From Clostridiales bacterium (lineage in GTDB: Bacteria > Bacillota > Clostridia > Saccharofermentanales > Saccharofermentanaceae), in NCBI GenBank assembly GCA_017940895.1, contig JAGAXM010000018.1:1-64000 (forward strand): a DNA stretch of 64,000 nt, given 5' to 3'. This document shows, piece by piece, positions 1-64,000 of this stretch; position 1 is the stretch's first letter, and each line of letters starts with the position of its first letter. The notes beneath the pieces are model-generated. The model was not told where the DNA came from, did not search any database, and saw only the letters and a program-made list of their open reading frames with translations. A program made the position numbers and the translations under genes.

Positions 1-1
1 A

Positions 2-472
2 GAGGATCAACTCAAAGATCTTCCACGGGAAGAACGATATAAGAAACGATTGGAGTTAGAAAAACCTCTGATCGATGAGTTCTGGAAGTGGATATACGAT
101 ACAGCAGCTATTGCACTGCCCAAATCGAAGCTTGGGAAGGCTATTGCGTATGCCATAAATCAGAAACCGTATATGGAGAACTATCTTAAGGACGGAAGAT
201 GCTCCATATCCAACAATGTAGCGGAGAATGCAATCCGACCGTTTACCGTCGGGCGTAAGAACTGGCTATTCTGTGATACACCGAAGGGTGCTGATTCAAG
301 TGCCGTTATCTACAGTATCGTAGAGACAGCAAAAGCCAACAACATAAATGTACGTGATTATCTGGAGTACCTGTTTACAGTTATGCCTACAGAGGATTGG
401 AGAAATCACCCTGAGATGCTCGACGATCTGTTGCCGACATCTCCCGAGATCCGAAAGAAGTTCAAAAATTGA
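2..472 (+). CDS. IS66 family transposase (TnpC), C-terminal part
   Basis: The frame is open from base 2 and codes for the C-terminal end of an IS66 DDE transposase, which cuts and joins the element's ends during transposition. Visible family signs are the segment ISNNVAENAIRPFTVGRKNW at residues about 69-88 of the visible part, which carries the last catalytic acidic residue (Glu in VAENA), and the following WLFCDTPKGA and Y-S-I-V-E-T-A-K region. The C-terminal tail with DDLLPTSPEI is also typical. The start codon and the first two catalytic acids lie left of the window. The visible part has no frameshift, so the gene may be intact. Confidence 0.9.
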   Translation, partial: EDQLKDLPREERYKKRLELEKPLIDEFWKWIYDTAAIALPKSKLGKAIAYAINQKPYMENYLKDGRCSISNNVAENAIRPFTVGRKNWLFCDTPKGADSSAVIYSIVETAKANNINVRDYLEYLFTVMPTEDWRNHPEMLDDLLPTSPEIRKKFKN

Positions 473-475
473 TTA

Positions 476-496
476 TCTCACCGCCCGGCGGTGAGA
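476..496. terminator. Perfect 10-bp hairpin after the IS66 transposase
   Basis: TCTCACCGCC and GGCGGTGAGA are perfect inverted repeats around one central base, four bases after the transposase stop codon. There is no T-run, so it may act as a weak terminator or as an element inside the IS end rather than as a classic intrinsic terminator. Confidence 0.5.
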
Positions 497-535
497 TGAA
501 GGCACCTGATTATTAAGCGCTTACAAAACAATCCT

Positions 536-727
536 ATGATTCATAGAAAAGGCGTAATTGAATCCATTTTAGATGCTTTATTAAGAAAGCCTGGGGACTC
601 ATTAGAAGCTAAAGTAACCAAAACAAATAGACGAGTATTAAAAATTAATAGGGGTGACGAAAAAATCAGTATAACTAAATACGAAAATGGTACTACTGTA
701 GAGACTAGGACTAGAAAGTACGATTGA
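536..727 (+). pseudogene. 63-residue open frame next to the IS66 end, probable gene remnant
   Basis: A lysine- and arginine-rich 63-residue frame begins only 12 bases after the IS66 end and has no ribosome site of its own, because the sequence before it belongs to the IS. It overlaps the start of the HNH-coding frame in a different phase. The simplest reading is that it is the middle part of a gene whose 5' end was lost to the IS insertion and which was then frameshifted relative to the HNH domain. It could also be an unrelated small gene. I recognise no domain in it. Confidence 0.35.
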
Positions 728-1049
728 TCCCCTCAATATAAACGTAGAGTATTTCGTTAAGCTATTCCTGATAGTTGACGATATTAATTATCAAGATCCA
801 TACATTGCAGAATTAGCAAAAAGAGAAGCTAATGGAATATGTCAGTTGTGTGGAAATGAGGCTCCATTTGTTACAGTTGATGGTAAACCCTACCTTGAGT
901 CTCATCATATAGTATGGCTTTCAGGGGGAGGCGCAGACACTATTGAAAACACTGTTGCCGTATGCCCAAACTGTCATAGAAAACTGCATTATCTAAACAG
1001 CGAGGAGGACGTAGAGTTTCTTAAGTCATTAAAACAAGGGAATACATGA
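702..1049 (+). pseudogene. HNH endonuclease domain remnant (McrA-like)
   Basis: The frame is open from 702 and encodes a C-terminal HNH nuclease domain: GICQLCG, then ESHHIVWLSGGG with the His-His pair, then ENTVAVCPNCHRKLH. This gives two zinc-binding CxxC pairs and the catalytic His, the layout of McrA-type restriction nucleases. No plausible ATG start with a ribosome site exists in frame; the frame begins just after a stop at 699. Proteins of this type normally have a long N-terminal recognition region, which is missing here. The gene has most likely been truncated by the IS66 insertion upstream. The nuclease domain itself looks undamaged. Confidence 0.65.
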
Positions 1050-1097
1050 CCTACAAACGTTTAGGCTATATTGATTTTGGAATGGAGGTTGATAAAT

Positions 1098-1778
1098 ATG
1101 ATAATTGATCCTACATTTGATTTTAGAACTGATGCTAAAGGAAAGGATCCGGATTCTCACAGTCCTACACTGAGAACTTATCAGAAGTATCTATATAGTA
1201 AGCCTCTTCCAAATGGGGAGATTATGGAGTTGTCCGATAAACTCAATTGGAAAGAGTTTTGGTTCAGCAGTGATAGTATTCTTCATGGTTTTTTAGGTTG
1301 GGAAAGCTATAAGCATATAACGTCCCAAGCTGACCAGGAGCTCATTAATAAGTATGTCAAGGAAGATTACTATATCAGCGGAGAAATCATATTTCCATGT
1401 TATAGGGTTGCGGGAACGCAGACTATCAATCAAGCTCGAGGATGTAATCAGAGAATTCGGGATAGGATTGATTTAACAATGGAATGTATCAGAAGATACT
1501 ATCTTGGAGAAGAGAGTCCGTTATATAAGTGTCTATCCGGATACAAACCGTTCTTTGATTTATTTGTTGATTTTAAGGGTTATACGGATTTCTTCTTCAT
1601 GCAGGATATGGTGGCAGAGGACTATTCTTCCATTAAGTTCCTAACTTGGTTTGATGACTTTAATAGTACTTTCCCTCTTCCGCGATCCGTAGATGAGTAT
1701 AACGAGTATCTCAAGCATGTTATTGAGTTCAGCGAGTCTCGTAACAAGAGAATCGTTGAATGGTGTAAAACTCATTGA
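1098..1778 (+). CDS. Uncharacterised protein resembling DUF6994
   Basis: A 226-residue soluble protein begins at the ATG at 1098, which has GGAGG ten bases upstream; an earlier in-frame start at 1071 has no ribosome site. The N-terminus contains DFRTDAKGKDPDSHSPTLR, which I associate from memory with the uncharacterised family DUF6994. The protein is rich in Tyr, Phe and Trp (for example FWFSSDSILHGFLGWESY) and has no signal peptide or membrane segment. No function is known to me. It precedes the three-gene membrane/TerB cassette by 49 bases and may be its first gene or an independent island gene. Confidence 0.75.
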   Translation: MIIDPTFDFRTDAKGKDPDSHSPTLRTYQKYLYSKPLPNGEIMELSDKLNWKEFWFSSDSILHGFLGWESYKHITSQADQELINKYVKEDYYISGEIIFPCYRVAGTQTINQARGCNQRIRDRIDLTMECIRRYYLGEESPLYKCLSGYKPFFDLFVDFKGYTDFFFMQDMVAEDYSSIKFLTWFDDFNSTFPLPRSVDEYNEYLKHVIEFSESRNKRIVEWCKTH

Positions 1779-1827
1779 GCAATGAGAACTATTGGTCGTA
1801 AAAGAGTGTGTTTTGGGAGTTGTATTT

Positions 1828-3423
1828 ATGAATGAATATTTGAGTAAAATTAAGCAACCTCCGGCCATTCTCCCGAATGAAGATGTGTTTAGCTGCATTT
1901 GGCATCAGTATGAAAGAGTTGTATTAGAGAGCCTTCTTACAGCGTTTTGGTTGGATTTTATGATTGATGATATCCACGGTGGCGATGTGGATACTATTCA
2001 TAATGTTAATATAATTGGAATAGATCCATTGATGACATATAAAAATGATTCGAATAGAGACAAATATGCTAACCGAGGTGAATACAGCCATAAGGATGTG
2101 GAAGGACAAGGCACCAACTATCAGCAGATTAAGCATGATGCAAGAGCGGCTTACAGGGAAGATAATAATCAAACAGTTAATGATGTATATGAGAATAAAC
2201 CGCTACATTTTTTATCAAAAGGCAAAGGAAGACCGACTGATAAGAATGCTAACTTGGATCATGTAGTTGCGGCTAAGACAATTCATGATAATCGTGGTAG
2301 AGTCCTTTCGGGTCTTGAGACCAAGGATCTCGCGGATATGGATGAAAACTTAGCTTGGACGAATGAGCATATAAATAAGTCTCTTGGGGATTCAAGTAAA
2401 GCAGATTATGTAGATAAACATTCTGAGTTGTCAGATGAGACTAAAAGCAGGATGATAACAGCAGAACAACAAGCTCAGGCGCAAATGGATAAGAGATTGT
2501 TTCAAGCTTACTATCTAGATCCGAGCAACCCGCAATGTCAGCAGTTTTATCGGGATGCAACTCTTGCTGCAGGTAAACGCGGTATTGAGATGGGCATCCG
2601 TCAAGCTCTTGGCTTTATATTTGTTGAGGTGTGGCTTGTTACGAAGAATGAAGTGCAAAATCTGCCTGCCGGCTGTAGTTTTACTGATATTGTGGAAGCT
2701 GTGACCAAAGGAATAGAGAGAGGCTTTATTAGTGCATTATCTAAATACAAAGAAATACTGGCGAAGTTTGTGGAATGTGGTATTGCAGGTAGCATTGCCA
2801 GTTTAAGCACTACGCTTTGCAATGTCTTTATTACCACATCTAAATCATTTGTTAAGAATATTCGCGAGGTTTCAGCGTCTGTCATAAGATCTTCCAGAGT
2901 ACTATTGCTTAATCCCGATGATTTGGAATTGGGAGATCGGATTAAAATGTCTACAGTTATCTTAGGTACTGGAGCCTGTGTGCTTGCGGGTACTTCTGTT
3001 GGTACGGCTTTGATGGATACTCCTATTGGTGCTATACCGGTTGTAGGAGACGTTGTAATCAGGTTCTGCTCGACACTGGTTAGTGGGCTTTTATCATGCA
3101 CCTTCCTTGTGTATATGGATCGAAGTGAGTTCATAAATGCTGTAGTTGATAGGTTAAATGAGATTCCTACAGAAGTAACAGATATGAAAGAATTGTCCGA
3201 GTATCTAGATCGCTATGCTGCAGAATTATCATGTATAGATTTTGAGCAGTTTAAGCGTGATACTCAAAGAATAGAAGATGATGCTATAAAAGTAATTAGT
3301 GCAAAGGATGATTTACAGCTTAATAGTGTGCTTAAAGACTTAAGTGGATACTTCGAATTGCCTTGGAAGGGAGATTTTGATTCGTTTATGGGTGATCGAG
3401 GGAATCATTTGTCCTTTGAATAA
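1828..3423 (+). CDS. Large protein with a possible HNH-like motif and a membrane domain
   Basis: The start chosen is the ATG at 1828, behind GGGAG, giving 531 residues. Residues about 143-188 read LDHVV, then H153, then DENLAWTNEHINKS. This D-H, N, N spacing resembles the His-Asn core of HNH (beta-beta-alpha metal) nucleases, but the cysteines of zinc-type HNH domains are absent, so the assignment is an inference. Residues about 255-272 and 375-432 are hydrophobic and include Gly-rich segments that should span or insert in the membrane. The remaining C-terminal part is charged and probably cytosolic. It lies 18 bases before the glycine-zipper gene and is presumably co-transcribed with it and with the TerB-like gene. 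I do not recognise the whole protein. Confidence 0.7.
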   Translation: MNEYLSKIKQPPAILPNEDVFSCIWHQYERVVLESLLTAFWLDFMIDDIHGGDVDTIHNVNIIGIDPLMTYKNDSNRDKYANRGEYSHKDVEGQGTNYQQIKHDARAAYREDNNQTVNDVYENKPLHFLSKGKGRPTDKNANLDHVVAAKTIHDNRGRVLSGLETKDLADMDENLAWTNEHINKSLGDSSKADYVDKHSELSDETKSRMITAEQQAQAQMDKRLFQAYYLDPSNPQCQQFYRDATLAAGKRGIEMGIRQALGFIFVEVWLVTKNEVQNLPAGCSFTDIVEAVTKGIERGFISALSKYKEILAKFVECGIAGSIASLSTTLCNVFITTSKSFVKNIREVSASVIRSSRVLLLNPDDLELGDRIKMSTVILGTGACVLAGTSVGTALMDTPIGAIPVVGDVVIRFCSTLVSGLLSCTFLVYMDRSEFINAVVDRLNEIPTEVTDMKELSEYLDRYAAELSCIDFEQFKRDTQRIEDDAIKVISAKDDLQLNSVLKDLSGYFELPWKGDFDSFMGDRGNHLSFE

Positions 3424-3441
3424 GTATGGGGGAACTTTCTT

Positions 3442-4479
3442 ATGCCATTACCGTTAATTCTTGGAATTGGAGCAGGTATTGCAGCTGTTAGTGGTGTTGG
3501 CACCGGTATTAATGGCGGCATCAAAATGAAGAATGCTGACAAAACTATGAAGCGTGCTGTTGAGAAACGTGATGAAGCAGTAGCTAGTTTTGAATTGCAG
3601 AATTCTGTTACGGCTCGCGAAATGGATGATCTCGGTAAACTTGAGTTGGGTATTTGTGAGCAGTTTCAGTCCTTTTCTGATGTTTTAGAGATGATACAAG
3701 GTAGACCGGAGTTTAAAGATTTATCTCATGCTGATGTACAGATACCCCAATATGACCCGGAAGAGTTGAAACGCGTTTCTGTTGGTGCTGGAGTTCTTAT
3801 TGGGGGATTAGGCGGAGCGGCTGTTGGTACTGCTGGTGGATTCGCAGCAGCAGGAGTTACTACTTCTGCAGTAATGGCACTTGGAACTGCTTCTACCGGG
3901 ACTGCTATTGCTTCTTTAAGCGGAGCGGCCGCTACGAATGCTACTCTGGCAGCCATTGGCGGAGGTGCGATAGCCGCCGGCGGAGGGGGTATTGCACTTG
4001 GGACTACCATTTTAGGTGTGTCAACACTGGGTGTAGGATTGCTTGTCGGGGGTACGATTTTTACTATAACAGGTTCAAAACTATCTAAGAAAGCAGATGA
4101 GGCCTACTATCAATCTCTGGAAATTGAGAGGCAGATTAATGAGATCAATGCATATCTGAAGGACCTTAAGATATGTGCTCAGAGGTATAGTTCTCTCTTG
4201 GAACGCATAAAGACTATATATGATAACCGATTTGCTGATTTGAGGAGGATTATTATAGAAGACCGCAAAACAGAATGGTCGCTTTTTACAGAAGAAGAGA
4301 AGCTTGTTACTCAGAATTGTATTCTGTTGGTTGGGCTTCTTTATAAGATGTGTAAGGTTCAGCTTGTAATAAAGGATCCTAATAATTCCGAAACCAATAT
4401 GATCAATGCCGAAGATGTTGAAGGTTGTATGTGTCAAGTAAACAAATCGATTGAAGATTCCATGGGAAAGGACGAATAA
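3442..4479 (+). CDS. Glycine/alanine-rich membrane protein with coiled-coil flank
   Basis: This 345-residue protein follows a GGGGGAA ribosome site. Residues 1-20 are hydrophobic and glycine-rich. Residues about 20-110 are charged and helical. Residues about 112-215 form a long stretch of Gly, Ala, Thr and Val with repeated GxxxG spacing (for example LIGGLGGAAVGTAGG), the glycine-zipper pattern of proteins that pack or oligomerise in membranes. The C-terminal third is charged, with probable coiled coil around residues 215-260. Such zippers occur in pore-forming and membrane-remodelling proteins, but no family is recognised. It sits between the HNH-like/membrane gene and a TerB-like gene, so it may be the membrane effector or the scaffold of that cassette. 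Confidence 0.75.
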   Translation: MPLPLILGIGAGIAAVSGVGTGINGGIKMKNADKTMKRAVEKRDEAVASFELQNSVTAREMDDLGKLELGICEQFQSFSDVLEMIQGRPEFKDLSHADVQIPQYDPEELKRVSVGAGVLIGGLGGAAVGTAGGFAAAGVTTSAVMALGTASTGTAIASLSGAAATNATLAAIGGGAIAAGGGGIALGTTILGVSTLGVGLLVGGTIFTITGSKLSKKADEAYYQSLEIERQINEINAYLKDLKICAQRYSSLLERIKTIYDNRFADLRRIIIEDRKTEWSLFTEEEKLVTQNCILLVGLLYKMCKVQLVIKDPNNSETNMINAEDVEGCMCQVNKSIEDSMGKDE

Positions 4480-4480
4480 T

Positions 4481-4882
4481 ATGTTTTTAGACAGATTGAA
4501 TAATGAAGAGAAAGTAATGTTTTTAGATCTTGCAGTATATGCAGCTCAGTCGAATGGAATAGTAGATGAGGCAGAGTCAAAAATGCTGATGCAGTATTGT
4601 AAAGAAATGGGCATCGCCTTTTATGATGTTTCCAGCATTCATAGTATGGAAGAAGTAAAGAACTGTTTCTCAGTGACAAGTGAAGAAAAGAAACGAATTG
4701 TGGCTTTAGAGTTATTAGGCCTTTGTTACATAGATGGGGATTTCGATAGTGTTGAAAGTGCATTTGCGGAGAAGTTTTCACGAGATATTGGGGTAAGTGA
4801 TGAAGTTTATAAGGTTTTGACCCGAGATATCGATGAATATGTAACTATTCTCAGCATAATTGAAGGACATCTGACAGAGTAA
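4481..4882 (+). CDS. TerB-like protein
   Basis: A 133-residue all-helical acidic protein starts one base after the upstream stop codon, with GGGAAAGG as ribosome site. It shows two related helical halves, each with an acidic loop: NGIVDEAE near residue 25 and YIDGDFDSVE near residue 85. That pattern is the signature of TerB/TerB-like domains, known to bind divalent metal and found in tellurite-resistance operons and in several anti-phage systems such as Shango. No other ter gene (TerC, TerD, TerZ) is present here. It is therefore better read as the sensor or coupling subunit of the three-gene cassette than as part of a classic tellurite operon. Confidence 0.8.
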   Translation: MFLDRLNNEEKVMFLDLAVYAAQSNGIVDEAESKMLMQYCKEMGIAFYDVSSIHSMEEVKNCFSVTSEEKKRIVALELLGLCYIDGDFDSVESAFAEKFSRDIGVSDEVYKVLTRDIDEYVTILSIIEGHLTE

Positions 4883-5061
4883 TTCGGATCTGAATTGAAA
4901 TATCTTCCACTAAAACGGTGGTGATTACAGTAAACAAAGTGTGAAAGGAGCCTTTATTTGGACTCTTTCAGTATATGGCGGTGCTATAATCTGCTTAATG
5001 AACCCTATTGGTTCTAGGGATAAGGATTGGAATAGGTGGAGGTATAGATAGGCTTACTGTA

Positions 5062-5271
5062 ATGTTTTATATTGCGTTGGTTTATGTAGCGATTCGTATG
5101 TTAATCTGGGGCCTTAAGGCAGCTTGGGGTATCGCTAAGATTGCGGCGTTTGTTGTTCTTTTGCCCATAATGATCATTGGTCTGGCTATGGCAGGGATGT
5201 TTATGTTGGCTATGGGATTGCTAGTACTTGCAGTGGTTTTCTCTACTATAGGAGCGCTGATATGGGTGTGA
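5062..5271 (+). CDS. Small membrane protein, about 69 residues
   Basis: From the ATG at 5062 the frame encodes a highly hydrophobic protein with two or three membrane segments rich in Met, Leu, Ala and Gly (for example LPIMIIGLAMAGMFMLAMG). A GGTGGAGG sequence lies about 18 bases upstream, rather far, and the frame extends to 5008 with non-ATG starts, so the true start is uncertain. A TATAAT at 4985-4990 could be its promoter -10. No homology is recognised. It stands alone between the TerB cassette and the PIN/radical SAM cassette. Confidence 0.5.
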   Translation: MFYIALVYVAIRMLIWGLKAAWGIAKIAAFVVLLPIMIIGLAMAGMFMLAMGLLVLAVVFSTIGALIWV

Positions 5272-5456
5272 TCCATAAGAATTATCTGTTGAAAATCTTT
5301 TGATTTCAGGCTGGACTATGAATTCCTTGGTGTAAGACTCTGTTTGACACACAGGCTTTTTTGAAGGATTTGTCTAATCGGAATGATACCAAAGCAATAC
5401 GCAACCTCTGTTTGTCTATAGTCGCGCTTGTAGTGGCCTTTATTATTGTTGCTATG

Positions 5457-5480
5457 CCCCACCAATATGGTGGGGTGTTT
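5457..5480 (+). terminator. Intrinsic terminator before the PIN/radical SAM operon
   Basis: CCCCACC and GGTGGGG pair around the loop AATAT, followed by TGTTTTG. It separates the upstream genes from the GTTGC array, which starts seven bases after the stem. Confidence 0.75.
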
Positions 5481-5481
5481 T

Positions 5482-5602
5482 GTTGCGAACGAGAATGAAA
5501 AGTTGCAAAAAATATTGAATGATAATGATAAGTTGCCAATTTGTAAATATAGTTGCAAAAACGTGCGCTTTTATTGATGGAAATGCAACAGGGTGTTATA
5601 TT
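5482..5602 (+). promoter_or_regulatory. Phased GTTGC array and promoter of the PIN/radical SAM operon
   Basis: GTTGC occurs in direct orientation at 5482, 5502, 5532 and 5552, which is spacing of 20, 30 and 20 bases, all whole turns of DNA, so all copies face the same side. The next element is a promoter: TTGATG at 5574-5579, a 17-base spacer, and TATATT at 5597-5602. One inverted copy, GCAAC, lies in the spacer at 5585. The transcription start would be near 5609, about 50 bases before the ATG at 5660. The arrangement places the array where an activator, or a repressor that wraps DNA, would bind. The same layout recurs at 9450-9570. Confidence 0.75.
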
Positions 5603-5659
5603 GATTTTGTAATCAAACAGACTCAGCTGGCGCAAAATTCTAATCATGGAGGCTCCCAA

Positions 5660-6979
5660 ATGAACGAACGTGTACAGGTTGACTTCTTAAGAAAAAGGAT
5701 GATTGAATTAAGAGAAAAGAATCATAAGTCTCAGTCCGAAATGGCTGAGTTGATTGGATGTAATAAATCAACTCTTTCTCGTGCAGAAAAAATCGGCGGA
5801 GATACTGGATATAAAACAGTTCTCGGATTTGCTATAGATTATTGTGATAGATTAGGACTTACACCAGAGCAAAAGGAACTTTTTCTTCGAGGCGAAAAGG
5901 TGATCGTTACAGACACGTCTGCTTTGCTTAAGAATACGCAGTTGGTTGATGAACTCAGCCAAGAATACAGTATGGTAATTGTACCTGATATTGTTGTTGA
6001 GGAACTGGACAATATCAAAGATAAAAATACCAATAATCTGGCTGCAAAGGCATGGCAGATTTTGAATTCCATTGGCAAGAAAGCCAATGTTGTTACGAGA
6101 TATTATAATGGTGATCCTGATGATGGTAACAATGACAAAAAGATCGTGGCGGTTGCAAAAGCAGCGGCAGACGAATTCAATTGTGAAGTTGATGTTATAA
6201 CAAATGATACTGGCTTTGCTGCTAGGTTGAGTGGGATTGATGGTATCAATGCCTTATATCTTGAAACCTATATAGTTACGAAACAAAACCTTGTTGATAT
6301 AGATAGTCTAAAAAAAATAAATGAATACTACGCTGATAATTACGAAGATATCGATAAAGTTTTAGGTATTACAATTCCTAATGAAGAAGATATAAACGCC
6401 TATTTATCTGAAGGTAATACTCTTATTATTTCAGTGGTGCGTAATAAGAGAGAGCCTATGGAAAGACGAAAAGCGAAGATCAAGTGGTTGATTGATCATG
6501 GTGCCGATGTTAATAAGCGAGATTGTGGAAAGTACTACTTTCCACCGCTTTCTCATGCCGTACAGAATGGTGATTTTGAAATGTTTAAATTCTTGCTGCA
6601 TGATTGCAACGCAAATCCGAATGTTGGTAGTAGGAATCCTCGTGATTCGGGGAAAATAAGGCAGAAGAATGATGGAAATATGCCTCTTATGATTGCTGCA
6701 TGGGATAACAAGAAAGATTTCGTTAGGGAATTATGTAACGATCCAAGAACGAGTTTGAATCAGCAAGATGGTAATGGATTTACAGCTCTTATCAAAGCTT
6801 GCTATTGGGGTTGGCTTGAATCTAGGGATATATTACTCAATGCTGGTGCGGACCCCAAAATTGTTGACCGTGATGGATATACTGCCGAGGATCGTTACCA
6901 TGAGTATCTTGAGACCGGAAGAAGAAAGAATCAGAATTATAAAAAGAAACCGCATTGGGATGGGCAACGCAATAGATGA
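5660..6979 (+). CDS. HTH-PIN-ankyrin fusion protein
   Basis: The ATG at 5660 follows GGAGG and gives 439 residues. Residues about 9-60 are an Xre-type helix-turn-helix (QSEMAELIGCNKSTLSRAE). Residues 81-200 are a PIN domain of the PhoH-associated kind, with acidic residues at D85 (VTDTSALL), E114/E115 (VVEELDNIKD), D159 (NDKKI) and D183 (TNDTGF). All four positions expected for a metal-dependent RNase are present. Residues about 270-410 hold three or four ankyrin repeats (WLIDHGADVNKRD, LNAGADPKIVDRDG). The tail is basic. This looks like a ribonuclease that can bind DNA through the HTH and a partner through the ankyrins. Its stop overlaps the next start (ATGA). The HTH may read the GTTGC array upstream. 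Confidence 0.85.
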   Translation: MNERVQVDFLRKRMIELREKNHKSQSEMAELIGCNKSTLSRAEKIGGDTGYKTVLGFAIDYCDRLGLTPEQKELFLRGEKVIVTDTSALLKNTQLVDELSQEYSMVIVPDIVVEELDNIKDKNTNNLAAKAWQILNSIGKKANVVTRYYNGDPDDGNNDKKIVAVAKAAADEFNCEVDVITNDTGFAARLSGIDGINALYLETYIVTKQNLVDIDSLKKINEYYADNYEDIDKVLGITIPNEEDINAYLSEGNTLIISVVRNKREPMERRKAKIKWLIDHGADVNKRDCGKYYFPPLSHAVQNGDFEMFKFLLHDCNANPNVGSRNPRDSGKIRQKNDGNMPLMIAAWDNKKDFVRELCNDPRTSLNQQDGNGFTALIKACYWGWLESRDILLNAGADPKIVDRDGYTAEDRYHEYLETGRRKNQNYKKKPHWDGQRNR

Positions 6980-7782
6980 TTAACAGAATCTGTATTTCCA
7001 TTAATAACCAATGTAATCTTGGATGCAAGTATTGTCATTTTCACGAGAAAGGGATACTAGAAGACTCAGAGATGAATATCTATGAGATCCTAGATAACGT
7101 GAAAAACTATGCTAAGAGTGATTTCAAAATAGGGTTTGTTGGAAATGGTGAGTGTTTCCTCGTGTGGGATCAACTTAAGTCTTACATTTCTTATATTGAA
7201 AACTATGACAATATTAGTTCATATACCATAACTAATGGAACAGTTTCTCTTACTGATGAAGACTGGATGTTTCTTGAAAGCCACAATGTTAATGTTGGTT
7301 TCTCTTTGGATGGTTATAAGGAGCTTCACAACATGAATCGCTGTGATTCTTTTGACAAGGTTATAAAGAACGTTGAGGAATATAAGCGAGTGACGGGACA
7401 TTATCCTACTTTTAATGCTACCGTTGGCAAGGAAAGTATCCATAATGCAGACAAAGTGATTTCCTTTTTCAAATACTATGGTACCAGAGTGACTTTTTCA
7501 CGAATGATTGGTAAGCAAGGAATATCTCTGCAAGAATACAGAGATTTTCTTTCTCTTGCAGAAAAGCATATATCAATAAGAAGAGGCGGCCTTGATTGCA
7601 CCATGTATGGTGGACAATGCGGAGCAGGTAAGAACAACTATTTTTTTGCTAATGGAAAGGTTTATTACTGTGGTAACTGTATTGATTTACCACCAGTTGG
7701 TGATAGCAGCATGAGATTTGAAGAACTTGAGAAAATCTCTTTACAGTTTGATCGCAACTATTGTTTCAAGGAGTCACTATGA
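6976..7782 (+). CDS. Radical SAM enzyme with SPASM-like cysteines
   Basis: This 268-residue protein carries the radical SAM cluster motif C13-x3-C17-x2-C20 (CNLGCKYC). It also has a GNGE segment at 56-59 in the place of the SAM-binding GGE motif and an SLDG motif at 110-113. The C-terminal part has C208, C215 (QCGAGKN), C232, C235 (YYCGNC) and C263, which resembles a shortened SPASM/twitch domain binding an auxiliary iron-sulfur cluster. Enzymes of this layout modify peptides, proteins or small molecules by radical chemistry. The substrate is unknown; no RiPP precursor is visible nearby. The start overlaps the PIN gene and the stop overlaps the kinase gene, so all are translated together. Confidence 0.85.
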   Translation: MINRICISINNQCNLGCKYCHFHEKGILEDSEMNIYEILDNVKNYAKSDFKIGFVGNGECFLVWDQLKSYISYIENYDNISSYTITNGTVSLTDEDWMFLESHNVNVGFSLDGYKELHNMNRCDSFDKVIKNVEEYKRVTGHYPTFNATVGKESIHNADKVISFFKYYGTRVTFSRMIGKQGISLQEYRDFLSLAEKHISIRRGGLDCTMYGGQCGAGKNNYFFANGKVYYCGNCIDLPPVGDSSMRFEELEKISLQFDRNYCFKESL

Positions 7783-8831
7783 GAATTGGACTGTATGGAA
7801 TGCCAACATCTGGCAAATCATATATTTTAGGTCAGGTGGATTCTGTTAGAGTTATGCATGGCAGCAGAATGCTTCGTCAAATCTGCAATGACTTTGAGCG
7901 CAAGGATGAGGAGCAAAAGAGAATTGTTCGACTAAAATTGGCGAATATATTATCTTCTGAAGATGCTTTTATCATGGATGGTCATTATTCTTTCGGAGAT
8001 AAGATTGCATTCACAGAGAGTGATGGCCGTCTTTATGATGCTTTCTTGTATTTATACATTTCACCGGAGATTCTTAAGAAACGCATGAAGAATTCGGAAC
8101 GTAACAATAAGTACTTGGGTTACGATATTGAGAAATGGCAAAAATATGAGATTGAGAGTTTGAGAAAATACTGCCATAACAATAATAAGGATTTCTATGT
8201 TATAGATAATCCCCCGGAAAATGAATTTGGTGATGTTTCTGAAGTTCTTGAATTCATAGCGGCTGTAGTAAATGGATACAGTTGCTTACGCTTTGCAAAA
8301 GATTGTTCAAACGAAATACTTAACACATGTAAATCAGATACAGTTGTCTTGATGGATGGAGATAAAACTATTACTGTAGAAGATAGTTCTTATGCTGTAT
8401 TTGGATATAATACTCATATTTATGATGGAAACTTTTACACTGGATTTCAATCTTGGAAACAGGAAAAGGAATTTAAGTCATACAGTTTTGATCGTATAAC
8501 TGAAATGCCAGTTTCCTTAAATGAAACAGTGTGTAAGGCCATTACAAATGATACATACATATTAACTTCTGGGCACAAACGGGTGTGGCATTATATTTCA
8601 CAGCAGTTAGGTATTCCCTTTTATCAGGGAGTGGAGATGGCTGCTGAAACCAAGATGTATATAACAAGAATTCTTCAACATGTTGGCAAAAGAGTAATTG
8701 CATATGGTGATGGCATGAATGATTACTATATGTTAAAGCAAGCAGATACAGGATATCTAGTAACCAAGAAGGATGGAACTATTAGTAGATCACTAAATGA
8801 CATGGATTTGGAGGGGATAAGTTTTGTTTGA
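7779..8831 (+). CDS. P-loop nucleotide kinase fused to a HAD phosphatase
   Basis: From the ATG at 7779 (ATGA overlap with the radical SAM stop, ribosome site AAGGAG) the product has 350 residues. Residues 1-165 are a small P-loop kinase-like domain with Walker A GMPTSGKS at 7-14, a DGHY segment at 67-70 and an Arg/Lys-rich lid near 98-112, as in nucleoside or nucleotide kinases. Residues about 185-345 are a HAD phosphatase: DGDKT with nucleophile D193, TSG at 263-265 as motif II, K292 as a possible motif III, and GDGMND at 310-315. One polypeptide thus adds and removes phosphate, probably on a nucleotide-like compound. The fusion is unusual, and the neighbouring PRTase supports a nucleotide substrate. 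Confidence 0.8.
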   Translation: MRIGLYGMPTSGKSYILGQVDSVRVMHGSRMLRQICNDFERKDEEQKRIVRLKLANILSSEDAFIMDGHYSFGDKIAFTESDGRLYDAFLYLYISPEILKKRMKNSERNNKYLGYDIEKWQKYEIESLRKYCHNNNKDFYVIDNPPENEFGDVSEVLEFIAAVVNGYSCLRFAKDCSNEILNTCKSDTVVLMDGDKTITVEDSSYAVFGYNTHIYDGNFYTGFQSWKQEKEFKSYSFDRITEMPVSLNETVCKAITNDTYILTSGHKRVWHYISQQLGIPFYQGVEMAAETKMYITRILQHVGKRVIAYGDGMNDYYMLKQADTGYLVTKKDGTISRSLNDMDLEGISFV

Positions 8832-9327
8832 ACTTGAAAAGAATGATGAGGTCAATAAGTTAATTGAAATAACGAAGTCAAATTCAGGAATTTCAGGACC
8901 GGAGCTTTGCAAGGCTCATATGGAATTGGGTAGACGATTGGCTGAGAGTATGCAAGGGTTTGAGCCAAACGATACCACAATTGTAGCACTGCTCAGAGGA
9001 GGCTTTTTCTTTGCTGAAGGTATGTATTTCTCGATGGGGTGTAAATTCTATACATATGATCCCAAACACGAGGAGTTTGTTCGACCGAATACTAAGAATA
9101 TTATAATAGTCGACTCTGTTATTAGTACTGGAAGAACAATTAAGAAAATACTAACTCCAGATATGCATATTGCCTGCTGTGTTATTAACGAAAATGCTGT
9201 GGCAAGTTTTGAAAAGCAGCTATATACGGTAAGAGTATCAAAGAATTCGTTTGTTGGTGAAGAAGTAAAAATACAAATCGGAAATGTTGGTCCCGACACC
9301 ACAATGCGTTTGTTTAATCAGATTTAA
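8824..9327 (+). CDS. Phosphoribosyltransferase, uracil-PRTase-like
   Basis: A 167-residue protein starts at a TTG at 8824, eight bases inside the kinase gene and behind GGAGGGG. The PRPP-binding loop is clear: NIIIVDSVISTGRT at residues 92-105. Further hallmarks are VALLRGGFFFAEG at 54-66, like the ILRAG region of uracil phosphoribosyltransferases, and the C-terminal GNVGPDTTMRLF, which parallels their GDAGDRLFGT tail. It should transfer ribose 5-phosphate from PRPP to a base. It is shorter than true uracil PRTases (about 208 residues), and its hood region differs, so the base may not be uracil. The gene ends the four-gene operon and is followed by a strong terminator. Confidence 0.8.
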   Translation: MFELEKNDEVNKLIEITKSNSGISGPELCKAHMELGRRLAESMQGFEPNDTTIVALLRGGFFFAEGMYFSMGCKFYTYDPKHEEFVRPNTKNIIIVDSVISTGRTIKKILTPDMHIACCVINENAVASFEKQLYTVRVSKNSFVGEEVKIQIGNVGPDTTMRLFNQI

Positions 9328-9351
9328 ACAGGACAAACCGAAAGATATCGT

Positions 9352-9379
9352 AAAAACAGGTCAGCTCTGACCTGTTTTT
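9352..9379. terminator. Strong bidirectional terminator after the PRTase gene
   Basis: A perfect 12-bp stem, AAAAACAGGTCA with TGACCTGTTTTT, encloses a GCTC loop. It closes the four-gene operon 24 bases after its stop and, like the terminator at 5457, is followed directly by a GTTGC array. Confidence 0.9.
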
Positions 9380-9399
9380 GTTTGTTTGGAAGGTTCATC

Positions 9400-9570
9400 G
9401 TTGCAGAAAGTATAAAAAAGTTGCAAAAAGACCATCAACGACAATAACTGTTGCAGAACGGTTGCGGCGGTTGCAAGAAACAGAGATGAGGAACGCTATG
9501 GTGCAACTTTGTTGCGTCTGTTGCGAATATGCCTGAAAGCGTTGCGGAAAATGCAACGACTCGATATGAT
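9400..9570 (+). promoter_or_regulatory. Second phased GTTGC array and promoter, upstream of the NERD gene
   Basis: Direct GTTGC copies start at 9400, 9420, 9450, 9461, 9470, 9511, 9520 and 9541; inverted GCAAC copies start at 9503 and 9553. The subset 9400/9420/9450/9470 repeats the 0/20/50/70 spacing of the array at 5482. A promoter follows: TTGCGG at 9542-9547, 17 bases, TATGAT at 9565-9570. Aligned on the two -35 boxes, sites 9450, 9470 and 9520 match 5482, 5502 and 5552 exactly, and the inverted copy in the spacer starts 11 bases after the -35 start in both. The transcription start would be near 9577, before the ATG at 9620. Confidence 0.75.
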
Positions 9571-9619
9571 GAAATCACAAAGCAAAAAACCCCGCAAACA
9601 ACAAAAGGAGGGCAAGAAA

Positions 9620-10594
9620 ATGAAACAGACAAGAGTAAACGAGATTATGAACAGAATGACAGCATTCGAGAACGACAAGTACACCAGAGATGAGATGTTA
9701 AATGAGTTCTTCAAGCTCCAGAAAGAAATGGCAACAATCGCTTTCGGAGAGACTCTCTCAGAGGAAAAGAGATTCTACGATATCTCAGATCACTACTCAG
9801 ACAAAAACAGAAGAAACAACAGAGTATCAGCTCAGAAGATGGAAACATTCAGAAAGGAGTGTGGCGCAGCAACAAACTACATTAAGGCTGAGATTTCCGG
9901 ACGCAAGGGAGAGAGTAAGGCATTTTACAAGCTTAACTACCTTCTGTCTACACACAGCCTGAGAAAGAACGTAGAGATCAGCAATGGTAACAGAAAGACA
10001 GAGATTGACATCTTAGTAGTCACAGAAAAGGCAGCGTTCATCATTGAGGTTAAGAACACAAAGAGAGACATCTTCATTGATGAACATGGTCAGTACTATC
10101 GCACAGGAGAATTTCTAAAGTGGGATTCAGATATCGGAAGCAAGCTGGCAATGAGAGAGGAGTTTGTAAAAATAGCCGCTGAGAAGGCCGGTATAAAAAA
10201 CCTGAAGGTAGAGAAGGTCGTTGTCTTTACAGACAACAGAGTAAGAGTTCAGAACAAGTGCAAGAGCATAAGAACCTGTTTCCTTAGCCAGTTGACGTCA
10301 GTAATCGATACCTACAGAGGCGAAAAGGCGTTAACACTTGAGAATATCGAGACTCTGCTGAGAGCAGTAGACGAGATGACAACAAACTCAAGCTACGTTC
10401 CGGAAATCGATATCAACAAGTTCAAGGCAGACTTCGCAGAGATCGTAGCAACAATGGATTACGAGACAACAACAGAACCTCAAATGGTCTGGTTGAAGAC
10501 TTGGAGAACCTTAGTCTCATCGCTGACTCTTAGAAGGGTGGCATCACTTTTTCTGACAATCGGAACAGTAGCAGCAATTGTAAGGTTGGTTTAA
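9620..10594 (+). CDS. NERD domain (nuclease-related) protein with C-terminal membrane anchor
   Basis: The ATG at 9620 lies behind AGGAGGGC and gives 324 residues; the frame stays open further upstream, but that part is the GTTGC array. Residues about 90-215 form a NERD domain, a restriction-endonuclease-fold nuclease. GRKGESKAFYKL at 94-105 carries the first conserved acid, TEIDILVV at 127-134 and FIIEVKNTK at 140-148 give the E/D...E-x-K core. The N-terminal 80 residues are charged and helical. The C-terminal end (about 305-324) is hydrophobic and could anchor the protein in the membrane. NERD proteins are common in defence islands and plasmids. The promoter resembles that of the PIN/radical SAM operon. 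Confidence 0.85.
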   Translation: MKQTRVNEIMNRMTAFENDKYTRDEMLNEFFKLQKEMATIAFGETLSEEKRFYDISDHYSDKNRRNNRVSAQKMETFRKECGAATNYIKAEISGRKGESKAFYKLNYLLSTHSLRKNVEISNGNRKTEIDILVVTEKAAFIIEVKNTKRDIFIDEHGQYYRTGEFLKWDSDIGSKLAMREEFVKIAAEKAGIKNLKVEKVVVFTDNRVRVQNKCKSIRTCFLSQLTSVIDTYRGEKALTLENIETLLRAVDEMTTNSSYVPEIDINKFKADFAEIVATMDYETTTEPQMVWLKTWRTLVSSLTLRRVASLFLTIGTVAAIVRLV

Positions 10595-10612
10595 ATCAAG
10601 GAGGAAAGACTT

Positions 10613-10759
10613 ATGAATGACATCGCAAAAGGAATGATCATCGTACTTATTATCCTGTACATCGTGTCTCCTGTTGACGCTTGCCCGGGTCCAATCGATG
10701 ACATCATATTAGCTCTAATAGGATTTGCAGCTGCTAAACATCACGTAATTGATGCTTAA
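10613..10759 (+). CDS. 48-residue membrane protein resembling a minimal DUF1232/YkvA domain
   Basis: A small frame with a perfect ribosome site (AAGGAGGAAAG) encodes a protein with one hydrophobic segment (MIIVLIILYIVSPVDACPG) followed by PIDDIILALIGFAAAK. The SPVD-x-PGPIDD pattern matches the core SPIDLIPDFIP motif of DUF1232 (YkvA-like) membrane domains, known as short proteins of unknown role. It starts 18 bases after the NERD gene and is probably in the same operon. Confidence 0.65.
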   Translation: MNDIAKGMIIVLIILYIVSPVDACPGPIDDIILALIGFAAAKHHVIDA

Positions 10760-10777
10760 GAAAAGGAGGATCTCATA

Positions 10778-10996
10778 ATGAATATCTATACAACAAACGA
10801 ATGGAAAGGCTACGGAAAGCAAAACTATTACAGGAATGAGTACCGATTGGAAGGAGGTGAAGTTACTAAATACAAATGCCATCGATTTAAGAGCTTTGAT
10901 GGACACGAGAACAGTTGGAACGAGGAAGAATCATTCGAAACATCGTGGTCGTTAAACGATCAAACAATGCCGGAATGGTTAAGACAGTATTTTTAA
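10778..10996 (+). CDS. Hypothetical protein, 72 residues
   Basis: It has an excellent ribosome site (AAAAGGAGGATCTC) and starts 18 bases after the small membrane gene, so it belongs to the same transcript. The product is hydrophilic and rich in aromatic residues, Asn and Glu (for example WKGYGKQNYY, ESFETSWSLND). No domain is recognised. Tight packing with good ribosome sites supports it as a real gene. Confidence 0.6.
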   Translation: MNIYTTNEWKGYGKQNYYRNEYRLEGGEVTKYKCHRFKSFDGHENSWNEEESFETSWSLNDQTMPEWLRQYF

Positions 10997-11016
10997 GTAT
11001 TTAGGAGGACATTATT

Positions 11017-11166
11017 ATGACAGACACATGTGAGAACTGCGGAAGATCATTAATTGGTGGGGAGCTCACGCTCCCCTGGGAAGACGGAGATAATGCGTAC
11101 GCATATGTTACCTGCCCACATTGTGGTCATGAAAATACCCAATATGGATACGGTGAAGATGATTGA
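11017..11166 (+). CDS. 49-residue zinc-ribbon protein
   Basis: The ATG at 11017 follows TTTAGGAGGAC. Two CxxC pairs are present, CENC near the N-terminus and CPHC near residue 34, separated by an acidic loop, which makes a small zinc ribbon. The C-terminus is acidic and tyrosine-rich. Such minimal ribbons may bind nucleic acid or a partner; no function can be given. The stop codon overlaps the region just before the next small gene. Confidence 0.65.
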   Translation: MTDTCENCGRSLIGGELTLPWEDGDNAYAYVTCPHCGHENTQYGYGEDD

Positions 11167-11180
11167 TGGAGGTGAAACCT

Positions 11181-11393
11181 ATGGCAATGTCATACTCAGA
11201 TAAACAGAACTATATCAATAAGCTTTTTGATTACGAAGAATCGAATAATGTTCCGGATAAAGAACGCCTAACCTATGACCCTTATAAGGATAATCCGGCA
11301 ATTTCGGAACCGGCTCCTAGTAAAAAGGCCTATGTAGATATAAGATCCGTAGTAAGTCTCGTAAGAGAACTACGGTATTTAGGGAAACTGTGA
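11181..11393 (+). CDS. Hypothetical protein, 70 residues
   Basis: The ATG at 11181 follows GGAGGTG at the right distance; an upstream in-frame start at 11163 lies inside the previous gene. The product is hydrophilic with a Pro-rich middle (NPAISEPAPSK) and a C-terminal amphipathic helix (VVSLVRELRYLG). It is the last gene before a good terminator and ends the NERD-led operon. No family is recognised. Confidence 0.55.
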   Translation: MAMSYSDKQNYINKLFDYEESNNVPDKERLTYDPYKDNPAISEPAPSKKAYVDIRSVVSLVRELRYLGKL

Positions 11394-11417
11394 TATTTCT
11401 TCTCATGATTAATGGCG

Positions 11418-11449
11418 GGAGCTGGAGCAATTCAGCTCCTTCCTTTTTT
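11418..11449 (+). terminator. Intrinsic terminator ending the NERD-led operon
   Basis: GGAGCTG and CAGCTCC pair around an 8-base loop, followed by TTCCTTTTTT. It lies 25 bases after the last small gene and marks the apparent right border of island genes. Confidence 0.8.
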
Positions 11450-11955
11450 ACATCATTTTACAAATGAGATGAACGATAGCTTTTGCAATAAAAATCGGTT
11501 TCAAAGAGCCCGTTCCTGACATTTCTAATTGGGAACAACAGAACATCTCAAACACATATGTATTCGACAGTAAGAAAAATGTTCTCTTATGCTCAACACT
11601 AAAGTGCATTGAGGGCGTACTACACCATTTTATGTACCAAAATACTACATGCGTACAGCAATTTACTGAAGGATACTGCCGTATGTCTTTTTTTGTAGTT
11701 TGAGTTTCAGCAAGAAACTAAAGCATACTAAAGCATACTAAACAGTAGATGGGCGGCATCCCGACACTCAAAATCATAAGCTGATATAACTCATCATAAT
11801 CGTGATTATGAGGGACATAAGGAGATTCTGTGTGTTAGTTTGTACCAATAGTGTGCCAATTCAATAGAAATCGGTTTGAATGATATGTGGTACAGATGTA
11901 TCCCTTTTACATTTTCTGCTACAATACCCTCATACCACCACGGGGAATAGACACT
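11450..11955. other. Gene-free stretch at the island border
   Basis: About 500 bases without a credible gene on either strand. It holds two tandem copies of the 10-mer TAAAGCATAC (11719-11738), a dyad TCATAATC-GT-GATTATGA (11794-11811), and a possible pair of direct repeats with core AAATCGGTTT near 11492 and 11869. The repeats could be remains of a recombination site at the island border, but no integrase or tRNA gene is near to support that. The lipoprotein promoter probably lies near the TACAAT at about 11920. Confidence 0.4.
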
Positions 11956-12402
11956 ATGCACACTACAACTACAACACACAGAACACTTAGAAACTCCATC
12001 ATCAGAGCACTCGCAATCGCGGCGTTGGTAACTGTCAGCCTCGGCACACTCGCCGCATGCAGCGACGCCGCCGAGACGCAGGCTGAATCCACAGGCAACG
12101 CAGACATCACGTCGAACTGGACTTATGTGAGTGTGACGTCGGATGAGGGGGAGACGATCATGAATGAGGGGCTTGATGCGCTGCCTGAGGATGAGACCCC
12201 GTACTTCATCTGCGACGGCACTGAGTTCCAGCTGCGCGTTTATGAGGACCACGTCGGCACGGGCACCGTTACCGCGAACGAGGACGGCACATACACGCTC
12301 GATCTTAACAACAGCGACACGGACGTGACCGCGATCATCGAGGGTAACACGCTCGATCTCGTTTTCCCTTCGGGAAGGATGCTGACATTCGAAGCAGAGT
12401 AA
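11956..12402 (+). CDS. Small secreted lipoprotein, unknown function
   Basis: The ATG at 11956, preceded by GGGGAA, gives 148 residues with a clear lipoprotein signal: basic N-terminus, hydrophobic stretch from about residue 15, and lipobox LAAC. The mature part is acidic and low in complexity at first, then forms probable beta strands (NWTYVSVTSDEGE, ENGTYTLDLNNSDTD-like segments) as in small lipocalin-like or DUF-type lipoproteins of gut Firmicutes. Codon use is GC-rich compared with the island, so this is the first host-like gene. It would be anchored to the outer face of the membrane. Its ligand is unknown. Confidence 0.75.
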   Translation: MHTTTTTHRTLRNSIIRALAIAALVTVSLGTLAACSDAAETQAESTGNADITSNWTYVSVTSDEGETIMNEGLDALPEDETPYFICDGTEFQLRVYEDHVGTGTVTANEDGTYTLDLNNSDTDVTAIIEGNTLDLVFPSGRMLTFEAE

Positions 12403-12539
12403 GGTCTGTTGCTTAGGCGGCAGACCTTTGTTTTGTGTGCCTTGGTTTGCTCCGGTCAGAACAGACGAGTCGGGCACGCACAGGAAGAATCGTTTTCGCA
12501 GAGGGTTGGTCTTAACCTCCTCTTCTACCAACTCTTACC

Positions 12540-12565
12540 AGGGGTCCCTTCGGGGATCCCTTTTC
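12540..12565 (+). terminator. Intrinsic terminator with TTCG loop
   Basis: AGGGGTCCC and GGGATCCCT pair (one G-T wobble) around a stable TTCG tetraloop, followed by TTTTCATTT. It lies upstream of the tautomerase gene and ends the lipoprotein transcript. Confidence 0.8.
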
Positions 12566-12619
12566 ATTTACGCGGCGTGTTTGCTACAATAGCCACAAAT
12601 GTAAAAGGAGGATTCCCCC

Positions 12620-12847
12620 ATGCCGCACGTAGAGATCAAATGCTATCCGGGAAGAACAGAAGAGGTTAAGAAGGCTTGCGCCGAGAAGGTGGCAGCGGAT
12701 GTTGCCGAGACGCTCGGCTGCCCTGCGACCGCCGTGTCAGTCGCCATCAAGGAGATCCCCCAGGAGAACTGGAAGGACGTCTTTAACGGTCAGATCATGG
12801 CAGACAAAGAATCCCTCTACGTAGAGCCGGGATACACCTGCGAGTAA
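12620..12847 (+). CDS. 4-oxalocrotonate tautomerase family protein
   Basis: A 75-residue protein with ribosome site AAAGGAGG. After removal of Met it begins with Pro, the catalytic base of this tautomerase superfamily, in the context MPHVEIKCYPGRTEEVK. Length and the C-terminal NGQIMADKESLYVEPGY fit small hexameric or dimeric 4-OT/PptA-like enzymes that move protons in keto-enol tautomerisation. The natural substrate is unknown because no aromatic catabolic genes are nearby. It precedes a broken nitroreductase gene by 33 bases. Confidence 0.85.
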   Translation: MPHVEIKCYPGRTEEVKKACAEKVAADVAETLGCPATAVSVAIKEIPQENWKDVFNGQIMADKESLYVEPGYTCE

Positions 12848-12880
12848 AACAATAAATAACTGCACAGTAAGGAGGTCCCT

Positions 12881-13173
12881 ATGAACGAAGTAATCAAGGT
12901 GCTGACAGAGAGAAGAAGTATTCGTAAGTTTAAGTCTGAGATGCTTTCTAAGGCGGACCTCGAGCAGATCATTGACGCCGGACTTTATGCTGCAAGCGGC
13001 ATGGGTAAGCAGTCGGCGATTGTGATCGCAGTTACTGACAAGGAATTGCGAGACAAGATCTCGGTGTAACGGGAGACTATGAAGGCATCGGTCATCTGGC
13101 AGTCGGCTATACAGACGGAGACGCACCTGCTGCTTTACCACGTAAAGACGGTAGGGTATATTGGTGTGAGTAA
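12881..13173 (+). pseudogene. Nitroreductase gene with a large internal deletion
   Basis: The first 62 codons, behind AAGGAGGT, encode a typical nitroreductase N-terminus: VLTERRSIRKFKSEMLSK with the FMN-binding RRSIR motif, then GLYAASGMGKQSA. The frame stops at 13069. From about 13072 another frame encodes GDYEGIGHLAVGYTDG and ends KDGRVYWCE at 13173, which is the usual C-terminus of the same family (about 170-190 residues in all). The FMN-binding middle of roughly 80-90 residues is missing and the two parts are out of phase. The gene has therefore lost function through a deletion that appears fairly recent, since both ends are well kept. Confidence 0.8.
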
Positions 13174-13190
13174 CCTTAAGGAGAACTGAT

Positions 13191-13586
13191 ATGGACTTAA
13201 CACCCGAGAGAAAAGCAGAGATAGAGCAGAACCTGATCGAGAATGAACTTATAGAGCAGGGAGATCACCTCGTGCACTCAGAGAGGGGCGACTACTGGGA
13301 GAAGTTGCTGTGCTTCTATTCGCAGGTCAGAGGTTACTACTATTGCACGACGGAATGCCTCGTCTTCGTCGGCGGCTTTGCGGGTTCGACATTCTGGTCC
13401 GTGCGCTATAAGGACATCAAGAAGTTCGAGAAGTGCACCGTCGGTCCGTTCATCCCGACAGGCATCCGCATCACGTTCTACGACGAGAAAAAGGGCAAGG
13501 ATCGAAAGTACAAGATGTCCGTCCTGGGGCGCGCGAAATGGCTGTCATTCCTCGGTCAGAACGTTCCGAAGAATCAGGAAGATTAA
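13191..13586 (+). CDS. Hypothetical protein with PH/GRAM-like segment
   Basis: A 131-residue soluble protein behind TAAGGAG. The N-terminal 40 residues are charged and helical (TPERKAEIEQNLIENELIEQ). The rest alternates strands with aromatic residues (YYYCTTECLVFVGG, FWSVRYKDIKKFEKC, RITFYDE), the layout of small PH- or GRAM-like beta domains such as bacterial PH domains. This is a fold-level guess and gives no specific function. It is followed by a strong terminator and is probably a single-gene unit. Confidence 0.6.
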   Translation: MDLTPERKAEIEQNLIENELIEQGDHLVHSERGDYWEKLLCFYSQVRGYYYCTTECLVFVGGFAGSTFWSVRYKDIKKFEKCTVGPFIPTGIRITFYDEKKGKDRKYKMSVLGRAKWLSFLGQNVPKNQED

Positions 13587-13604
13587 TAATCAAACCAACG
13601 AAAA

Positions 13605-13631
13605 ACGGATGCTCGCGCATCCGTCTTTTTT
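13605..13631 (+). terminator. Intrinsic terminator after the PH-like gene
   Basis: ACGGATGC and GCATCCGT pair perfectly around TCGC, followed by CTTTTTTAT, 19 bases after the stop codon. Confidence 0.9.
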
Positions 13632-13670
13632 ATCTTAAGTTCAGATCAGATTGTCGTCTGCCGGAGGCAG

Positions 13671-13770
13671 AACCAGAGACAATTTTCGAAAAGTGTCTCT
13701 ACTTTTGTCTCTACAGAGTGCACAGAGACAAAACCGGAGACAAAAGTTGATTTTTGTCTCTGAAAACTCA
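13671..13770. repeat. Dispersed intergenic repeat, copy A
   Basis: About 100 bases that align over their whole length with 25836-25935. Shared blocks include CCAGAGACA, TTTGTCTCT, CACAGAGACAAAA, CGGAG, CAAAG-TGATTTTTG and CTCTG-AAACTC. Within each copy GTCTCT and AGAGAC occur several times in both orientations, so the RNA could fold into nested stems. Both copies lie between genes. It overlaps the last codons of the MATE gene by three bases. Confidence 0.75.
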
Positions 13771-15126
13771 ATCTCTTTTGGGGGAGAGGGGTGGAAGTCC
13801 GCGCTTCCAGCGGCCGGATAAGTAGAATGTCCAGGTAATAAGGAATCCCATGCCGAAGCCAAAGATGCCGTTCCACCAGATGATCGTGTGACCGAGGAAA
13901 GGGCTGTAGCGCAGAAGGTATACCATGACGACGCGTGTGCCGAGTGCGCAGCATGCGACGATCATCGGAAACAGCGAATGATTCGTGCCCTGGAATACAC
14001 CGAATACGGGGATATAGACCGACAGGACAATATTGATCATCGCGACTGCCTTGAGATGAGCAAGGCAGTATACGGCTGCCTCGTCGGACAACTTGAACAA
14101 TGCGATGATCTGCGGCGCGAAGATCCACACGCATGCGCAGATAACAAGCGTCATCAGGAACGATATCAGAAGCGTTTGGAGAATTCCGGTCTTGATCCTC
14201 TCAAGCTTTCCGGCTCCGATGTTCTGTCCGGTATAAGTTGCCATCGTCGTCTGGAATGCGTTGCAGGGAAGATTAAGATACATCTCGATCCTCTGACCTA
14301 CCGTGAATGACGCTGTCATTACCTTGCCGAATCCGTTGACGGCGCGCTGGATAAACGTCATGCCGAACGATACGACGATGAGCTGCAGCGAGATCGGGAA
14401 GCCGACGACGCATGTCTTCTTAACAAGAGACGAATCCCACTTGTATTCGCTTAAAGAGAAGCGGAACAGCGGGTATCGTACACGCATGTAGATATATGCC
14501 GCAGCGAAAGACAAAGCCTGCGAGATCACGGTCGCGATCGCGGCGCCTGCGACTCCCCAGGGGATGACCTTTACAAACAGCAGATCGAGACCGATATTGG
14601 TAAGTGATGATATCAGCAGGAAATACAATGTCGCTGCACTGTCTCCGACTGCGCGAAGGATCGCGGAGAAGATGTTATATCCGAACTGGAAGATGAGTCC
14701 CACAGCGTAGATACGAAAGTACAGCAAAGTCATGTCGAGGATCTCATACGGAACATCAACAAGATATTTGAAAGCAGGGTAGGACAGGACGACTCCGAGC
14801 AGCGCGGATATAACGCCCAGCGTCATCAGGAAGAGGATGCCGACAGATGCGTTACGGCGGACGTCTTCGTTATCCTCGGCACCGTAATTTTGGGCTACGA
14901 CGACTCCGTTGCCGCTCGAGAAACCTATCGCGATCGCAAGGAAAAGAAAAGCGAAGCTTCCGGTCGTGCCGACTGCGGACAGCGCGTCCTCACCTGCGAA
15001 CTGACCTACGATGATCGCATCGGCGGTGTTATAGAGCTGCTGCAATAATGACCCTGCAAGTACCGGCAGGGAGAAAGATAATATGTGCTTCCAAGGCGCA
15101 CCTTCTGTCATCATCTTCATACGCAT
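13768..15126 (-). CDS. MATE family multidrug/cation antiporter
   Basis: With the start at 15126 the protein has 452 residues, the normal size for MATE transporters; the frame continues 13 codons upstream with an atypical N-terminus. Twelve membrane segments are visible. The N-terminal half begins TEGAPWKHILSFSLPVLAGS and continues LLQQLYNTADAIIVGQFAG, the classic N-terminal signature of MepA/DinF-like exporters with the conserved Asn and Asp. These proteins exchange sodium or protons for cationic drugs or metabolites across the membrane. It is a single gene, divergent from a GGDEF gene. No ribosome site is obvious before 15126. Confidence 0.9.
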   Translation of the reverse strand: MRMKMMTEGAPWKHILSFSLPVLAGSLLQQLYNTADAIIVGQFAGEDALSAVGTTGSFAFLFLAIAIGFSSGNGVVVAQNYGAEDNEDVRRNASVGILFLMTLGVISALLGVVLSYPAFKYLVDVPYEILDMTLLYFRIYAVGLIFQFGYNIFSAILRAVGDSAATLYFLLISSLTNIGLDLLFVKVIPWGVAGAAIATVISQALSFAAAYIYMRVRYPLFRFSLSEYKWDSSLVKKTCVVGFPISLQLIVVSFGMTFIQRAVNGFGKVMTASFTVGQRIEMYLNLPCNAFQTTMATYTGQNIGAGKLERIKTGILQTLLISFLMTLVICACVWIFAPQIIALFKLSDEAAVYCLAHLKAVAMINIVLSVYIPVFGVFQGTNHSLFPMIVACCALGTRVVMVYLLRYSPFLGHTIIWWNGIFGFGMGFLITWTFYLSGRWKRGLPPLSPKRD

Positions 15127-15185
15127 AGGCGCAATTCTATCAGCATATCGGCAAAAATGAAACACACTTTTCGCGCACGCGGATG

Positions 15186-15197
15186 TAAAATATATTT
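15186..15197 (+). promoter_or_regulatory. Promoter -10 placed for a leaderless transcript
   Basis: TAAAAT at 15186-15191 lies six bases before the ATG at 15198, and no ribosome site lies between. Transcription would start at or next to the start codon. The same geometry is seen before the genes at 24690, 39226, 39250 and 49620. Confidence 0.45.
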
Positions 15198-16373
15198 ATG
15201 TATTACGCGAGTGTCGGAGTGTTGGCGCTGATAATGCACTTTATCATCAACCTTGACTACCTGAAGTGGTTCAGTAAGGCTGAGATGTCACACTTGCGCC
15301 TGTCGACGAAGCGATACCGCATTTTCCTTTACTGCGTCGCTGTGTACTACCTCACGGATATCATGTGGGGCGTCTTCTATGCGCAGGGACTTACGGCAGT
15401 AACTTACATAGATACGATACTGTATTTCCTTTCGATGGTGACGACGGTGCTTCTGTGGACGCGCACCATGGTCGTGTACCTCGGAAGAAGAGGCGCGCTG
15501 ACGACGGCGTTCATCACGGCGGGTTGGATGATATTCGTTTTCGAGGCGGTGTCGCTTCTTATCAACTGCTTCATCCCGATCGTGTTCGGCTTCGATGAGC
15601 AGGGAGTGTACCACACGTATTCCGGCAGAGTAATCACGCTCGTGCTGCAGCTTGTCCTTTATCTGCTGACAGGTGTGTATGCTTTCGTAGTCGCTTACAA
15701 GTCCGACGGTATCGTAAGAAAGCACCACAGAACGATCGCCCTGTCGAGTACCGTTATGTCAGCCTTCATCGCACTGCAGTGCATATTCCCGCTGATGCCG
15801 TTCTATACGGTCGGTTGCCTCATCGCCACGACTATCGTGCACACATACGTCTCCTACGACGATAAAGAGGAGCAAAGACGGCAGATCGGCGAGACCCGCC
15901 TTATCGCATACCGCGATGCGCTCACGGGGGCAAGAAGCGTGCACGCTTACGTCGAGACGCGCGCCAAGACAGACGAGCTCATCTCCGCAGGTACTGTCAA
16001 AGAATTCGGAATAGCCGTATTCGATCTTAACGGACTTAAGCATGTTAACGATACGCAGGGGCACGAAGCGGGCGACAAATATATCATCTCAGGCTGCAAA
16101 CTCATAAGGGAGTATTTCCCGAATTGTTCCGTATACCGTATCGGCGGCGACGAGTTCGTTATCATTCTCGAAGGCGAAGCATATCACAGAAGAGATGAGA
16201 TGCTCGCGGCGTTTAATGACCGGATGGACCGCAACGGCGCTCAGGGGCTCGTTACCATAAGTGCAGGGCTCGATGTGTTCAGACCCGAAGAGGACAATGA
16301 CATGAATACGGTTTTTGTCAGGGCCGACAGGAAGATGTACAAGCGCAAGAAGGAAATGAAAGCCGCAGCCTGA
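15198..16373 (+). CDS. Membrane-bound GGDEF diguanylate cyclase
   Basis: The 391-residue protein has about six membrane helices in residues 1-215 and a cytosolic GGDEF domain in 230-385. The active-site loop reads RIGGDEFVII, intact, and NGLKHVNDTQGHEAGDKY shows the usual metal and substrate-binding Asn and Asp. It should make cyclic di-GMP from two GTP, controlled by the membrane part, whose signal is unknown. I see no RxxD inhibitory site five residues before GGDEF. It lies alone, divergent from the MATE gene, and its start codon has no ribosome site. Confidence 0.9.
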   Translation: MYYASVGVLALIMHFIINLDYLKWFSKAEMSHLRLSTKRYRIFLYCVAVYYLTDIMWGVFYAQGLTAVTYIDTILYFLSMVTTVLLWTRTMVVYLGRRGALTTAFITAGWMIFVFEAVSLLINCFIPIVFGFDEQGVYHTYSGRVITLVLQLVLYLLTGVYAFVVAYKSDGIVRKHHRTIALSSTVMSAFIALQCIFPLMPFYTVGCLIATTIVHTYVSYDDKEEQRRQIGETRLIAYRDALTGARSVHAYVETRAKTDELISAGTVKEFGIAVFDLNGLKHVNDTQGHEAGDKYIISGCKLIREYFPNCSVYRIGGDEFVIILEGEAYHRRDEMLAAFNDRMDRNGAQGLVTISAGLDVFRPEEDNDMNTVFVRADRKMYKRKKEMKAAA

Positions 16374-16384
16374 AGGAATTCCTA

Positions 16385-16414
16385 TTCAAGATATGTATAG
16401 TCCCGTGTTATACT
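16385..16414 (+). promoter_or_regulatory. Probable promoter of the hydrogenase operon
   Basis: TTCAAG at 16385-16390 and TATACT at 16409-16414 are separated by 18 bases, about 55 bases upstream of the start at 16471, which has its own GGAGG site. The -35 box is weak. Confidence 0.45.
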
Positions 16415-16470
16415 AATTAATACGCGCGCGTTGCATAAGGCGCGCCGGAATTATTCACACGGAGGAATAT

Positions 16471-18303
16471 ATGAGCAGGCTTTCCAACATTACCATCTCC
16501 ATGGCTCAGGAGACTGTAGAAGAGCTGTACAAGGATATCGAACGTAATATCCAGACCAGCCAGCCCGGACTTTGTCCTGTCGACCTCGCAGCGGCTTTTA
16601 TTCATTTAAGTCACGCGAGATCCTGCGGTAAGTGCACACCTTGCCGTGTCGGCTTAGGCAAACTTGAAGATCTTATCGAGGCAGTACTCGACGGTAAGGC
16701 AACGATCGAGGACATCGACGAGATCGAGAAGATGAGTGATACCATCTTCAGATCCGCAGACTGCGCTATCGGTTCCGAGGCAGCAAGAATGGCAGTAAAG
16801 GCAGTAAAGGGTTTCAGGGACGACTTCGAGGAGCACGTCAAGTACGGCCGCTGCAAGTTCCAGAACTTCAAGTCGGTACCTTGTGTATCCGAGTGTCCTG
16901 CTCATGTTGATATACCGGGCTACATCGCCCTCATCAATGAAGGAAGATATGATGACGCAGTTAAGCTCATCCGTAAGGACAATCCGTTCCCTGCGACATG
17001 CGGCATGATCTGCGAGCATCCCTGCGAGGAGCACTGCAGAAGAAAGCTCGTCGATGATGCTATCAATATAAGAGGGCTGAAGCGCTACGCCGTAGAGCAT
17101 GAGTCTGAGATCAAGGCTCCCGTCTGTGCCGAGGCTACAGGCAAGAAGGTCGCGATCATCGGAGGCGGTCCTTCCGGACTTACGGCAGCTTATTTCCTCT
17201 CTGTTATGGGTCACGAGTGCACAGTATATGAGCAGCGTGATAAGCTCGGCGGAATGCTTCGTTACGGTATCCCGAGCTACAGACTTCCCCGCGAGATCCT
17301 CGATAAGGAGATCGAGGGCTTGAAGCTTTCAGGATTCAAGACGATCACAAATATTTCAGTAGGTAAGGACATCACACTCGAGCAGCTCCGTAAGGACTAC
17401 GACGCTGTATATATCTCGATCGGTGCTCACACAGACAACAAGATCGGTATCGACGGCGAGGACGCTGAGGGCGTTATCTCCGCAGTTGAGATGCTCCGCG
17501 GTATCGGCGACGGCAATATGCCCGACTTCTCAGGTCAGGACATCGTAGTAGTCGGAGGCGGTAACGTTGCTATGGACGTTGCGCGTTCCGCAATAAGACT
17601 CGGCGCTAAGACGGTTAAGATCGCTTACAGAAGACGTAAGGTCGACATGACTGCTCTTGCTGAGGAGGTCGAGGGTGCTGTAGCTGACGGCTGCATGATC
17701 CTTGAGCTCAATGCTCCCACACGTATCGAGAAGACAGACGACGGCAAGGTCGCTGCTCTCTGGGTACAGCCTCAGATCGTAGGTGAGGTTAAGTGGGGAA
17801 GACCTGCTCCGGTTAACGCCGATTCACCCGAGGTCCGCCTCGCTTGCGACAAGGTGCTCGTTGCTATCGGTCAGGGCATCGAGTCCTCACACTTTGCAGA
17901 TAACGGCATCCCCGTTAACAGAAGAAAGATCGCTGCCAAGGATACTGCTGATTTCGACGGTATCGACGGCGTCTTCTCCGGCGGTGACTGCGTTACCGGT
18001 CCCGCGACAGTTATCAAGGCTATCGCAGGCGGTAAGGTCGCAGCTGCCAACATCGATGAGTACCTGGGCTTCGATCACGAGATCACGAGCGGCGTAGAGC
18101 TGCCTCCGGTAAGATTTGCAGACCGTGAGCCTATGGGCCGTGTCAACATGACAGAGCGTCCTGCTTCCGAGAGAACGAAGGACTTCGACCTGATGGAATT
18201 CCCGATGACAGACCAGGAGGCTTGTCAGGAATCCGCGAGGTGCCTGCAGTGCGATCACTTCGGCTGCGGTAAGTTGAAGGGAGGCAGAGAGCTCAAATGG
18301 TAA
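16471..18303 (+). CDS. Glutamate-synthase-type FAD/NAD(P) oxidoreductase with NuoF-like iron-sulfur domain (hydrogenase partner)
   Basis: A 610-residue flavoprotein. Residues about 30-130 match the iron-sulfur end of NuoF/HydB, with SCGKCTPCRVG holding three of the four cysteines of a [4Fe-4S] cluster. Residues 135-230 form the GltD-type N-terminal cluster domain (CVSECPAHVDIPGY, CGMICEHPCEEHC). Two dinucleotide folds follow: GGGPSGLTAA for FAD and VVGGGNVAMD for NAD(P). The C-terminus has a last cysteine group (ARCLQCDHFGC). It overlaps hydA by seven bases. The pair fits the glutamate-synthase-linked [FeFe] hydrogenases known as group A2, so it probably passes electrons between NAD(P)H and the hydrogenase. 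No NuoE/HydC gene is next to it. Confidence 0.85.
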   Translation: MSRLSNITISMAQETVEELYKDIERNIQTSQPGLCPVDLAAAFIHLSHARSCGKCTPCRVGLGKLEDLIEAVLDGKATIEDIDEIEKMSDTIFRSADCAIGSEAARMAVKAVKGFRDDFEEHVKYGRCKFQNFKSVPCVSECPAHVDIPGYIALINEGRYDDAVKLIRKDNPFPATCGMICEHPCEEHCRRKLVDDAINIRGLKRYAVEHESEIKAPVCAEATGKKVAIIGGGPSGLTAAYFLSVMGHECTVYEQRDKLGGMLRYGIPSYRLPREILDKEIEGLKLSGFKTITNISVGKDITLEQLRKDYDAVYISIGAHTDNKIGIDGEDAEGVISAVEMLRGIGDGNMPDFSGQDIVVVGGGNVAMDVARSAIRLGAKTVKIAYRRRKVDMTALAEEVEGAVADGCMILELNAPTRIEKTDDGKVAALWVQPQIVGEVKWGRPAPVNADSPEVRLACDKVLVAIGQGIESSHFADNGIPVNRRKIAAKDTADFDGIDGVFSGGDCVTGPATVIKAIAGGKVAAANIDEYLGFDHEITSGVELPPVRFADREPMGRVNMTERPASERTKDFDLMEFPMTDQEACQESARCLQCDHFGCGKLKGGRELKW

Positions 18304-20024
18304 ATCTGACGATAGACGGTAAGAAAGTATGTGTTAACGAGGGTGTTACCATCCTCGAAGCAGCAAAGTCCGCAGGTATCAACATCCCCACGCTTTGCTA
18401 TTGGAAGGGTCTCAACGAAGTCGGCGCATGCCGTGTGTGCGTAGTTGAGGTCGAGGGCATCCGTAAGCTGCCCGCTGCGTGCAACACTGCAGTACACGAG
18501 GGCATGGTAGTTCACACCAACTCCCGAAAAGTTCGTGACGCACGTAAGACAAACGTTCAGCTCATCCTCTCCGAGCACGACTGCCGCTGTCCGCAGTGTA
18601 TCAGAAGCGGCAACTGCTCTTTGCAGACTCTTGCTCAGGATCTGAATATCATCGATATTCCTTTCGCGAAGAAGGTTCCCGAGAATACTTACAGCAAGTC
18701 ATTCCCGCTGAACCGCACTAACAGTAAGTGCATCAAGTGCATGCGCTGCATCCAGATGTGTGAGAAGCAGGCATGTAATATCTGGGATCTGATCAACACA
18801 GGTTCAAGATCTACAGTTGGTCTTCGTGAGGGTTACTCTCTTGAGGAGTCCAACTGCGCATTGTGCGGCCAGTGCATCACACACTGTCCTGTAGGTGCTT
18901 TGACTGAGCGCGACGATACTACAAAGGTTATCGATGCTCTTAATGATCCCGATAAGATCGTTGTTGCACAGATCGCACCTTCCATCAGAACCGCATGGGG
19001 CGAGGCTTGGAATCTGTCCGCTGAAGAGGCGACAGTCGAGAGACTTGCTTCCGCGCTTCATATCATGGGATTCGATTATGTATTCGATACGAACTTCACG
19101 GCTGACCTGACGATCATGGAGGAGGGAAGTGAGTTCCTGGCACGCCTCGGTGATGCTGATAATTCGAAGCTTCCTTTGTTCACTTCATGCTGCCCGGGTT
19201 GGGTAAGATTCGTTAAGTCTCATTACCCTGAGTTCGTGGATAATCTTTCTACGGCTAAGTCACCTCAGCAGATGTTCGGTGCGGTCGCGAAGAGCTACTA
19301 TGCAGATATCCTCGGCGTCGAGCCTTCCAAGATCTACTGCGTATCCATCATGCCTTGTCTTGCCAAGAAGCATGAGTGCGCTATCCCCGCTATGAACGAT
19401 GCTTGCGGTGATCCCGATGTTGATGTGGTTCTTACAACACGTGAGGTTGACCGTCTCATTCGTTCCGAGTTCATTAACCCTGCCGAGATCGAAGACAGAG
19501 CGCTCGATATGCCTCTGGGTATCGGTTCCGGTGCAGGTAATATCTTCGGTGCTACAGGCGGCGTTATGGAGGCGGCGCTAAGATCCGCATACTTCCTCGT
19601 AACAGGCTCCAATCCCGATCCCGATGCATTCAAGGATGTAAGAGGTCAGGACGGCTGGAAGGAAGCAACATTCGATATCAACGGCACAACGCTGAAGGTC
19701 GCTGTTGTTAACGGATTGGGCAACGCTGATAAGCTTCTCAAGGCTTTGAAGTCCGGCAAGGTATCTTATGACTTCATCGAGGTCATGGCTTGTCCCGGCG
19801 GATGCGTAGGCGGAGGCGGACAGCCTATTCACGATAATGTGGAGATGGCTCCCGAGAGAGCGCCGACGCTCTACTCACAGGATGCCGCTTCTGATCTGAG
19901 ATTCTCACACGAGAACCCTTCGATCACAGCGATATATAAGGATTATCTGGGTAAGCCTCTGTCAGAGAAATCACATCACCTGTTACACACTGATCACCAC
20001 GCATGGTCAATGCCTAACGAGTAA
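18297..20024 (+). CDS. hydA: [FeFe] hydrogenase catalytic subunit
   Basis: This 575-residue enzyme reduces protons to hydrogen or the reverse. Domain order: N-terminal [2Fe-2S] (TLCYWKGLNEVGACRVCVVE), the His-Cys3 [4Fe-4S] motif (HDCRCPQCIRSGNC), two ferredoxin [4Fe-4S] sites (CIKCMRCIQMCEKQAC and CALCGQCITHCPVGAL), and the H-cluster domain. All three H-cluster signatures are intact: TSCCPGW, MPCLAKKHE and EVMACPGGCVGGGGQP. The small-subunit-like tail (IYKDYLGKPLSEKSHHLLH) is fused at the C-terminus, as in monomeric clostridial enzymes. It is translated together with the flavoprotein before it and is followed by a terminator. Maturases HydEFG are not in the window. Confidence 0.95.
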   Translation: MVNLTIDGKKVCVNEGVTILEAAKSAGINIPTLCYWKGLNEVGACRVCVVEVEGIRKLPAACNTAVHEGMVVHTNSRKVRDARKTNVQLILSEHDCRCPQCIRSGNCSLQTLAQDLNIIDIPFAKKVPENTYSKSFPLNRTNSKCIKCMRCIQMCEKQACNIWDLINTGSRSTVGLREGYSLEESNCALCGQCITHCPVGALTERDDTTKVIDALNDPDKIVVAQIAPSIRTAWGEAWNLSAEEATVERLASALHIMGFDYVFDTNFTADLTIMEEGSEFLARLGDADNSKLPLFTSCCPGWVRFVKSHYPEFVDNLSTAKSPQQMFGAVAKSYYADILGVEPSKIYCVSIMPCLAKKHECAIPAMNDACGDPDVDVVLTTREVDRLIRSEFINPAEIEDRALDMPLGIGSGAGNIFGATGGVMEAALRSAYFLVTGSNPDPDAFKDVRGQDGWKEATFDINGTTLKVAVVNGLGNADKLLKALKSGKVSYDFIEVMACPGGCVGGGGQPIHDNVEMAPERAPTLYSQDAASDLRFSHENPSITAIYKDYLGKPLSEKSHHLLHTDHHAWSMPNE

Positions 20025-20030
20025 AATCGA

Positions 20031-20060
20031 AGCCCTCTCAAAAATCGAGAGGGCTTTTTC
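20031..20060. terminator. Bidirectional terminator between hydA and a GGDEF gene
   Basis: AGCCCTCTC and GAGAGGGCT pair perfectly around a seven-base loop and are followed by TTTTT. It serves hydA on the plus strand and probably the convergent GGDEF gene as well. Confidence 0.85.
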
Positions 20061-20064
20061 ATGC

Positions 20065-21990
20065 TTACTGTTGTTTCTTGCGAAGTTCGTACTTGCGGTT
20101 CTTGACCTTATACATCTCCTCGTCGGCTTCCTTGATAGCCTTGGTGATGTCGAATTCCTTATCAAGAACTGTCTTGGTATAGCCGCAGCTCGTCGAGACT
20201 TTATAGGGCTTGCCCGAAGTCTCGTTATAAGCGTCGAGCGTCGCGTTGATATTCCTGATAATCTCTTCCGCATCGCACTCGCCGAATACGATGGAGAAGA
20301 CCTCATCGCCGCCGAATCTTGTGGACAGACTCGACTCGGGAACTGACTTGCTTAATGAATAAGCAACCTGATAGATCGCGCTGTCTCCCTCGGCGTGACC
20401 GTAAGTATCATTAATAAACTTCAAACCGTCGAGGTCTGACATGAGGACAGTTACCGGGATGCCGTCGTACTCCGGCTCGCGGCGCAGCTGTTTCAACTGA
20501 TTCTGGAAGCCTATACGGTTGAACAGTCCGGTCAGCGCATCGTGACGGTACATCTCGTCCATCTCTTTAAGAAGCGTCCTCTGATAGCGAATGTTGATAT
20601 AGCCGCCGATGCCGATGCTGATGGCATTTGTGACGCTCAAGGTGTTCGTGTAATTCGAGATCAGGAAGTCCTTGAAGTGATAGCATACGAAGCCGAACGG
20701 GCGGTCCATGAATACGAGGGAATTGAATATGAGAGGGAAGCCCGCATTCGTGATCTCCATTATCCTCGAGCAGATCGAAGGCGCGAGCACATCCTCGAAT
20801 AATTCTCCGTCGCGGCTCGACAGATCGAGCGTTCCTTCCTTGTATCTCTCGGGGTAGTCGGAGTCGTATATCATTACGAATTCCTTCTTGGAGTCGAGTA
20901 TATTCTTGTCCGTGAAGTAGTTGATATCCTTTTCGAAACAGCGTCTGTCTACGACGGTGAGGGAGTGGTCCAGCTTGTAGGATTCGAGCTGGGATACCAT
21001 CTGTCCCGGGGTTTTGCTCATCTGCATCGAAGACGTGATGAAGGTAAGTACGCGGTTGTCGTCGTTAAGACGCGCGAAGCTCTCTCTGAAACGGTTCTTC
21101 AATATCGCAGGGTGCTCCGTGTGCTCGGGACAGCCGCAGGACTGGTTAGGCTGGAATGTGGGCTCGATGAGTTTGTTATGAGGTTCGCCGCCGTTGACCG
21201 CTTCCACTACGAGCTCTGCCGTGGCGGTAGCCATCTTGATGATGTCGCATGAGGCTGTAGTGATCTTCGGTGTGGTGAAGTAGATCTCGTCGTAGCCGTC
21301 GAAGCCCGTTACGATAACGTCATGCGGCACCATGTAGCCTGCTTTCATGAGCATCTCGGATACGGTGATGGCCATGATGTCGTTCGCGCATATGATCGCC
21401 TCGGGCATGTCGCCTCTGTCGATCAGAGCCTGCGTCGCGATGCGGCACGGATCCGCCCAGAAGTCGCCGTGGCTTACCATAGTGGCTCTGTCGAACTCTA
21501 TGCCGTTCTCCTCGAGAACCTTGCGGAAAACTTCGATCCTCTGTTCTGAGAACTCATTTCCGTTATGTCCCGCCATGATGTGCGGACGCTTGACGCGGTG
21601 ATACTCGATGACGTGACGCACGACCTGCTCGAAGCCGTGATTGTAATCGTAGCCTAAGCAGGAGCAGTCTTCGTAATGACCGTCCGCGATGACGACGGGA
21701 AGATTGTGATTCTTGGCCTGGCGGATGATCTTGCCGGCAATCTTGTGGCTCTTGATCTTCTCGTCCATGATGATGACGGCATCGATATAGCGGTAGGGGA
21801 TCAGGTCGAAGACGTATTTCTCTGTCGCCTGACGGTCCTCTTCCCAGTAGATATCGGAATTGATAGTGAAGATAAGAAGGGAATAGCCCTCGTCTTTAAG
21901 CAACTCATTAAGTCGCACGATATACCCGTGCGTCGAAGGCTCATAAACACGCGAAGTGCACAGAGCGATGAGTTTTTTGCCGTTGATCAT
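20065..21990 (-). CDS. LacI-type sensor domain fused to GGDEF domain
   Basis: The start at 21990 follows AGAGGG and gives 641 residues; the frame extends 16 codons further without a ribosome site. Residues about 5-290 resemble the periplasmic-binding-like effector domain of LacI/GalR regulators (GHNGNEFSEQR, ICANDIMAITVSEML, VTGFDGYDEI), but no HTH precedes it and no signal peptide is present, so it should sense a small molecule, perhaps sugar, in the cytosol. A middle region (about 320-470) is of unknown fold. Residues 485-635 are GGDEF-like. The active loop reads FGGDEVFSI, with Val in place of Phe, which may lower activity but keeps the catalytic acids. A cytosolic LacI-GGDEF fusion is known in Lachnospiraceae-like bacteria. 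Confidence 0.85.
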   Translation of the reverse strand: MINGKKLIALCTSRVYEPSTHGYIVRLNELLKDEGYSLLIFTINSDIYWEEDRQATEKYVFDLIPYRYIDAVIIMDEKIKSHKIAGKIIRQAKNHNLPVVIADGHYEDCSCLGYDYNHGFEQVVRHVIEYHRVKRPHIMAGHNGNEFSEQRIEVFRKVLEENGIEFDRATMVSHGDFWADPCRIATQALIDRGDMPEAIICANDIMAITVSEMLMKAGYMVPHDVIVTGFDGYDEIYFTTPKITTASCDIIKMATATAELVVEAVNGGEPHNKLIEPTFQPNQSCGCPEHTEHPAILKNRFRESFARLNDDNRVLTFITSSMQMSKTPGQMVSQLESYKLDHSLTVVDRRCFEKDINYFTDKNILDSKKEFVMIYDSDYPERYKEGTLDLSSRDGELFEDVLAPSICSRIMEITNAGFPLIFNSLVFMDRPFGFVCYHFKDFLISNYTNTLSVTNAISIGIGGYINIRYQRTLLKEMDEMYRHDALTGLFNRIGFQNQLKQLRREPEYDGIPVTVLMSDLDGLKFINDTYGHAEGDSAIYQVAYSLSKSVPESSLSTRFGGDEVFSIVFGECDAEEIIRNINATLDAYNETSGKPYKVSTSCGYTKTVLDKEFDITKAIKEADEEMYKVKNRKYELRKKQQ

Positions 21991-22076
21991 GAGCGACCCT
22001 CTGTTGATGTTAATTTTAACCAATTTAAATTTTAACAATAAAAATAAGAATAAACAGTTAAGAAATGTGGCGTGAA

Positions 22077-22120
22077 TTTGACTATGTCAAATAGGCAATT
22101 GTCAATTCATGAGGTATAAT
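22077..22120 (+). promoter_or_regulatory. Promoter region of the solute-binding lipoprotein with inverted repeat
   Basis: TTTGAC-TAT-GTCAAA at 22077-22091 is a perfect 6-bp inverted repeat just upstream of a TATAAT at 22115-22120. A LacI-like or GntR-like regulator could bind it. No good -35 box stands 17 bases before the TATAAT, so activation may be needed. Confidence 0.45.
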
Positions 22121-22159
22121 GGAAAAACTTGTTAAATTTTAAAGAAGGGATAAAGATTT

Positions 22160-24562
22160 ATGAAAACAATCAAGAAAATCGTCGCTTCGACTCTGGTCAT
22201 GGCGATGACAATTCCTGTTTTTACTGCATGCAACAAGTCTTCAGGCAGCGGCAATACGATCTCTGCAGATGACCCGTGGTATGACGTAAAGACGATCGAA
22301 CTCGGAGGAGACCTGGACACTTCAGTCTATGAGTCTTCCTACATGCGTTATCAGGGAATGTACAATGACGGTTATGTATTTAATCTGTCTGCCCAGAAGT
22401 TCATGCCCGATGACTTCGACTTCGAGACCGACAATTATCTCGATTATGTCGATGAGAGTCTTCTGGTGTATGACGCTGACGGTAACGAGATCAACAACAT
22501 TCCTCTGACTGATTACATCGGTAATCTCGGACTCGGAGGTGTAGTTCTGTTCGATTCATGTGAGCAGACATCGGATGCTTTCTATATAAAGGTATCTTCT
22601 TATGATATTAATACGGGTGATACGGAAACTTACCGTATTTCCGTAGATCTCGGTACAGGTGAGTTCGGCGAGCCTGAAGAGGTTGAAGTATCTGCTGCTC
22701 TTGATGCTATTATCAATGACGGCGATGCTTCCGAAGAGTCTTCCCACAGAATCGGTGAGTACACTATCCGTAAGTTCTGGATGTATGGTACAGATATGTA
22801 TTCTTATGTACTTGCCATCGTGGGTGATGACGGCAGCGAGACTATTCTTGATCTGAGAGATGAATTCCCGAATTACTCGATCTATGATATTCCTACGATC
22901 ATCGATATCGGTAATGACAGAGCTCTCGTATGCGGTTCATTGAACGGCGGCGGAACAAAGTTCTTTACGATCGACTTTACTTCAATGAATATCTCTGAGG
23001 TTCAGGACGATATGTCTTGGATCTCTAATGAGATTGATCAGGTATCAGACGTTGCAGGTGTAGGTTCAGTAGTTATCAAGGAAGACGGCGTATATACCAT
23101 CGACTTTGATACTAAGACCATTACTCCTCTTATGATGTTCACGGATTCTTATGTAAATCTGTATAACGTCAATACATTCGAGCCTATCATCATTACAGAT
23201 GACAGATGCGTATTCTCCGGTGAGCCCGCTACACCTTCATACGGTACGATCCTCGAATTCTATCAGACAGCAAATCTTTATGTGTTTACAAGAGCCGAGG
23301 AGAATCCTAATGCAGGTAAGACCGTTATCGATGCGGCTTCTGTCGACAGTTTCTCTTTCGCACTTTGTAATGCGGTATGCGACTTCAACACAACAAACGA
23401 AGAATACTTCATCAGACTTAATACTAAGTACAATGTTGATAATTATTTAGAGATTAACCCTGATGACGATAGCGCTAACGAGGGTGCAGCAGATAAGGCT
23501 ACATCCACACTCAGCAATCAGCTCGCTATTGATCTCATGTCCGGCGACGGTCCCGATATCATCATCAATGCAGCATCTTTGAGCATGCTTAACAACGGCG
23601 ATTATCTCATGGATCTGTCCGAGTATTTCGATACAAATATCGATGCAAGCCAGTATTACATGAACATCATCAATGCAAGCCGCAAGGGTGATGCTCTCTA
23701 TCAGATCCCGCTGTCTTTCTCTATTCTGGGTATCTCTACAGCAGAGGATAATGTTGATGCGGGTCAGATCGGATTTACTTTCGATCAGTATGTTGACTTT
23801 GTAGAAGGTCCCTGTAACGGACAGAATCCTTTCTCCGGAAGCAAGATCGATATCTTCATTGAACTCGCATCCTGCATGCAGGACAGCTTCATCACGGATG
23901 ATGTCGTAAACTTTGATACTGAGGAGTTCAGAAGTCTTGTAGAGTTCGTTTCCGAGAATGTTAACGAGCAGCTGGTTGCTGACGATGACTACGGTTTCTA
24001 TGAGGACGAGTCCGGAATTGCTTCAATCGCTTACGTCTACAGCGTTGATGATTATTTCAATCAGGTCGGAACTGACAACGTGCTCCTCGGCTTCCCGTCT
24101 TATGACGGAAGAGGTCCGGTTATCTACAATTCCGATTCTGTTGCCGTATCCAGTCTTACAGACTGCCCGGATGCCTGCCTCGAGTTCATCTCTGTTCTTC
24201 TCGGCGAGGAGTCACAGCAGGTATTCGCAGCAAATTCCATTCCTGTTAACCGTGCTGCATTCTCATATGCAAGCGGAAAGATCATCGAGTCTCACAATGA
24301 AGAGCTTGAGTACCTCCTGAACCAGATCCCCGAAGCACAGCTTCGTATGTACGGTTACAACACCAACATGATGGATCAGGCTGCTGTTGATGATTTTGAT
24401 GCATTCATCGGAACAGTCGAGAGCATATATATCAATGACGGTTCGATCAACTCTATCATCAGAGAGGAAGTTCCTTCCTACTTCGAAGGTCAGAAGACTC
24501 TCGAGCAGATCATCCCCGTTCTCACAGACCGTGTAAGCACAGTCCTTGAGGAAAGGCGATAA
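22160..24562 (+). CDS. Large extracellular solute-binding lipoprotein
   Basis: An 800-residue protein with ribosome site GAAGGGA and a lipoprotein signal (MKTIKKIVASTLVMAMTIPV, lipobox FTAC). The N-terminal half (about 40-400) is rich in beta strands and acidic loops and could form a propeller-like domain. The C-terminal half (about 400-790) looks like a family 1 solute-binding fold: LMSGDGPDIIINAASLSML, then YQIPLSFSILGIS, and FISVLLGEESQQVFAANSIPVNR near the end. Such proteins deliver sugars or oligosaccharides to ABC importers. There are no permease or ATPase genes next to it, so it is an orphan. It diverges from the LacI-GGDEF gene, which may respond to the same ligand. Confidence 0.75.
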   Translation: MKTIKKIVASTLVMAMTIPVFTACNKSSGSGNTISADDPWYDVKTIELGGDLDTSVYESSYMRYQGMYNDGYVFNLSAQKFMPDDFDFETDNYLDYVDESLLVYDADGNEINNIPLTDYIGNLGLGGVVLFDSCEQTSDAFYIKVSSYDINTGDTETYRISVDLGTGEFGEPEEVEVSAALDAIINDGDASEESSHRIGEYTIRKFWMYGTDMYSYVLAIVGDDGSETILDLRDEFPNYSIYDIPTIIDIGNDRALVCGSLNGGGTKFFTIDFTSMNISEVQDDMSWISNEIDQVSDVAGVGSVVIKEDGVYTIDFDTKTITPLMMFTDSYVNLYNVNTFEPIIITDDRCVFSGEPATPSYGTILEFYQTANLYVFTRAEENPNAGKTVIDAASVDSFSFALCNAVCDFNTTNEEYFIRLNTKYNVDNYLEINPDDDSANEGAADKATSTLSNQLAIDLMSGDGPDIIINAASLSMLNNGDYLMDLSEYFDTNIDASQYYMNIINASRKGDALYQIPLSFSILGISTAEDNVDAGQIGFTFDQYVDFVEGPCNGQNPFSGSKIDIFIELASCMQDSFITDDVVNFDTEEFRSLVEFVSENVNEQLVADDDYGFYEDESGIASIAYVYSVDDYFNQVGTDNVLLGFPSYDGRGPVIYNSDSVAVSSLTDCPDACLEFISVLLGEESQQVFAANSIPVNRAAFSYASGKIIESHNEELEYLLNQIPEAQLRMYGYNTNMMDQAAVDDFDAFIGTVESIYINDGSINSIIREEVPSYFEGQKTLEQIIPVLTDRVSTVLEERR

Positions 24563-24593
24563 GCAAGATTTCCTCGCTTAACTTAAAACAACT

Positions 24594-24622
24594 CAGGGTG
24601 TCTCGCATGAGGCGCCCTGTTT
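24594..24622 (+). terminator. Terminator after the solute-binding protein gene
   Basis: CAGGGTG and CGCCCTG pair (one G-T wobble) around a twelve-base loop that can extend the stem, followed by TTTCATTTG. It is moderately convincing. Confidence 0.6.
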
Positions 24623-24677
24623 CATTTGTTATCAAACTATTTACAGTATAGGTATATAAGCGTAATACCTGTCTTTG

Positions 24678-24689
24678 TATAATTCAGGT
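24678..24689 (+). promoter_or_regulatory. Promoter -10 placed for a leaderless transcript
   Basis: A consensus TATAAT at 24678-24683 ends six bases before the ATG at 24690, and the short gap has only CAGG. Transcription should begin at the start codon. Confidence 0.5.
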
Positions 24690-25778
24690 ATGAGCAGTAA
24701 TGATCAATACAACAAGGATGTCCGGTTTATCGAGAAGATAGACGGAATGCTCGAGCGCCGCTTGGATCATACGGCTTATATCTTTACGTTCGCGGCGTGC
24801 CTTCTTGCTCATGTTCTGTACCTTATACTTTTCGCGCTTGCAGGTGCGAAGATAATGGCGGTATTTAATATCTTCAGCGTTCTTTATTATGCCGCAAGTT
24901 TCTTCCGCATCAACGTTGTAAAAGAGAAACTCAATCTGGTTTATGCGACTATCGCCGAGATCATGCTGCATGCTGTTTTCGCGACGGTGTGCGTAGGCCT
25001 GGGTCCGAACTTCGCGATGTTCCTGCTGATGATAATTCCGCTCGCTTTCCTGGTGCCGAACAAGAATAAGAACGTGCCCTTTGTGATCCTGTTCATATCG
25101 GTTCCGCTTTACGGGGTGCTTAATTACTACTGCAAGGGCGGGGCGCACGTTATTTATGATCTCAGCGGCACGCAGTTGGAGACAGTCTTCTACATAATCA
25201 ACATAATCATCGGGTCGGCGGTACTGATCTACGTTGCCGGCATCTTTACCGTCATGAATATCTACATCGAGTGCAAGCTTCGTGTGCAGACCGAGCAGCT
25301 TAGACTTCTGGCTTCCACGGATCCGCTTACCAAGCTATATAACCGCCGCGAAATGCTAAGCAGGCTTAATTCGATCTCGTCTTCGGGCTGCGTTATCGGC
25401 ATCGGAGACATAGACGACTTTAAGAAGGTTAACGATACCTACGGTCATGATAAAGGTGATGAGGTATTGTCGACCGTGGCTTCGCTGATCACCAAGTCGT
25501 TGCCTGAAGGTGCAAGTGCCGCAAGGTGGGGAGGAGAGGAGTTCCTGTTCCTGATCCCCGGATGCGGTATCGAAGAAGGAAAGAAGATCGCTGATGGCGT
25601 TATCGATGCGATACGTGCTAATAAGTTCAAGTCAGGTAATACCGAGTTTACGGTCACGATGACCATCGGTATTTGCCGGGGCTCATCAGAAGATAATGTA
25701 TACGATGTGATCAATACCGCCGACAGCCGCCTGTATAAAGGTAAGCACAACGGCAAAGCACATACTGAATACGAGTAG
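24690..25778 (+). CDS. Membrane-bound GGDEF diguanylate cyclase
   Basis: The ATG at 24690 is preferred over an upstream TTG because the promoter -10 lies just before it. The protein has 362 residues: about six membrane helices in residues 28-195, a linker helix, and a GGDEF domain from about 205. The catalytic loop is RWGGEEFLFL, an active variant, with DIDDFKKVNDTYGHDKGD as the metal-binding region. It makes cyclic di-GMP. The arrangement resembles the gene at 15198 but the sequences differ. It lies alone and its 3' flank holds copy B of the dispersed repeat. Confidence 0.9.
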   Translation: MSSNDQYNKDVRFIEKIDGMLERRLDHTAYIFTFAACLLAHVLYLILFALAGAKIMAVFNIFSVLYYAASFFRINVVKEKLNLVYATIAEIMLHAVFATVCVGLGPNFAMFLLMIIPLAFLVPNKNKNVPFVILFISVPLYGVLNYYCKGGAHVIYDLSGTQLETVFYIINIIIGSAVLIYVAGIFTVMNIYIECKLRVQTEQLRLLASTDPLTKLYNRREMLSRLNSISSSGCVIGIGDIDDFKKVNDTYGHDKGDEVLSTVASLITKSLPEGASAARWGGEEFLFLIPGCGIEEGKKIADGVIDAIRANKFKSGNTEFTVTMTIGICRGSSEDNVYDVINTADSRLYKGKHNGKAHTEYE

Positions 25779-25835
25779 TGAGTCTCCCCGCTCGAAAACT
25801 AGGTTCATAATCAATTGGGTTTATAGGGATAGCGA

Positions 25836-25935
25836 TTCCAGAGACAGATTTCGTCAGCTGGCTCTATGTTTGTCTCTGTGAGTTCCACAGAGACAAAATC
25901 GGAGCCCAAAGCTGATTTTTGACTCTGGAAACTCC
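25836..25935. repeat. Dispersed intergenic repeat, copy B
   Basis: This copy aligns without large gaps to 13671-13770. It keeps the inverted pair TTTGTCTCTGTG / CACAGAGACAAA (25879-25903 area), which is more perfect here than in copy A. It lies between two convergent transcription units. Confidence 0.75.
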
Positions 25936-25969
25936 ACTTCAATGTGTGATGAATCAAAAACTCCAAGTT

Positions 25970-25997
25970 AAAGGGCTGTCACGACGGGCAGCCCTTT
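25970..25997. terminator. Terminator between convergent genes
   Basis: AAAGGGCTG and CAGCCCTTT pair perfectly around a ten-base loop. It mainly serves the minus-strand oxidoreductase operon ending at 26027; both strands have short T/A flanks. Confidence 0.75.
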
Positions 25998-26026
25998 AAT
26001 CGCTAAGTAATAATTACGTAAACAGA

Positions 26027-27796
26027 TCAGTCGTCCTTACCGGAAGCGGCTCTGCCTACTTCTGCGCCGGCGTCTGCCATGCCGATCGCCTGTGAGACGA
26101 TGGGTGAGAGAACTACTGCGAGGATGTAGGAAACGATCAGTGTAGGAAGGAGAAGCTTTGCCCAGCTGCCGAGCCACATTACGGGGAACGGAGGCATGTG
26201 AGCGAGTGCTTCAGCCGGAGCATGTGAACGGCCCATAAGAACGCCGACCAAGCTGCATACGAGGCTGACGATGAGAGTGTTGCCGACTGACAGAGGGATC
26301 GAGTTGATCAAAGTGAACTTGAAGGAAGGAGGATTTGCTCCTGCTTTTGCTGCAAGGTTCCTACCGATCTTGCCGAGAGGTACTACGAATGCGACGATGA
26401 CGCCTACTGTTACTGACATCAGAATGTTAGAGATGTAGCGGATTGCCACGGGCTGAGACTCAGCGGCCTGAGGGCTGATCTTCGGGATCAGGTAAGCAAC
26501 GAGAATACCCATCGCAAGTGAGATCAGGATCGCCATAATAAGTCCCATTGTACGTTCTTTCTTCTTCATGTCTTTAACCTTCCTTTCAATTTTAGGTTCT
26601 TCATAATTAACAAGTATCTTGCAGTCGGACTTGGGGAAAGTGCAGCAAGGGTGGATGTAGCCTGCGACCTTGTCATACTGTCTTCTTCGTTCGACTCTCT
26701 CGGGGGTGTAGACCTCGCCGGATGCTAACTTGGAGCGGCAGAAGCCGCATTCGCCCGAACGGCATTTGCTCGGGGCTTCGATTCCGGCACGCTCGAGTGC
26801 GACCAGTATAGGCTCGTCGGCACGTGCGGGAATCTTATGCTCGATACCGTCGTTCATGATGACGGTAAGTTCGAATGTCTTGTCTTTATATTCGGAAGTG
26901 AAAGCTTCGTCGCGGGCTGAAAGTCTGTACTGACCGTAAGCGTCGAGTCTGACGAACTTCTTTCGAAGTCCCAACTTCGCACACTCACCCTCGGCGTAGT
27001 CGTACATGCCCTGAGATCCGCAGACGAATACGGAATAGGTCTCGGGGACGTATTTGGTAATAAGTTCGGCATTGATGAAGCCGTGCTCGTAGCCGGGCTT
27101 CTCCTCATCGGACAATACGTGGACGACTTTCAGCTTGCCGCCTGCAGCTTTCTCCAATGAATCGAGCTCGTCCTTGAACAGAATCTCTTCTTCGGTACGG
27201 CTTCCGTAGAGAAGTATAAGATTAAAGTCCTCCGTGCCGTCAGCGATCGCAGACGCGAATGACATGAACGGTGCGATACCGGAGCCTCCCGCGAGTCCTA
27301 TTACAGTAGAAGCATCTCTGAGAGGTTCGTACTCGAAGAAGCCTGCGGGCTCTGAGATATCAAGAGCGGTGCCGATCTTAAACTCCTTGTTTATATACTC
27401 GGAAGCGAAGCCGTCCTTCATGCTCTTAACGACTATCTGATACTTGCCCTCGAGTGCAGCCTTCGGGGAAGAGCACAGGGAGTAGGGACGGGTAAGAACG
27501 GAATTACCGATCTTAAGGTTCAGTGAGATATAGTGGCCTGCACGGAAGTAAGCAAGCTTCGTCGTACCCTTGGATGTGTCGGGCTCGAACGTATAGACAC
27601 GAGCTCCGTTAAATTCCTTTATGTCGCAGACCTTAACGTGCTGAACCTTCGGGTGAAGGCTGCGCGCAAGAACGTTCGCATTGAACTCATACTTGGGCTC
27701 CGTATCGGGCGCCGCATTGATGACTTTCTGTCTTCTGGGGATTATCTCATCAAATCTGTCGATGGAGATGCCTTCAAGGTATTCTCTGTCAGCCAT
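26027..27796 (-). CDS. FNR-type reductase with 2Fe-2S domain fused to a membrane domain
   Basis: The start at 27796 has GGAGGTG upstream and overlaps the stop of the preceding gene by one base (TAATG), giving 589 residues. Residues about 40-290 are a ferredoxin-NADP reductase unit with RPYSLCSSP for flavin and GLAGGSGIAPF and YGSRTEEEI for NAD(P). Residues about 310-410 are a plant-type [2Fe-2S] ferredoxin (CRSGECGFCRSK, then HPCC). Residues about 430-580 form four membrane helices of unknown family. It should move electrons between NAD(P)H and the neighbouring flavoprotein or the membrane. An internal Met (DMKKKERTMG) could mark an old gene fusion point. Confidence 0.8.
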   Translation of the reverse strand: MADREYLEGISIDRFDEIIPRRQKVINAAPDTEPKYEFNANVLARSLHPKVQHVKVCDIKEFNGARVYTFEPDTSKGTTKLAYFRAGHYISLNLKIGNSVLTRPYSLCSSPKAALEGKYQIVVKSMKDGFASEYINKEFKIGTALDISEPAGFFEYEPLRDASTVIGLAGGSGIAPFMSFASAIADGTEDFNLILLYGSRTEEEILFKDELDSLEKAAGGKLKVVHVLSDEEKPGYEHGFINAELITKYVPETYSVFVCGSQGMYDYAEGECAKLGLRKKFVRLDAYGQYRLSARDEAFTSEYKDKTFELTVIMNDGIEHKIPARADEPILVALERAGIEAPSKCRSGECGFCRSKLASGEVYTPERVERRRQYDKVAGYIHPCCTFPKSDCKILVNYEEPKIERKVKDMKKKERTMGLIMAILISLAMGILVAYLIPKISPQAAESQPVAIRYISNILMSVTVGVIVAFVVPLGKIGRNLAAKAGANPPSFKFTLINSIPLSVGNTLIVSLVCSLVGVLMGRSHAPAEALAHMPPFPVMWLGSWAKLLLPTLIVSYILAVVLSPIVSQAIGMADAGAEVGRAASGKDD

Positions 27797-29340
27797 TATC
27801 CAGCACCTCCTGACATTACATATCCTAAGATCTGGTATCCTATTCTGTTGCCGGTCGTATATGTTGGGAAGTAACCGGACAGACCGGAACCGTGAGCACC
27901 CACGAAGAACAGTCCGGGGATAGTGGGCTCCATGCCGTTCGACAGAGTTCTCGAACTCATTCCGTCCCATTTCTCTGAAGCATATCCGTAGACAACACCC
28001 TGAGGTGTGCCCATATAACGAGCGAACGTTACCGGACTTGCGATCTCAATCTCCTCGATATGCTCACGGATCTTATATCCCATGATCTTCTCGAGGTTGT
28101 CGATCATATGATCTGCGATCTCGCGCTTGACCTTCACATAATCTTCTTCCTTGACATCAGCCCACGCATCGTCCGTATAGGAGATAGTAAGGATCATCAT
28201 CGTCGTGCCCTTGGGGGAGCAGTCGGGAATGGCGAGGTTCAGGCAGCAAACATCGAGTGCGTACTCGTCCATCTGCCTCTTTACCGACGCATCGCAGATT
28301 GTCTTGGAATCCTTGGTGGTACTGATAAAAAGGGTGTAGTCTTCGATACCGATCTCCTCGGGAGGGGCGTCGAGACCCAAAGACACGCTGAATGCGCGGA
28401 ATCCGTACTTACGTGCATTGATCTTCTTCTTCTCGAACTGTGACACGAGCGACTTATCGTCGAGAAGCTTAAAGTAAACAGTCTCGGGGAAAGCATTGGA
28501 CGCAAGTGCCGTACACTCGAATACGCGCCCGTCATCGACTTCAACCCCGCACACGGCGCCGTTCTTCGTAAGCACCTTCGTGACTTCCGTCTCGAAAAGG
28601 AACTTACAACCGAGCTTCGATGCTCTGTTAACTATGGCGGTTGAGAGCTGGTGGGATCTCATTCTCGGTACATAAGCGCCGTTTACAAAGTAGCCGTATA
28701 CCATGAGCAGGTAGCGTGATGCGTCAACTGTGTTGATATCTGAGCCCTGATAAGGCCAATAGGCTGACATGATGTCAATACACTTATCGCTCATGCCGAG
28801 TGCACGGAAGAATTCTCCGGCGCTCATGCCCATTATCTTCATGAAGTTGGGATGTTCTTTACGAAGGACATCGAAGTCCGGGTTGCCTCTTGTTGAACCC
28901 CAGTAATCAAGACCTGCCGCCATATCCTCATATGCCATAAAGAACTTGTTCATGGCTTCGATATCGTCAGGGCAGATCTCCTTCATCAGTTCCATGACTT
29001 TATCCTTACCGTGAGGGAAGGTGACATCGATCTCGCGGACGCCGTTCTTCTCGACTATGTAACGGAATGCGTCCTTGATAGGGATCATGTCAACTTTGAT
29101 GCCAAGCTCGTCAAAGAGCTTACCGAGTTCGCCGCGGATCTCGCCTTCGCCGAAGTCCGGGATCTCATGCAGGGAAGCATCAAATTCGAATCTTCCTCTG
29201 ACAAAGCTTGTTGCGGCTCCTCCGGGAAGATTGTGCCGTTCAATAACAAGGGTTTTAAGCCCCATTCGCGATGCACGACAGGCTGTCATAAGACCGCCGT
29301 TTCCGGCTCCGATTACGATCAGATCGTATTTCTCCGACAA
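27796..29340 (-). CDS. FAD-dependent oxidoreductase, phytoene-desaturase/RETSAT-like
   Basis: A TTG start at 29340 is chosen because GGAGGGG lies nine bases before it and the Rossmann motif follows at once; this gives 514 residues. The N-terminus reads YDLIVIGAGNGGLMTACRAS with ERHNLPGGAATSF, the FAD-binding signature of the CrtI/retinol saturase group. The C-terminus has IPGLFFVGAHGSGLSGYFPT, the second FAD segment. Such enzymes oxidise or saturate C-C bonds in lipophilic compounds. The substrate is unknown and no carotenoid or isoprenoid genes are near. Overlap with the FNR/2Fe-2S/membrane gene suggests that this protein is its electron acceptor. Confidence 0.8.
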   Translation of the reverse strand: MSEKYDLIVIGAGNGGLMTACRASRMGLKTLVIERHNLPGGAATSFVRGRFEFDASLHEIPDFGEGEIRGELGKLFDELGIKVDMIPIKDAFRYIVEKNGVREIDVTFPHGKDKVMELMKEICPDDIEAMNKFFMAYEDMAAGLDYWGSTRGNPDFDVLRKEHPNFMKIMGMSAGEFFRALGMSDKCIDIMSAYWPYQGSDINTVDASRYLLMVYGYFVNGAYVPRMRSHQLSTAIVNRASKLGCKFLFETEVTKVLTKNGAVCGVEVDDGRVFECTALASNAFPETVYFKLLDDKSLVSQFEKKKINARKYGFRAFSVSLGLDAPPEEIGIEDYTLFISTTKDSKTICDASVKRQMDEYALDVCCLNLAIPDCSPKGTTMMILTISYTDDAWADVKEEDYVKVKREIADHMIDNLEKIMGYKIREHIEEIEIASPVTFARYMGTPQGVVYGYASEKWDGMSSRTLSNGMEPTIPGLFFVGAHGSGLSGYFPTYTTGNRIGYQILGYVMSGGAG

Positions 29341-29437
29341 GTCACACCCCTCCTTATAACCCTTAGAATTACACAAATCCAATTATAAACTAACAAAAAT
29401 TTTTGTGAAGATGACAAAACAACTGTTTACAGTTTTT

Positions 29438-29465
29438 TTGAAAAAATACCCCCGTGGTTTATAAT
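29438..29465 (+). promoter_or_regulatory. Promoter of the phosphonate operon
   Basis: TTGAAA at 29438-29443, a 16-base spacer and TATAAT at 29460-29465 make a near-consensus housekeeping promoter about 30 bases before the start codon, with a ribosome site AAGGGAG between. Confidence 0.7.
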
Positions 29466-29496
29466 TAAACGGTAAATTCCAAGGGAGCTTAGGACT

Positions 29497-30795
29497 ATGA
29501 AAACTGCTTATACCTGTTTTTCCACAGACGTTATTCATGAAGGTCATCTCAATATCATTAAAGAAGCCGGCAAATACGGCAGAGTTGTTGTCGGATGCTT
29601 AAGTGACAGGGCCTCTATCAGATATAACCGGTTTCCGACGGTCCCGGAGAATGAGAGAATGGCACTTTATAAGTCTGTCGAGGGTGTAGATGAGGTTATC
29701 CTCCAGAATGACATGCTCTATGATGATGTTATAGCCGCTATCAAGCCTGACTATGTTGTCCACGGTGATAACTGGGTGCAGGGCGTCGAGTCCGCTATTC
29801 GCTCCCATGTTGAAGGACTTATCTCGCAGTACGGCGGTCAGATCATAGATGTTCCTTACACCTTTAACGAGACGGTAAGCAAGATCGATCTTCAGCTTAA
29901 AGAGAAGCTGTCCATGCCCGAGTACAGGCGTAAGAGATTAAGACAGCTCATTACAATGACTCCTATTGTTAAGGCTATGGAGGCTCATTCCGGTCTTACC
30001 GGACTCATCGTCGAGAAGACTGTTATCGAGGGGCAGAACGGCAAGCTCGATCAGTTCGATGCGATGTGGATAAGCTCACTGTGCGACAGTACAGCCAAGG
30101 GTAAGCCCGATATTGAGCTCGTTGACATGACATCGAGATTCAGGACGATCGAGGATATTACCGAAGTTACGACCAAGCCGATCATCTTCGACGGAGATAC
30201 GGGCGGACTTACGGAGCACTTCGTCTATACGGTAAGAACACTTGAAAGACTCGGCGTATCTGCGGTTATTATCGAGGATAAGAAGGGACTTAAGAAGAAC
30301 AGCCTTTTCGGCACGGAAGTAAAGCAGACGCAGGCTACGATAGAAGAGTTCAGCGAGAAGATCAGAGCCGGCAAGAAGGCGCAGCTCACGGATGACTTCA
30401 TGATCATCGCGAGAATCGAGAGCCTCATACTTGAGCGGGGTATGGAGGACGCACTTGCGAGAGCCAGGGCTTTCGTAGAGGCAGGTGCCGACGGCATCAT
30501 GATCCACAGCCGTAAGAAGGATCCTGCCGAGATCCTGGAATTCTGCGATAAGTTCAGAGCAGAAGACAAGACGACTCCTATAGTAGTTGTGCCTTCGAGC
30601 TTCAACACGATAACGGAAGCCGAATTGGCAGAGCACGGAGTAAACATCGTTATCTACGCGAACCAGCTTACCCGCGCGGCTTTCCCTGCGATGCAGAAGA
30701 CGGCTGAAGATATCCTGCGCTACCACAGAGCGAAGGAAGTTGACGACAGACTTATGTCTATAAAGCAGATCATCACTCTTATCGATGAGATCTGA
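29497..30795 (+). CDS. aepX: Phosphoenolpyruvate mutase with N-terminal cytidylyltransferase-like domain
   Basis: A 432-residue two-domain enzyme. Residues 1-135 resemble glycerol-3-phosphate-type cytidylyltransferases, with the nucleotide motif HEGH (VIHEGHLNII) and VHGDNWV. Residues about 150-430 are PEP mutase, which rearranges phosphoenolpyruvate to phosphonopyruvate, the first step of all C-P bond biosynthesis. Its signature EDKKGLKKNS is complete, and the metal and substrate sites DGDTGG and ARIESL are visible. Two-domain proteins of this order are known from aminoethylphosphonate pathways. It heads a four-gene operon with all steps to an activated aminoethylphosphonate. Confidence 0.93.
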   Translation: MKTAYTCFSTDVIHEGHLNIIKEAGKYGRVVVGCLSDRASIRYNRFPTVPENERMALYKSVEGVDEVILQNDMLYDDVIAAIKPDYVVHGDNWVQGVESAIRSHVEGLISQYGGQIIDVPYTFNETVSKIDLQLKEKLSMPEYRRKRLRQLITMTPIVKAMEAHSGLTGLIVEKTVIEGQNGKLDQFDAMWISSLCDSTAKGKPDIELVDMTSRFRTIEDITEVTTKPIIFDGDTGGLTEHFVYTVRTLERLGVSAVIIEDKKGLKKNSLFGTEVKQTQATIEEFSEKIRAGKKAQLTDDFMIIARIESLILERGMEDALARARAFVEAGADGIMIHSRKKDPAEILEFCDKFRAEDKTTPIVVVPSSFNTITEAELAEHGVNIVIYANQLTRAAFPAMQKTAEDILRYHRAKEVDDRLMSIKQIITLIDEI

Positions 30796-30813
30796 AAACC
30801 AGGAAGGAAGAAT

Positions 30814-31941
30814 ATGGAAGTAAAAAGAAATGTATTGTTGAACCCGGGACCGTCCACCACTACCGATACAGTCAAGATGGCTCAGATCGTCCCGGATATC
30901 TGTCCGCGCGAGAAGGAGTTCCAGCAGATCATGGCTCCGATGAGAAGGGATCTCGTTAAGATCGTACATGGCGGTGACGATTATACGGCGGTGCTGTTCT
31001 GCGGTTCGGGTACGATCTGCATCGACATAGTGCTTAATTCGCTGCTTGACGAAGGCAAGAAGGCGCTTGTTATCGATAACGGCTCCTACAGCTCGAGAGC
31101 TGCGGAAGTGCTGACTTATTACGGACTTCCGTTCATCGACCTTAAGCAGCCTATCTACACGAAGCCCGACCTTAACGTTATCGAGCAGACTTTGAAGGAG
31201 AACAGCGATATCGGATATGTCTACATGACGCACCATGAGACGGGAAGCGGACTTCTTAATCCTATCCGCGAGGTCGGTGCGCTGGCTCATAAGTACGATG
31301 CTTTCTTCATTACCGACACGACTTCCTCTTACGCGATGATTCCGATCAACGTTTATGAGGATAATGTCGACTTCTGTATGGCTTCGGCGCAGAAGGGCAT
31401 CATGGGTATGACGGGTCTTTCTTACGTTATCGGTAAGACGAGTATCATCGAAGCAAGCAAGAGCTTCCCGAAGCGCTCCTACTACTGCAATCTTTACATG
31501 CAGTACGAGTATTTCGAGAAGACGGGGCAGATGCATTTCACGCCTCCCGTGCAGACCATCTACGCCGCGAAGCAGGCTCTTATAGAGTACTGGGCTGAAG
31601 GCGAAGAAGCAAAATGGAAACGTCACCAGCGCATAATGGCTGCCATCCACGAAGGTGAGGAGAAGTTGGGTCTTAAGGAGATCATCGCACGTGAGGATCA
31701 GTCCGGACTTGTATCTGCGGTCAAGTATCCTGACGATCCTAACTGGGACTTCGATAAGGTTCATGATTACTGTTATGAGAGAGGCTTCACGATCTATCCC
31801 GGAAAGATAGAGAAGCAGGGCACGTTCAGACTGTGCGCGTTAGGTGCCATCGATGCTCCCGATATCGAGGACTTCTGGAAGGTGTTCAGGGAAGCGCTTG
31901 AAGTTAACGGCGTTCAGATTCCCGTAAGATACGAGGACTGA
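30814..31941 (+). CDS. aepZ: 2-aminoethylphosphonate transaminase-like, PLP class V
   Basis: A 375-residue fold-type I aminotransferase of the class V group with ribosome site GGAAGGAAG. The N-terminus LLNPGPSTTTDTVKMAQ and the phosphate-binding FCGSGTICID are typical of the AEP/alanine-glyoxylate branch. TDTTSSYAMIPI gives the cofactor-binding Asp, and SAQKGIMGMTG holds the Schiff-base Lys. In this operon it converts phosphonoacetaldehyde to 2-aminoethylphosphonate; the degradative direction is unlikely because no phosphonatase gene is present. It is 19 bases after the mutase gene and directly before the nucleotidyltransferase. Confidence 0.88.
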   Translation: MEVKRNVLLNPGPSTTTDTVKMAQIVPDICPREKEFQQIMAPMRRDLVKIVHGGDDYTAVLFCGSGTICIDIVLNSLLDEGKKALVIDNGSYSSRAAEVLTYYGLPFIDLKQPIYTKPDLNVIEQTLKENSDIGYVYMTHHETGSGLLNPIREVGALAHKYDAFFITDTTSSYAMIPINVYEDNVDFCMASAQKGIMGMTGLSYVIGKTSIIEASKSFPKRSYYCNLYMQYEYFEKTGQMHFTPPVQTIYAAKQALIEYWAEGEEAKWKRHQRIMAAIHEGEEKLGLKEIIAREDQSGLVSAVKYPDDPNWDFDKVHDYCYERGFTIYPGKIEKQGTFRLCALGAIDAPDIEDFWKVFREALEVNGVQIPVRYED

Positions 31942-31942
31942 T

Positions 31943-32662
31943 ATGAGTGAGACAGCGATAATAATGGCGGCGGGCATGGGTACCCGCATGAGACCCATCA
32001 CGGATACAATGCCCAAGCCTCTGGTCAAAGTATTCGGCAAGCCGATGGTGGAGACCGTGATCGACGGTCTTAAGAAGAGGGGCGTTACTAAGTTCTTCGT
32101 GGTCACGGGGTATTTGGGCGATCAGTTCGGTTATCTCGAGGATAAATATGAAGGACTTAAGATCGTTCATAACCAAGACTTTGAGACAATAAACAATATC
32201 TCTTCGATCCGCGTTATGTGCGATGAACTGGTTAAGACCGAAGATGACGTATTCATCTGTGAAGCGGATCTTTATATCAGCGATGATAGGTTATTCGATG
32301 TTGAGCTTGATCATTCGTGTTATTTCGCGAAGATGGTGCCCGGACACTCTGATGACTGGGTCTTCGATGTTAATGATGCAGGTAAGATCACAAGAGTAGG
32401 TAAGGTCGGCGACGATCACTACAATATGGTCGGTGTCGCGTGGTTTAGAAAAGACGATGCGCGTATCCTGGGCAAAGCAGTCGAAGAAGCGTACGGCAAG
32501 CCCGGATATGAGGATCTGTTCTGGGATGATGTGGTTGACCGTAATCTAGATAAGTTAGATCTCACGGTTCATCCGATAACGGGCTCTGAGATGATCGAGA
32601 TCGACACGGTCGCAGAACTTGCAGCAATAGATAATTCATACAAGGAGGACTCAAGGTCTTGA
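31943..32662 (+). CDS. Nucleotidyltransferase, probable CTP:2-aminoethylphosphonate cytidylyltransferase
   Basis: A 239-residue sugar-phosphate-nucleotidyltransferase fold protein. The NTP-binding signature is AAGMGTRMRPITDTMPKPLV at residues 9-28, followed by KPMVETVID and CEADLYISDDR with the metal-binding Asp. It belongs with LicC/PntC-type choline or phosphonate cytidylyltransferases. In this operon it most likely makes CMP-aminoethylphosphonate, the donor used to decorate glycans, teichoic acids or lipids. The start is one base after the transaminase stop; its stop overlaps the TTG start of the decarboxylase gene. A GDP/CDP-choline role is possible but no choline genes are near. Confidence 0.85.
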   Translation: MSETAIIMAAGMGTRMRPITDTMPKPLVKVFGKPMVETVIDGLKKRGVTKFFVVTGYLGDQFGYLEDKYEGLKIVHNQDFETINNISSIRVMCDELVKTEDDVFICEADLYISDDRLFDVELDHSCYFAKMVPGHSDDWVFDVNDAGKITRVGKVGDDHYNMVGVAWFRKDDARILGKAVEEAYGKPGYEDLFWDDVVDRNLDKLDLTVHPITGSEMIEIDTVAELAAIDNSYKEDSRS

Positions 32663-33780
32663 AGGTAGAGAGGTTTACACAGATTATAGGTTCAGATTTT
32701 TATACGGGTGTTCCGGATTCGCAGCTTAAGGCGCTTTGTAATTACCTTATGGATACATACGGTATCGATCCCAAGCACCATGTCATAGCAGCCAACGAAG
32801 GTAACTGTACGGCACTTGCGGCGGGTTATCATCTTGCAACGGGTAAGGTGCCGGTAGTCTATATGCAGAATTCCGGCGAGGGCAATATCATCAATCCGGT
32901 AGCATCGCTTCTTAATGATAAGGTCTATGCGATCCCGGTCATCTTCGTAGTTGGCTGGAGAGGCGAGCCCGGCATTCACGACGAGCCCCAGCATATCTAT
33001 CAGGGTGAAGTAACACTCAAGCTTCTTGAGGATATGGATATCGCTTCTTTCGTCATCGGCAAGGAGACGACCGAGGAAGAGATGGAAGCGAAGATGGAAG
33101 AATTCAGAGCTATCCTCGCGACAGGCAAGGACGTTGCTTTCGTTATCCGCAAGGGCGCTCTTACAGATGCTCCCAAGGTCGAGTATAAGAACGACAACAC
33201 GATGGTAAGAGAGCAGATCATTCAGCACATCGTAAAGGCTACGGGCGAGGATCCGATCATATCCACGACGGGTAAGGCGAGCCGCGAGCTTTTCGAGACG
33301 CGTGTCGCCAACGGCCAGAGCCACAAGTACGATTTCCTTACGGTAGGTTCCATGGGTCATTCAAGCTCCATCGCGCTCGGTGTCGCGATCAATAAGCCCG
33401 GGCAGCGTATCTGGTGTGTAGACGGTGACGGAGCCGTTCTGATGCACATGGGGTCTATGGCAGTATTAGGTGCGAACAAGCCCGAGAACCTCATCCACGT
33501 CGTCATCAATAACGGAGCGCACGAGACCGTAGGAGGAATGCCTACTGTAGCATCCCAAATCGACCTCGTTGCCATCGCGAAGGCCTGCGGCTACCCGAAT
33601 GCGGTAAGCGTGGATAATTTCGAGGATCTTGATAAGGAGCTTCTTGCCGCGAAAGCAAGAAACGAGCTCTCACTCATAGAAGTAAAGTGTTCCATCGGCG
33701 CGCGTGAAGATCTGGGACGTCCCACTACGACGGCGCTCGAGAACAAGCAGAACTTTATGGATTACCTGAAAGAGCTGTAA
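32659..33780 (+). CDS. aepY: Phosphonopyruvate decarboxylase
   Basis: A 373-residue thiamine-diphosphate enzyme starting with TTG (TTGA overlap with the previous stop) behind AAGGAGG. The N-terminus shows the substrate and cofactor residues AANEGNCTALAAGYHLATG, then YMQNSGEGNIINP. The C-terminal half has the ThDP/Mg motif WCVDGDGAVLMHMGSM ending with VVINNGAHETVGG. It drives the unfavourable mutase reaction forward by making phosphonoacetaldehyde. With the three genes before it the path to activated aminoethylphosphonate is complete. The last 26 bases overlap, tail to tail, the minus-strand membrane gene. Confidence 0.93.
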   Translation: MKVERFTQIIGSDFYTGVPDSQLKALCNYLMDTYGIDPKHHVIAANEGNCTALAAGYHLATGKVPVVYMQNSGEGNIINPVASLLNDKVYAIPVIFVVGWRGEPGIHDEPQHIYQGEVTLKLLEDMDIASFVIGKETTEEEMEAKMEEFRAILATGKDVAFVIRKGALTDAPKVEYKNDNTMVREQIIQHIVKATGEDPIISTTGKASRELFETRVANGQSHKYDFLTVGSMGHSSSIALGVAINKPGQRIWCVDGDGAVLMHMGSMAVLGANKPENLIHVVINNGAHETVGGMPTVASQIDLVAIAKACGYPNAVSVDNFEDLDKELLAAKARNELSLIEVKCSIGAREDLGRPTTTALENKQNFMDYLKEL

Positions 33781-34990
33781 GAGACTCGTCGGCGGTATCG
33801 GTATTTTTCTCGGCTTCCTTATACGGGAAGCCGATTTCTTTTGCGATAAGTCCGATATATTCCGTGTAGCTCTTGCCGATGACAAGGTCGAGCTTCTTGT
33901 CGGGCGTGTGAAGTTCATGGAACCTCTTGTAAGTAACAAGGCAGGCAGCAGGGAACTGCTCCTTAAGTTCTGCCGTGTCGATCTCACGAAGTTTGCGGCC
34001 CGTCTTCTTTATAATGAGATGAGCCTTGCCGTCATCGATATACCACATGACCGAGCGCGACGGGATCTTCTTTATGCCCTTGATAATAAATACGGGGACG
34101 GCGAGAGTCGCTTCGGGGAACTTCTTTCTGATCTTGCGGGGAAGCTTCTTGTGGATCTTCGCGATCGGCTTGTTCTTCCTGAAAAGAAGGTGAAGCACGG
34201 GTCTTATATAGACTTCCTTGTAATAGAACGTGATCCTTGCAAGCACACGGAAAAGAAGGATTCCGAGTATCGCGAGTATGATTGAAATGATGAAAGACAG
34301 TGCGGGGAACGTCAGCTGCAGTAAGATCATGCCTGCGTGGATGATCGCTTTGATGATCTGCTCAATGATATTAAGTCCTTTTACGGGGATCGCCGCGCAG
34401 ATGGTGCCGATATTATCGACGCAGGAGTAGCAGCAGAAATAAACGACCGATGCGATTATAAGTGTGATGATGCCGATCACCCAGACGTACCAGGGTGCGG
34501 CAGACGACGAAGACGAAGAGGCTGCCATGCTAAGCGCTGCGGCTGAAGCGTGCTTGGACGCTCTGTGGGTCTTCTCTATGGCTTCGGTCGTGAGCATAGG
34601 CATGATCGAGAGTGCGGTAACGCCGATCCACCCCGTGAACTTGTCTATCTTGTCGATCGTCGCCTGTGAGACGATCTTACTTTCTGCGAAGGAATGCAAT
34701 ACGATCATGATCGCGGCTACCAAAGTAAGGAATACCGCGGCATAAGGGTTCGCGATAGGAAGATCGGCAGCCGTGCTTATAACGGGGATGCCGTTAAGTG
34801 CATCTGCGATCGTCGTGAAGAACGCGGAGTCGGGTGAATAATCGGCTGCATTCTCGATAGCGCCGAGGACGGAAAGAGCCGCCATGGTCGCAGTCGGATT
34901 GACCGATGCGGTTACGGCTGTCGAGAATATGCCTGTGTAATAGCTTAAGCTTTTGCCTACTGTCATAGGCGCACTTGCAAGTAACATCAT
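33755..34990 (-). CDS. Uncharacterised membrane protein, 411 residues
   Basis: It starts behind GGGAGGGA. Residues about 80-275 contain five or six membrane segments (for example AVFLTLVAAIMIVLHSF and IISIILAILGILLFRVLA), interrupted by a Ser/Ala linker (AASSSSSSAAPWY). Residues about 285-400 are soluble and basic at first (KIHKKLPRKIRKKFP), then have strands with YIDDGKAHLIIKKTGRKLREI. No family is recognised. It is a single gene that converges on the phosphonate operon and diverges from the gene at 35080. Confidence 0.7.
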   Translation of the reverse strand: MMLLASAPMTVGKSLSYYTGIFSTAVTASVNPTATMAALSVLGAIENAADYSPDSAFFTTIADALNGIPVISTAADLPIANPYAAVFLTLVAAIMIVLHSFAESKIVSQATIDKIDKFTGWIGVTALSIMPMLTTEAIEKTHRASKHASAAALSMAASSSSSSAAPWYVWVIGIITLIIASVVYFCCYSCVDNIGTICAAIPVKGLNIIEQIIKAIIHAGMILLQLTFPALSFIISIILAILGILLFRVLARITFYYKEVYIRPVLHLLFRKNKPIAKIHKKLPRKIRKKFPEATLAVPVFIIKGIKKIPSRSVMWYIDDGKAHLIIKKTGRKLREIDTAELKEQFPAACLVTYKRFHELHTPDKKLDLVIGKSYTEYIGLIAKEIGFPYKEAEKNTDTADESLTALSGNP

Positions 34991-35079
34991 ATCTTTATCC
35001 CTCCCATTCAGCGTGATTTTAGCATAATCGGCAGAAGTTTAATATAATTGAGAAAAACAAGAACAACGGAGGGGTTAAA

Positions 35080-35514
35080 ATGTCAGAAGACAATCAGGGT
35101 GCAGTTGAGGTATCCAAGGCGATACTTAAGGAAGAGAAGAAGCAGAACCGCAAGGAAGGCGTACAGACCGTAGGTATCACCATAATGACTATCTGCATGG
35201 TCATCATCACGGTAGTAGCGGTAACCGTATTCATTAATGTAAATACTAAGATAAATGCTTTCTATAAGAAGGCGGATACGGCTATCACTTCATTGAACGA
35301 GATCGCGACTGATATTCAGGAAGCGGATCTTCCCGGAATGGCTACAAAGATCAACGATCTTACGGAGACAGCTACAGACGGTCTTGCTACAACAATGGAG
35401 AAGATCGATTCCATCGATATTGAGCAGCTTAATGAATCCATATCAAGACTCGATGAGGCAACTCAGGCATTCCAGGGAACCGTCGAAGTACTCAACGCTT
35501 TATTCGGACGATAA
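35080..35514 (+). CDS. Single-span membrane protein with coiled coil
   Basis: A 144-residue protein with ribosome site ACGGAGGGG. Residues 1-28 are charged, about 29-52 form one membrane helix (TVGITIMTICMVIITVVAVT), and the outer part (about 55-140) is a helical heptad-type region rich in Thr, Asp, Leu and Ile. It resembles DUF948-like and methyl-accepting-protein-like coiled coils without being either. It lies four bases before the dCache-GGDEF gene and is probably a partner of that receptor. Confidence 0.7.
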   Translation: MSEDNQGAVEVSKAILKEEKKQNRKEGVQTVGITIMTICMVIITVVAVTVFINVNTKINAFYKKADTAITSLNEIATDIQEADLPGMATKINDLTETATDGLATTMEKIDSIDIEQLNESISRLDEATQAFQGTVEVLNALFGR

Positions 35515-35518
35515 TAAT

Positions 35519-37207
35519 ATGAAACATATCAGAACCAAGATTACTTTAATAATTATCGCAGCGGTTATCCTATCTATGGGTATCGTAACCGCGATCTGTA
35601 CTAATTCGATCAGGGAACTCGGAGAAGAAGACTCCGAGCAGATCCTCCGCCTTTTGTGTGAGACAGGACAGAAGAATCTTGATTCATACTTAATAGGCAT
35701 CGAACGTTCGGTCGATCTTGTAGCCGCTTACGCAGAATCCGATCTTGAGCAGACCGGCACAGACGATCTGTCTGATCATATGGACCGTGTAAGCGTGATG
35801 TTCGAGGATATCGCGAATCAGACCAACGGAGTTCTTACTTACTATTACAGAATAGATCCTGAGTTCTCGAGCTCCGAGAGCGGTTTCTGGTATGTTTATA
35901 CTGACGGGCAGGGGTTCGTTGAACATGAAGTAACGGATATATCTTCTTATGATACGACCGATACATCGGATCTTGTATGGTTTACAGTTCCTAAGAACAA
36001 CGGAGAGCCCGTATGGCTTCCTCCTTACGAGACGGAGAATCTTGATGTCTATGTTTTGTCTTATAACGTTCCTGTCTATAAGGACGGTACGTTTATCGGT
36101 GTAATCGGAATTGAGCTCGATTATTCCACAATGGCTACACAGGTAGATAACATAAAGCTTTATGATACGGGTTATGCGTTCATCGATGACGAGGAAGGCA
36201 CGATCATTTATCATCCTTATATCGATACTCTTTCCTTGCCCGAGGAGGCTATCCCGAAGGTTCCGGACGGACTTCTGACTGAAGGTCAGAACAGCAGATA
36301 TACATACGAAGGCGTCGAGAAGCAGGGTTGCCGTTTAAGACTTCATAACGGAATGTATCTTAATGTAAGCGTACCTGTAGCAGAGATCAACGATCACTGG
36401 GAGACGATGATCACCAAGACCGTTTCTGCCGCAATTATGGTTCTGCTGGTATTCATTCTTATAGCGATGCATATTTCAGGAACCATAACAAAGCCTTTAA
36501 GCGAGCTTACCAAGGCTGCCCAGAAGGTCAGCAAAGGGGATTACGATGTACAGCTCAGTTACAGAAGTAACGATGAGGTCGGCATTCTGTCCCATTCGTT
36601 CGAACAGCTTGTAAACAGCATCAAGAACTATATAGAGAGGCTTAAGGAAGATAATCTTAAGCTCGAGGAAGCGACGATAAGCGATTCGCTGACAGGTGTC
36701 AGAAACAGATTCGCACTTCGCCGTGACTATGAGACCTATGTCGAGAAGGATGTCCATATCATGATGCTCGATATAGATGATTTTAAGCAGATCAACGACG
36801 GTTACGGACATGCTGTAGGCGACTATCTTCTTAAGAAGACCGGTGATGCGCTGCTTACGCATTTCGGAAAGGAATACAGCTACAGATACGGCGGAGATGA
36901 GTTCCTTGTTATCTATCCCGAGATAGCAGAGCCTATCTTCAAGGATAAGGTCTCGTCTCTTGAGAAGGAACTGTCGAAGGTTATGCTCGACGATAAGCCT
37001 TTGCCGGTTCATTTCTCTGCAGGATATGTTTACGGTAAGACCGTTCTTCAGGATGATCTGAGACTTATGTTAAGACAGGCTGATGAGATCCTCTATGAAT
37101 CCAAGAAGACAGGCAAGAATACTTTCACCGGCTGCGAATATAGCCGTGAGCATGCGGAGACGATAAAGAAAAAAGCGGAAGAAGCCTACCGCCATTGCCA
37201 TTATTGA
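35519..37207 (+). CDS. dCache-HAMP-GGDEF receptor diguanylate cyclase
   Basis: The ATG at 35519 (four bases after the previous stop) gives 562 residues; the frame reaches upstream but inside the previous gene. One membrane helix at about 8-28, an extracellular dCache sensor at about 30-325 (WYVYTDGQGFVEHEVTDI-like core, PVYKDGTFIGVIGIELDY), a second helix at 330-350, a HAMP linker (KPLSELTKAAQKVSKGDYDV) and a GGDEF domain from about 395. The loop YRYGGDEFLVI is intact. Ligand binding outside should control cyclic di-GMP synthesis inside. dCache domains of this kind often bind amino acids or amines. Confidence 0.9.
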   Translation: MKHIRTKITLIIIAAVILSMGIVTAICTNSIRELGEEDSEQILRLLCETGQKNLDSYLIGIERSVDLVAAYAESDLEQTGTDDLSDHMDRVSVMFEDIANQTNGVLTYYYRIDPEFSSSESGFWYVYTDGQGFVEHEVTDISSYDTTDTSDLVWFTVPKNNGEPVWLPPYETENLDVYVLSYNVPVYKDGTFIGVIGIELDYSTMATQVDNIKLYDTGYAFIDDEEGTIIYHPYIDTLSLPEEAIPKVPDGLLTEGQNSRYTYEGVEKQGCRLRLHNGMYLNVSVPVAEINDHWETMITKTVSAAIMVLLVFILIAMHISGTITKPLSELTKAAQKVSKGDYDVQLSYRSNDEVGILSHSFEQLVNSIKNYIERLKEDNLKLEEATISDSLTGVRNRFALRRDYETYVEKDVHIMMLDIDDFKQINDGYGHAVGDYLLKKTGDALLTHFGKEYSYRYGGDEFLVIYPEIAEPIFKDKVSSLEKELSKVMLDDKPLPVHFSAGYVYGKTVLQDDLRLMLRQADEILYESKKTGKNTFTGCEYSREHAETIKKKAEEAYRHCHY

Positions 37208-37218
37208 TCAACTGTCGA

Positions 37219-37875
37219 TCAGTAGCTTAATCCGAGGTGCTTTCTTAAGTCGGTGTCGCTTCCGATTATGACGACGGTCTGTCCTGCCTTGAAGGGTGCG
37301 GACGGATCGTAATCCATATTGAAGTCGTCCTTGGTGTTCTTTACAGCGAGTACATTAAGTCTCATGTTCTGACGGATCTTAAGTTCGATCATGGACTTGC
37401 CGACCCAGGAAGAGGGTACTTCGACCTCGAAGATCGAGTAGTCGCCCGGGACGGGAATATAATCTTTAATATTATCTGAGCTGAAGCGGATAGCAGTCCA
37501 CTTAGCCATGAACTTCTCGGGGTAGACGACTTCGTCTGCCCCGTTTCTTAATAAGAATTTCTCGTGTACGCCTCTTGAAGCTCTTGCGATAACGAACTTC
37601 GCGCCGAGCTCTTTCAGGAGGGAAGTGGTCTCGAGCGAGCTTTGAAAGTCATCGCCTATTGATACGACACAAAGATCGAAAGTATCTACGCCGATGGATC
37701 TCATGAAGTCTTCGTCCGTCGCGTCTCCTATGAGACTTGATGTTACGTAGGGGAGAACTTTCTCGAGTCTTTCTTCCTGACTGTCGATTACCAGGATCTC
37801 GTCGCCCTGAGCGGCGAATTTCTGCATCAGATATGTACCGAATCTTCCTGCACCGATAACGAGTATGTTCTTCAT
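37219..37875 (-). CDS. ktrA: KtrA/TrkA potassium uptake regulatory subunit
   Basis: A 218-residue RCK protein: N-terminal Rossmann fold with GAGRFGTYLMQKFAAQGDE and the nucleotide-binding Asp (LVIDSQEERL), and a C-terminal RCK_C domain (WVGKSMIELKIRQNMRLNVLAV). It forms the cytosolic ring that gates KtrB after binding ATP/ADP or NAD(H). It has the ribosome site GAGGAAC and follows ktrB by 16 bases in the same operon. No cyclic di-AMP riboswitch is seen upstream of the pair; the RCK_C domain itself is the known cyclic di-AMP target in relatives. Confidence 0.93.
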   Translation of the reverse strand: MKNILVIGAGRFGTYLMQKFAAQGDEILVIDSQEERLEKVLPYVTSSLIGDATDEDFMRSIGVDTFDLCVVSIGDDFQSSLETTSLLKELGAKFVIARASRGVHEKFLLRNGADEVVYPEKFMAKWTAIRFSSDNIKDYIPVPGDYSIFEVEVPSSWVGKSMIELKIRQNMRLNVLAVKNTKDDFNMDYDPSAPFKAGQTVVIIGSDTDLRKHLGLSY

Positions 37876-37891
37876 AAGTTCCTCCTTATTG

Positions 37892-39226
37892 TTATCCTAC
37901 GGCTACCTTGTCCGTCGGATACTTGTCGTAGATCGCATTTGTTCTTCCTGTCGCAGCGAAGACGAGCGTCAATCCCCCGACTCTGCCGCCGTACATTATG
38001 AATATGAGTATCAGCTTGGAAGCCGTACCCAGTGTTGACGTTATACCCATCGTAAGTCCTACCGTAGCAACCGCGGATCCGCACTCGAACAGCGTAGCCA
38101 TCAAAGGCAGCTTCTCTATGGTCGCGATAGCGATGGCACCGATAAGGAAAAGGTGCATGTCCAGAAGAAAGATCGCTACTGCGTTAAGCACGGTGTCCTG
38201 CGTGATACGTCTCTTGAATAATGCGGGTGCCTTTTCGCGGCGGAAGACGGAGATCATCGCAGCCCACAGGATCGCGACGGTGGTGATCTTCATGCCGCCT
38301 GCGGTCGAGCCCGGAGCTCCGCCTATGAGCATCAGAATGATCGTAAGTGCGATGCCGCTTCCGGAGAACTCGTTGTAGTCTACTGTGTTAAAGCCCGCGG
38401 TTCTGGGACTTACTGCGCTGAACAAAGCCTCGAGTATGCGCTCGCCCTGGGGGTGTCCCGCAAGCTCGAAAACATAGAAATAAAGCGCCGGAATCACAAT
38501 GAGGAAGATCTCCGAAACGAGGATGATCTTGCTCTGTGTGCTGTATTTTTTGAACTTGAATTTGTACGTTCTGATGTCATCCCACGTAAGGAAGCCGAGA
38601 CCGCCCGTGAGGATCAGCACGATGAATACGATATTTACAAGCGCGTTGTCCGCATAGTATGTAAGGGAGGAGCACTCGCCGCCCGCGGAGCCCAGAAGAT
38701 CGAAGCCCGCGTTACAGAAAGCGGAGATCGACATGAAGACCGAGTACCAGATGCCCTTCGCGACACCGAAGTCCTTAATGAAGACCGGCATTACAAGCAA
38801 TGCACCCAGCCCCTCGAAAAGGATCGTTCCCTTAACAATGAATTCGGTCAATTTGGCAATGTCTCCCATGTTAGGCGCGGATACGGCCTCCTGCATCGCG
38901 GCTCTCGAACGGATGTCGATATTGCGTCCCATGATCTTCGTGAAGAAGGTAGTCATGGTAAGAACGCCCATGCCGCCGATCTGGATCAGAAAAAGAATGA
39001 TGATCTGACCGAACAGGGACCAGGATGTCTGTGTGTCTTTTACGACAAGTCCCGTAACGCATCCTGCGGAGACGGAAGTGAATAATGCATCGATGAAGGG
39101 AGTGACAGTACGGTCCTTTGAAGATATGGGGAGCATAAGCAGCAGAGCGCCCGCTGTTACAAGTACTATGAATCCCAGCAGGATGACCTGCGGACCCGTA
39201 AGTCTTCTTCTTGTTCGATTTTGCAT
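37892..39226 (-). CDS. ktrB: KtrB potassium transporter subunit
   Basis: A 444-residue membrane protein with four membrane-pore-membrane repeats. The selectivity loops are visible as SAGCVTGLVV, ISAFCNAGFDLL, SPRTAGFNTVD and GSAVATVGLTMG, each with the conserved Gly. It imports potassium, driven by sodium or the membrane potential, together with KtrA. The start codon at 39226 has no ribosome site; TATAAT on the minus strand (39238-39233) ends six bases before it, so the mRNA is probably leaderless. Its start codon is only 23 bases from that of the divergent GH25 gene. Confidence 0.92.
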   Translation of the reverse strand: MQNRTRRRLTGPQVILLGFIVLVTAGALLLMLPISSKDRTVTPFIDALFTSVSAGCVTGLVVKDTQTSWSLFGQIIILFLIQIGGMGVLTMTTFFTKIMGRNIDIRSRAAMQEAVSAPNMGDIAKLTEFIVKGTILFEGLGALLVMPVFIKDFGVAKGIWYSVFMSISAFCNAGFDLLGSAGGECSSLTYYADNALVNIVFIVLILTGGLGFLTWDDIRTYKFKFKKYSTQSKIILVSEIFLIVIPALYFYVFELAGHPQGERILEALFSAVSPRTAGFNTVDYNEFSGSGIALTIILMLIGGAPGSTAGGMKITTVAILWAAMISVFRREKAPALFKRRITQDTVLNAVAIFLLDMHLFLIGAIAIATIEKLPLMATLFECGSAVATVGLTMGITSTLGTASKLILIFIMYGGRVGGLTLVFAATGRTNAIYDKYPTDKVAVG

Positions 39227-39249
39227 GACGATATTATATAATAATTGCC
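39227..39249. promoter_or_regulatory. 23-bp divergent promoter core between ktrB and the GH25 gene
   Basis: The whole gap between the two start codons is 23 bases. It holds TATAAT on the plus strand at 39237-39242 (seven bases before the ATG at 39250) and TATAAT on the minus strand at 39238-39233 (six bases before the ATG at 39226); the boxes overlap. Each -35 must lie inside the opposite gene. Both transcripts would be leaderless and the two polymerases would exclude each other. Confidence 0.65.
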
Positions 39250-40389
39250 ATGAAGAAAAAAATCTTGATTACAATAATCATATTATTATGTGCGCTGATA
39301 GCCGTAGAGATTGCCGCTACAGCAAGCAGCAGGAACGTCGGAGTAGGTGAGGAAGATTCTGAATTTGCTCCCGAGATGCTTACCGAGACGACCGCTGAGA
39401 CGGCAAGCCTGCCGACCGAGACTCCCACGCCGACTCCCATACCCGAACCCGAGCCCGATACCACGGCTCCGTTCTTTATGAATATCAACAGGGATGCATG
39501 GGTCGCTGTGGGCAATGAGTTCAATATCAATGACTTCGTAAGTTATATCGATAATATCGACTCTGATGTCGAACTTGATATCAGCGGCTACGTTGATACT
39601 TCGGTAACCGGAACGTATCATCTGGATCTCACGATAACCGATGACGAGGGCAACAGCTGTTCCGATACGATGAACGTAACCGTATATCAGCCTTCGGACG
39701 ACGGTTCCGGCGGAGATTACACCGGCACGACGACCGAGAACGCGACTCCTTTTGCAGACTTCATGGCAGCTTATCAGGGCGACAGTGTCCACTACGGCAT
39801 CGATGTATCCAAGTGGCAGGGTGATATCAACTGGCAGAGCGTCGCTGATGCAGGATGCGAATTCGCATTCATAAGAGCGGGCTGGTCGAGTGCCGGAGAG
39901 TTCCACGAGGATGAATACTTTATTGCCAACATGGAAGGCGCTACCGCAGCGGGAATCCCGATAGGTATATATGTCTATACAACAGATAATACGGTCGAGG
40001 ATGTTACCGCGTTGGCCGATCTTATCTGCGATATGGCTGACGGATATAATGTGCAGCTTCCTATCGTATTCGACTGGGAGAACTTCTTCAGCGGATTCCA
40101 GAAGTATCACTTAAGTATTGCAGATATGAATGTGCTCTATCATGCGTTCGACGATCAGGTAAGGTCACGCGGATATTCTTCGATGCTCTACGGAAGCAAG
40201 TTTATATTCGAGATCATCTGGGATGACGATATCTTAAATGTCTGGCTTGCCCACTATACATCGCAGACAGACTATGCAGGCTTCTACCGCATCTGGCAGC
40301 AAAGCTGTACGGGAACGATTCCCGGCATCGATGCTTATGTCGATATGGACCTGTATTACGGCGATCTGCCGGGAGGTAATAATGGTTAA
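39250..40389 (+). CDS. Secreted GH25 lysozyme-like muramidase with Ig-like domain
   Basis: A 379-residue exported protein. Residues about 4-25 are a signal or anchor helix without a clear cleavage site. A Thr/Pro/Glu-rich stalk (PTETPTPTPIPEPEPD) follows, then an Ig-like DUF5011 domain (about 75-145, ending TYHLDLTITDDEGNS), then a GH25 domain from about 178. The catalytic region reads YGIDVSKWQGDINWQ and PIVFDWEN, with the Asp/Glu pair of the DWE motif. It should cut the beta-1,4 bond after N-acetylmuramic acid in peptidoglycan, acting at the cell surface. The 3' end overlaps the ABC ATPase gene by eight bases, linking wall cleavage with the exporter. Confidence 0.88.
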   Translation: MKKKILITIIILLCALIAVEIAATASSRNVGVGEEDSEFAPEMLTETTAETASLPTETPTPTPIPEPEPDTTAPFFMNINRDAWVAVGNEFNINDFVSYIDNIDSDVELDISGYVDTSVTGTYHLDLTITDDEGNSCSDTMNVTVYQPSDDGSGGDYTGTTTENATPFADFMAAYQGDSVHYGIDVSKWQGDINWQSVADAGCEFAFIRAGWSSAGEFHEDEYFIANMEGATAAGIPIGIYVYTTDNTVEDVTALADLICDMADGYNVQLPIVFDWENFFSGFQKYHLSIADMNVLYHAFDDQVRSRGYSSMLYGSKFIFEIIWDDDILNVWLAHYTSQTDYAGFYRIWQQSCTGTIPGIDAYVDMDLYYGDLPGGNNG

Positions 40390-41011
40390 GATAGAGAATG
40401 TATCCGTTAAGTATAAGAAGACTGTGCTTAAAGATGTGAATATTACAGCCGAGAAGGGTCAGTGTATAGGTCTTCTCGGACTTAACGGTTCGGGTAAGTC
40501 CACTTTGCTCTCTGCAATAGCAGGGATCAAGAAGCCCGCATCGGGCAAGATTACAACTGAAGGCAAGACCGGTTTTGTAACCCAGGAGAATGCCCTGATC
40601 GATGAGCTTACGGCTTATGACAATATCCTTATGTGGACTTCTTTGAAGAAGGATCAGATCATGAAGGCTCTGGCGGGCCCCGAGTTATCTATCCTTAAAG
40701 TAAGTGATTTCATTAATGTTAAAGTCCGCAATATGTCGGGCGGAATGAAGAAGAGACTTGCTCTTGCTTCCGTCATTATCACGGGTCCCGATATTCTTCT
40801 GATGGACGAGCCTCTCGCGGCTCTGGATATCCCTGCCAAGAGCGATATCATCAAGTTTATAGATGCCTATAAAGCCAAGGGCGGAATCATATTCATCGCG
40901 AGCCATGAAGCAGAGGTCTTCGATCACTGCGACAAGGTATATCACTTCAAGGACGGCAACTGTGTTCTTACCGATAAGAGCAGACCGGTAACCGAGATAA
41001 TCAATGGTTAA
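40382..41011 (+). CDS. ABC transporter ATPase
   Basis: The ATG at 40382 behind GGGAGG gives 209 residues. All ATPase motifs are present: Walker A GLNGSGKST, Q-loop VTQENA, signature MSGGMKKRLALA, Walker B ILLMDEP and the switch ASHEAEV. It is a small single-domain ATPase for the two ABC-2 permease genes that follow with overlaps of eight and four bases. Cargo is unknown; the coupling to a lysozyme gene suggests a cell-envelope role. Confidence 0.9.
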   Translation: MVKIENVSVKYKKTVLKDVNITAEKGQCIGLLGLNGSGKSTLLSAIAGIKKPASGKITTEGKTGFVTQENALIDELTAYDNILMWTSLKKDQIMKALAGPELSILKVSDFINVKVRNMSGGMKKRLALASVIITGPDILLMDEPLAALDIPAKSDIIKFIDAYKAKGGIIFIASHEAEVFDHCDKVYHFKDGNCVLTDKSRPVTEIING

Positions 41012-42089
41012 AGTAGCATTAAAAAGAATTATCAAGTTCATGCCTTATGTCGCAGCGTATTTTATCGCGCTGGGACTGGCTGCGCTTGCTTTCGCTTTCT
41101 TCGGGGAGAATGTGCTGTTCAAGGACGGCGCATACTCGATGGTAAAGGTCGCATGCTACATTCCTCAGGACAATGCCCTTAATGCTACCGGATTCTCGCT
41201 GATCGCCAACATGAACAGTATCGAGAATACGATAAGCTTTGTTGATTACGATTCCCCCGAAGAAGTAAGGGAAGCCGTGGATGAGGAAGAGGTAGTCGCG
41301 GGTCTTATAATTCCTGAAGGTTTTGCGTCCGGCATTTTCTCCGGATCCAACCCCGAGCTTGAAGTCGTATTCAAGTCAGCCGAGACCTTTGACGAGCAGG
41401 TGGTAAAAGATATCATGCTCGTTCTCGCGAATGACCTCGGTGTAGGCCAGGCCTGCACACAGGCGGTTTATTCGTACTGCGATCAGGCGGGGCTGTCTTA
41501 CGATGATACGACTGATATAGCCGACCGGGTAAGAACGGAGGAATTGGGGTACGCACTCGACAGACTTAATATCTTCCGCTACGACACCGTCGATTCTATA
41601 TCCGCATATACGCTGACACAGAAGATCGCGGGTGCGGCTCTGGTCTATGTATTCTTACTGTCGGTATTCGTATTTGCATATTTCTGCAAGGGTTCGAATC
41701 CCGCTTTCATCGCAAGAGCGAAGCTGTCGGGCATCCATCCTGCGGTCTTCTTTATCACGGAAACGCTGTCGGTTACGGTCATGATGTATATCGCATTCGC
41801 GGTTATCGTCATAGGTCTTCAGTTTACCAAGATCGGTATCTCGCTTATGGCGCTTGTGCGCATGCTGCCGATCATCGCGATCATCGCATTCATCGTAACG
41901 GGCGTAAGTTATCTGTTCAGATCTCCCGTGTCTGCGGCATATATTTCTTTCGCAGCGTTTACGGTGCTGATGTATCTTGCGGGAGGCCTCCTTCCGATAG
42001 AATTCCTGCCGAGGTTCCTGCAGGAAGGAGCGGTATATAATCCGCTCAAGTATCTTATAGACTTTGCAGTGGAGGCGATGTTCGCATGA
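41004..42089 (+). CDS. ABC-2 type permease subunit
   Basis: A 361-residue membrane protein of the ABC-2/YhgE-like exporter type: one N-terminal helix (about 12-34), a large extracellular domain (about 40-205) with GLIIPEGFASGIFSGSNPEL typical of this group, then five C-terminal helices (about 210-355). It starts inside the ATPase gene and ends with an ATGA overlap to the next permease gene. It pairs with the next protein to form the pore. The start has no strong ribosome site, so translation is probably coupled. Confidence 0.85.
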   Translation: MVKVALKRIIKFMPYVAAYFIALGLAALAFAFFGENVLFKDGAYSMVKVACYIPQDNALNATGFSLIANMNSIENTISFVDYDSPEEVREAVDEEEVVAGLIIPEGFASGIFSGSNPELEVVFKSAETFDEQVVKDIMLVLANDLGVGQACTQAVYSYCDQAGLSYDDTTDIADRVRTEELGYALDRLNIFRYDTVDSISAYTLTQKIAGAALVYVFLLSVFVFAYFCKGSNPAFIARAKLSGIHPAVFFITETLSVTVMMYIAFAVIVIGLQFTKIGISLMALVRMLPIIAIIAFIVTGVSYLFRSPVSAAYISFAAFTVLMYLAGGLLPIEFLPRFLQEGAVYNPLKYLIDFAVEAMFA

Positions 42090-43126
42090 GATTATTCTTC
42101 AACCGCCTTTACTTATCTTCCAAGAGAAGCTTCATGAATCCGTACATCTACGGCATGGCTTTCATCCTGATCGCACTTGCCGTCGTATCGGTGGCGATGC
42201 CTTCGCACAAATCTTCGGCATATATCCCTGTCGCCGTGCTTAATCTCGACGATAATGAGGATACCGAGGAGGCTGTAGAAGAGCTGTGTGAGATGGGTTC
42301 CATCTTCGATTTCTATGAGGTCGACAGCGAGGCTCAGATGTATTCGGATCTTGCGACAGGCAAGGCCAATACCGGATTCATCCTTCCCGAAGATCTGATG
42401 GATAAGAGCGGACAGATGCGTCATATGCCGGAGATCACGGTCATAACGACACCGTCTTCGACTCTGCCTTTCATGTCCTCCGAAGAGATCTTCATGAAGC
42501 TGTTCCCGAGATTTGCTCTGAGGGTTATGCAGCGTACTATCGACAGCACTGGAGTCGTAATGCCTTCGGATTATATTCACGGCTTAAGTGAAGTCTTCGA
42601 TATGTATCTTGAGGGCAACTCCATCTACAGACTCGAGAGCCTTGAAAGTATCGAATACAACGAGATAACCACATCCCAGAAGATCGCGATCCCGGTCTAT
42701 AAGTTCGCGGGTTTCTTCCTGTGGATGGCGGCTTTGCTCGGCGCACTGTCGTACCTTAACGACTGCGACAATAAGCTCTATATGCGCATGAGCAAGGGAG
42801 GAAGATTCTTCATGGGCCTGATACTTCCCGCGGCGCACGTGATCCCGGTTGTCGTGATATCGCTTATAAGCTTCATTATATGCGGAGCGGAGTTCTCGGT
42901 TGTCCATGTACTCGTGTACAGTATCGTGTCGATCCTGCTCGCGTTCCTGATTGCTTCTGTAGTGGCGGCGCTTCCCATGCATGCCAGAAGAAGCAGCATT
43001 TTCGCTGCTGTACTGCCGACGTATCTGATACTGTCGTTCCTTTTCGGCGGGGTGCTCATGAACCTGTCCGTGTACAGTCCTGTATTAAGGACCGTGTCCA
43101 TGCTTTTCCCTCCTTATTTCTTTTAA
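42086..43126 (+). CDS. ABC-2 type permease subunit, second
   Basis: A 346-residue protein with the same topology as its neighbour: one N-terminal helix (YIYGMAFILIALAVVSVAM), an outer domain (about 42-200, with TGFILPEDLMDKSGQ), and five C-terminal helices starting near residue 207. Sequence identity to the first permease is low by eye, but the paired motifs TGFILPEDL and AGLIIPEGF show common origin. It is the last gene of the operon. The C-terminus is short (LFPPYFF), about a helix end. Confidence 0.83.
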   Translation: MRLFFNRLYLSSKRSFMNPYIYGMAFILIALAVVSVAMPSHKSSAYIPVAVLNLDDNEDTEEAVEELCEMGSIFDFYEVDSEAQMYSDLATGKANTGFILPEDLMDKSGQMRHMPEITVITTPSSTLPFMSSEEIFMKLFPRFALRVMQRTIDSTGVVMPSDYIHGLSEVFDMYLEGNSIYRLESLESIEYNEITTSQKIAIPVYKFAGFFLWMAALLGALSYLNDCDNKLYMRMSKGGRFFMGLILPAAHVIPVVVISLISFIICGAEFSVVHVLVYSIVSILLAFLIASVVAALPMHARRSSIFAAVLPTYLILSFLFGGVLMNLSVYSPVLRTVSMLFPPYFF

Positions 43127-43202
43127 AAGCAATTGAACTACATATGCTTTAAGTGATAAACTTTAATGAGTTTATGCCTTTGAGCAGGAGGTTCCGTCAG
43201 TT

Positions 43203-44090
43203 ATGTATCTGATTAAGAAGAAGAAGGTGCTGTGCCCCTCGATCTTCCTTATGGATGTCGAGGCTCCTCGTGTAGCGCAGTACTGTGAGCCCGGACAGTT
43301 TTTGATCGTCAGGATAGATGAGAACGGTGAGAGAATCCCTCTTACCATCTGTGATTATGACCGCGAGGCGGGTACGATCACGATCGTAGTTCAGACGATC
43401 GGTGCTTCCACAAAGAGAATGATGGACCTCGAAGAAGGTCAGGGATTCCACGATGTTGTTGGACCTCTGGGTAAGCCTTCTGAACTCATAACAGACGATA
43501 TCGAAGAGGTTAAGAACAAGAAGATCCTCTTCGTCGCAGGCGGTCTCGGTACCGCTCCCGTATATCCCCAGGTTAAGTGGCTCCACGAGCACGGTATCGA
43601 TGCTGATGTTATCGTAGGTGCCAAGACCAAGGAGCTCGTTATCCTCGAGGATGAGATGAGCAAGGTAGCGGGCAATCTCTATATCACGACAGATGACGGT
43701 TCTTACGGCCGCTCGGGTATGGTTACCAAGGTTATCGAAGATCTTGTTGCAGAAGGCAAGAAGTATGATCTGTGTGTCGCTATCGGACCTATGATCATGA
43801 TGAAGTTCTGCGTGCTTACCACGAAGAAGTTCGATATTCCTACTATAGTCTCAATGAACCCGATCATGGTCGACGGTACCGGTATGTGCGGTGCCTGCAG
43901 ACTGACAGTCGGCGACGAGGTCAAGTTCGCATGTATCGACGGACCCGAGTTCGACGGTTACAAGGTTAACTTCGATGAGGCTATGGGAAGAATGAGACTT
44001 TATAAGACGCAGGAGGGCGAGGCTCTTCTGGCTCTTGAAGAAGGAAAGACGCATCACGGCGGATGCGGTAACTGCGGAGGTGACAAGTAA
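43203..44090 (+). CDS. nfnA: NfnA, FAD/2Fe-2S subunit of NADH-dependent ferredoxin:NADP oxidoreductase
   Basis: A 295-residue FNR-type protein with ribosome site AGGAGG. Residues about 1-95 bind FAD (RIPLTICDYDREAGTI), about 100-215 bind NAD (FVAGGLGTAPVYPQ), and about 220-262 hold the [2Fe-2S] site (GTGMCGACRLTVGDE, then FACIDGPEFDG). The C-terminus adds a CGNC motif. Together with NfnB it couples NADH and reduced ferredoxin oxidation to NADPH formation by flavin-based bifurcation. Dihydroorotate dehydrogenase subunit PyrK is a relative, but the overlapping NfnB partner decides the call. Confidence 0.9.
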   Translation: MYLIKKKKVLCPSIFLMDVEAPRVAQYCEPGQFLIVRIDENGERIPLTICDYDREAGTITIVVQTIGASTKRMMDLEEGQGFHDVVGPLGKPSELITDDIEEVKNKKILFVAGGLGTAPVYPQVKWLHEHGIDADVIVGAKTKELVILEDEMSKVAGNLYITTDDGSYGRSGMVTKVIEDLVAEGKKYDLCVAIGPMIMMKFCVLTTKKFDIPTIVSMNPIMVDGTGMCGACRLTVGDEVKFACIDGPEFDGYKVNFDEAMGRMRLYKTQEGEALLALEEGKTHHGGCGNCGGDK

Positions 44091-45484
44091 TGGCTGATGC
44101 AAACGGATTTGTAAGAGTACCGATCAGTGAGCAGGAGCCTCTTGTCAGAGCTAAGAACTTTGACGAGGTCTGCCTCGGTTACACAGAGGAAGAAGCAGTC
44201 GTAGAGGCTGCAAGATGCCTTAACTGCAAGAACCCCAGATGCGTAAGCGGATGTCCTGTTAATATCAATATCCCGGGATTCGTAACTGCTCTTAAGGAAA
44301 AGGACTTCAAGAAGTCCTATGAGATACTGACAGAATCCTCATCTTTGCCTGCTGTATGCGGACGTGTATGTCCCCAGGAGACACAGTGCGAGGCTCAGTG
44401 TATCAGAGGTATCAAGGGCGATGCCGTATCCATCGGTAAGCTCGAGAGATATGTCGCTGACCGTGCTAGGGAAGAGGGTACAAGAATGAAGGTATCCGCT
44501 CCTTCGAACGGACATAAGGTAGCTGTAGTAGGTTCAGGTCCTGCAGGTCTTACCTGTGCAGGCGACCTCGCCAAGTTAGGTTATGAAGTTACGATCTTTG
44601 AAGCACTGCACGAGGCAGGCGGAGTTCTTACTTACGGTATCCCCGAGTTCCGTCTCCCCAAAGAGAAGGTAGTTGCTCCAGAAGTAGAGAACGTTAAGGC
44701 TCTCGGAGTTAAGATCGAGACCAACGTAGTTATCGGCAAGTCTGTTACTATCGACGAGCTTATGGAGAACGAAGGCTTCGAGGCAGTATTCATCGGTTCC
44801 GGTGCAGGACTTCCGATGTTCATGAAGATCCCCGGCGAGAATGCAAAGGGCGTATTCTCCGCTAATGAGTACCTCACACGTAACAACCTCATGAAGGCTT
44901 TCAAGTCTGATTCCGATACACCTATCTTCAGACCTTCCAAGGTCGCAGTAGTAGGCGGCGGTAACGTAGCTATGGATGCTGCAAGAACGGCTTTAAGACT
45001 CGGTGCTGAAGTATCTATCGTTTACAGAAGATCTGAAGCTGAACTCCCTGCAAGAGCTGAAGAGGTAGAGCATGCTAAGGAGGAGGGTATCAAGTTCGAA
45101 CTTCTTACGAATCCTGTCGAGATCTTAACTGATGACGACAACAATGTAACAGGTATGAAGTGCGTAAGAATGGAACTCGGTGAGCCCGATGCTTCCGGCA
45201 GAAGAAGACCTGTTGCTATCGAAGGCTCTGAGTTCGATCTTCCTACAGATGCAGTAATTATGGCTTTAGGTACTTCACCTAACCCTCTGATCGCATCCAC
45301 TACCAAGGGCCTTGAGACAAACAAGTGGAAGTGTATCGTTGCTGACGAAGAATTCGGTAAGACATCCAAGGAAGGTGTCTTCGCGGGCGGTGACGCTGTT
45401 ACCGGTGCCGCTACCGTTATTCTCGCTATGGGTGCAGGTAAGGCTGCAGCCAAGGGAATCGATGAGTACATAAAGTCTAAGTGA
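44090..45484 (+). CDS. nfnB: NfnB, NADPH-binding bifurcating subunit (GltD-like)
   Basis: A 464-residue protein whose start overlaps the nfnA stop by one base. Residues about 40-115 hold two [4Fe-4S] clusters (CLNCKNPRCVSGCPV, CGRVCPQETQCEAQC). FAD binds at VVGSGPAGLTCAGDL and NADPH at VVGGGNVAMDAARTA; the C-terminus has FAGGDAVTGAATVILAMGAG. Length and cysteine layout match NfnB of Clostridium and Thermotoga. Both flavin-bound subunits are present, so the complex is complete. It supplies NADPH for biosynthesis in a fermenting cell. It is a paralogue of the flavoprotein next to hydA. Confidence 0.9.
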   Translation: MADANGFVRVPISEQEPLVRAKNFDEVCLGYTEEEAVVEAARCLNCKNPRCVSGCPVNINIPGFVTALKEKDFKKSYEILTESSSLPAVCGRVCPQETQCEAQCIRGIKGDAVSIGKLERYVADRAREEGTRMKVSAPSNGHKVAVVGSGPAGLTCAGDLAKLGYEVTIFEALHEAGGVLTYGIPEFRLPKEKVVAPEVENVKALGVKIETNVVIGKSVTIDELMENEGFEAVFIGSGAGLPMFMKIPGENAKGVFSANEYLTRNNLMKAFKSDSDTPIFRPSKVAVVGGGNVAMDAARTALRLGAEVSIVYRRSEAELPARAEEVEHAKEEGIKFELLTNPVEILTDDDNNVTGMKCVRMELGEPDASGRRRPVAIEGSEFDLPTDAVIMALGTSPNPLIASTTKGLETNKWKCIVADEEFGKTSKEGVFAGGDAVTGAATVILAMGAGKAAAKGIDEYIKSK

Positions 45485-47091
45485 GAGCCTATCTTTACAG
45501 ACTTCTCATAACTGTTAAACGCAGACCTATTGCCGACATCCTTGCTGTTGTCGGCATTTTTTCTGCCATAATTACCGTCGCGAAGCTCGATTCGATCACG
45601 ATCAACCTGATTCCTCGTGAGCAGGAGACCATACTCGGCATAATGTCGCTGATGCTTTTGCTGTGCTTTGACTATGCATTTGTTACGGGCTTTAGAAGCG
45701 GCGTTCTCGGGTATCATCCTGCGGATATGACATTCCAGTTCGCGGCGCCTTTTACGCGTGTCTTTAATCTGTTCGTGTCGTTTCCGTACGGTGTCGGAAG
45801 CCTTGTCGTTTTTGTCTGGCTGCTGTGCGTGAACTCACCGATATTAAAGTGGTGGATAGGCTTCACGACAGCCGATATGACCGCATTCGTGATCGAGGCT
45901 TTCTTTATCATGTCGGTGACGTTTATGCTGACTTCTTTTATCAGCGGAAGGTTCGCAGATAAGATCATGCCTAAGGTTATAGCAGTCGTCGCATTGCTTC
46001 TTGCCAATGCCGTGTTTATCGTTGCCGCTATTGTTAAATTGATCGGAAGATTCGGTTCGTTCGAAGCGGTTCGTGAGCAGAGTCTGGTTGTTACTTTATC
46101 GTATGCCGGCAATCTTTTGTGGTCCGATGCTTTCCCTGTCGCAGGGTGGGTAGGACTTATATATAAAGGCATCTTAAGAGGAACTTATACCGGGTTTCCT
46201 GTGGTGATCGCATTGTACGCGGCGCTGTGGGTGCTGGTCGTGATCCTTTACCGCAGGGGTAAGTTCGATTTCTATGAGACGGCAGTGCTTAATACCGGAA
46301 GGATACTCGAGATAGTCGAGGCGAGTAAGGCCGGAGTCGAAGCAGTCAATACGGGTATCTCCAGAACCGCAGTCGTAGGAAAGGAAATCTACAAAAGAGG
46401 CTGGGGTTCATCCGCATTCTTCCACATGCATCTGTTCGAGAATCTTCGAACGAGTAAGTTGTTCTTTATCAACAAGGTAGCGCTTATATACAGAGTGTTC
46501 GCGCTTATCGTTCTGCTTATTACCGACAGCCTGATGCCCGAGGATCTCGATGTGCTCGTAATCATTGTCGGAATGACCACCATGATGGTGCTTAACGCGA
46601 TAGTCTTCGGAGGCGGCAAGACCGTAATGGAGTTCGGGCGTCCGTATTTCTTCATGGTGCCCGAGAAGACGATCAGCAAACTTGCGATGTGTATCCTGGC
46701 GGATCTGCCCGAGATGGTTTTCGACGCGGTTGTGTGTACTCTTCTTATCAAGCTCGTGGCGTGGAACGACTTTACGCTGCTTCCGATGTTGGCTCTCGTG
46801 ATAATGATGACGGCGTTCGATCTTCTGTCGCAGACCGTCGGCATCGTGTGTGTGAAGGTGCTCAGGCAGTTCGGCAAGTTCCCGATGATGTTCGCGCGCT
46901 ACGTGCTGATCCTCGCGCTTCTTATCATCGGCATGGTTCCGGCGGATCTCGTGACGAACGGGCTCACGCCTTATATCGCGGATTCGCTGTCGCAGGTGCT
47001 CGCGGTCATGATCGGCATGCTCGCGATAACGTATCTTATTATGTGGGGCATCATCATCGCGGCGACGCGCAGGCTGTTTACCGAGTCGTAA
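45481..47091 (+). CDS. Putative ABC exporter membrane protein, 536 residues
   Basis: It starts with GTG in a GTGA overlap with the nfnB stop. About twelve membrane helices are visible. It belongs to the uncharacterised 'putative ABC exporter' membrane family known in Clostridia, and it shares length, N-terminal pattern (MRAYLYRLL...) and FTRVFNLF segment with the gene at 47890, so the two are paralogues. A middle cytosolic loop (about 260-300) is charged. The paired ATPase gene lies 91 bases downstream. Coupling to nfnB is by overlap only and may be accidental. Confidence 0.75.
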   Translation: MRAYLYRLLITVKRRPIADILAVVGIFSAIITVAKLDSITINLIPREQETILGIMSLMLLLCFDYAFVTGFRSGVLGYHPADMTFQFAAPFTRVFNLFVSFPYGVGSLVVFVWLLCVNSPILKWWIGFTTADMTAFVIEAFFIMSVTFMLTSFISGRFADKIMPKVIAVVALLLANAVFIVAAIVKLIGRFGSFEAVREQSLVVTLSYAGNLLWSDAFPVAGWVGLIYKGILRGTYTGFPVVIALYAALWVLVVILYRRGKFDFYETAVLNTGRILEIVEASKAGVEAVNTGISRTAVVGKEIYKRGWGSSAFFHMHLFENLRTSKLFFINKVALIYRVFALIVLLITDSLMPEDLDVLVIIVGMTTMMVLNAIVFGGGKTVMEFGRPYFFMVPEKTISKLAMCILADLPEMVFDAVVCTLLIKLVAWNDFTLLPMLALVIMMTAFDLLSQTVGIVCVKVLRQFGKFPMMFARYVLILALLIIGMVPADLVTNGLTPYIADSLSQVLAVMIGMLAITYLIMWGIIIAATRRLFTES

Positions 47092-47181
47092 GAGCACATC
47101 TTAAAGAAGTCTTAAAGTTTACACAATCTATTTATACGCTGACATTGATAGAATAGTGTGACTGATTAAGGGAGGCAAACT

Positions 47182-47880
47182 ATGCTTACAGTAAATGGAG
47201 TTACAAAGAAGTACAAGAAGTTCGTTGCCAATGACAATTTGAGCTTCACTATCAATGACGGCGAAGTCGGTATCCTGCTCGGACCCAACGGCGCGGGTAA
47301 GTCGACTATCATCAAGTCCATCGCAGGACTTCTCAAGTACACGGGTACGATCGAGATCGACGGATTCGACACACACTCACTCGAGGCGAAAAGAAAACTC
47401 GGTTATATCCCCGAGATCCCCGCACTCTATGACACACTTACGGTTGATGAGCATCTCGAGTTCATCAGACGTGCATATAAGGTTGAGGATGTATCTGTTA
47501 AGGACAGACTCCTCGACAGATTCGAACTTACGGATAAGAAAAAGAAGATGGGTAAGGAATTGTCCAAGGGTATGCAGCAGAAGGTATCTATCTGCTGTGC
47601 ACTTATGCACGATCCTTCAGTCGTTATCTTCGACGAGCCCATGGTAGGTCTTGATCCTCATGCGATCAAGGAGTTGAAGAACGTATTCCAGGAGCTTCGC
47701 GATGCAGGCAAGACTGTCCTCATCTCGACACATATGATCGATACGATCGAGGATTACTGGGATGTAGTTCATATCATGATGAACGGTAAGATCGCAGCTA
47801 CAAAGCATAATGTTCCCGGCACTTCCGATGACAAGAGCCTTGAAGAGCTTTTCTTCGAGATCACCGAAGGCAAGGCTTAA
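47182..47880 (+). CDS. ABC transporter ATPase
   Basis: A 232-residue ATPase with ribosome site GGGAGGC. Motifs: Walker A GPNGAGKST, Q-loop YIPEIPALYD, signature LSKGMQQKVSI (Ser-Lys-Gly in place of Ser-Gly-Gly, common in exporters of this type), Walker B VVIFDEPMVGLD and switch STHMIDT. The DrrA/NatA-like sequence indicates export. It is flanked on both sides by 536-residue paralogous membrane proteins and probably drives both or a heterodimer. Confidence 0.9.
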   Translation: MLTVNGVTKKYKKFVANDNLSFTINDGEVGILLGPNGAGKSTIIKSIAGLLKYTGTIEIDGFDTHSLEAKRKLGYIPEIPALYDTLTVDEHLEFIRRAYKVEDVSVKDRLLDRFELTDKKKKMGKELSKGMQQKVSICCALMHDPSVVIFDEPMVGLDPHAIKELKNVFQELRDAGKTVLISTHMIDTIEDYWDVVHIMMNGKIAATKHNVPGTSDDKSLEELFFEITEGKA

Positions 47881-47889
47881 GGGGGCAGT

Positions 47890-49500
47890 ATGTTAAGTTC
47901 ATATCTTTACAGAGTGCGCAGAGCCGCGCTCAAACATCCGTGGAAATTTATTCTGCTTTTACTCTTCCTGGGAGTATTCGTAATCATGATGGCTTATCCG
48001 ACACTGATGGCTATGCCCAACAGTGACGGAACGATGAGCAGCTCGTTTGTTCCCAGAGACGTTGATGTAGTAAGAGGCGGAATCTATCTTATCCTCGTAG
48101 TCATGTTCAACTTCATGTTCTACACGGGACTTAAGAATGGCGTTGTAGGATTCTCGACTGCTGACGTGGTCTACCATATGGCAGGTCCTTTCACTCCGAG
48201 GTTTAATCTGATCATCGCGGCTTCCGGTACATTGCAGCTGTGTATGGTGTTCACGTTCCTTTTGTCTACTCAGACCGCTCTTATCTATAACGCAGTCGGA
48301 GTAAACTCGATCGATCTGATCGTTATGGTAATAGGTTCGTTTATATCTTCCATACTCGGTTACTTTACGGGTTCTTACTTCGGTGCCAAGTTCTCCGATG
48401 ACGAGGATGAAGGCAAGAGGAAGATCGTTATGGTCGTCGGCATTGCTCTCGACGCTATTGCAGTCGGAGGTTTCATTGCAACGGCGCTCGCAAAGAATGC
48501 ACTTTTCCCGTTTTCTGCGAAAGGCTTGCTCGCAACACTCGGTAACTGCTGGTTCTTCAAGGCGTTCCCGGGCGGCGGCTGGGTAGCCATGATCTATGAC
48601 GGCATCATCAGCGGCAATTCTCTTATAAGCATTGCGGGTATTTTCCTGACGGCAGCTGCATTGATCGGTCTGATTCTTCTGTACAGCAAGTCTGAACTGT
48701 ATTACTACGAAGAAGCTATCGCGTATGCTCAGAAGGCTCATGATCTTGCTGAGCAGAAGCGTGCGGGTGTCGATGCCGATACTGCGGCTATGACGAAGAG
48801 AGCTAAGGTAGGTAAGGAGAAGCTCGGCGGAGGCGATGGTGCTTCTGCACTTACAGCCATCCATTTTCTTATGAATAAAAGAGGATCGAAGTTCTTCTTT
48901 GTTAATCCTCTGTGTATCACATACAGGCTCATTACTGCCGTATATCTGTTGTTTATGCTGAAGGGCGGCAGCACAAACGAGAATCCCAGAATGCTTATCG
49001 TATCAGCATTCATGATGATGATCCTTCTGAATGCGGTCGTTTATGCGGGCGGTAAGACGGTAACAGAGTTTACTAAGCACTATATCTATCTGATACCTGA
49101 GACCTCCAAGGCAAAGCTTTTCGCCTGTATTAAGGCGGATCTGCCGGAGATGGCATTTGACTCAGTGCTGTGCGGACTTCTTGTTCACTTTTTGGTCGGA
49201 CTTGATGTCGCTGAGTCTGCGGCTTTCGGCTGCATGATGATAGTCTTTGATATGCTCTGTGAGATGGCGGCATTGCTTATCATGAGGTCGCTCCCGATGC
49301 TCGGAAGATATCTTCTTATGGGTGTCAGATACATCGGTGTCATGTTCATCATCTCGCTGGCGATGATCCCTGTTATAGCGGTAACAACCATTACGGGTAT
49401 GCTCTTCTTCGGCATCATCGCAGGTGCTATAGCAGGTGTTGTTATGCTTGCGATACTGCTTCCTGTCGCAGCGGTGGTAGTCGATAAGGCAGAGATGTAA
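47890..49500 (+). CDS. Putative ABC exporter membrane protein, 536 residues (paralogue)
   Basis: It starts ten bases after the ATPase gene, behind GGGGGCAG. Exactly as long as the protein at 45481 and of the same layout: N-terminal SSYLYRVRRAALKHP, first helix, then FTPRFNLIIAASGT in place of FTRVFNLFVSF, a charged middle loop, and a C-terminal group of helices with VYAGGKTVTEF matching VFGGGKTVMEF. The conserved GGKTV-x-EF segment may contact the ATPase. Function and cargo are unknown. Confidence 0.78.
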   Translation: MLSSYLYRVRRAALKHPWKFILLLLFLGVFVIMMAYPTLMAMPNSDGTMSSSFVPRDVDVVRGGIYLILVVMFNFMFYTGLKNGVVGFSTADVVYHMAGPFTPRFNLIIAASGTLQLCMVFTFLLSTQTALIYNAVGVNSIDLIVMVIGSFISSILGYFTGSYFGAKFSDDEDEGKRKIVMVVGIALDAIAVGGFIATALAKNALFPFSAKGLLATLGNCWFFKAFPGGGWVAMIYDGIISGNSLISIAGIFLTAAALIGLILLYSKSELYYYEEAIAYAQKAHDLAEQKRAGVDADTAAMTKRAKVGKEKLGGGDGASALTAIHFLMNKRGSKFFFVNPLCITYRLITAVYLLFMLKGGSTNENPRMLIVSAFMMMILLNAVVYAGGKTVTEFTKHYIYLIPETSKAKLFACIKADLPEMAFDSVLCGLLVHFLVGLDVAESAAFGCMMIVFDMLCEMAALLIMRSLPMLGRYLLMGVRYIGVMFIISLAMIPVIAVTTITGMLFFGIIAGAIAGVVMLAILLPVAAVVVDKAEM

Positions 49501-49524
49501 AGACCGCTCTTAAAGAATCTGCGG

Positions 49525-49562
49525 GGGCTGCTTCTTCTTACGGGAAGCGGCCCTCTTTTATT
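49525..49562 (+). terminator. Terminator after the ABC exporter locus
   Basis: GGGCTGCTTC and GAAGCGGCCC pair (one G-T wobble) around a nine-base loop, followed by TCTTTTATTT. It separates the exporter operon from uvrB. Confidence 0.8.
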
Positions 49563-49607
49563 TGTGCTCAAGGTTAATTTGTAACACATAGCGAACACAT
49601 GTTCTGT

Positions 49608-49619
49608 TATAATCAGAGT
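49608..49619 (+). promoter_or_regulatory. Promoter -10 placed for a leaderless uvrB transcript
   Basis: TATAAT at 49608-49613 ends six bases before the ATG at 49620. The gap (CAGAGT) is too short for a ribosome site inside the mRNA. AGCGAACACATGTTC a little upstream is close to the Gram-positive LexA box form CGAACRNRYGTTY (CGAACACATGTTC at 49592-49604), so SOS control is probable. Confidence 0.65.
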
Positions 49620-51620
49620 ATGTTCAAGTTAGTCTCACAATTCGAACCTTCGGGTGATCAGCCCAAGGCGATAGCCCAGCTTACAGAGGGCATAAGAAAC
49701 GGCATGAGAGGGCAGACCCTTCTCGGTGTTACAGGCTCGGGTAAGACCTTCACGATGGCGAATGTCATCAAGGAGATCAACCGACCGACTCTTATCCTCG
49801 CGCATAACAAGACTCTTGCAGGTCAGCTTTATTCGGAGTTCAAGGAATTGTTCCCCGAGAATGCCGTCGAGTACTTCGTATCATATTATGATTACTATCA
49901 GCCCGAGGCTTATATTGCTTCGACGGATACATATATCGAGAAGGATTCTTCAATTAATGACGAGATTGACCGTCTCAGACATTCCGCGACCAGGTCGCTT
50001 CTTACGAGGGATGATGTCATAGTCATTTCTTCCGTGTCATGTATCTACGGTATCGGTGAGAAGGAAGATTATCTGTCGTTGATGGTCCATCTGTATGTCG
50101 GTCTTGAGATATCAAGAGACCAGGTCATGGCGGAGCTTATCAATATCCAGTATGACCGTAATGAATTCGAATTGAAGCGAGGCACCTTCAGGTGTAAGGG
50201 CGACGTACTCGATGTATTTACTCCCGATGCGGATAACGTGATAACGAGGATCGAGTTCTTCGGTGATGAGATAGAGAAGATATCTTATGTCGATGCGATT
50301 ACCGGTAAGCAGATGTATACGAGGTCATTCGCGGAGATATTCCCGGCTTCGCATTATGCGACGGGAAGACAGAAGCTTGAGAGAGCTATTGAGCTTATAG
50401 AAGATGAACTCGATGACAGGATAAAGTATTTCCGCGACGAAGGTAAGCTGGTCGAGGCATACCGTCTTGAGCAGCGTACCAGATATGATATGGAACTTCT
50501 GCGAGAGACAGGTTTCTGTAAGGGGATAGAGAATTATTCCCGTCATATTGCAGGCCGTAAGGAAGGCGAGCCGCCCTGTACTTTGCTCGACTTCTTCCCG
50601 AAGGATTATCTGATGTTCATTGACGAGTCGCATGTCACTGTGCCGCAGGTAGGCGCCATGTATAAGGGCGACCGCTCGCGTAAGGATATGCTCGTGGATT
50701 ACGGTTTCCGTCTGCCGTCGGCAAGAGATAACAGACCTTTGAAGTTCGACGAGTTCGAGCCCCGTATGGGTCAGACCATATTCGTATCCGCGACTCCTGC
50801 GGATTATGAGAAGGAACACTCCGAGCAGACTGTCGAGCAGGTTATCAGACCTACGGGACTTCTCGAGCCTCAGATCTATATCAGACCTGTCGAGGGTCAG
50901 ATCGAGGATATCATCCATGAGATCAGAGAGAATAATAAGAACGGCGAGAAGTCGCTCATCATGACTCTTACGAAGAAGATGGCCGAAGATCTTACGGAGT
51001 TCCTCGAGAAGGAAGAGATCAGGGTTACTTATCTTCACAGCGATATCGAGACGGTCGAGAGAATGCAGATCCTTAACCGCTTAAGGAATGATGAGACTGA
51101 TGTCATAGTCGGTATCAATCTGTTAAGAGAGGGTATCGATCTTCCCGAAGTATCTTTGCTTATGATCCTCGATGCTGACAAGGAGGGTTTCTTAAGATCC
51201 GAGAGGTCACTTATCCAGATTATCGGACGATGTGCGCGTAACAGTAACGGCCGCGTCATCCTGTATGCCGATGAGATTACGGATTCCATGATGGGTGCCG
51301 TGTCCGAGACGAACAGAAGACGTGAGATTCAGAGCAAGTATAATGAAGAGCATGGTATCACACCGAAGACGGTTATCAAGCATGTTAAGAATGTGTTCGA
51401 TACGATCGATGATGCCGCGAAGAAGGATAAGGTCAAGAAGCTCGATGTTAAGAAGCTTATTGAGAATAATGACCCTGGCAAGATGTCGGCTGAAGACAGG
51501 GAGAAACTGATCGCCAGCCTGACGAAGGATATGAAGGCGGCAGCCAAGGAACTCGACTTCGAGAAGGCTGCAAGCTTAAGAGATGCGATCATCGCATTGA
51601 AGAACGGAGACGGTAAGTAA
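49620..51620 (+). CDS. uvrB: Excinuclease ABC subunit B
   Basis: A 666-residue UvrB, of normal length. Walker [10 protein letters not shown] near residue 38, the damage-inserting beta-hairpin region [11 protein letters not shown], the DEAD-type Walker B FIDESHV, helicase motif [15 protein letters not shown] with QIIGRCARN, and a C-terminal UVR domain ([13 protein letters not shown]) that binds UvrC are all present. It verifies damage in nucleotide excision repair. The start at 49620 is chosen over an upstream in-frame codon because the promoter and a LexA-like box directly precede it. dnaE starts three bases after its stop. Confidence 0.96.
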
Positions 51621-51622
51621 GA

Positions 51623-54600
51623 ATGTCTGAAGGATTCGTACATCTTCATCTTCATACCGAGTACAGTCTTCTTGACGGAGCGATAAGGATATCGGAACTC
51701 CCTTCTCGCCTTAAGGAGATGGGTATGGACGCTTGTGCGATAACCGATCACGGTTCGATGTTCGGATGCGTCGAATTCTTCAAGGCGATGAAGGCGGAAG
51801 GATTGAAGCCGATCATCGGTTGTGAGGTATATGTTGCTCCCGGTTCGAGATACGTGACTCCGACACCGAGTGATAAACAGAAGGCATATCACCACCTGAT
51901 ACTTCTTGCCAAGGATAATGAAGGTCTTAAGAATCTTAACCGACTTGTAACTGCCGGCTGGACAGAGGGCTTCTACAGGAAGCCCAGGATCGATAAAGAA
52001 CTCCTTGAGAGATGGCATGACGGACTTATTTGTCTGTCGGGATGCCTTGCGGGCGAAGTGGCATGTCTTATCAAGGAAGGCAAGTTTACGGAAGCTGATG
52101 AGGCTGCGCTCTGGTACGATAAGCTTTTCGGCAGAGGTAATTACTATCTTGAGATACAGAGTAATTTTCTGAAAGATCAGGGTCCCGTTAATGCCGGACT
52201 TGTAAAGCTTTCAAGAAGAACAGGTATTCCTCTTGTTGCCACAAATGACTGTCATTATCTGAAGCAGGAAGACAGTTATGTTCAGGAAGTTCTGATGTGT
52301 ATGCAGACCGGTTCGAAGATGAGTGATGCGAACCGTATGAAGTTCGAGACGGATGATTTCTATGTTAAGTCCGAGACACAGATGAGGCGGTTCTTCTCGG
52401 AGATCCCCGAGGCTGTTGATAATACAGTTAAGATCGCGCAGATGTGTAATGCAGAGTATGACTTCGATACGATTCATCTTCCGAAGTACGACGTTCCGTC
52501 AGGATTTACAGACAACAAGCAGTATCTTAAGTATCTTGTTACGACGGGGCTTGAGAAGAGGTTCAAGATAAGAGGCGCTGCCGCCGATCAGGATGTTTAT
52601 ATCAAGCGAGCGGACTACGAACTCGATGTAATCAACTCGATGGGATACACAGATTACTATCTGATCGTCTGGGACTTTATAAACTTTGCGAAGACGAACG
52701 GTATCATGGTAGGTCCCGGAAGAGGCTCCGGTGCGGGTTCGCTTGCGGCTTACGCGATAGGAATAACCGATGTCGATCCGATCAAGTACAGTCTTGTATT
52801 CGAACGATTCCTTAACAGCGAACGTGTGTCGATGCCTGACTTTGATATCGATTTCTGTTATGAGAGACGACAGGAAGTTATCGATTATGTCACGCGTAAG
52901 TACGGACAGGAAAGAGTCGCACAGGTAATCACGTTCGGTACTCTTGCCGCGAGGATGTGTATCAGGGATGTAAGCAAGGTTCTTGATTTGCCTTATAACC
53001 GCACGGATAAGATCGCGAAGATGATCCCCGAGTCTATGGGTATGACCATCAAAGGTGCTCTCGAACTTCGCAAGGATATGAGAGAAGAGTATGAGGCAGA
53101 TCCCGATGTGAAGAAAGTTCTTGATATCGCGATGAAGCTCGAAGGAATGCCGAGACACGCTTCGACTCATGCGGCGGGTGTAATCATTTCAGGTGTTCCG
53201 ATAACTGATATTGCACCGCTATCGGTAAATGACGGCAATGCGGTCGTACAGTTCGCGAAAGCTGATATCGAGAGTGTGGGACTTCTTAAGTTCGACTTCT
53301 TGGGACTTCGTACATTGACGGTGTTAAGGGATGCCGCGGATATGGTCATGGAGAATTACGGCAAGGAGATTAACTTCGATAAGATACCGTTCGATGATAA
53401 GAATGTCTATGACATGATCGGCAGGGGAGATACGGTAGGTATATTCCAACTTGAAAGTGACGGTATGACATCGTTCATGAAAGACTTGAAGCCTTCTTCG
53501 ATAGAAGATGTAACGGCCGGTATATCTCTTTACAGACCGGGTCCTATGGACCAGATCCCGAAGTATATTAAGGCGAAGCACGATGCTGCTTCGATCACAT
53601 ATGATCACCCTCTTCTCGAACCCATACTTAACGTGACTTACGGATGTATGGTCTATCAGGAGCAGGTAATGCAGATAGTCCGTGACCTCGCCGGATTCTC
53701 GATGGGTCAGTCGGACAATATCAGACGTGCCATGAGTAAGAAGAAGAAATCACTCATGGAGAAGTACAGGCAGTTGTTCATTTACGGCGGTACCGATGAG
53801 ACCGGACGCGAGATCGAAGGCGCGATTAAGAGAGGTGTTCCTGAAGCTGTCGCAGACAAGATCTTCAATGAGGTAGTCGTATTCGCGGGATATGCTTTCA
53901 ATAAATCGCATGCCGCCTGTTATGCGGTAGTCGGATATTATACCGCTTACCTTAAGTATTACTATCCCGCCGAGTTTATGGCGGCGATGATGAATTCGTT
54001 CAGGTTCAATGTGGCTGCTGCGGCATACTACATCAACTGCTGCGGACCGATGGGGATTGAAGTTCTTCCTCCGGACGTTAATAAGAGCCGTGCCAAGTTC
54101 TCGACAGAGAGACTGCCGTCAGGGAAGATGGGTATAAGGATCGGTCTTTCCGTTCTGAAGAATGTCGGCGAAGCGGCAGTTAATGCCCTTACGGATGACA
54201 GGGATGAGAACGGACCTTATATATCATTCGAAGATTTCTTGAGACGTGCTTCGAAGATAGGTCTTAACAAGAAGATGGTCGAGTCGATCATATATTCTTC
54301 GGCTCTTGATTTTACGGGACTTAACAGAGCGACGATGATCGCGACTGTCAGGACCGAGATGGATAAGATATCTCAGGAGAACAGCAGACAGATGGAAGGT
54401 CAGCTGAGTCTGTTCGATATGGTGGCTCCCGAGCAGAGTAATTATGATGATTCGATCAGGATCAATCATATGAAAGAATATCCCGAATCCGAGAAGCTTG
54501 CCTACGAGAAGGATGTCGTCGGATTATATCTGTCGGGACACCCTATGGCGGCATATCAGGACTTTATTGACCGGTATTGTACTTTCGACATGAGGCAGTT

Positions 54601-55246
54601 CAGAGAAGCGGTGTCGCAGGAGAGGACGGAGTCTCTTAATGATGATGCTCAGGTAATAATGTGCGGAATGCTTCTTCATAAGCGTATACGTACGACGAAG
54701 TCTAAGACTGCGATGGCAGTCCTTCTTGCAGAGGATATGTACGGACAGTTCGAAGCGGCATTGTTCGGCAAGGTGTTCGATCAGTATGCAAGTGTTCTGG
54801 ATACGGACAAGCCTTATGTATTCCTGGGAAGAAGAAGGATACAGGGTGAGGATACATTCTCTTTGTCGATCGATGCGATCTTCCCGATGCCGCAGACGCA
54901 GAAGGAAGTATATGAGGTAACCGGCAACTGGCTGTTTAAGAAGATCTATAATGCAAGCGCGAAGAAAGAGAAGACCGTTACATTTACCCCGCAACCTGCT
55001 CCACCGCCAACAAGAAGCGAGCAGCCCGGCGGGCTCATTATCAGGTTTAACGGGGATCCTTCCGGGAATGCATATCAGAGGCTTCTGAATCTGCTTGTAT
55101 ATTTCCACGGCAATACTCCGGTAAGTATTATGTTCAAGGACGGCAGTATCGCTCCTCTTGATCCGGTATGTAATGTCGATGTTTCTCCTGATGTTTTACA
55201 GAAGATCTATGAGGTGTGCGGCGGCGATAACGTGCAGTTCTCGTGA
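51623..55246 (+). CDS. dnaE: DNA polymerase III alpha subunit, DnaE type
   Basis: A 1207-residue replicative polymerase subunit. The N-terminal PHP domain starts FVHLHLHTEYSLLDGAIR. The palm catalytic acids lie in MPDFDIDFCYERR near residue 407, and GPGRGSGAGSLAAYAIGI is the typical segment before it. NKSHAACYAVVGYYTAYLK belongs to the thumb/fingers region, and an OB-fold is near residue 1010-1090. A C-terminal tail with a Pro-rich linker (TPQPAPPPTRSEQPG) makes it somewhat longer than usual. Clostridia have both PolC and DnaE; this is the DnaE form. It starts three bases after uvrB and is co-transcribed, so it may share the SOS-type promoter. Confidence 0.96.
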   Translation: MSEGFVHLHLHTEYSLLDGAIRISELPSRLKEMGMDACAITDHGSMFGCVEFFKAMKAEGLKPIIGCEVYVAPGSRYVTPTPSDKQKAYHHLILLAKDNEGLKNLNRLVTAGWTEGFYRKPRIDKELLERWHDGLICLSGCLAGEVACLIKEGKFTEADEAALWYDKLFGRGNYYLEIQSNFLKDQGPVNAGLVKLSRRTGIPLVATNDCHYLKQEDSYVQEVLMCMQTGSKMSDANRMKFETDDFYVKSETQMRRFFSEIPEAVDNTVKIAQMCNAEYDFDTIHLPKYDVPSGFTDNKQYLKYLVTTGLEKRFKIRGAAADQDVYIKRADYELDVINSMGYTDYYLIVWDFINFAKTNGIMVGPGRGSGAGSLAAYAIGITDVDPIKYSLVFERFLNSERVSMPDFDIDFCYERRQEVIDYVTRKYGQERVAQVITFGTLAARMCIRDVSKVLDLPYNRTDKIAKMIPESMGMTIKGALELRKDMREEYEADPDVKKVLDIAMKLEGMPRHASTHAAGVIISGVPITDIAPLSVNDGNAVVQFAKADIESVGLLKFDFLGLRTLTVLRDAADMVMENYGKEINFDKIPFDDKNVYDMIGRGDTVGIFQLESDGMTSFMKDLKPSSIEDVTAGISLYRPGPMDQIPKYIKAKHDAASITYDHPLLEPILNVTYGCMVYQEQVMQIVRDLAGFSMGQSDNIRRAMSKKKKSLMEKYRQLFIYGGTDETGREIEGAIKRGVPEAVADKIFNEVVVFAGYAFNKSHAACYAVVGYYTAYLKYYYPAEFMAAMMNSFRFNVAAAAYYINCCGPMGIEVLPPDVNKSRAKFSTERLPSGKMGIRIGLSVLKNVGEAAVNALTDDRDENGPYISFEDFLRRASKIGLNKKMVESIIYSSALDFTGLNRATMIATVRTEMDKISQENSRQMEGQLSLFDMVAPEQSNYDDSIRINHMKEYPESEKLAYEKDVVGLYLSGHPMAAYQDFIDRYCTFDMRQFREAVSQERTESLNDDAQVIMCGMLLHKRIRTTKSKTAMAVLLAEDMYGQFEAALFGKVFDQYASVLDTDKPYVFLGRRRIQGEDTFSLSIDAIFPMPQTQKEVYEVTGNWLFKKIYNASAKKEKTVTFTPQPAPPPTRSEQPGGLIIRFNGDPSGNAYQRLLNLLVYFHGNTPVSIMFKDGSIAPLDPVCNVDVSPDVLQKIYEVCGGDNVQFS

Positions 55247-55347
55247 TAGTTTACGGATTGTTCTTATTTATCCGTTAAACGACGCGAATGCTTTGTTTAT
55301 AATTCAGTTATAGGTGTTTTGTGTGATTCATGATGGAGGGGTTTATC

Positions 55348-55548
55348 ATGAAGAAATTACGTAGATCTAAGAAGGGCTTTACTCTCATTGAGATGGTTCT
55401 TGTTATTGCGATTATTGTAGTACTGGCTGCGGTGCTGATCCTGAATATTGCAGGTTATATGGATCGTGCCCATAATGCGGCATCTTCATTGGCGGCACAT
55501 AACAGTTCGGTCGAAATGATTACTGACGAGATCAACGCTGCTGTCTGA
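55348..55548 (+). CDS. Small type IV prepilin-like protein
   Basis: The ATG at 55348 has GGAGGGG in the right place and gives 66 residues; an earlier ATG at 55330 has none. KKGFTLIEMVLVIAIIVVLA is a textbook prepilin signal: cut before Phe, methylated, with Glu at +5, followed by the hydrophobic stem helix. The rest is only about 35 residues, very short for a pilin. No pilus assembly genes (PilB, PilC, PilD) are near. It sits between dnaE and pfkA, with a TATAAT at about 55299-55304 as possible promoter. Confidence 0.75.
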   Translation: MKKLRRSKKGFTLIEMVLVIAIIVVLAAVLILNIAGYMDRAHNAASSLAAHNSSVEMITDEINAAV

Positions 55549-55607
55549 TATTTTTATTAATTAGTGTATAATGTATCGGATAAACTTCCTACGGAGGATC
55601 ATTTAAT

Positions 55608-56663
55608 ATGTTTAATCTTGAATACGACGAGAATAATATTCCCGATATCAGCACACTTAAGGCAAAGAACTATGACAATATTAATCCCGATGATATTGCT
55701 CCCGTTAAGAGAATCGGCGTTCTTACGAGCGGCGGCGATGCTCCCGGAATGAATGCTACTATCAGGGCTGTTGTCCGTGCGGGTATCAATTCCGGTATGG
55801 AAGTCTTCGGCGTAACAAGAGGTTTCCACGGCCTGTGGAAGGGAGAGATCTCCCAGATCGGCGTAAGAGACGTATCCGAGACATTGCAGAGAGGCGGTAC
55901 ATTCCTCATGACTGCAAGATCCAAGACATTCACGACAGATGCAGGCGTTCTGAAGGGCGCGAAGATGATGGAAGTCTATAATCTCGACGCTCTCGTAGTA
56001 TCAGGCGGTGACGGTTCCTTCAAGGGCGCAAGAGCTCTTGCAAGACTCGGCGTTCCGGTTATCGGTATCCCCGGTACGATCGACAACGACATCGGATGCA
56101 CCGACTATACTATCGGTTACGACACATCCATGAATACTGCAATGGAAGCTATCGATAAGCTCCGTGATACGGCATCCTCACATGAACGCTGCTCAGTTAT
56201 CGAGGTAATGGGTAGAAGTGCAGGCTATATCGCACTTAACGTCGGTATCGCCACGGGTGCTGAGGTTATCCTTATTCCCGAGGTTCCTTTCGACTTTGAT
56301 AAGGATGTATTAAGAGTAATTCTCGACGGCAGAAACAAGGGCAAGAGACATTACATCGTTATCGTAGCAGAGGGTGCCGGCAGCGCGGCTGATATCGCTA
56401 CAAGGATCGAGAAGAATACAGGCATCGAGTCGAGACCCACTATCCTCGGACACTTGCAGAGAGGCGGTTCCCCGACTCTCCGTGACAGAACTACGGCAAG
56501 CCTTATGGGTGTTCGTGCCATCGATTGTCTGCTCCAGAAGCGATACAACAGAATCATAGTAGAGAAGGACGGCAAGATAACGGATATCGACCTCGAGGCA
56601 GGTCTTGCGATGAAGAAGACTATCCCTGAGATCGAGATCGATAATGCCAAGAGACTCTCGTAA
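55608..56663 (+). CDS. pfkA: 6-phosphofructokinase, ATP type
   Basis: A 351-residue phosphofructokinase of glycolysis with ribosome site CGGAGGA. The core begins RIGVLTSGGDAPGMNATIRA at residue about 36. SGGDGSFKGA and GIPGTIDNDIGCTD carry Gly at the two positions that distinguish ATP- from pyrophosphate-dependent enzymes, so ATP is the likely donor. TIGYDTSMNTAMEAIDKLRD and VMGRSAGYIAL are also standard. The first 35 residues are an acidic extension that usual 319-residue enzymes lack. A TATAAT at 55567-55572 suggests its own promoter. The order dnaE-pfkA is common in Firmicutes. Confidence 0.95.
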   Translation: MFNLEYDENNIPDISTLKAKNYDNINPDDIAPVKRIGVLTSGGDAPGMNATIRAVVRAGINSGMEVFGVTRGFHGLWKGEISQIGVRDVSETLQRGGTFLMTARSKTFTTDAGVLKGAKMMEVYNLDALVVSGGDGSFKGARALARLGVPVIGIPGTIDNDIGCTDYTIGYDTSMNTAMEAIDKLRDTASSHERCSVIEVMGRSAGYIALNVGIATGAEVILIPEVPFDFDKDVLRVILDGRNKGKRHYIVIVAEGAGSAADIATRIEKNTGIESRPTILGHLQRGGSPTLRDRTTASLMGVRAIDCLLQKRYNRIIVEKDGKITDIDLEAGLAMKKTIPEIEIDNAKRLS

Positions 56664-56674
56664 GAGAAAGGTAA

Positions 56675-59146
56675 ATGTACAAGTACACAACATTTGAAGA
56701 AGAAGCAGAGCGTAAGAAGATCAGGGGCCGTGTATTAACGGTCCTTGAATTCGATAAGATCAAAGAGAAGCTCCTTGAATTGACGAGAACGTCCTATGGG
56801 CGTTCTCTTACTTCGTCCGCCTTTCCGACGACCGACGCCGAAGTGGTTAAGGAAAGCCTCGAGGATACATATGAAGCATTCACTTACATAAGTAAATACG
56901 GAAGCCTGCCGATCGGCTCATTCCCTCCTGTAGAGGAGAGCCTTAAGTACATAAGTGCGGGCGGTACGCTTGATATGCGTCAGCTGCTTGACGTCGCGAT
57001 ATTCTTAAGAAGCATAGTGGATCTTAAGAAGATCGTTAACGATGACAAGAGGCAGGATCTCGCCGAGACCAATCTGTTCATGTCTATCGCGGCTCTTGAA
57101 CCCGAACAGAGACTTCAGGATGAGATATTCTCGTGTATCGTAAACGACACCGAGATGAATGACCGTGCAAGCAACGAGCTGTATTCGATAAGACGTGAGA
57201 CCAAGGATGTCGTAAGATCGATAAGAGTTATTCTCGACAGGATCATAAGAAACAGCGGTGATATCCTTCAGGAGCAGATAATCACGATAAGAGACGGAAG
57301 ATACTGTGTTCCCGTAAAGTCCGAGCAAAGATCGAAGCTTCCGGGTATCATTCACGACACGTCATCGACCGGCCAGACCGTATTCATCGAGCCTATGAGC
57401 GTAGTCGAAGCGAACAACAGGATCAGAGAACTCGCTTCGCTTGAAGAGGCTGAGATCGAGAGGATCCTTCAGAACCTTACCGCTATGGTCGGAAGATCGG
57501 AGCAGGTAATACGATCTGACATCAGCCTTATTGCGCAGATCGATTTCAACTCGGCTAAGGCGGAACTTGCGGTTAGCATGAATGCCGTGAAGCCGGTGCT
57601 TAATACCAAGGGTCACATCAGACTCTGTAAAGCAAGACATCCTCTCATCGATAAGGATGAGGTGGTTCCGGTAGACATCGAGAACGGCGATAAGTACGGA
57701 ACTCTCGTCATCACAGGTCCTAACACGGGTGGTAAGACAGTATGCCTTAAGACATGCGGTCTTATGACGCTCATGACTATGACGGGTCTCATGATCCCGT
57801 GTGCGGCAGGAACGGAAGTGTCCGTTTTCGACAGGGTGCTCGCTGATATCGGTGACGAGCAGAGCATCGAGCAGAGTCTGTCCACGTTCTCGGCGCATAT
57901 CTCGAATATCGTTTTCATTCTGAAAAACATAAGGGGAAGGTCCCTCGTGCTCCTCGATGAGTTGGGTTCCGGTACGGATCCCGCAGAGGGTGCCGCACTT
58001 GCAGTTGCCGTCCTCGAAGCCATGCGCGAAAAGGGCTGCATCGTGATGGCCACCACGCACTACCGAGAGCTCAAGGAGTATGCCGTCACAACAGAAGGCG
58101 TAATGAACGCATCCTGTGAATTTGACACGGATACTTTAAGCCCTACGTACAGACTTATTATCGGAACTTCCGGTACGAGTAATGCTTTCATCATCTCGAA
58201 GAAGCTCGGCATGCCCGCGAAGATCATTGATGACGCGAAGTCCAGGATGACGGATGAAGACTTGAAGCTCGAGAAGCTCCTTTCTGAAGCCGAAGAAGAC
58301 CGCCGCAAGGCAGGCACTCTTGAGAAGGAGAACGAGCGTCTTAATAACGAGCTTAAAGATAAGATCAGAGAGCTTGAGGAAGAGCGAAAGTCCCTTAAGG
58401 CTTCCAAGACGAAGATCCTTAATGAAACACGCGCGAAGCAGAAGGAACTTCTTGAAGACAAGCAGGAAGAGCTCGACGAGCTCATTAAGCAGGTCAAGAA
58501 GAAGGCGAAGAAGAACTACGATGAGGACGCCAAGGCTGAGCTCGATAAGATCAGAAGAAGACTTCGTGCAGGTGTTAAGGATTTGTCTTCGGATGACGAA
58601 GATGATGCTGCGGTTAACGTAAGTCTTCCCGGGGAGCCGCCGAAGAAGATCGAGAAGGGGCAGAAGTATTTTGCTCCCGGTCTTAACATAGTCGGTACCG
58701 CGCTCGATTCTTCAGATAACGGCAAGGCAAAGATACGCATCCAGAACGGCATCATGACTTATACGGTGCCGGCGAATGAATTAAGAACACCTACGAGCGA
58801 ACAGTTGACCAAGCCGGACGAACCCGAGGATACATTGTTTGCCAAGTACAAGGGTGCCAAGGCGGGAAGCACATCTTCGCTTAAGGTTCAGAAGGCGCAG
58901 ACTGTCGTATCCGAACTGATGCTCATCGGTAAGAGAGCTGCCGAGGCGGAGTCGGAGCTTGAGAAGTATATCGACGACTGCCACCTCGCCGGACTTAAGA
59001 CCGTGAGGATCGTGCACGGCAAGGGAACAGGTGCGTTAAGGTCAGCGGTAGAAGGCAAGCTCGCGGCTGATCCGAGAGTAAAGGAATTCAGACTCGGAGA
59101 CCCGGCGGAAGGCGGAGACGGAGTGACGATCGCGAAGCTCGTCTGA
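56675..59146 (+). CDS. mutS2: MutS2 family endonuclease/ATPase
   Basis: An 823-residue MutS2 with ribosome site AGAAAGG. Core domain, then ATPase with Walker A TGPNTGGKTVCLKT and Walker B LVLLDELGSGTDPAEG, a long charged coiled coil (about 520-650), a KOW-like region, and a C-terminal Smr domain ending HGKGTGALR and DGVTIAKLV. MutS2 acts on branched recombination DNA or on collided ribosomes rather than on mismatches. The Smr domain keeps HGKGTG, but the LDLRG motif that carries a catalytic Asp in relatives reads ELMLIGKRA here. The nuclease may be weak or absent. Confidence 0.93.
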   Translation: MYKYTTFEEEAERKKIRGRVLTVLEFDKIKEKLLELTRTSYGRSLTSSAFPTTDAEVVKESLEDTYEAFTYISKYGSLPIGSFPPVEESLKYISAGGTLDMRQLLDVAIFLRSIVDLKKIVNDDKRQDLAETNLFMSIAALEPEQRLQDEIFSCIVNDTEMNDRASNELYSIRRETKDVVRSIRVILDRIIRNSGDILQEQIITIRDGRYCVPVKSEQRSKLPGIIHDTSSTGQTVFIEPMSVVEANNRIRELASLEEAEIERILQNLTAMVGRSEQVIRSDISLIAQIDFNSAKAELAVSMNAVKPVLNTKGHIRLCKARHPLIDKDEVVPVDIENGDKYGTLVITGPNTGGKTVCLKTCGLMTLMTMTGLMIPCAAGTEVSVFDRVLADIGDEQSIEQSLSTFSAHISNIVFILKNIRGRSLVLLDELGSGTDPAEGAALAVAVLEAMREKGCIVMATTHYRELKEYAVTTEGVMNASCEFDTDTLSPTYRLIIGTSGTSNAFIISKKLGMPAKIIDDAKSRMTDEDLKLEKLLSEAEEDRRKAGTLEKENERLNNELKDKIRELEEERKSLKASKTKILNETRAKQKELLEDKQEELDELIKQVKKKAKKNYDEDAKAELDKIRRRLRAGVKDLSSDDEDDAAVNVSLPGEPPKKIEKGQKYFAPGLNIVGTALDSSDNGKAKIRIQNGIMTYTVPANELRTPTSEQLTKPDEPEDTLFAKYKGAKAGSTSSLKVQKAQTVVSELMLIGKRAAEAESELEKYIDDCHLAGLKTVRIVHGKGTGALRSAVEGKLAADPRVKEFRLGDPAEGGDGVTIAKLV

Positions 59147-59173
59147 CATATCAACAGATAAGAGGCAGGTATT

Positions 59174-59851
59174 ATGAATAACAGCAGACTTAAGATCATC
59201 ATCGGTGCATACGGAAGCGGCAAGTCGGAGGTGTCCGTCAATCTCGCGCTTAATATGCGTAAGACCAATCCCGATCATAAGGTGCTTCTTGCCGATCTTG
59301 ATATCGTCAATCCTTTCTACAGATCTTCGGATGCCGCCAAGGTGCTCGAGGATAATGACATCAGACTTATAAGCCCCATGTATGCAAATTCCAATGTCGA
59401 TGCGCCGGTATTAAGCGGCGAGGTCTATGTTATCTTCGATAATGATGAGTATATGGGCGTATTCGACATCGGCGGTGAGGATATGGGCGCGACCATCCTG
59501 GGATCCATGAAGACGAGACTTGATAATACGGATGCCGAGCTTATCATGGCGGTTAATACGAGAAGACCTTTCACATCGACTGCCGACGAGATCATCATCA
59601 TGGCTTCTGAACTTCAGGAAGCATCGAAGATGAAGATCACGGGATTTATCAACAACACCAACATTCTTGAGCAGACAACGGCTTCCGATATACTTGAAGG
59701 TGAGAAGATACTTCTCGAGGTACAGGAGAAGACCGGTATTCCGGTAGTTATGACGACCGTTATGGACGGCGTGATGACAGACGATGAGATCAAGAGATTA
59801 CACACACCTGAAGTCATGAAGATGAGAAGGACGATCAAGTATGCGTATTGA
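59174..59851 (+). CDS. P-loop ATPase of unknown function
   Basis: A 225-residue SIMIBI-like P-loop protein with ribosome site AGAGGCAGG. Walker A is IIGAYGSGKSEVSVNLAL. LLADLDIVNPFYRSSDAA resembles the switch I region of MinD/ParA-like ATPases, and VFDIGGEDMGATILGSMK holds the Walker B Asp. The base-recognition part (MAVNTRRPFTST) is unusual. Related genes are, as far as I recall, often found near 2-oxoacid:ferredoxin oxidoreductase genes in Clostridia, which agrees with the operon 3.4 kb downstream. It ends inside the next gene by eleven bases. Confidence 0.7.
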   Translation: MNNSRLKIIIGAYGSGKSEVSVNLALNMRKTNPDHKVLLADLDIVNPFYRSSDAAKVLEDNDIRLISPMYANSNVDAPVLSGEVYVIFDNDEYMGVFDIGGEDMGATILGSMKTRLDNTDAELIMAVNTRRPFTSTADEIIIMASELQEASKMKITGFINNTNILEQTTASDILEGEKILLEVQEKTGIPVVMTTVMDGVMTDDEIKRLHTPEVMKMRRTIKYAY

Positions 59852-61667
59852 TGCCAAGACGAGAAGAGGCTTTAAGAAAGCCGCCAAGATCAATCTTAAG
59901 AAACACTATTTCGCGTTTATCCTCATGTGTCTGTTCGCGGCTCTGATCGGATCCGAGTTCGTTACTTCCGAGAACCTGTTCGGTCTGAGGACCGACCCCG
60001 TAAGCGTTATGCTGAACGGCTATGAAGAAGCTGTTGTAGAGACTGAGACTGAAGTTGCCACCATGACCGGCGGTTCCACTTTTGCCGATAAGGTTATGGA
60101 GATCACACATAAGATCCACGATGATGATAAGACGGGTGAGGTGTTCGCCAGATCCGCAGGAACTATCAATCAGGTAATTGACGTCTTTACTACAGGTACC
60201 GCGGTTTCCACAATCACTTCAGTTGTGCTTAATATCGTAGGTTCCGAGAGTGTCGCTGACAGGATCGTAATGGCTCTTGCATCTGCTCTTGCGATTTGGT
60301 TTTGGATGTTCGTGCAGCTCGTTTATATGTCTGTCATGCGAAGGAATATCCTCGAGGGAAGGATCTACAATAAGGTTCCGATTAACAGATATCTGTTCGT
60401 ATTCCGTACGAAGTCGTGGCTCAGCTGCACGATTTCTATGACGCTTATGGCTGTCTTTGATGTTATCGCCGTGGTGACGGTAGTAGGTTTCCCGATAGTT
60501 TATTACGGACTGTTCATGGTGCCTTTCATCGTCGCGGAGAACCCCAAGATCAAGCCGGTGCAGGCTGTCAAACTTTCCTGGAATATTACCAAGGGTTACA
60601 AGATGGATCTGTTCATCAACGACCTTACGATGTTCGGCTGGAGAGTTCTGTCCGTGCTGACAGTAGGTCTGTCGGATCTGTTCTTCTGCAACCCGTATAA
60701 GCTCGCGGTGCACTCCGAGTTCTATGTCAATATCCGTAAGAATGCGATTGAGAATAAAGTGAAGGGATATGAACTTCTTAACGATCGCTATCTCTACGAA
60801 AAGGCTGATATGGGACGCCTTCGCGGAATGTACCCTGAAGCTGTTAATGTGCTTTCTGCACCTGAATATGAGCTGCAGGGCCTTACCGGTGCCAAGAAGT
60901 TCTTTGCGGAGCATTTCGGAATTGTGCTGTGGAATACCGACGATGAGATGAAGTATGAGCAGAATCAAGCAAGCCGCCAGCGCATTAAGAATATGAAAGA
61001 CGAGCTCGAGGGTTTGAGTTATCCTACGAGACTTGCTCCGATCCCGGAGTCGCATAAGTCTGGAAGATTCGCGAATATGCACTATATGCGTCACTACTCT
61101 TTGCTGTCGCTCGTTCTCATGTTCTTTATCTATTCGGGCTTCGGCTGGGTATGGGAAGTGTTCTACTACTATCTTCTGCAGGGACATTACATCAACAGAG
61201 GTGTCATGCACGGACCGTGGCTTCCCATCTACGGTGCAGGCGGTATCGCGATCCTCGTATTCCTTTTCCCGCTTCGTAAAAGTCCGTCCAAGCACTTCTT
61301 TGCCACCATGGGTCTGTGCGGAATACTTGAGTACGGTACGAGCGTTTTCCTCGAGTATGCTTTCGGTGCGCAGTGGTGGAACTACGACGGCTTCTTCCTT
61401 AATCTCAACGGAAGGATCTGTGCGGAAGGTCTTCTCATATTCGGTGTCGCAGGACTTGCTTTTATCTATTTCTTGTCACCGCTCCTTGATGATGTGATCC
61501 GTAAGTTCAAGCCGATGAAGCTGCTGCCTGTAGCGATCCTTCTTGTCGCGATCTTCATATCCGATATGATCTATTCCACATTTAAGCCTAATAAGGGTGA
61601 CGGTATTACGGACGGCTTCGCCGGAACAGAGAACCGTATCGTTCAGCAAACGGAAGAAACACAGTAA
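59841..61667 (+). CDS. Membrane protein: DUF975-like domain fused to CmpB-type domain
   Basis: A 608-residue protein whose start overlaps the previous gene. Residues 1-320 resemble DUF975 membrane proteins: KTRRGFKKAAKINLKKHYF, several helices, and PVQAVKLSWNITKGYKMDLF as the family core. A charged linker follows (about 330-410). Residues about 415-590 match the putative ABC-transporter type IV (CmpB-like) domain: YSGFGWVWEVFYYYLLQGHY, NRGVMHGPWLPIYGAGG, and LEYGTSVFLEYAFGAQWWNY. These two domains usually occur as separate proteins. Function is unknown, presumably in the cell envelope. Confidence 0.78.
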   Translation: MRIDAKTRRGFKKAAKINLKKHYFAFILMCLFAALIGSEFVTSENLFGLRTDPVSVMLNGYEEAVVETETEVATMTGGSTFADKVMEITHKIHDDDKTGEVFARSAGTINQVIDVFTTGTAVSTITSVVLNIVGSESVADRIVMALASALAIWFWMFVQLVYMSVMRRNILEGRIYNKVPINRYLFVFRTKSWLSCTISMTLMAVFDVIAVVTVVGFPIVYYGLFMVPFIVAENPKIKPVQAVKLSWNITKGYKMDLFINDLTMFGWRVLSVLTVGLSDLFFCNPYKLAVHSEFYVNIRKNAIENKVKGYELLNDRYLYEKADMGRLRGMYPEAVNVLSAPEYELQGLTGAKKFFAEHFGIVLWNTDDEMKYEQNQASRQRIKNMKDELEGLSYPTRLAPIPESHKSGRFANMHYMRHYSLLSLVLMFFIYSGFGWVWEVFYYYLLQGHYINRGVMHGPWLPIYGAGGIAILVFLFPLRKSPSKHFFATMGLCGILEYGTSVFLEYAFGAQWWNYDGFFLNLNGRICAEGLLIFGVAGLAFIYFLSPLLDDVIRKFKPMKLLPVAILLVAIFISDMIYSTFKPNKGDGITDGFAGTENRIVQQTEETQ

Positions 61668-61674
61668 AATATAT

Positions 61675-61741
61675 TTGTTTAAACTCACTGATTTATGTTA
61701 AAATACTTGCGGTGTCTGTGGACAATATTCACAGATACCGC
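61675..61741 (+). promoter_or_regulatory. Promoter and 5' end hairpin of the SPFH gene
   Basis: TTGTTT at 61675-61680, 18 bases, then TAAAAT at 61699-61704 make the promoter. The transcript would start near 61711. Directly there, GCGGTGTCTGTG (61709-61720) and CACAGATACCGC (61730-61741) form a 12-bp stem with one G-T wobble. A stem at the very 5' end is known to protect mRNAs from RNase attack; no T-run follows, so it is not a terminator. Confidence 0.6.
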
Positions 61742-61767
61742 ATAACTAATTAACGGAGGAAATGAAT

Positions 61768-63093
61768 ATGGGATTGATTTCTAATGTCATGGGCGCTATC
61801 GGCGATTCTGCTTCATCTGTAATTGCTGATCAGTACGTTGAGTTCTTCACATGTGACTCGCTCGGACAGGATGTTCTTGTACGTCAGGGTGCAAGAAAGA
61901 TGCAGAAGGGACACAACAAGGGTGACGTTGAAGTAATTACTAACGGTGCCATGATCGCTGTTCCTGAGAACACTGCATGTCTTATGGTAGATAACGGTAA
62001 GGTCGTTGACTTTACTATCCAGGCAGGTATGTATACTTGGGATTCTTCTTCTGCTCCTTCAGTATTCGCAGGTAATGACGGTTTCCTCGATGCAGCCAAG
62101 AAGCTCGTAGGCGAGACTTGGAACCGTATGAAGGCAGGCGGAGAGATCACAACACAGCAGAGAATCTACTTCGTCAATATGCTTGAGATCCGTGACCAGA
62201 AGTACGGTACACCTTCCGCTCTTCCTTATCACGATCCTGAGTACAGAAATATCTACATCAGACTTAACGGTGTATTCTCTTACCAAATTAAGGATCCTGT
62301 AAAGTTCTTCCAGACACAGGTAGGTAACATCAAGGGTCAGTACACTAATGCTCAGTTCATGGGTTCTCCTGCTGATCCTAAGCAGCCCAGAATCGAGTTC
62401 ATGGATAACTTCTCTGAGGTTCTCAATAAGTGCGGAACAGTTGATAAGATCATGTTCGCTGATCTGCCTTCCAACCAGGGCAAGCTCCGTACATACATGC
62501 AGGATGCTCTCGATGAGGAGTGGCTCAAGAACAGAGGTGTTGTTGTTTCCTCCGTTGCTATCGGCGGTATCACACCTGATGATAAGTCCAGAGAGAGAAT
62601 CGAGCAGGTTGACCAGTCCAAGATGTTCGGTGCTGATCCTAACGCTCTTGCAGCTCAGGCTGTACTCGGCCAGACACAGGCTATGAATACTGCAGCAGCA
62701 AATGCAAACGGTGCAGTAAACGGCCTCATGGGCATGGGTATGGTAGGCGGCATGGGTCAGATGGGCGGCGGTATGAATTCTGCATTCCAGTTCTTGGGTC
62801 AGCAGCAGCAGGCTCAGCCCGCACCGGCACCCGCTCCCACAGCAGCACCCGCTCCCGCGGCAGCAGGATGGACATGTTCCTGCGGTACAACCAACACAGG
62901 TAAGTTCTGCTCCAACTGCGGAAGTGCTCAGCCCGCTCCTTCAGCAGCTTGGACTTGTGAGTGCGGAACACAGAATACAGGCAAGTTCTGCTCTAACTGC
63001 GGTAAGCCCGCTCCTGCAGGTCCCTGGACATGCGAGTGCGGAACACAGAACACAGGTAAGTTCTGCTCCAACTGCGGTAAGCCCCAGCCCTGA
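61768..63093 (+). CDS. SPFH domain protein with three zinc ribbons
   Basis: The ATG at 61768 is seven bases after GGAGGA; the ATG at 61762 is too close. The 441-residue protein has an SPFH (band 7, 'virion core protein'-like) domain in residues about 25-290, a Gly/Met-rich stretch (GLMGMGMVGGMGQMGGGM), a Gln/Pro/Ala linker, and three zinc ribbons (each W-T-C-x-C-G-T-x-N-T-G-K-F-C-S-N-C-G) separated by Pro/Ala linkers. It resembles B. subtilis YdjI, which works with a PspA relative in envelope stress. The ribbons' DNA copies begin at 62869, 62950 and 63025. Codon use is biased towards frequent codons, so expression is probably high. Confidence 0.88.
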   Translation: MGLISNVMGAIGDSASSVIADQYVEFFTCDSLGQDVLVRQGARKMQKGHNKGDVEVITNGAMIAVPENTACLMVDNGKVVDFTIQAGMYTWDSSSAPSVFAGNDGFLDAAKKLVGETWNRMKAGGEITTQQRIYFVNMLEIRDQKYGTPSALPYHDPEYRNIYIRLNGVFSYQIKDPVKFFQTQVGNIKGQYTNAQFMGSPADPKQPRIEFMDNFSEVLNKCGTVDKIMFADLPSNQGKLRTYMQDALDEEWLKNRGVVVSSVAIGGITPDDKSRERIEQVDQSKMFGADPNALAAQAVLGQTQAMNTAAANANGAVNGLMGMGMVGGMGQMGGGMNSAFQFLGQQQQAQPAPAPAPTAAPAPAAAGWTCSCGTTNTGKFCSNCGSAQPAPSAAWTCECGTQNTGKFCSNCGKPAPAGPWTCECGTQNTGKFCSNCGKPQP

Positions 63094-63120
63094 TCAAGGC
63101 ATCAATAATTGATTAACAGA

Positions 63121-63150
63121 AGCCCCGGTGTCAAAAGCCGGGGCTTTTAT
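63121..63150 (+). terminator. Terminator after the SPFH gene
   Basis: AGCCCCGG and CCGGGGCT pair perfectly around a nine-base loop, followed by TTTTATAA. Confidence 0.92.
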
Positions 63151-63254
63151 AACGGGAAAAAACAATAATATATATAAACGCATATTAATTGAAAATCATT
63201 TGAGCTTCTTTTATAATGCTATCCTAATGAGTTTAAAAGAGGGAGTGTATGGCA

Positions 63255-63461
63255 ATGGCAAAGGTCACATTTAATGATGATTTGTGCAAGGGCTGCGGTC
63301 TTTGCGTCAATGCGTGTCCCAAGAAGATCCTCGAGCTCGATAAGAGCAGACTGAACAACAAGGGTTATCACCCTGCGGCATGTACCGATCTTGATCAGTG
63401 TATCGGCTGCGCTTTCTGCGCTACAACATGTCCTGATTTGGTCATTACGGTAGAAAGGTGA
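63255..63461 (+). CDS. 2-oxoacid:ferredoxin oxidoreductase, ferredoxin-like delta subunit
   Basis: The ATG at 63255 (MAKVTF) stands nine bases after GGGAG; the ATG two codons earlier is the alternative. In 68 residues there are two [4Fe-4S] motifs, [14 protein letters not shown] and [13 protein letters not shown]. This is the small electron-carrier subunit (KorD/VorD/PorD type). It passes electrons from 2-oxoacid oxidation to free ferredoxin. The alpha subunit gene follows after ten bases. Which 2-oxoacid is used (2-oxoglutarate or branched-chain) cannot be told. Confidence 0.9.
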
Positions 63462-63471
63462 GGATCTGACT

Positions 63472-64000
63472 ATGGCAAGCAAGAAAGTACTTATGAAGGG
63501 AAACGAGGTCATTGCTGAAGCTGCTATCAGAGCAGGCTGCAGAAATTACTTCGGATATCCCATCACACCTCAGACAGAGGTTATGCACTATATGGCAAAG
63601 AAGATGGTTCAGATCGGAGGAAACTTCGTTCAGGCCGAGAGTGAGGTCGCTGCCATTAACATGGTATACGGCGCTGCTGCTGCGGGCTTCAGAGTAATGA
63701 CATCTTCGTCATCTCCGGGAATCTCCCTGAAGCAGGAGGGTATCTCCTATATTGCAGGTGCCGAGCTTCCTGCAGTAGTTGTAAACATCGTAAGAGCAGG
63801 TCCGGGCTTGGGCGGTATTCAGCCTTCACAGGGTGACTATTTCCAGGCCTGTAAGGGCGGCGGACACGGTGATTACAGAAATCTCGTTATCGCACCTGCT
63901 TCTGTACAGGAGCTCTATGAGCTTACTGTTGAAGCATTTAACCTTGCAGATAAGTACAGAATGACGTGCATGATCTTAGGCGACGGTACACTCGGTCAGA
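63472..64000 (+). CDS. 2-oxoacid:ferredoxin oxidoreductase alpha subunit, 5' part
   Basis: The frame is open from 63472 to the window end, 176 codons. It encodes [20 protein letters not shown], then [15 protein letters not shown], the N-terminus of the pyrimidine-binding alpha subunit (KorA/VorB), and later [18 protein letters not shown] and [20 protein letters not shown], which are conserved in the family. With the beta and gamma subunits it decarboxylates a 2-oxoacid with CoA and reduces ferredoxin, which can feed hydrogenase and NfnAB. The rest lies beyond the window. A 3-methyl-2-oxobutanoate (VorB) specificity is as likely as 2-oxoglutarate. Confidence 0.9.

Follow-up and report, generated by a model that had tools for sequence, protein, structure and literature searches.

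Ter-linked systems reportedly combine a phosphoribosyltransferase (PRTase) and a HAD protein with a predicted nucleoside-like metabolite, as Anantharaman is said to have described in 2012 (cited in PMC10250203), and they resemble the cassette reported here in both enzymes and in the idea of a nucleotide-like product. They differ in that the cassette PRTase falls outside the Ter-linked Pfam class by score and in that the other cassette loci lack a Ter protein. In prokaryotic viperins (pVips), too, a radical SAM enzyme and a nucleotide kinase share a mobile locus, with a NERD protein nearby, whereas the cassette protein fails the family score, has an additional Cys region, and is accompanied by uracil phosphoribosyltransferase (UPRTase)-like and HAD partners and by a putative PIN-ankyrin (PIN-Ank) regulator-effector. 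VapBC, the type II PIN toxin-antitoxin (TA) system, shares the PIN RNase and the operator repeats at the promoter, but the cassette has its DNA-binding domain fused to the RNase, carries no antitoxin gene, and has three enzyme genes attached; besides these enzymes, no gene at all is conserved beside PIN-Ank in every locus. In DS-3 and DS-5, a PIN RNase is required for defense, and DS-5 is likely not a TA system (PMC13092281); compared by description, these systems have another architecture, and nucleotide enzymes and ankyrins are unmentioned for them. Prophage defense hotspots (P2/P4 and others; PMC9122126) also hold small variable cargo at a fixed prophage place, although the hosts and genes of the cassette differ and its role in defense is putative. 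No description of this gene set was found in the family libraries or in the open-access papers searched, in keeping with an earlier sequence-only reading of the locus.

The window, a stretch of 64,000 nucleotides from a Clostridiales bacterium, contains four plus-strand open reading frames (5660-9327), with overlaps of 4, 4, and 8 bases between consecutive genes. These genes, their overlaps, and the stem that follows them are all present as the sequence-only reading had described them, which upholds the proposal of a single unit. The extent that it gave was correct for the genes and left out the promoter and operators (5482-5602) and a downstream NERD transcript (9400-10996). The features are as follows:

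5454..5478, +, terminator between the operon and the upstream TerB-like region (11-pair stem, then a T-rich tail)
5482..5556, +, operator array A1, GTTGC at 5482, 5502, 5532, and 5552 (spacing 20-30-20)
5574..5602, +, operon promoter TTGATG-N17-TATATT, whose spacer holds an inverted operator site, GCAAC (5585-5589)
5660..6979, +, HTH-PIN-ankyrin protein, 439 aa, type A (domain matches; >30 relatives)
6976..7782, +, radical SAM protein, 268 aa, carrying CxxxCxxC and a short Cys region that is SPASM/twitch-like
7779..8831, +, fusion of an adenylate-kinase-like kinase and a phosphoserine-phosphatase-type HAD (kinase-HAD), 350 aa
8824..9327, +, uracil-phosphoribosyltransferase-like PRTase, 167 aa, TTG start
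9350..9381, +, operon terminator (14-pair stem)
9400..9545, +, operator array A2, eight GTTGC sites before the NERD transcript
9542..9570, +, candidate NERD promoter TTGCGG-N17-TATGAT, whose spacer holds GCAAC (9553-9557), as read from the sequence
9620..10594, +, NERD-domain protein with a hydrophobic C terminus (NERD, 9.9e-13)
10613..10759, +, small membrane ORF of the NERD module, 48 aa, read from the sequence; similar ORFs occupy this place in four loci
10778..10996, +, small acidic Tyr/Trp-rich ORF of the NERD module, 72 aa

Domain matches bear out the families assigned to all four proteins. The first consists of an HTH (residues ~8 to 75; HTH_3, 1.2e-4), a PIN domain (80 to 205; PIN_4, 2.6e-12), and ankyrins (246 to 412; Ank_2, 2.1e-18). 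The enzymes match Radical_SAM (9.9e-13), AAA_17 (1.4e-5), and Pribosyltran (3.8e-6), and the HAD part of the fusion matches HAD families at 7e-4 and weaker. The Ter connection that had been suggested was not borne out: the TerB-like gene (4451-4882) scores below the Pfam cutoff (22.4 versus 24.4 bits), is split from the operon by a terminator, and, together with its neighbors, is found at 0 of the 31 other cassette loci.

Co-occurrence of the four genes in other genomes had been named beforehand as the test that could refute the proposal, and they occur together in many. An identical gene order is found in 34 other loci, mostly in Lachnospiraceae, with three copies decayed; this recurrence in genomes and viral contigs indicates that the arrangement is not due to chance. 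The carriers are gut and rumen bacteria, with the cassette on prophages and other mobile DNA, and several copies lie within prophages, between an endolysin and recombinases. Carriage is sporadic, at 6 of 397 genomes in one family and 1 of 115 in the window's own. The PRTase is absent from all 114 other genomes of that family, and the kinase-HAD protein is absent from all 147 host relatives searched, in which the weak matches cover the HAD end only, mostly in frames of 600 to 1,000 aa that are P-type ATPase-like. Relatives of kinase-HAD were not found in the phage and plasmid record collections, and one partial match in the phylum (G290; 50 residues, 9e-6) was left out of the counts. The signal for enrichment in defense islands is weak: known defense genes (Wadjet, DpdF, PsyrT, AbiD, and McrBC) lie near some copies, a proximity seen without a control set, and other copies stand alone amid housekeeping genes.

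Upstream of the operon, a further GTTGC (5448) lies beside array A1, whose pattern had no matches in 100 shuffles, and A1 and A2 are the only pattern matches in the 2.65-Mb genome. The operator follows the type of HTH, of which PIN-Ank has three (A, B, and C). All 14 type A loci have two to seven GTTGC sites in the 300 bp upstream (0.2 to 0.4 expected), whereas none of the 14 type B or C loci has two; 7 of 11 type B loci instead have three to nine copies of TGTGC, and a recognized operator is absent from type C and from some type B loci. The arrays are phased 20-30-20 or 20-13-20 across loci and, in 11 carrier genomes, are confined to cassette loci, and an inverted site between the -35 and -10 elements is common to other type A loci. 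The same rule was seen again in two loci found later. Viral contigs were also searched by operator pattern alone, which yielded cassette contigs (L025, L072, L076, and L079); the remaining matches were repeat-rich stretches (L071, L073, L074, L077, and L078) and an unrelated prophage regulator (L075). Besides its predicted RNase activity, PIN-Ank very probably has an autorepressor role, and the NERD transcript is probably coregulated with the operon, as the sequence of A2 suggests. A NERD gene follows the cassette at 9 of the 31 other loci and also at L104; relatives of the 72-aa ORF are found at L025, L027, L043, and L048, and the small ORFs are absent from most loci.

The three PIN-Ank types are exchanged freely against the enzyme set. 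Distances among the enzymes agree with one another (rho of 0.77 for radical SAM and kinase-HAD) and not with those of PIN-Ank (-0.05), whose type switches at least three to four times on the starred branches of the tree. Between types, the ankyrins are best kept (29 to 46%), followed by the HTH (18 to 29%) and the linker (9 to 16%), and the tails show no conservation. The four catalytic acidic residues of the PIN domain (D85, E114/E115, D159, and D183 in the window) have counterparts in nearly all copies. The sites are degenerate at L024, L041, and L057, each of which has a second, intact copy; L042 is the exception to this rule. An effector role for the PIN RNase, originally suggested as a possibility, is probable, with its catalytic residues kept. 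The sequence-only reading had no place for the putative autorepressor with its phased arrays, for the NERD module under a like array, or for the exchange of PIN-Ank types against the enzyme set.

The folds of the enzymes are consistent with a predicted nucleotide-like product. The top 14 structure matches of the PRTase are either UPRTases or unnamed relatives sharing their fold (TMq 0.62 to 0.73), and its LRxG motif, one-acid PRPP loop, and C-terminal GxxD..RLF match those of the host's own UPRTase; with 17.6 bits against the Pfam UPRTase cutoff of 27, the likeness is one of structure and motif. The kinase is adenylate-kinase-like (OdinAK, TMt 0.67 to 0.74), and the HAD structure matches phosphoserine phosphatase. 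Most of the 50 matches listed for kinase-HAD are to adenylate kinases, phosphoserine phosphatases, and P-type ATPases, with no Pnkp among them; this, and the ~70 residues that separate HAD motifs I and II in the alignment, led us to reject RNA end repair of the T4 Pnkp type. In 27 radical SAM sequences, C13, C17, and C20 of the CxxxCxxC core are invariant, as are C208, C215, C232, C235, and C263 of the C-terminal, SPASM/twitch-type Cys cluster with its GX4C (G227 is nearly so), which is predicted to bind a cluster. In two genomes (L103 and L104), kinase-HAD and PRTase form a single polypeptide, so that PRTase, kinase, and HAD are expected to act in one pathway, which we strongly infer to include the radical SAM enzyme.

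Our preferred explanation, held tentatively and at somewhat less than even odds, is a mobile, often prophage-borne conflict cassette in which the enzymes' nucleotide is sensed via the ankyrins and PIN is the effector; a role in defense against competing phages is plausible. The HTH would bind the phased GTTGC array and repress both its own promoter and the NERD promoter, a step for which the case is strong. PRPP and a uracil-like base may be joined by the PRTase into a nucleotide that the radical SAM enzyme may then modify and whose phosphorylation state the kinase and phosphatase would set. The ankyrin part would sense the nucleotide or dock an enzyme, binding being a guess. Infection by another phage, as a guessed trigger, might shift the nucleotide pool, leading to derepression and to activation of the PIN RNase, which would halt RNA metabolism of phage or cell. 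The boldest version, possible but doubtful, is immune signaling based on a new pyrimidine nucleotide, radical-SAM-modified and made by the three enzyme proteins, in which the ankyrin reader, both repressor and RNase effector, swaps with its operator while the pathway stays constant. CBASS and CRISPR type III signaling were rejected, as the cassette has no cyclase and the CARF_PIN match spans the PIN part only (residues 79 to 213). If the model is true, bacterial immunity would gain a new nucleotide signal or a new antiviral nucleotide, and a single protein would serve as sensor, repressor, and RNase; the novelty lies in gene set and layout, from which function is predicted. Several copies stand alone in housekeeping surroundings, which weighs against this explanation, as do the sub-cutoff UPRTase score of the PRTase and the type B and C loci that lack a recognized operator.

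Alternatively, the enzymes might yield a modified nucleotide toxic to an invading phage's polymerase, with HTH-PIN-Ank mainly a switch. A radical SAM enzyme paired with a nucleotide kinase of adenylate-kinase-like fold follows pVip logic, the radical SAM protein has weak PADLOC viperin matches (1.1e-12), and the NERD gene, under a like operator, belongs to a family listed as viperin-associated in PADLOC (4.4e-5). However, viperin membership was rejected at 38.2 bits against a curated cutoff of 180, the SPASM-like Cys region is extra, and conserved PIN catalytic residues would be needless for a mere switch, leaving this reading unlikely.

Addiction or lysogeny maintenance, in which the enzymes' product silences a PIN toxin and cells that lose the element die, would fit HTH autoregulation with a PIN RNase, as is typical of TA loci, and the placement on mobile DNA and in prophages. 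It is made quite unlikely by the lack of an antitoxin gene, by the fusion of DNA binding to the RNase, and by L058, which has intact PIN-Ank and radical SAM genes with a broken kinase-HAD, and in whose genome no PRTase was found; a constitutive toxin should forbid this state. The evidence is mild, as it comes from one MAG, and it counts to that degree against the earlier suggestion of an antitoxin-like metabolite controlling PIN.

In a third alternative, which we consider improbable, the SPASM-like radical SAM enzyme acts on a peptide or on PIN-Ank, with a nucleotide cofactor coming from the other enzymes. By sequence, the radical SAM enzyme is closest to SPASM peptide maturases (HxsB, 3e-23; also the radical SAM entry 5wgg and anSME), so that it stands nearer to peptide-modifying than to nucleotide enzymes, a point against our preferred explanation, and the NERD module holds small conserved ORFs. 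The four-gene core, however, has no small ORF, most loci lack those of the NERD module, and PIN-Ank tails vary between loci. Ordinary nucleotide salvage or a cofactor pathway on mobile DNA is very improbable, for although all three nucleotide-enzyme folds are known in salvage, the host already has a full-length UPRTase (267.6 bits), linkage to the HTH-PIN-Ank RNase is strict, and carriage is sporadic and prophage associated.

The change of HTH type together with its operator amounts to an experiment of nature on how repressors recognize their operators, for which two DNA motifs are predicted.

The sequence-only reading had described four overlapping genes followed by a terminator, and ORF and sequence reading of the window bore this out at the following positions (forward strand; Pfam assignments in parentheses):

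5660-6979, HTH-PIN-Ank protein (HTH, PIN_4, and ankyrins)
6976-7782, radical SAM protein (Radical_SAM)
7779-8831, kinase-HAD protein (weak AAA_17 plus HAD)
8824-9327, phosphoribosyltransferase, PRTase (Pribosyltran)
9350-9381, terminator

Co-occurrence of the four families in other genomes, proposed in that reading as a check, was found in 31 further loci from viral contigs and one GTDB genome scan with the kinase-HAD alignment. Nearly all are from Lachnospiraceae or other Clostridia, mostly from metagenome assemblies, and they have the gene order of the window's cassette (taken at locus L046 from a separate reading) apart from three decayed copies. In L034, a single deletion took away the end of the ankyrin region together with the radical SAM gene; L052 is truncated at its 5' end; and L058 has lost part of the kinase-HAD gene and the PRTase gene. 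Four loci (L038, L039, L050, and L051) are incomplete solely through contig ends. A wider search added three loci, in two of which (L103 and L104) kinase-HAD and PRTase form a single protein of 540 to 547 aa. That the four-gene operon is conserved is near certain.

Carriage is sporadic, with 6 of 397 genomes in the Fusibacillus family and 3 of 391 in the class, counts that take in already known carriers and so are not a clean random sample. In the window, the cassette sits in a low-GC stretch (37 to 42%) ending near 11.5 kb, with mostly 46 to 52% GC outside it, and it was absent from every close relative of the host searched. Thus, it was most likely acquired horizontally. An ORF at positions 50 to 472, at the left contig edge, resembles by eye the terminal part of an IS66-type transposase.

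L024, L026, L048, and L051 have phage structural genes in common upstream, and the last three also have in common an endolysin-type gene 178 to 297 bp before the cassette, with an amidase-lysozyme gene in its place in L024. Serine recombinases are found near the cassette in L024 to L027. Some chromosomal copies lie near Wadjet, DpdF, PsyrT, AbiD, or McrBC genes, and others lie among housekeeping genes. We give an anti-phage role about an even chance; a rival is that the cassette is an addiction module. The proposed link to Ter systems failed on comparison with other cassette loci, as the window's TerB-like gene (4451-4882) does not travel with the cassette. It is the last gene of a region (1071-4882) that begins with a gene for a DUF6994 protein, then encodes two proteins with matches to the PADLOC phage defense candidates PDC-M40B (4e-31) and PDC-M09A (2e-29), and is possibly a separate candidate system.

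Pairwise identities of the radical SAM and kinase-HAD proteins agree (rho, 0.77), and it is very likely that the enzymes act in one pathway. The best 14 PDB matches of the PRTase model (pLDDT 89) are uracil PRTases and unnamed proteins with that fold. The protein falls below the Pfam UPRTase cutoff and has UPRTase motifs in common with the host's own enzyme (ILRAG/LLRGG, LDPMLATG/VDSVISTG, and GDAGDRIF/GPDTTMRLF). The kinase-HAD model (pLDDT 91) resembles adenylate kinases and phosphoserine phosphatases. In the alignment of the radical SAM protein, five cysteines near the C terminus are invariant and their short pattern is SPASM/twitch-like; its closest models are peptide maturases, not viperins. 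The simplest reading is that the predicted pathway would yield a modified pyrimidine-type nucleotide, and a pyrimidine-type product is somewhat more likely than not. Rivals are a viperin-like toxic nucleotide, peptide modification, and plain salvage.

PIN-Ank identities do not agree with those of either enzyme (about -0.05). For example, the radical SAM and kinase-HAD proteins of L048 and L051 are 81 to 87% identical, versus 29% for PIN-Ank. PIN-Ank type (A, B, or C) requires 8 to 9 changes on the enzyme trees, and well-supported branches alone require at least 3 to 4 between types A and B.

Nearly every copy retains the PIN catalytic residues. L024 and L041 each carry a degenerate first PIN-Ank copy (D to H) alongside a second one that lacks the HTH and retains them; in L057, the second copy is degenerate and the other retains them; and L042 has a degenerate copy followed only by a remnant. 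Identity between types is highest in the second ankyrin half (40 to 46%) and lowest in the HTH (18 to 29%) and linker (9 to 16%). On this pattern, the ankyrins most likely have a constant contact partner, be it the enzymes' product, an enzyme, or a common target. Tentatively, at slightly less than even odds, the ankyrins would be the sensor and PIN the effector.

A phased GTTGC array (20-30-20 bp spacing) precedes the operon, with an inverted GCAAC between the predicted -35 and -10. The three-site pattern has two matches in the window versus none in 100 shuffles, and in 11 carrier genomes it occurs only at cassette loci; the four-site pattern is confined to the cassette locus in the 2.65-Mb genome. 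With types assigned by eye from HTH alignment and identity, GTTGC repeats are present in 14/14 type A loci and 0/14 type B and C loci, and of 11 type B loci, 7 have TGTGC repeats with their own phasing; the expected counts for this comparison come from simple shuffles. The rule also held for L103 and L104, which were found only once it had been formulated. The HTH is the obvious predicted reader of the array, and autorepression through it is highly probable. The type C loci L035 and L036 lack an array, and a pair of additional ORFs, of 216 and 100 aa, stands before PIN-Ank.

In type A loci with a NERD gene downstream (in the window, 9620-10594, behind an array at 9400..9545), the same array precedes that gene. 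Small conserved ORFs (about 64, 70, and 72 aa) follow NERD in L025 to L027, L047, L048, and L104; those searched had no useful family match in PHROGs. In L057, the second array (11601-11701) precedes a lipoprotein gene instead of NERD, which suggests that the regulon can take other cargo. GTTGC-rich repeats also precede an HTH regulator gene on an unrelated prophage contig (L075, at about 5270), where a similar operator word probably arose independently.
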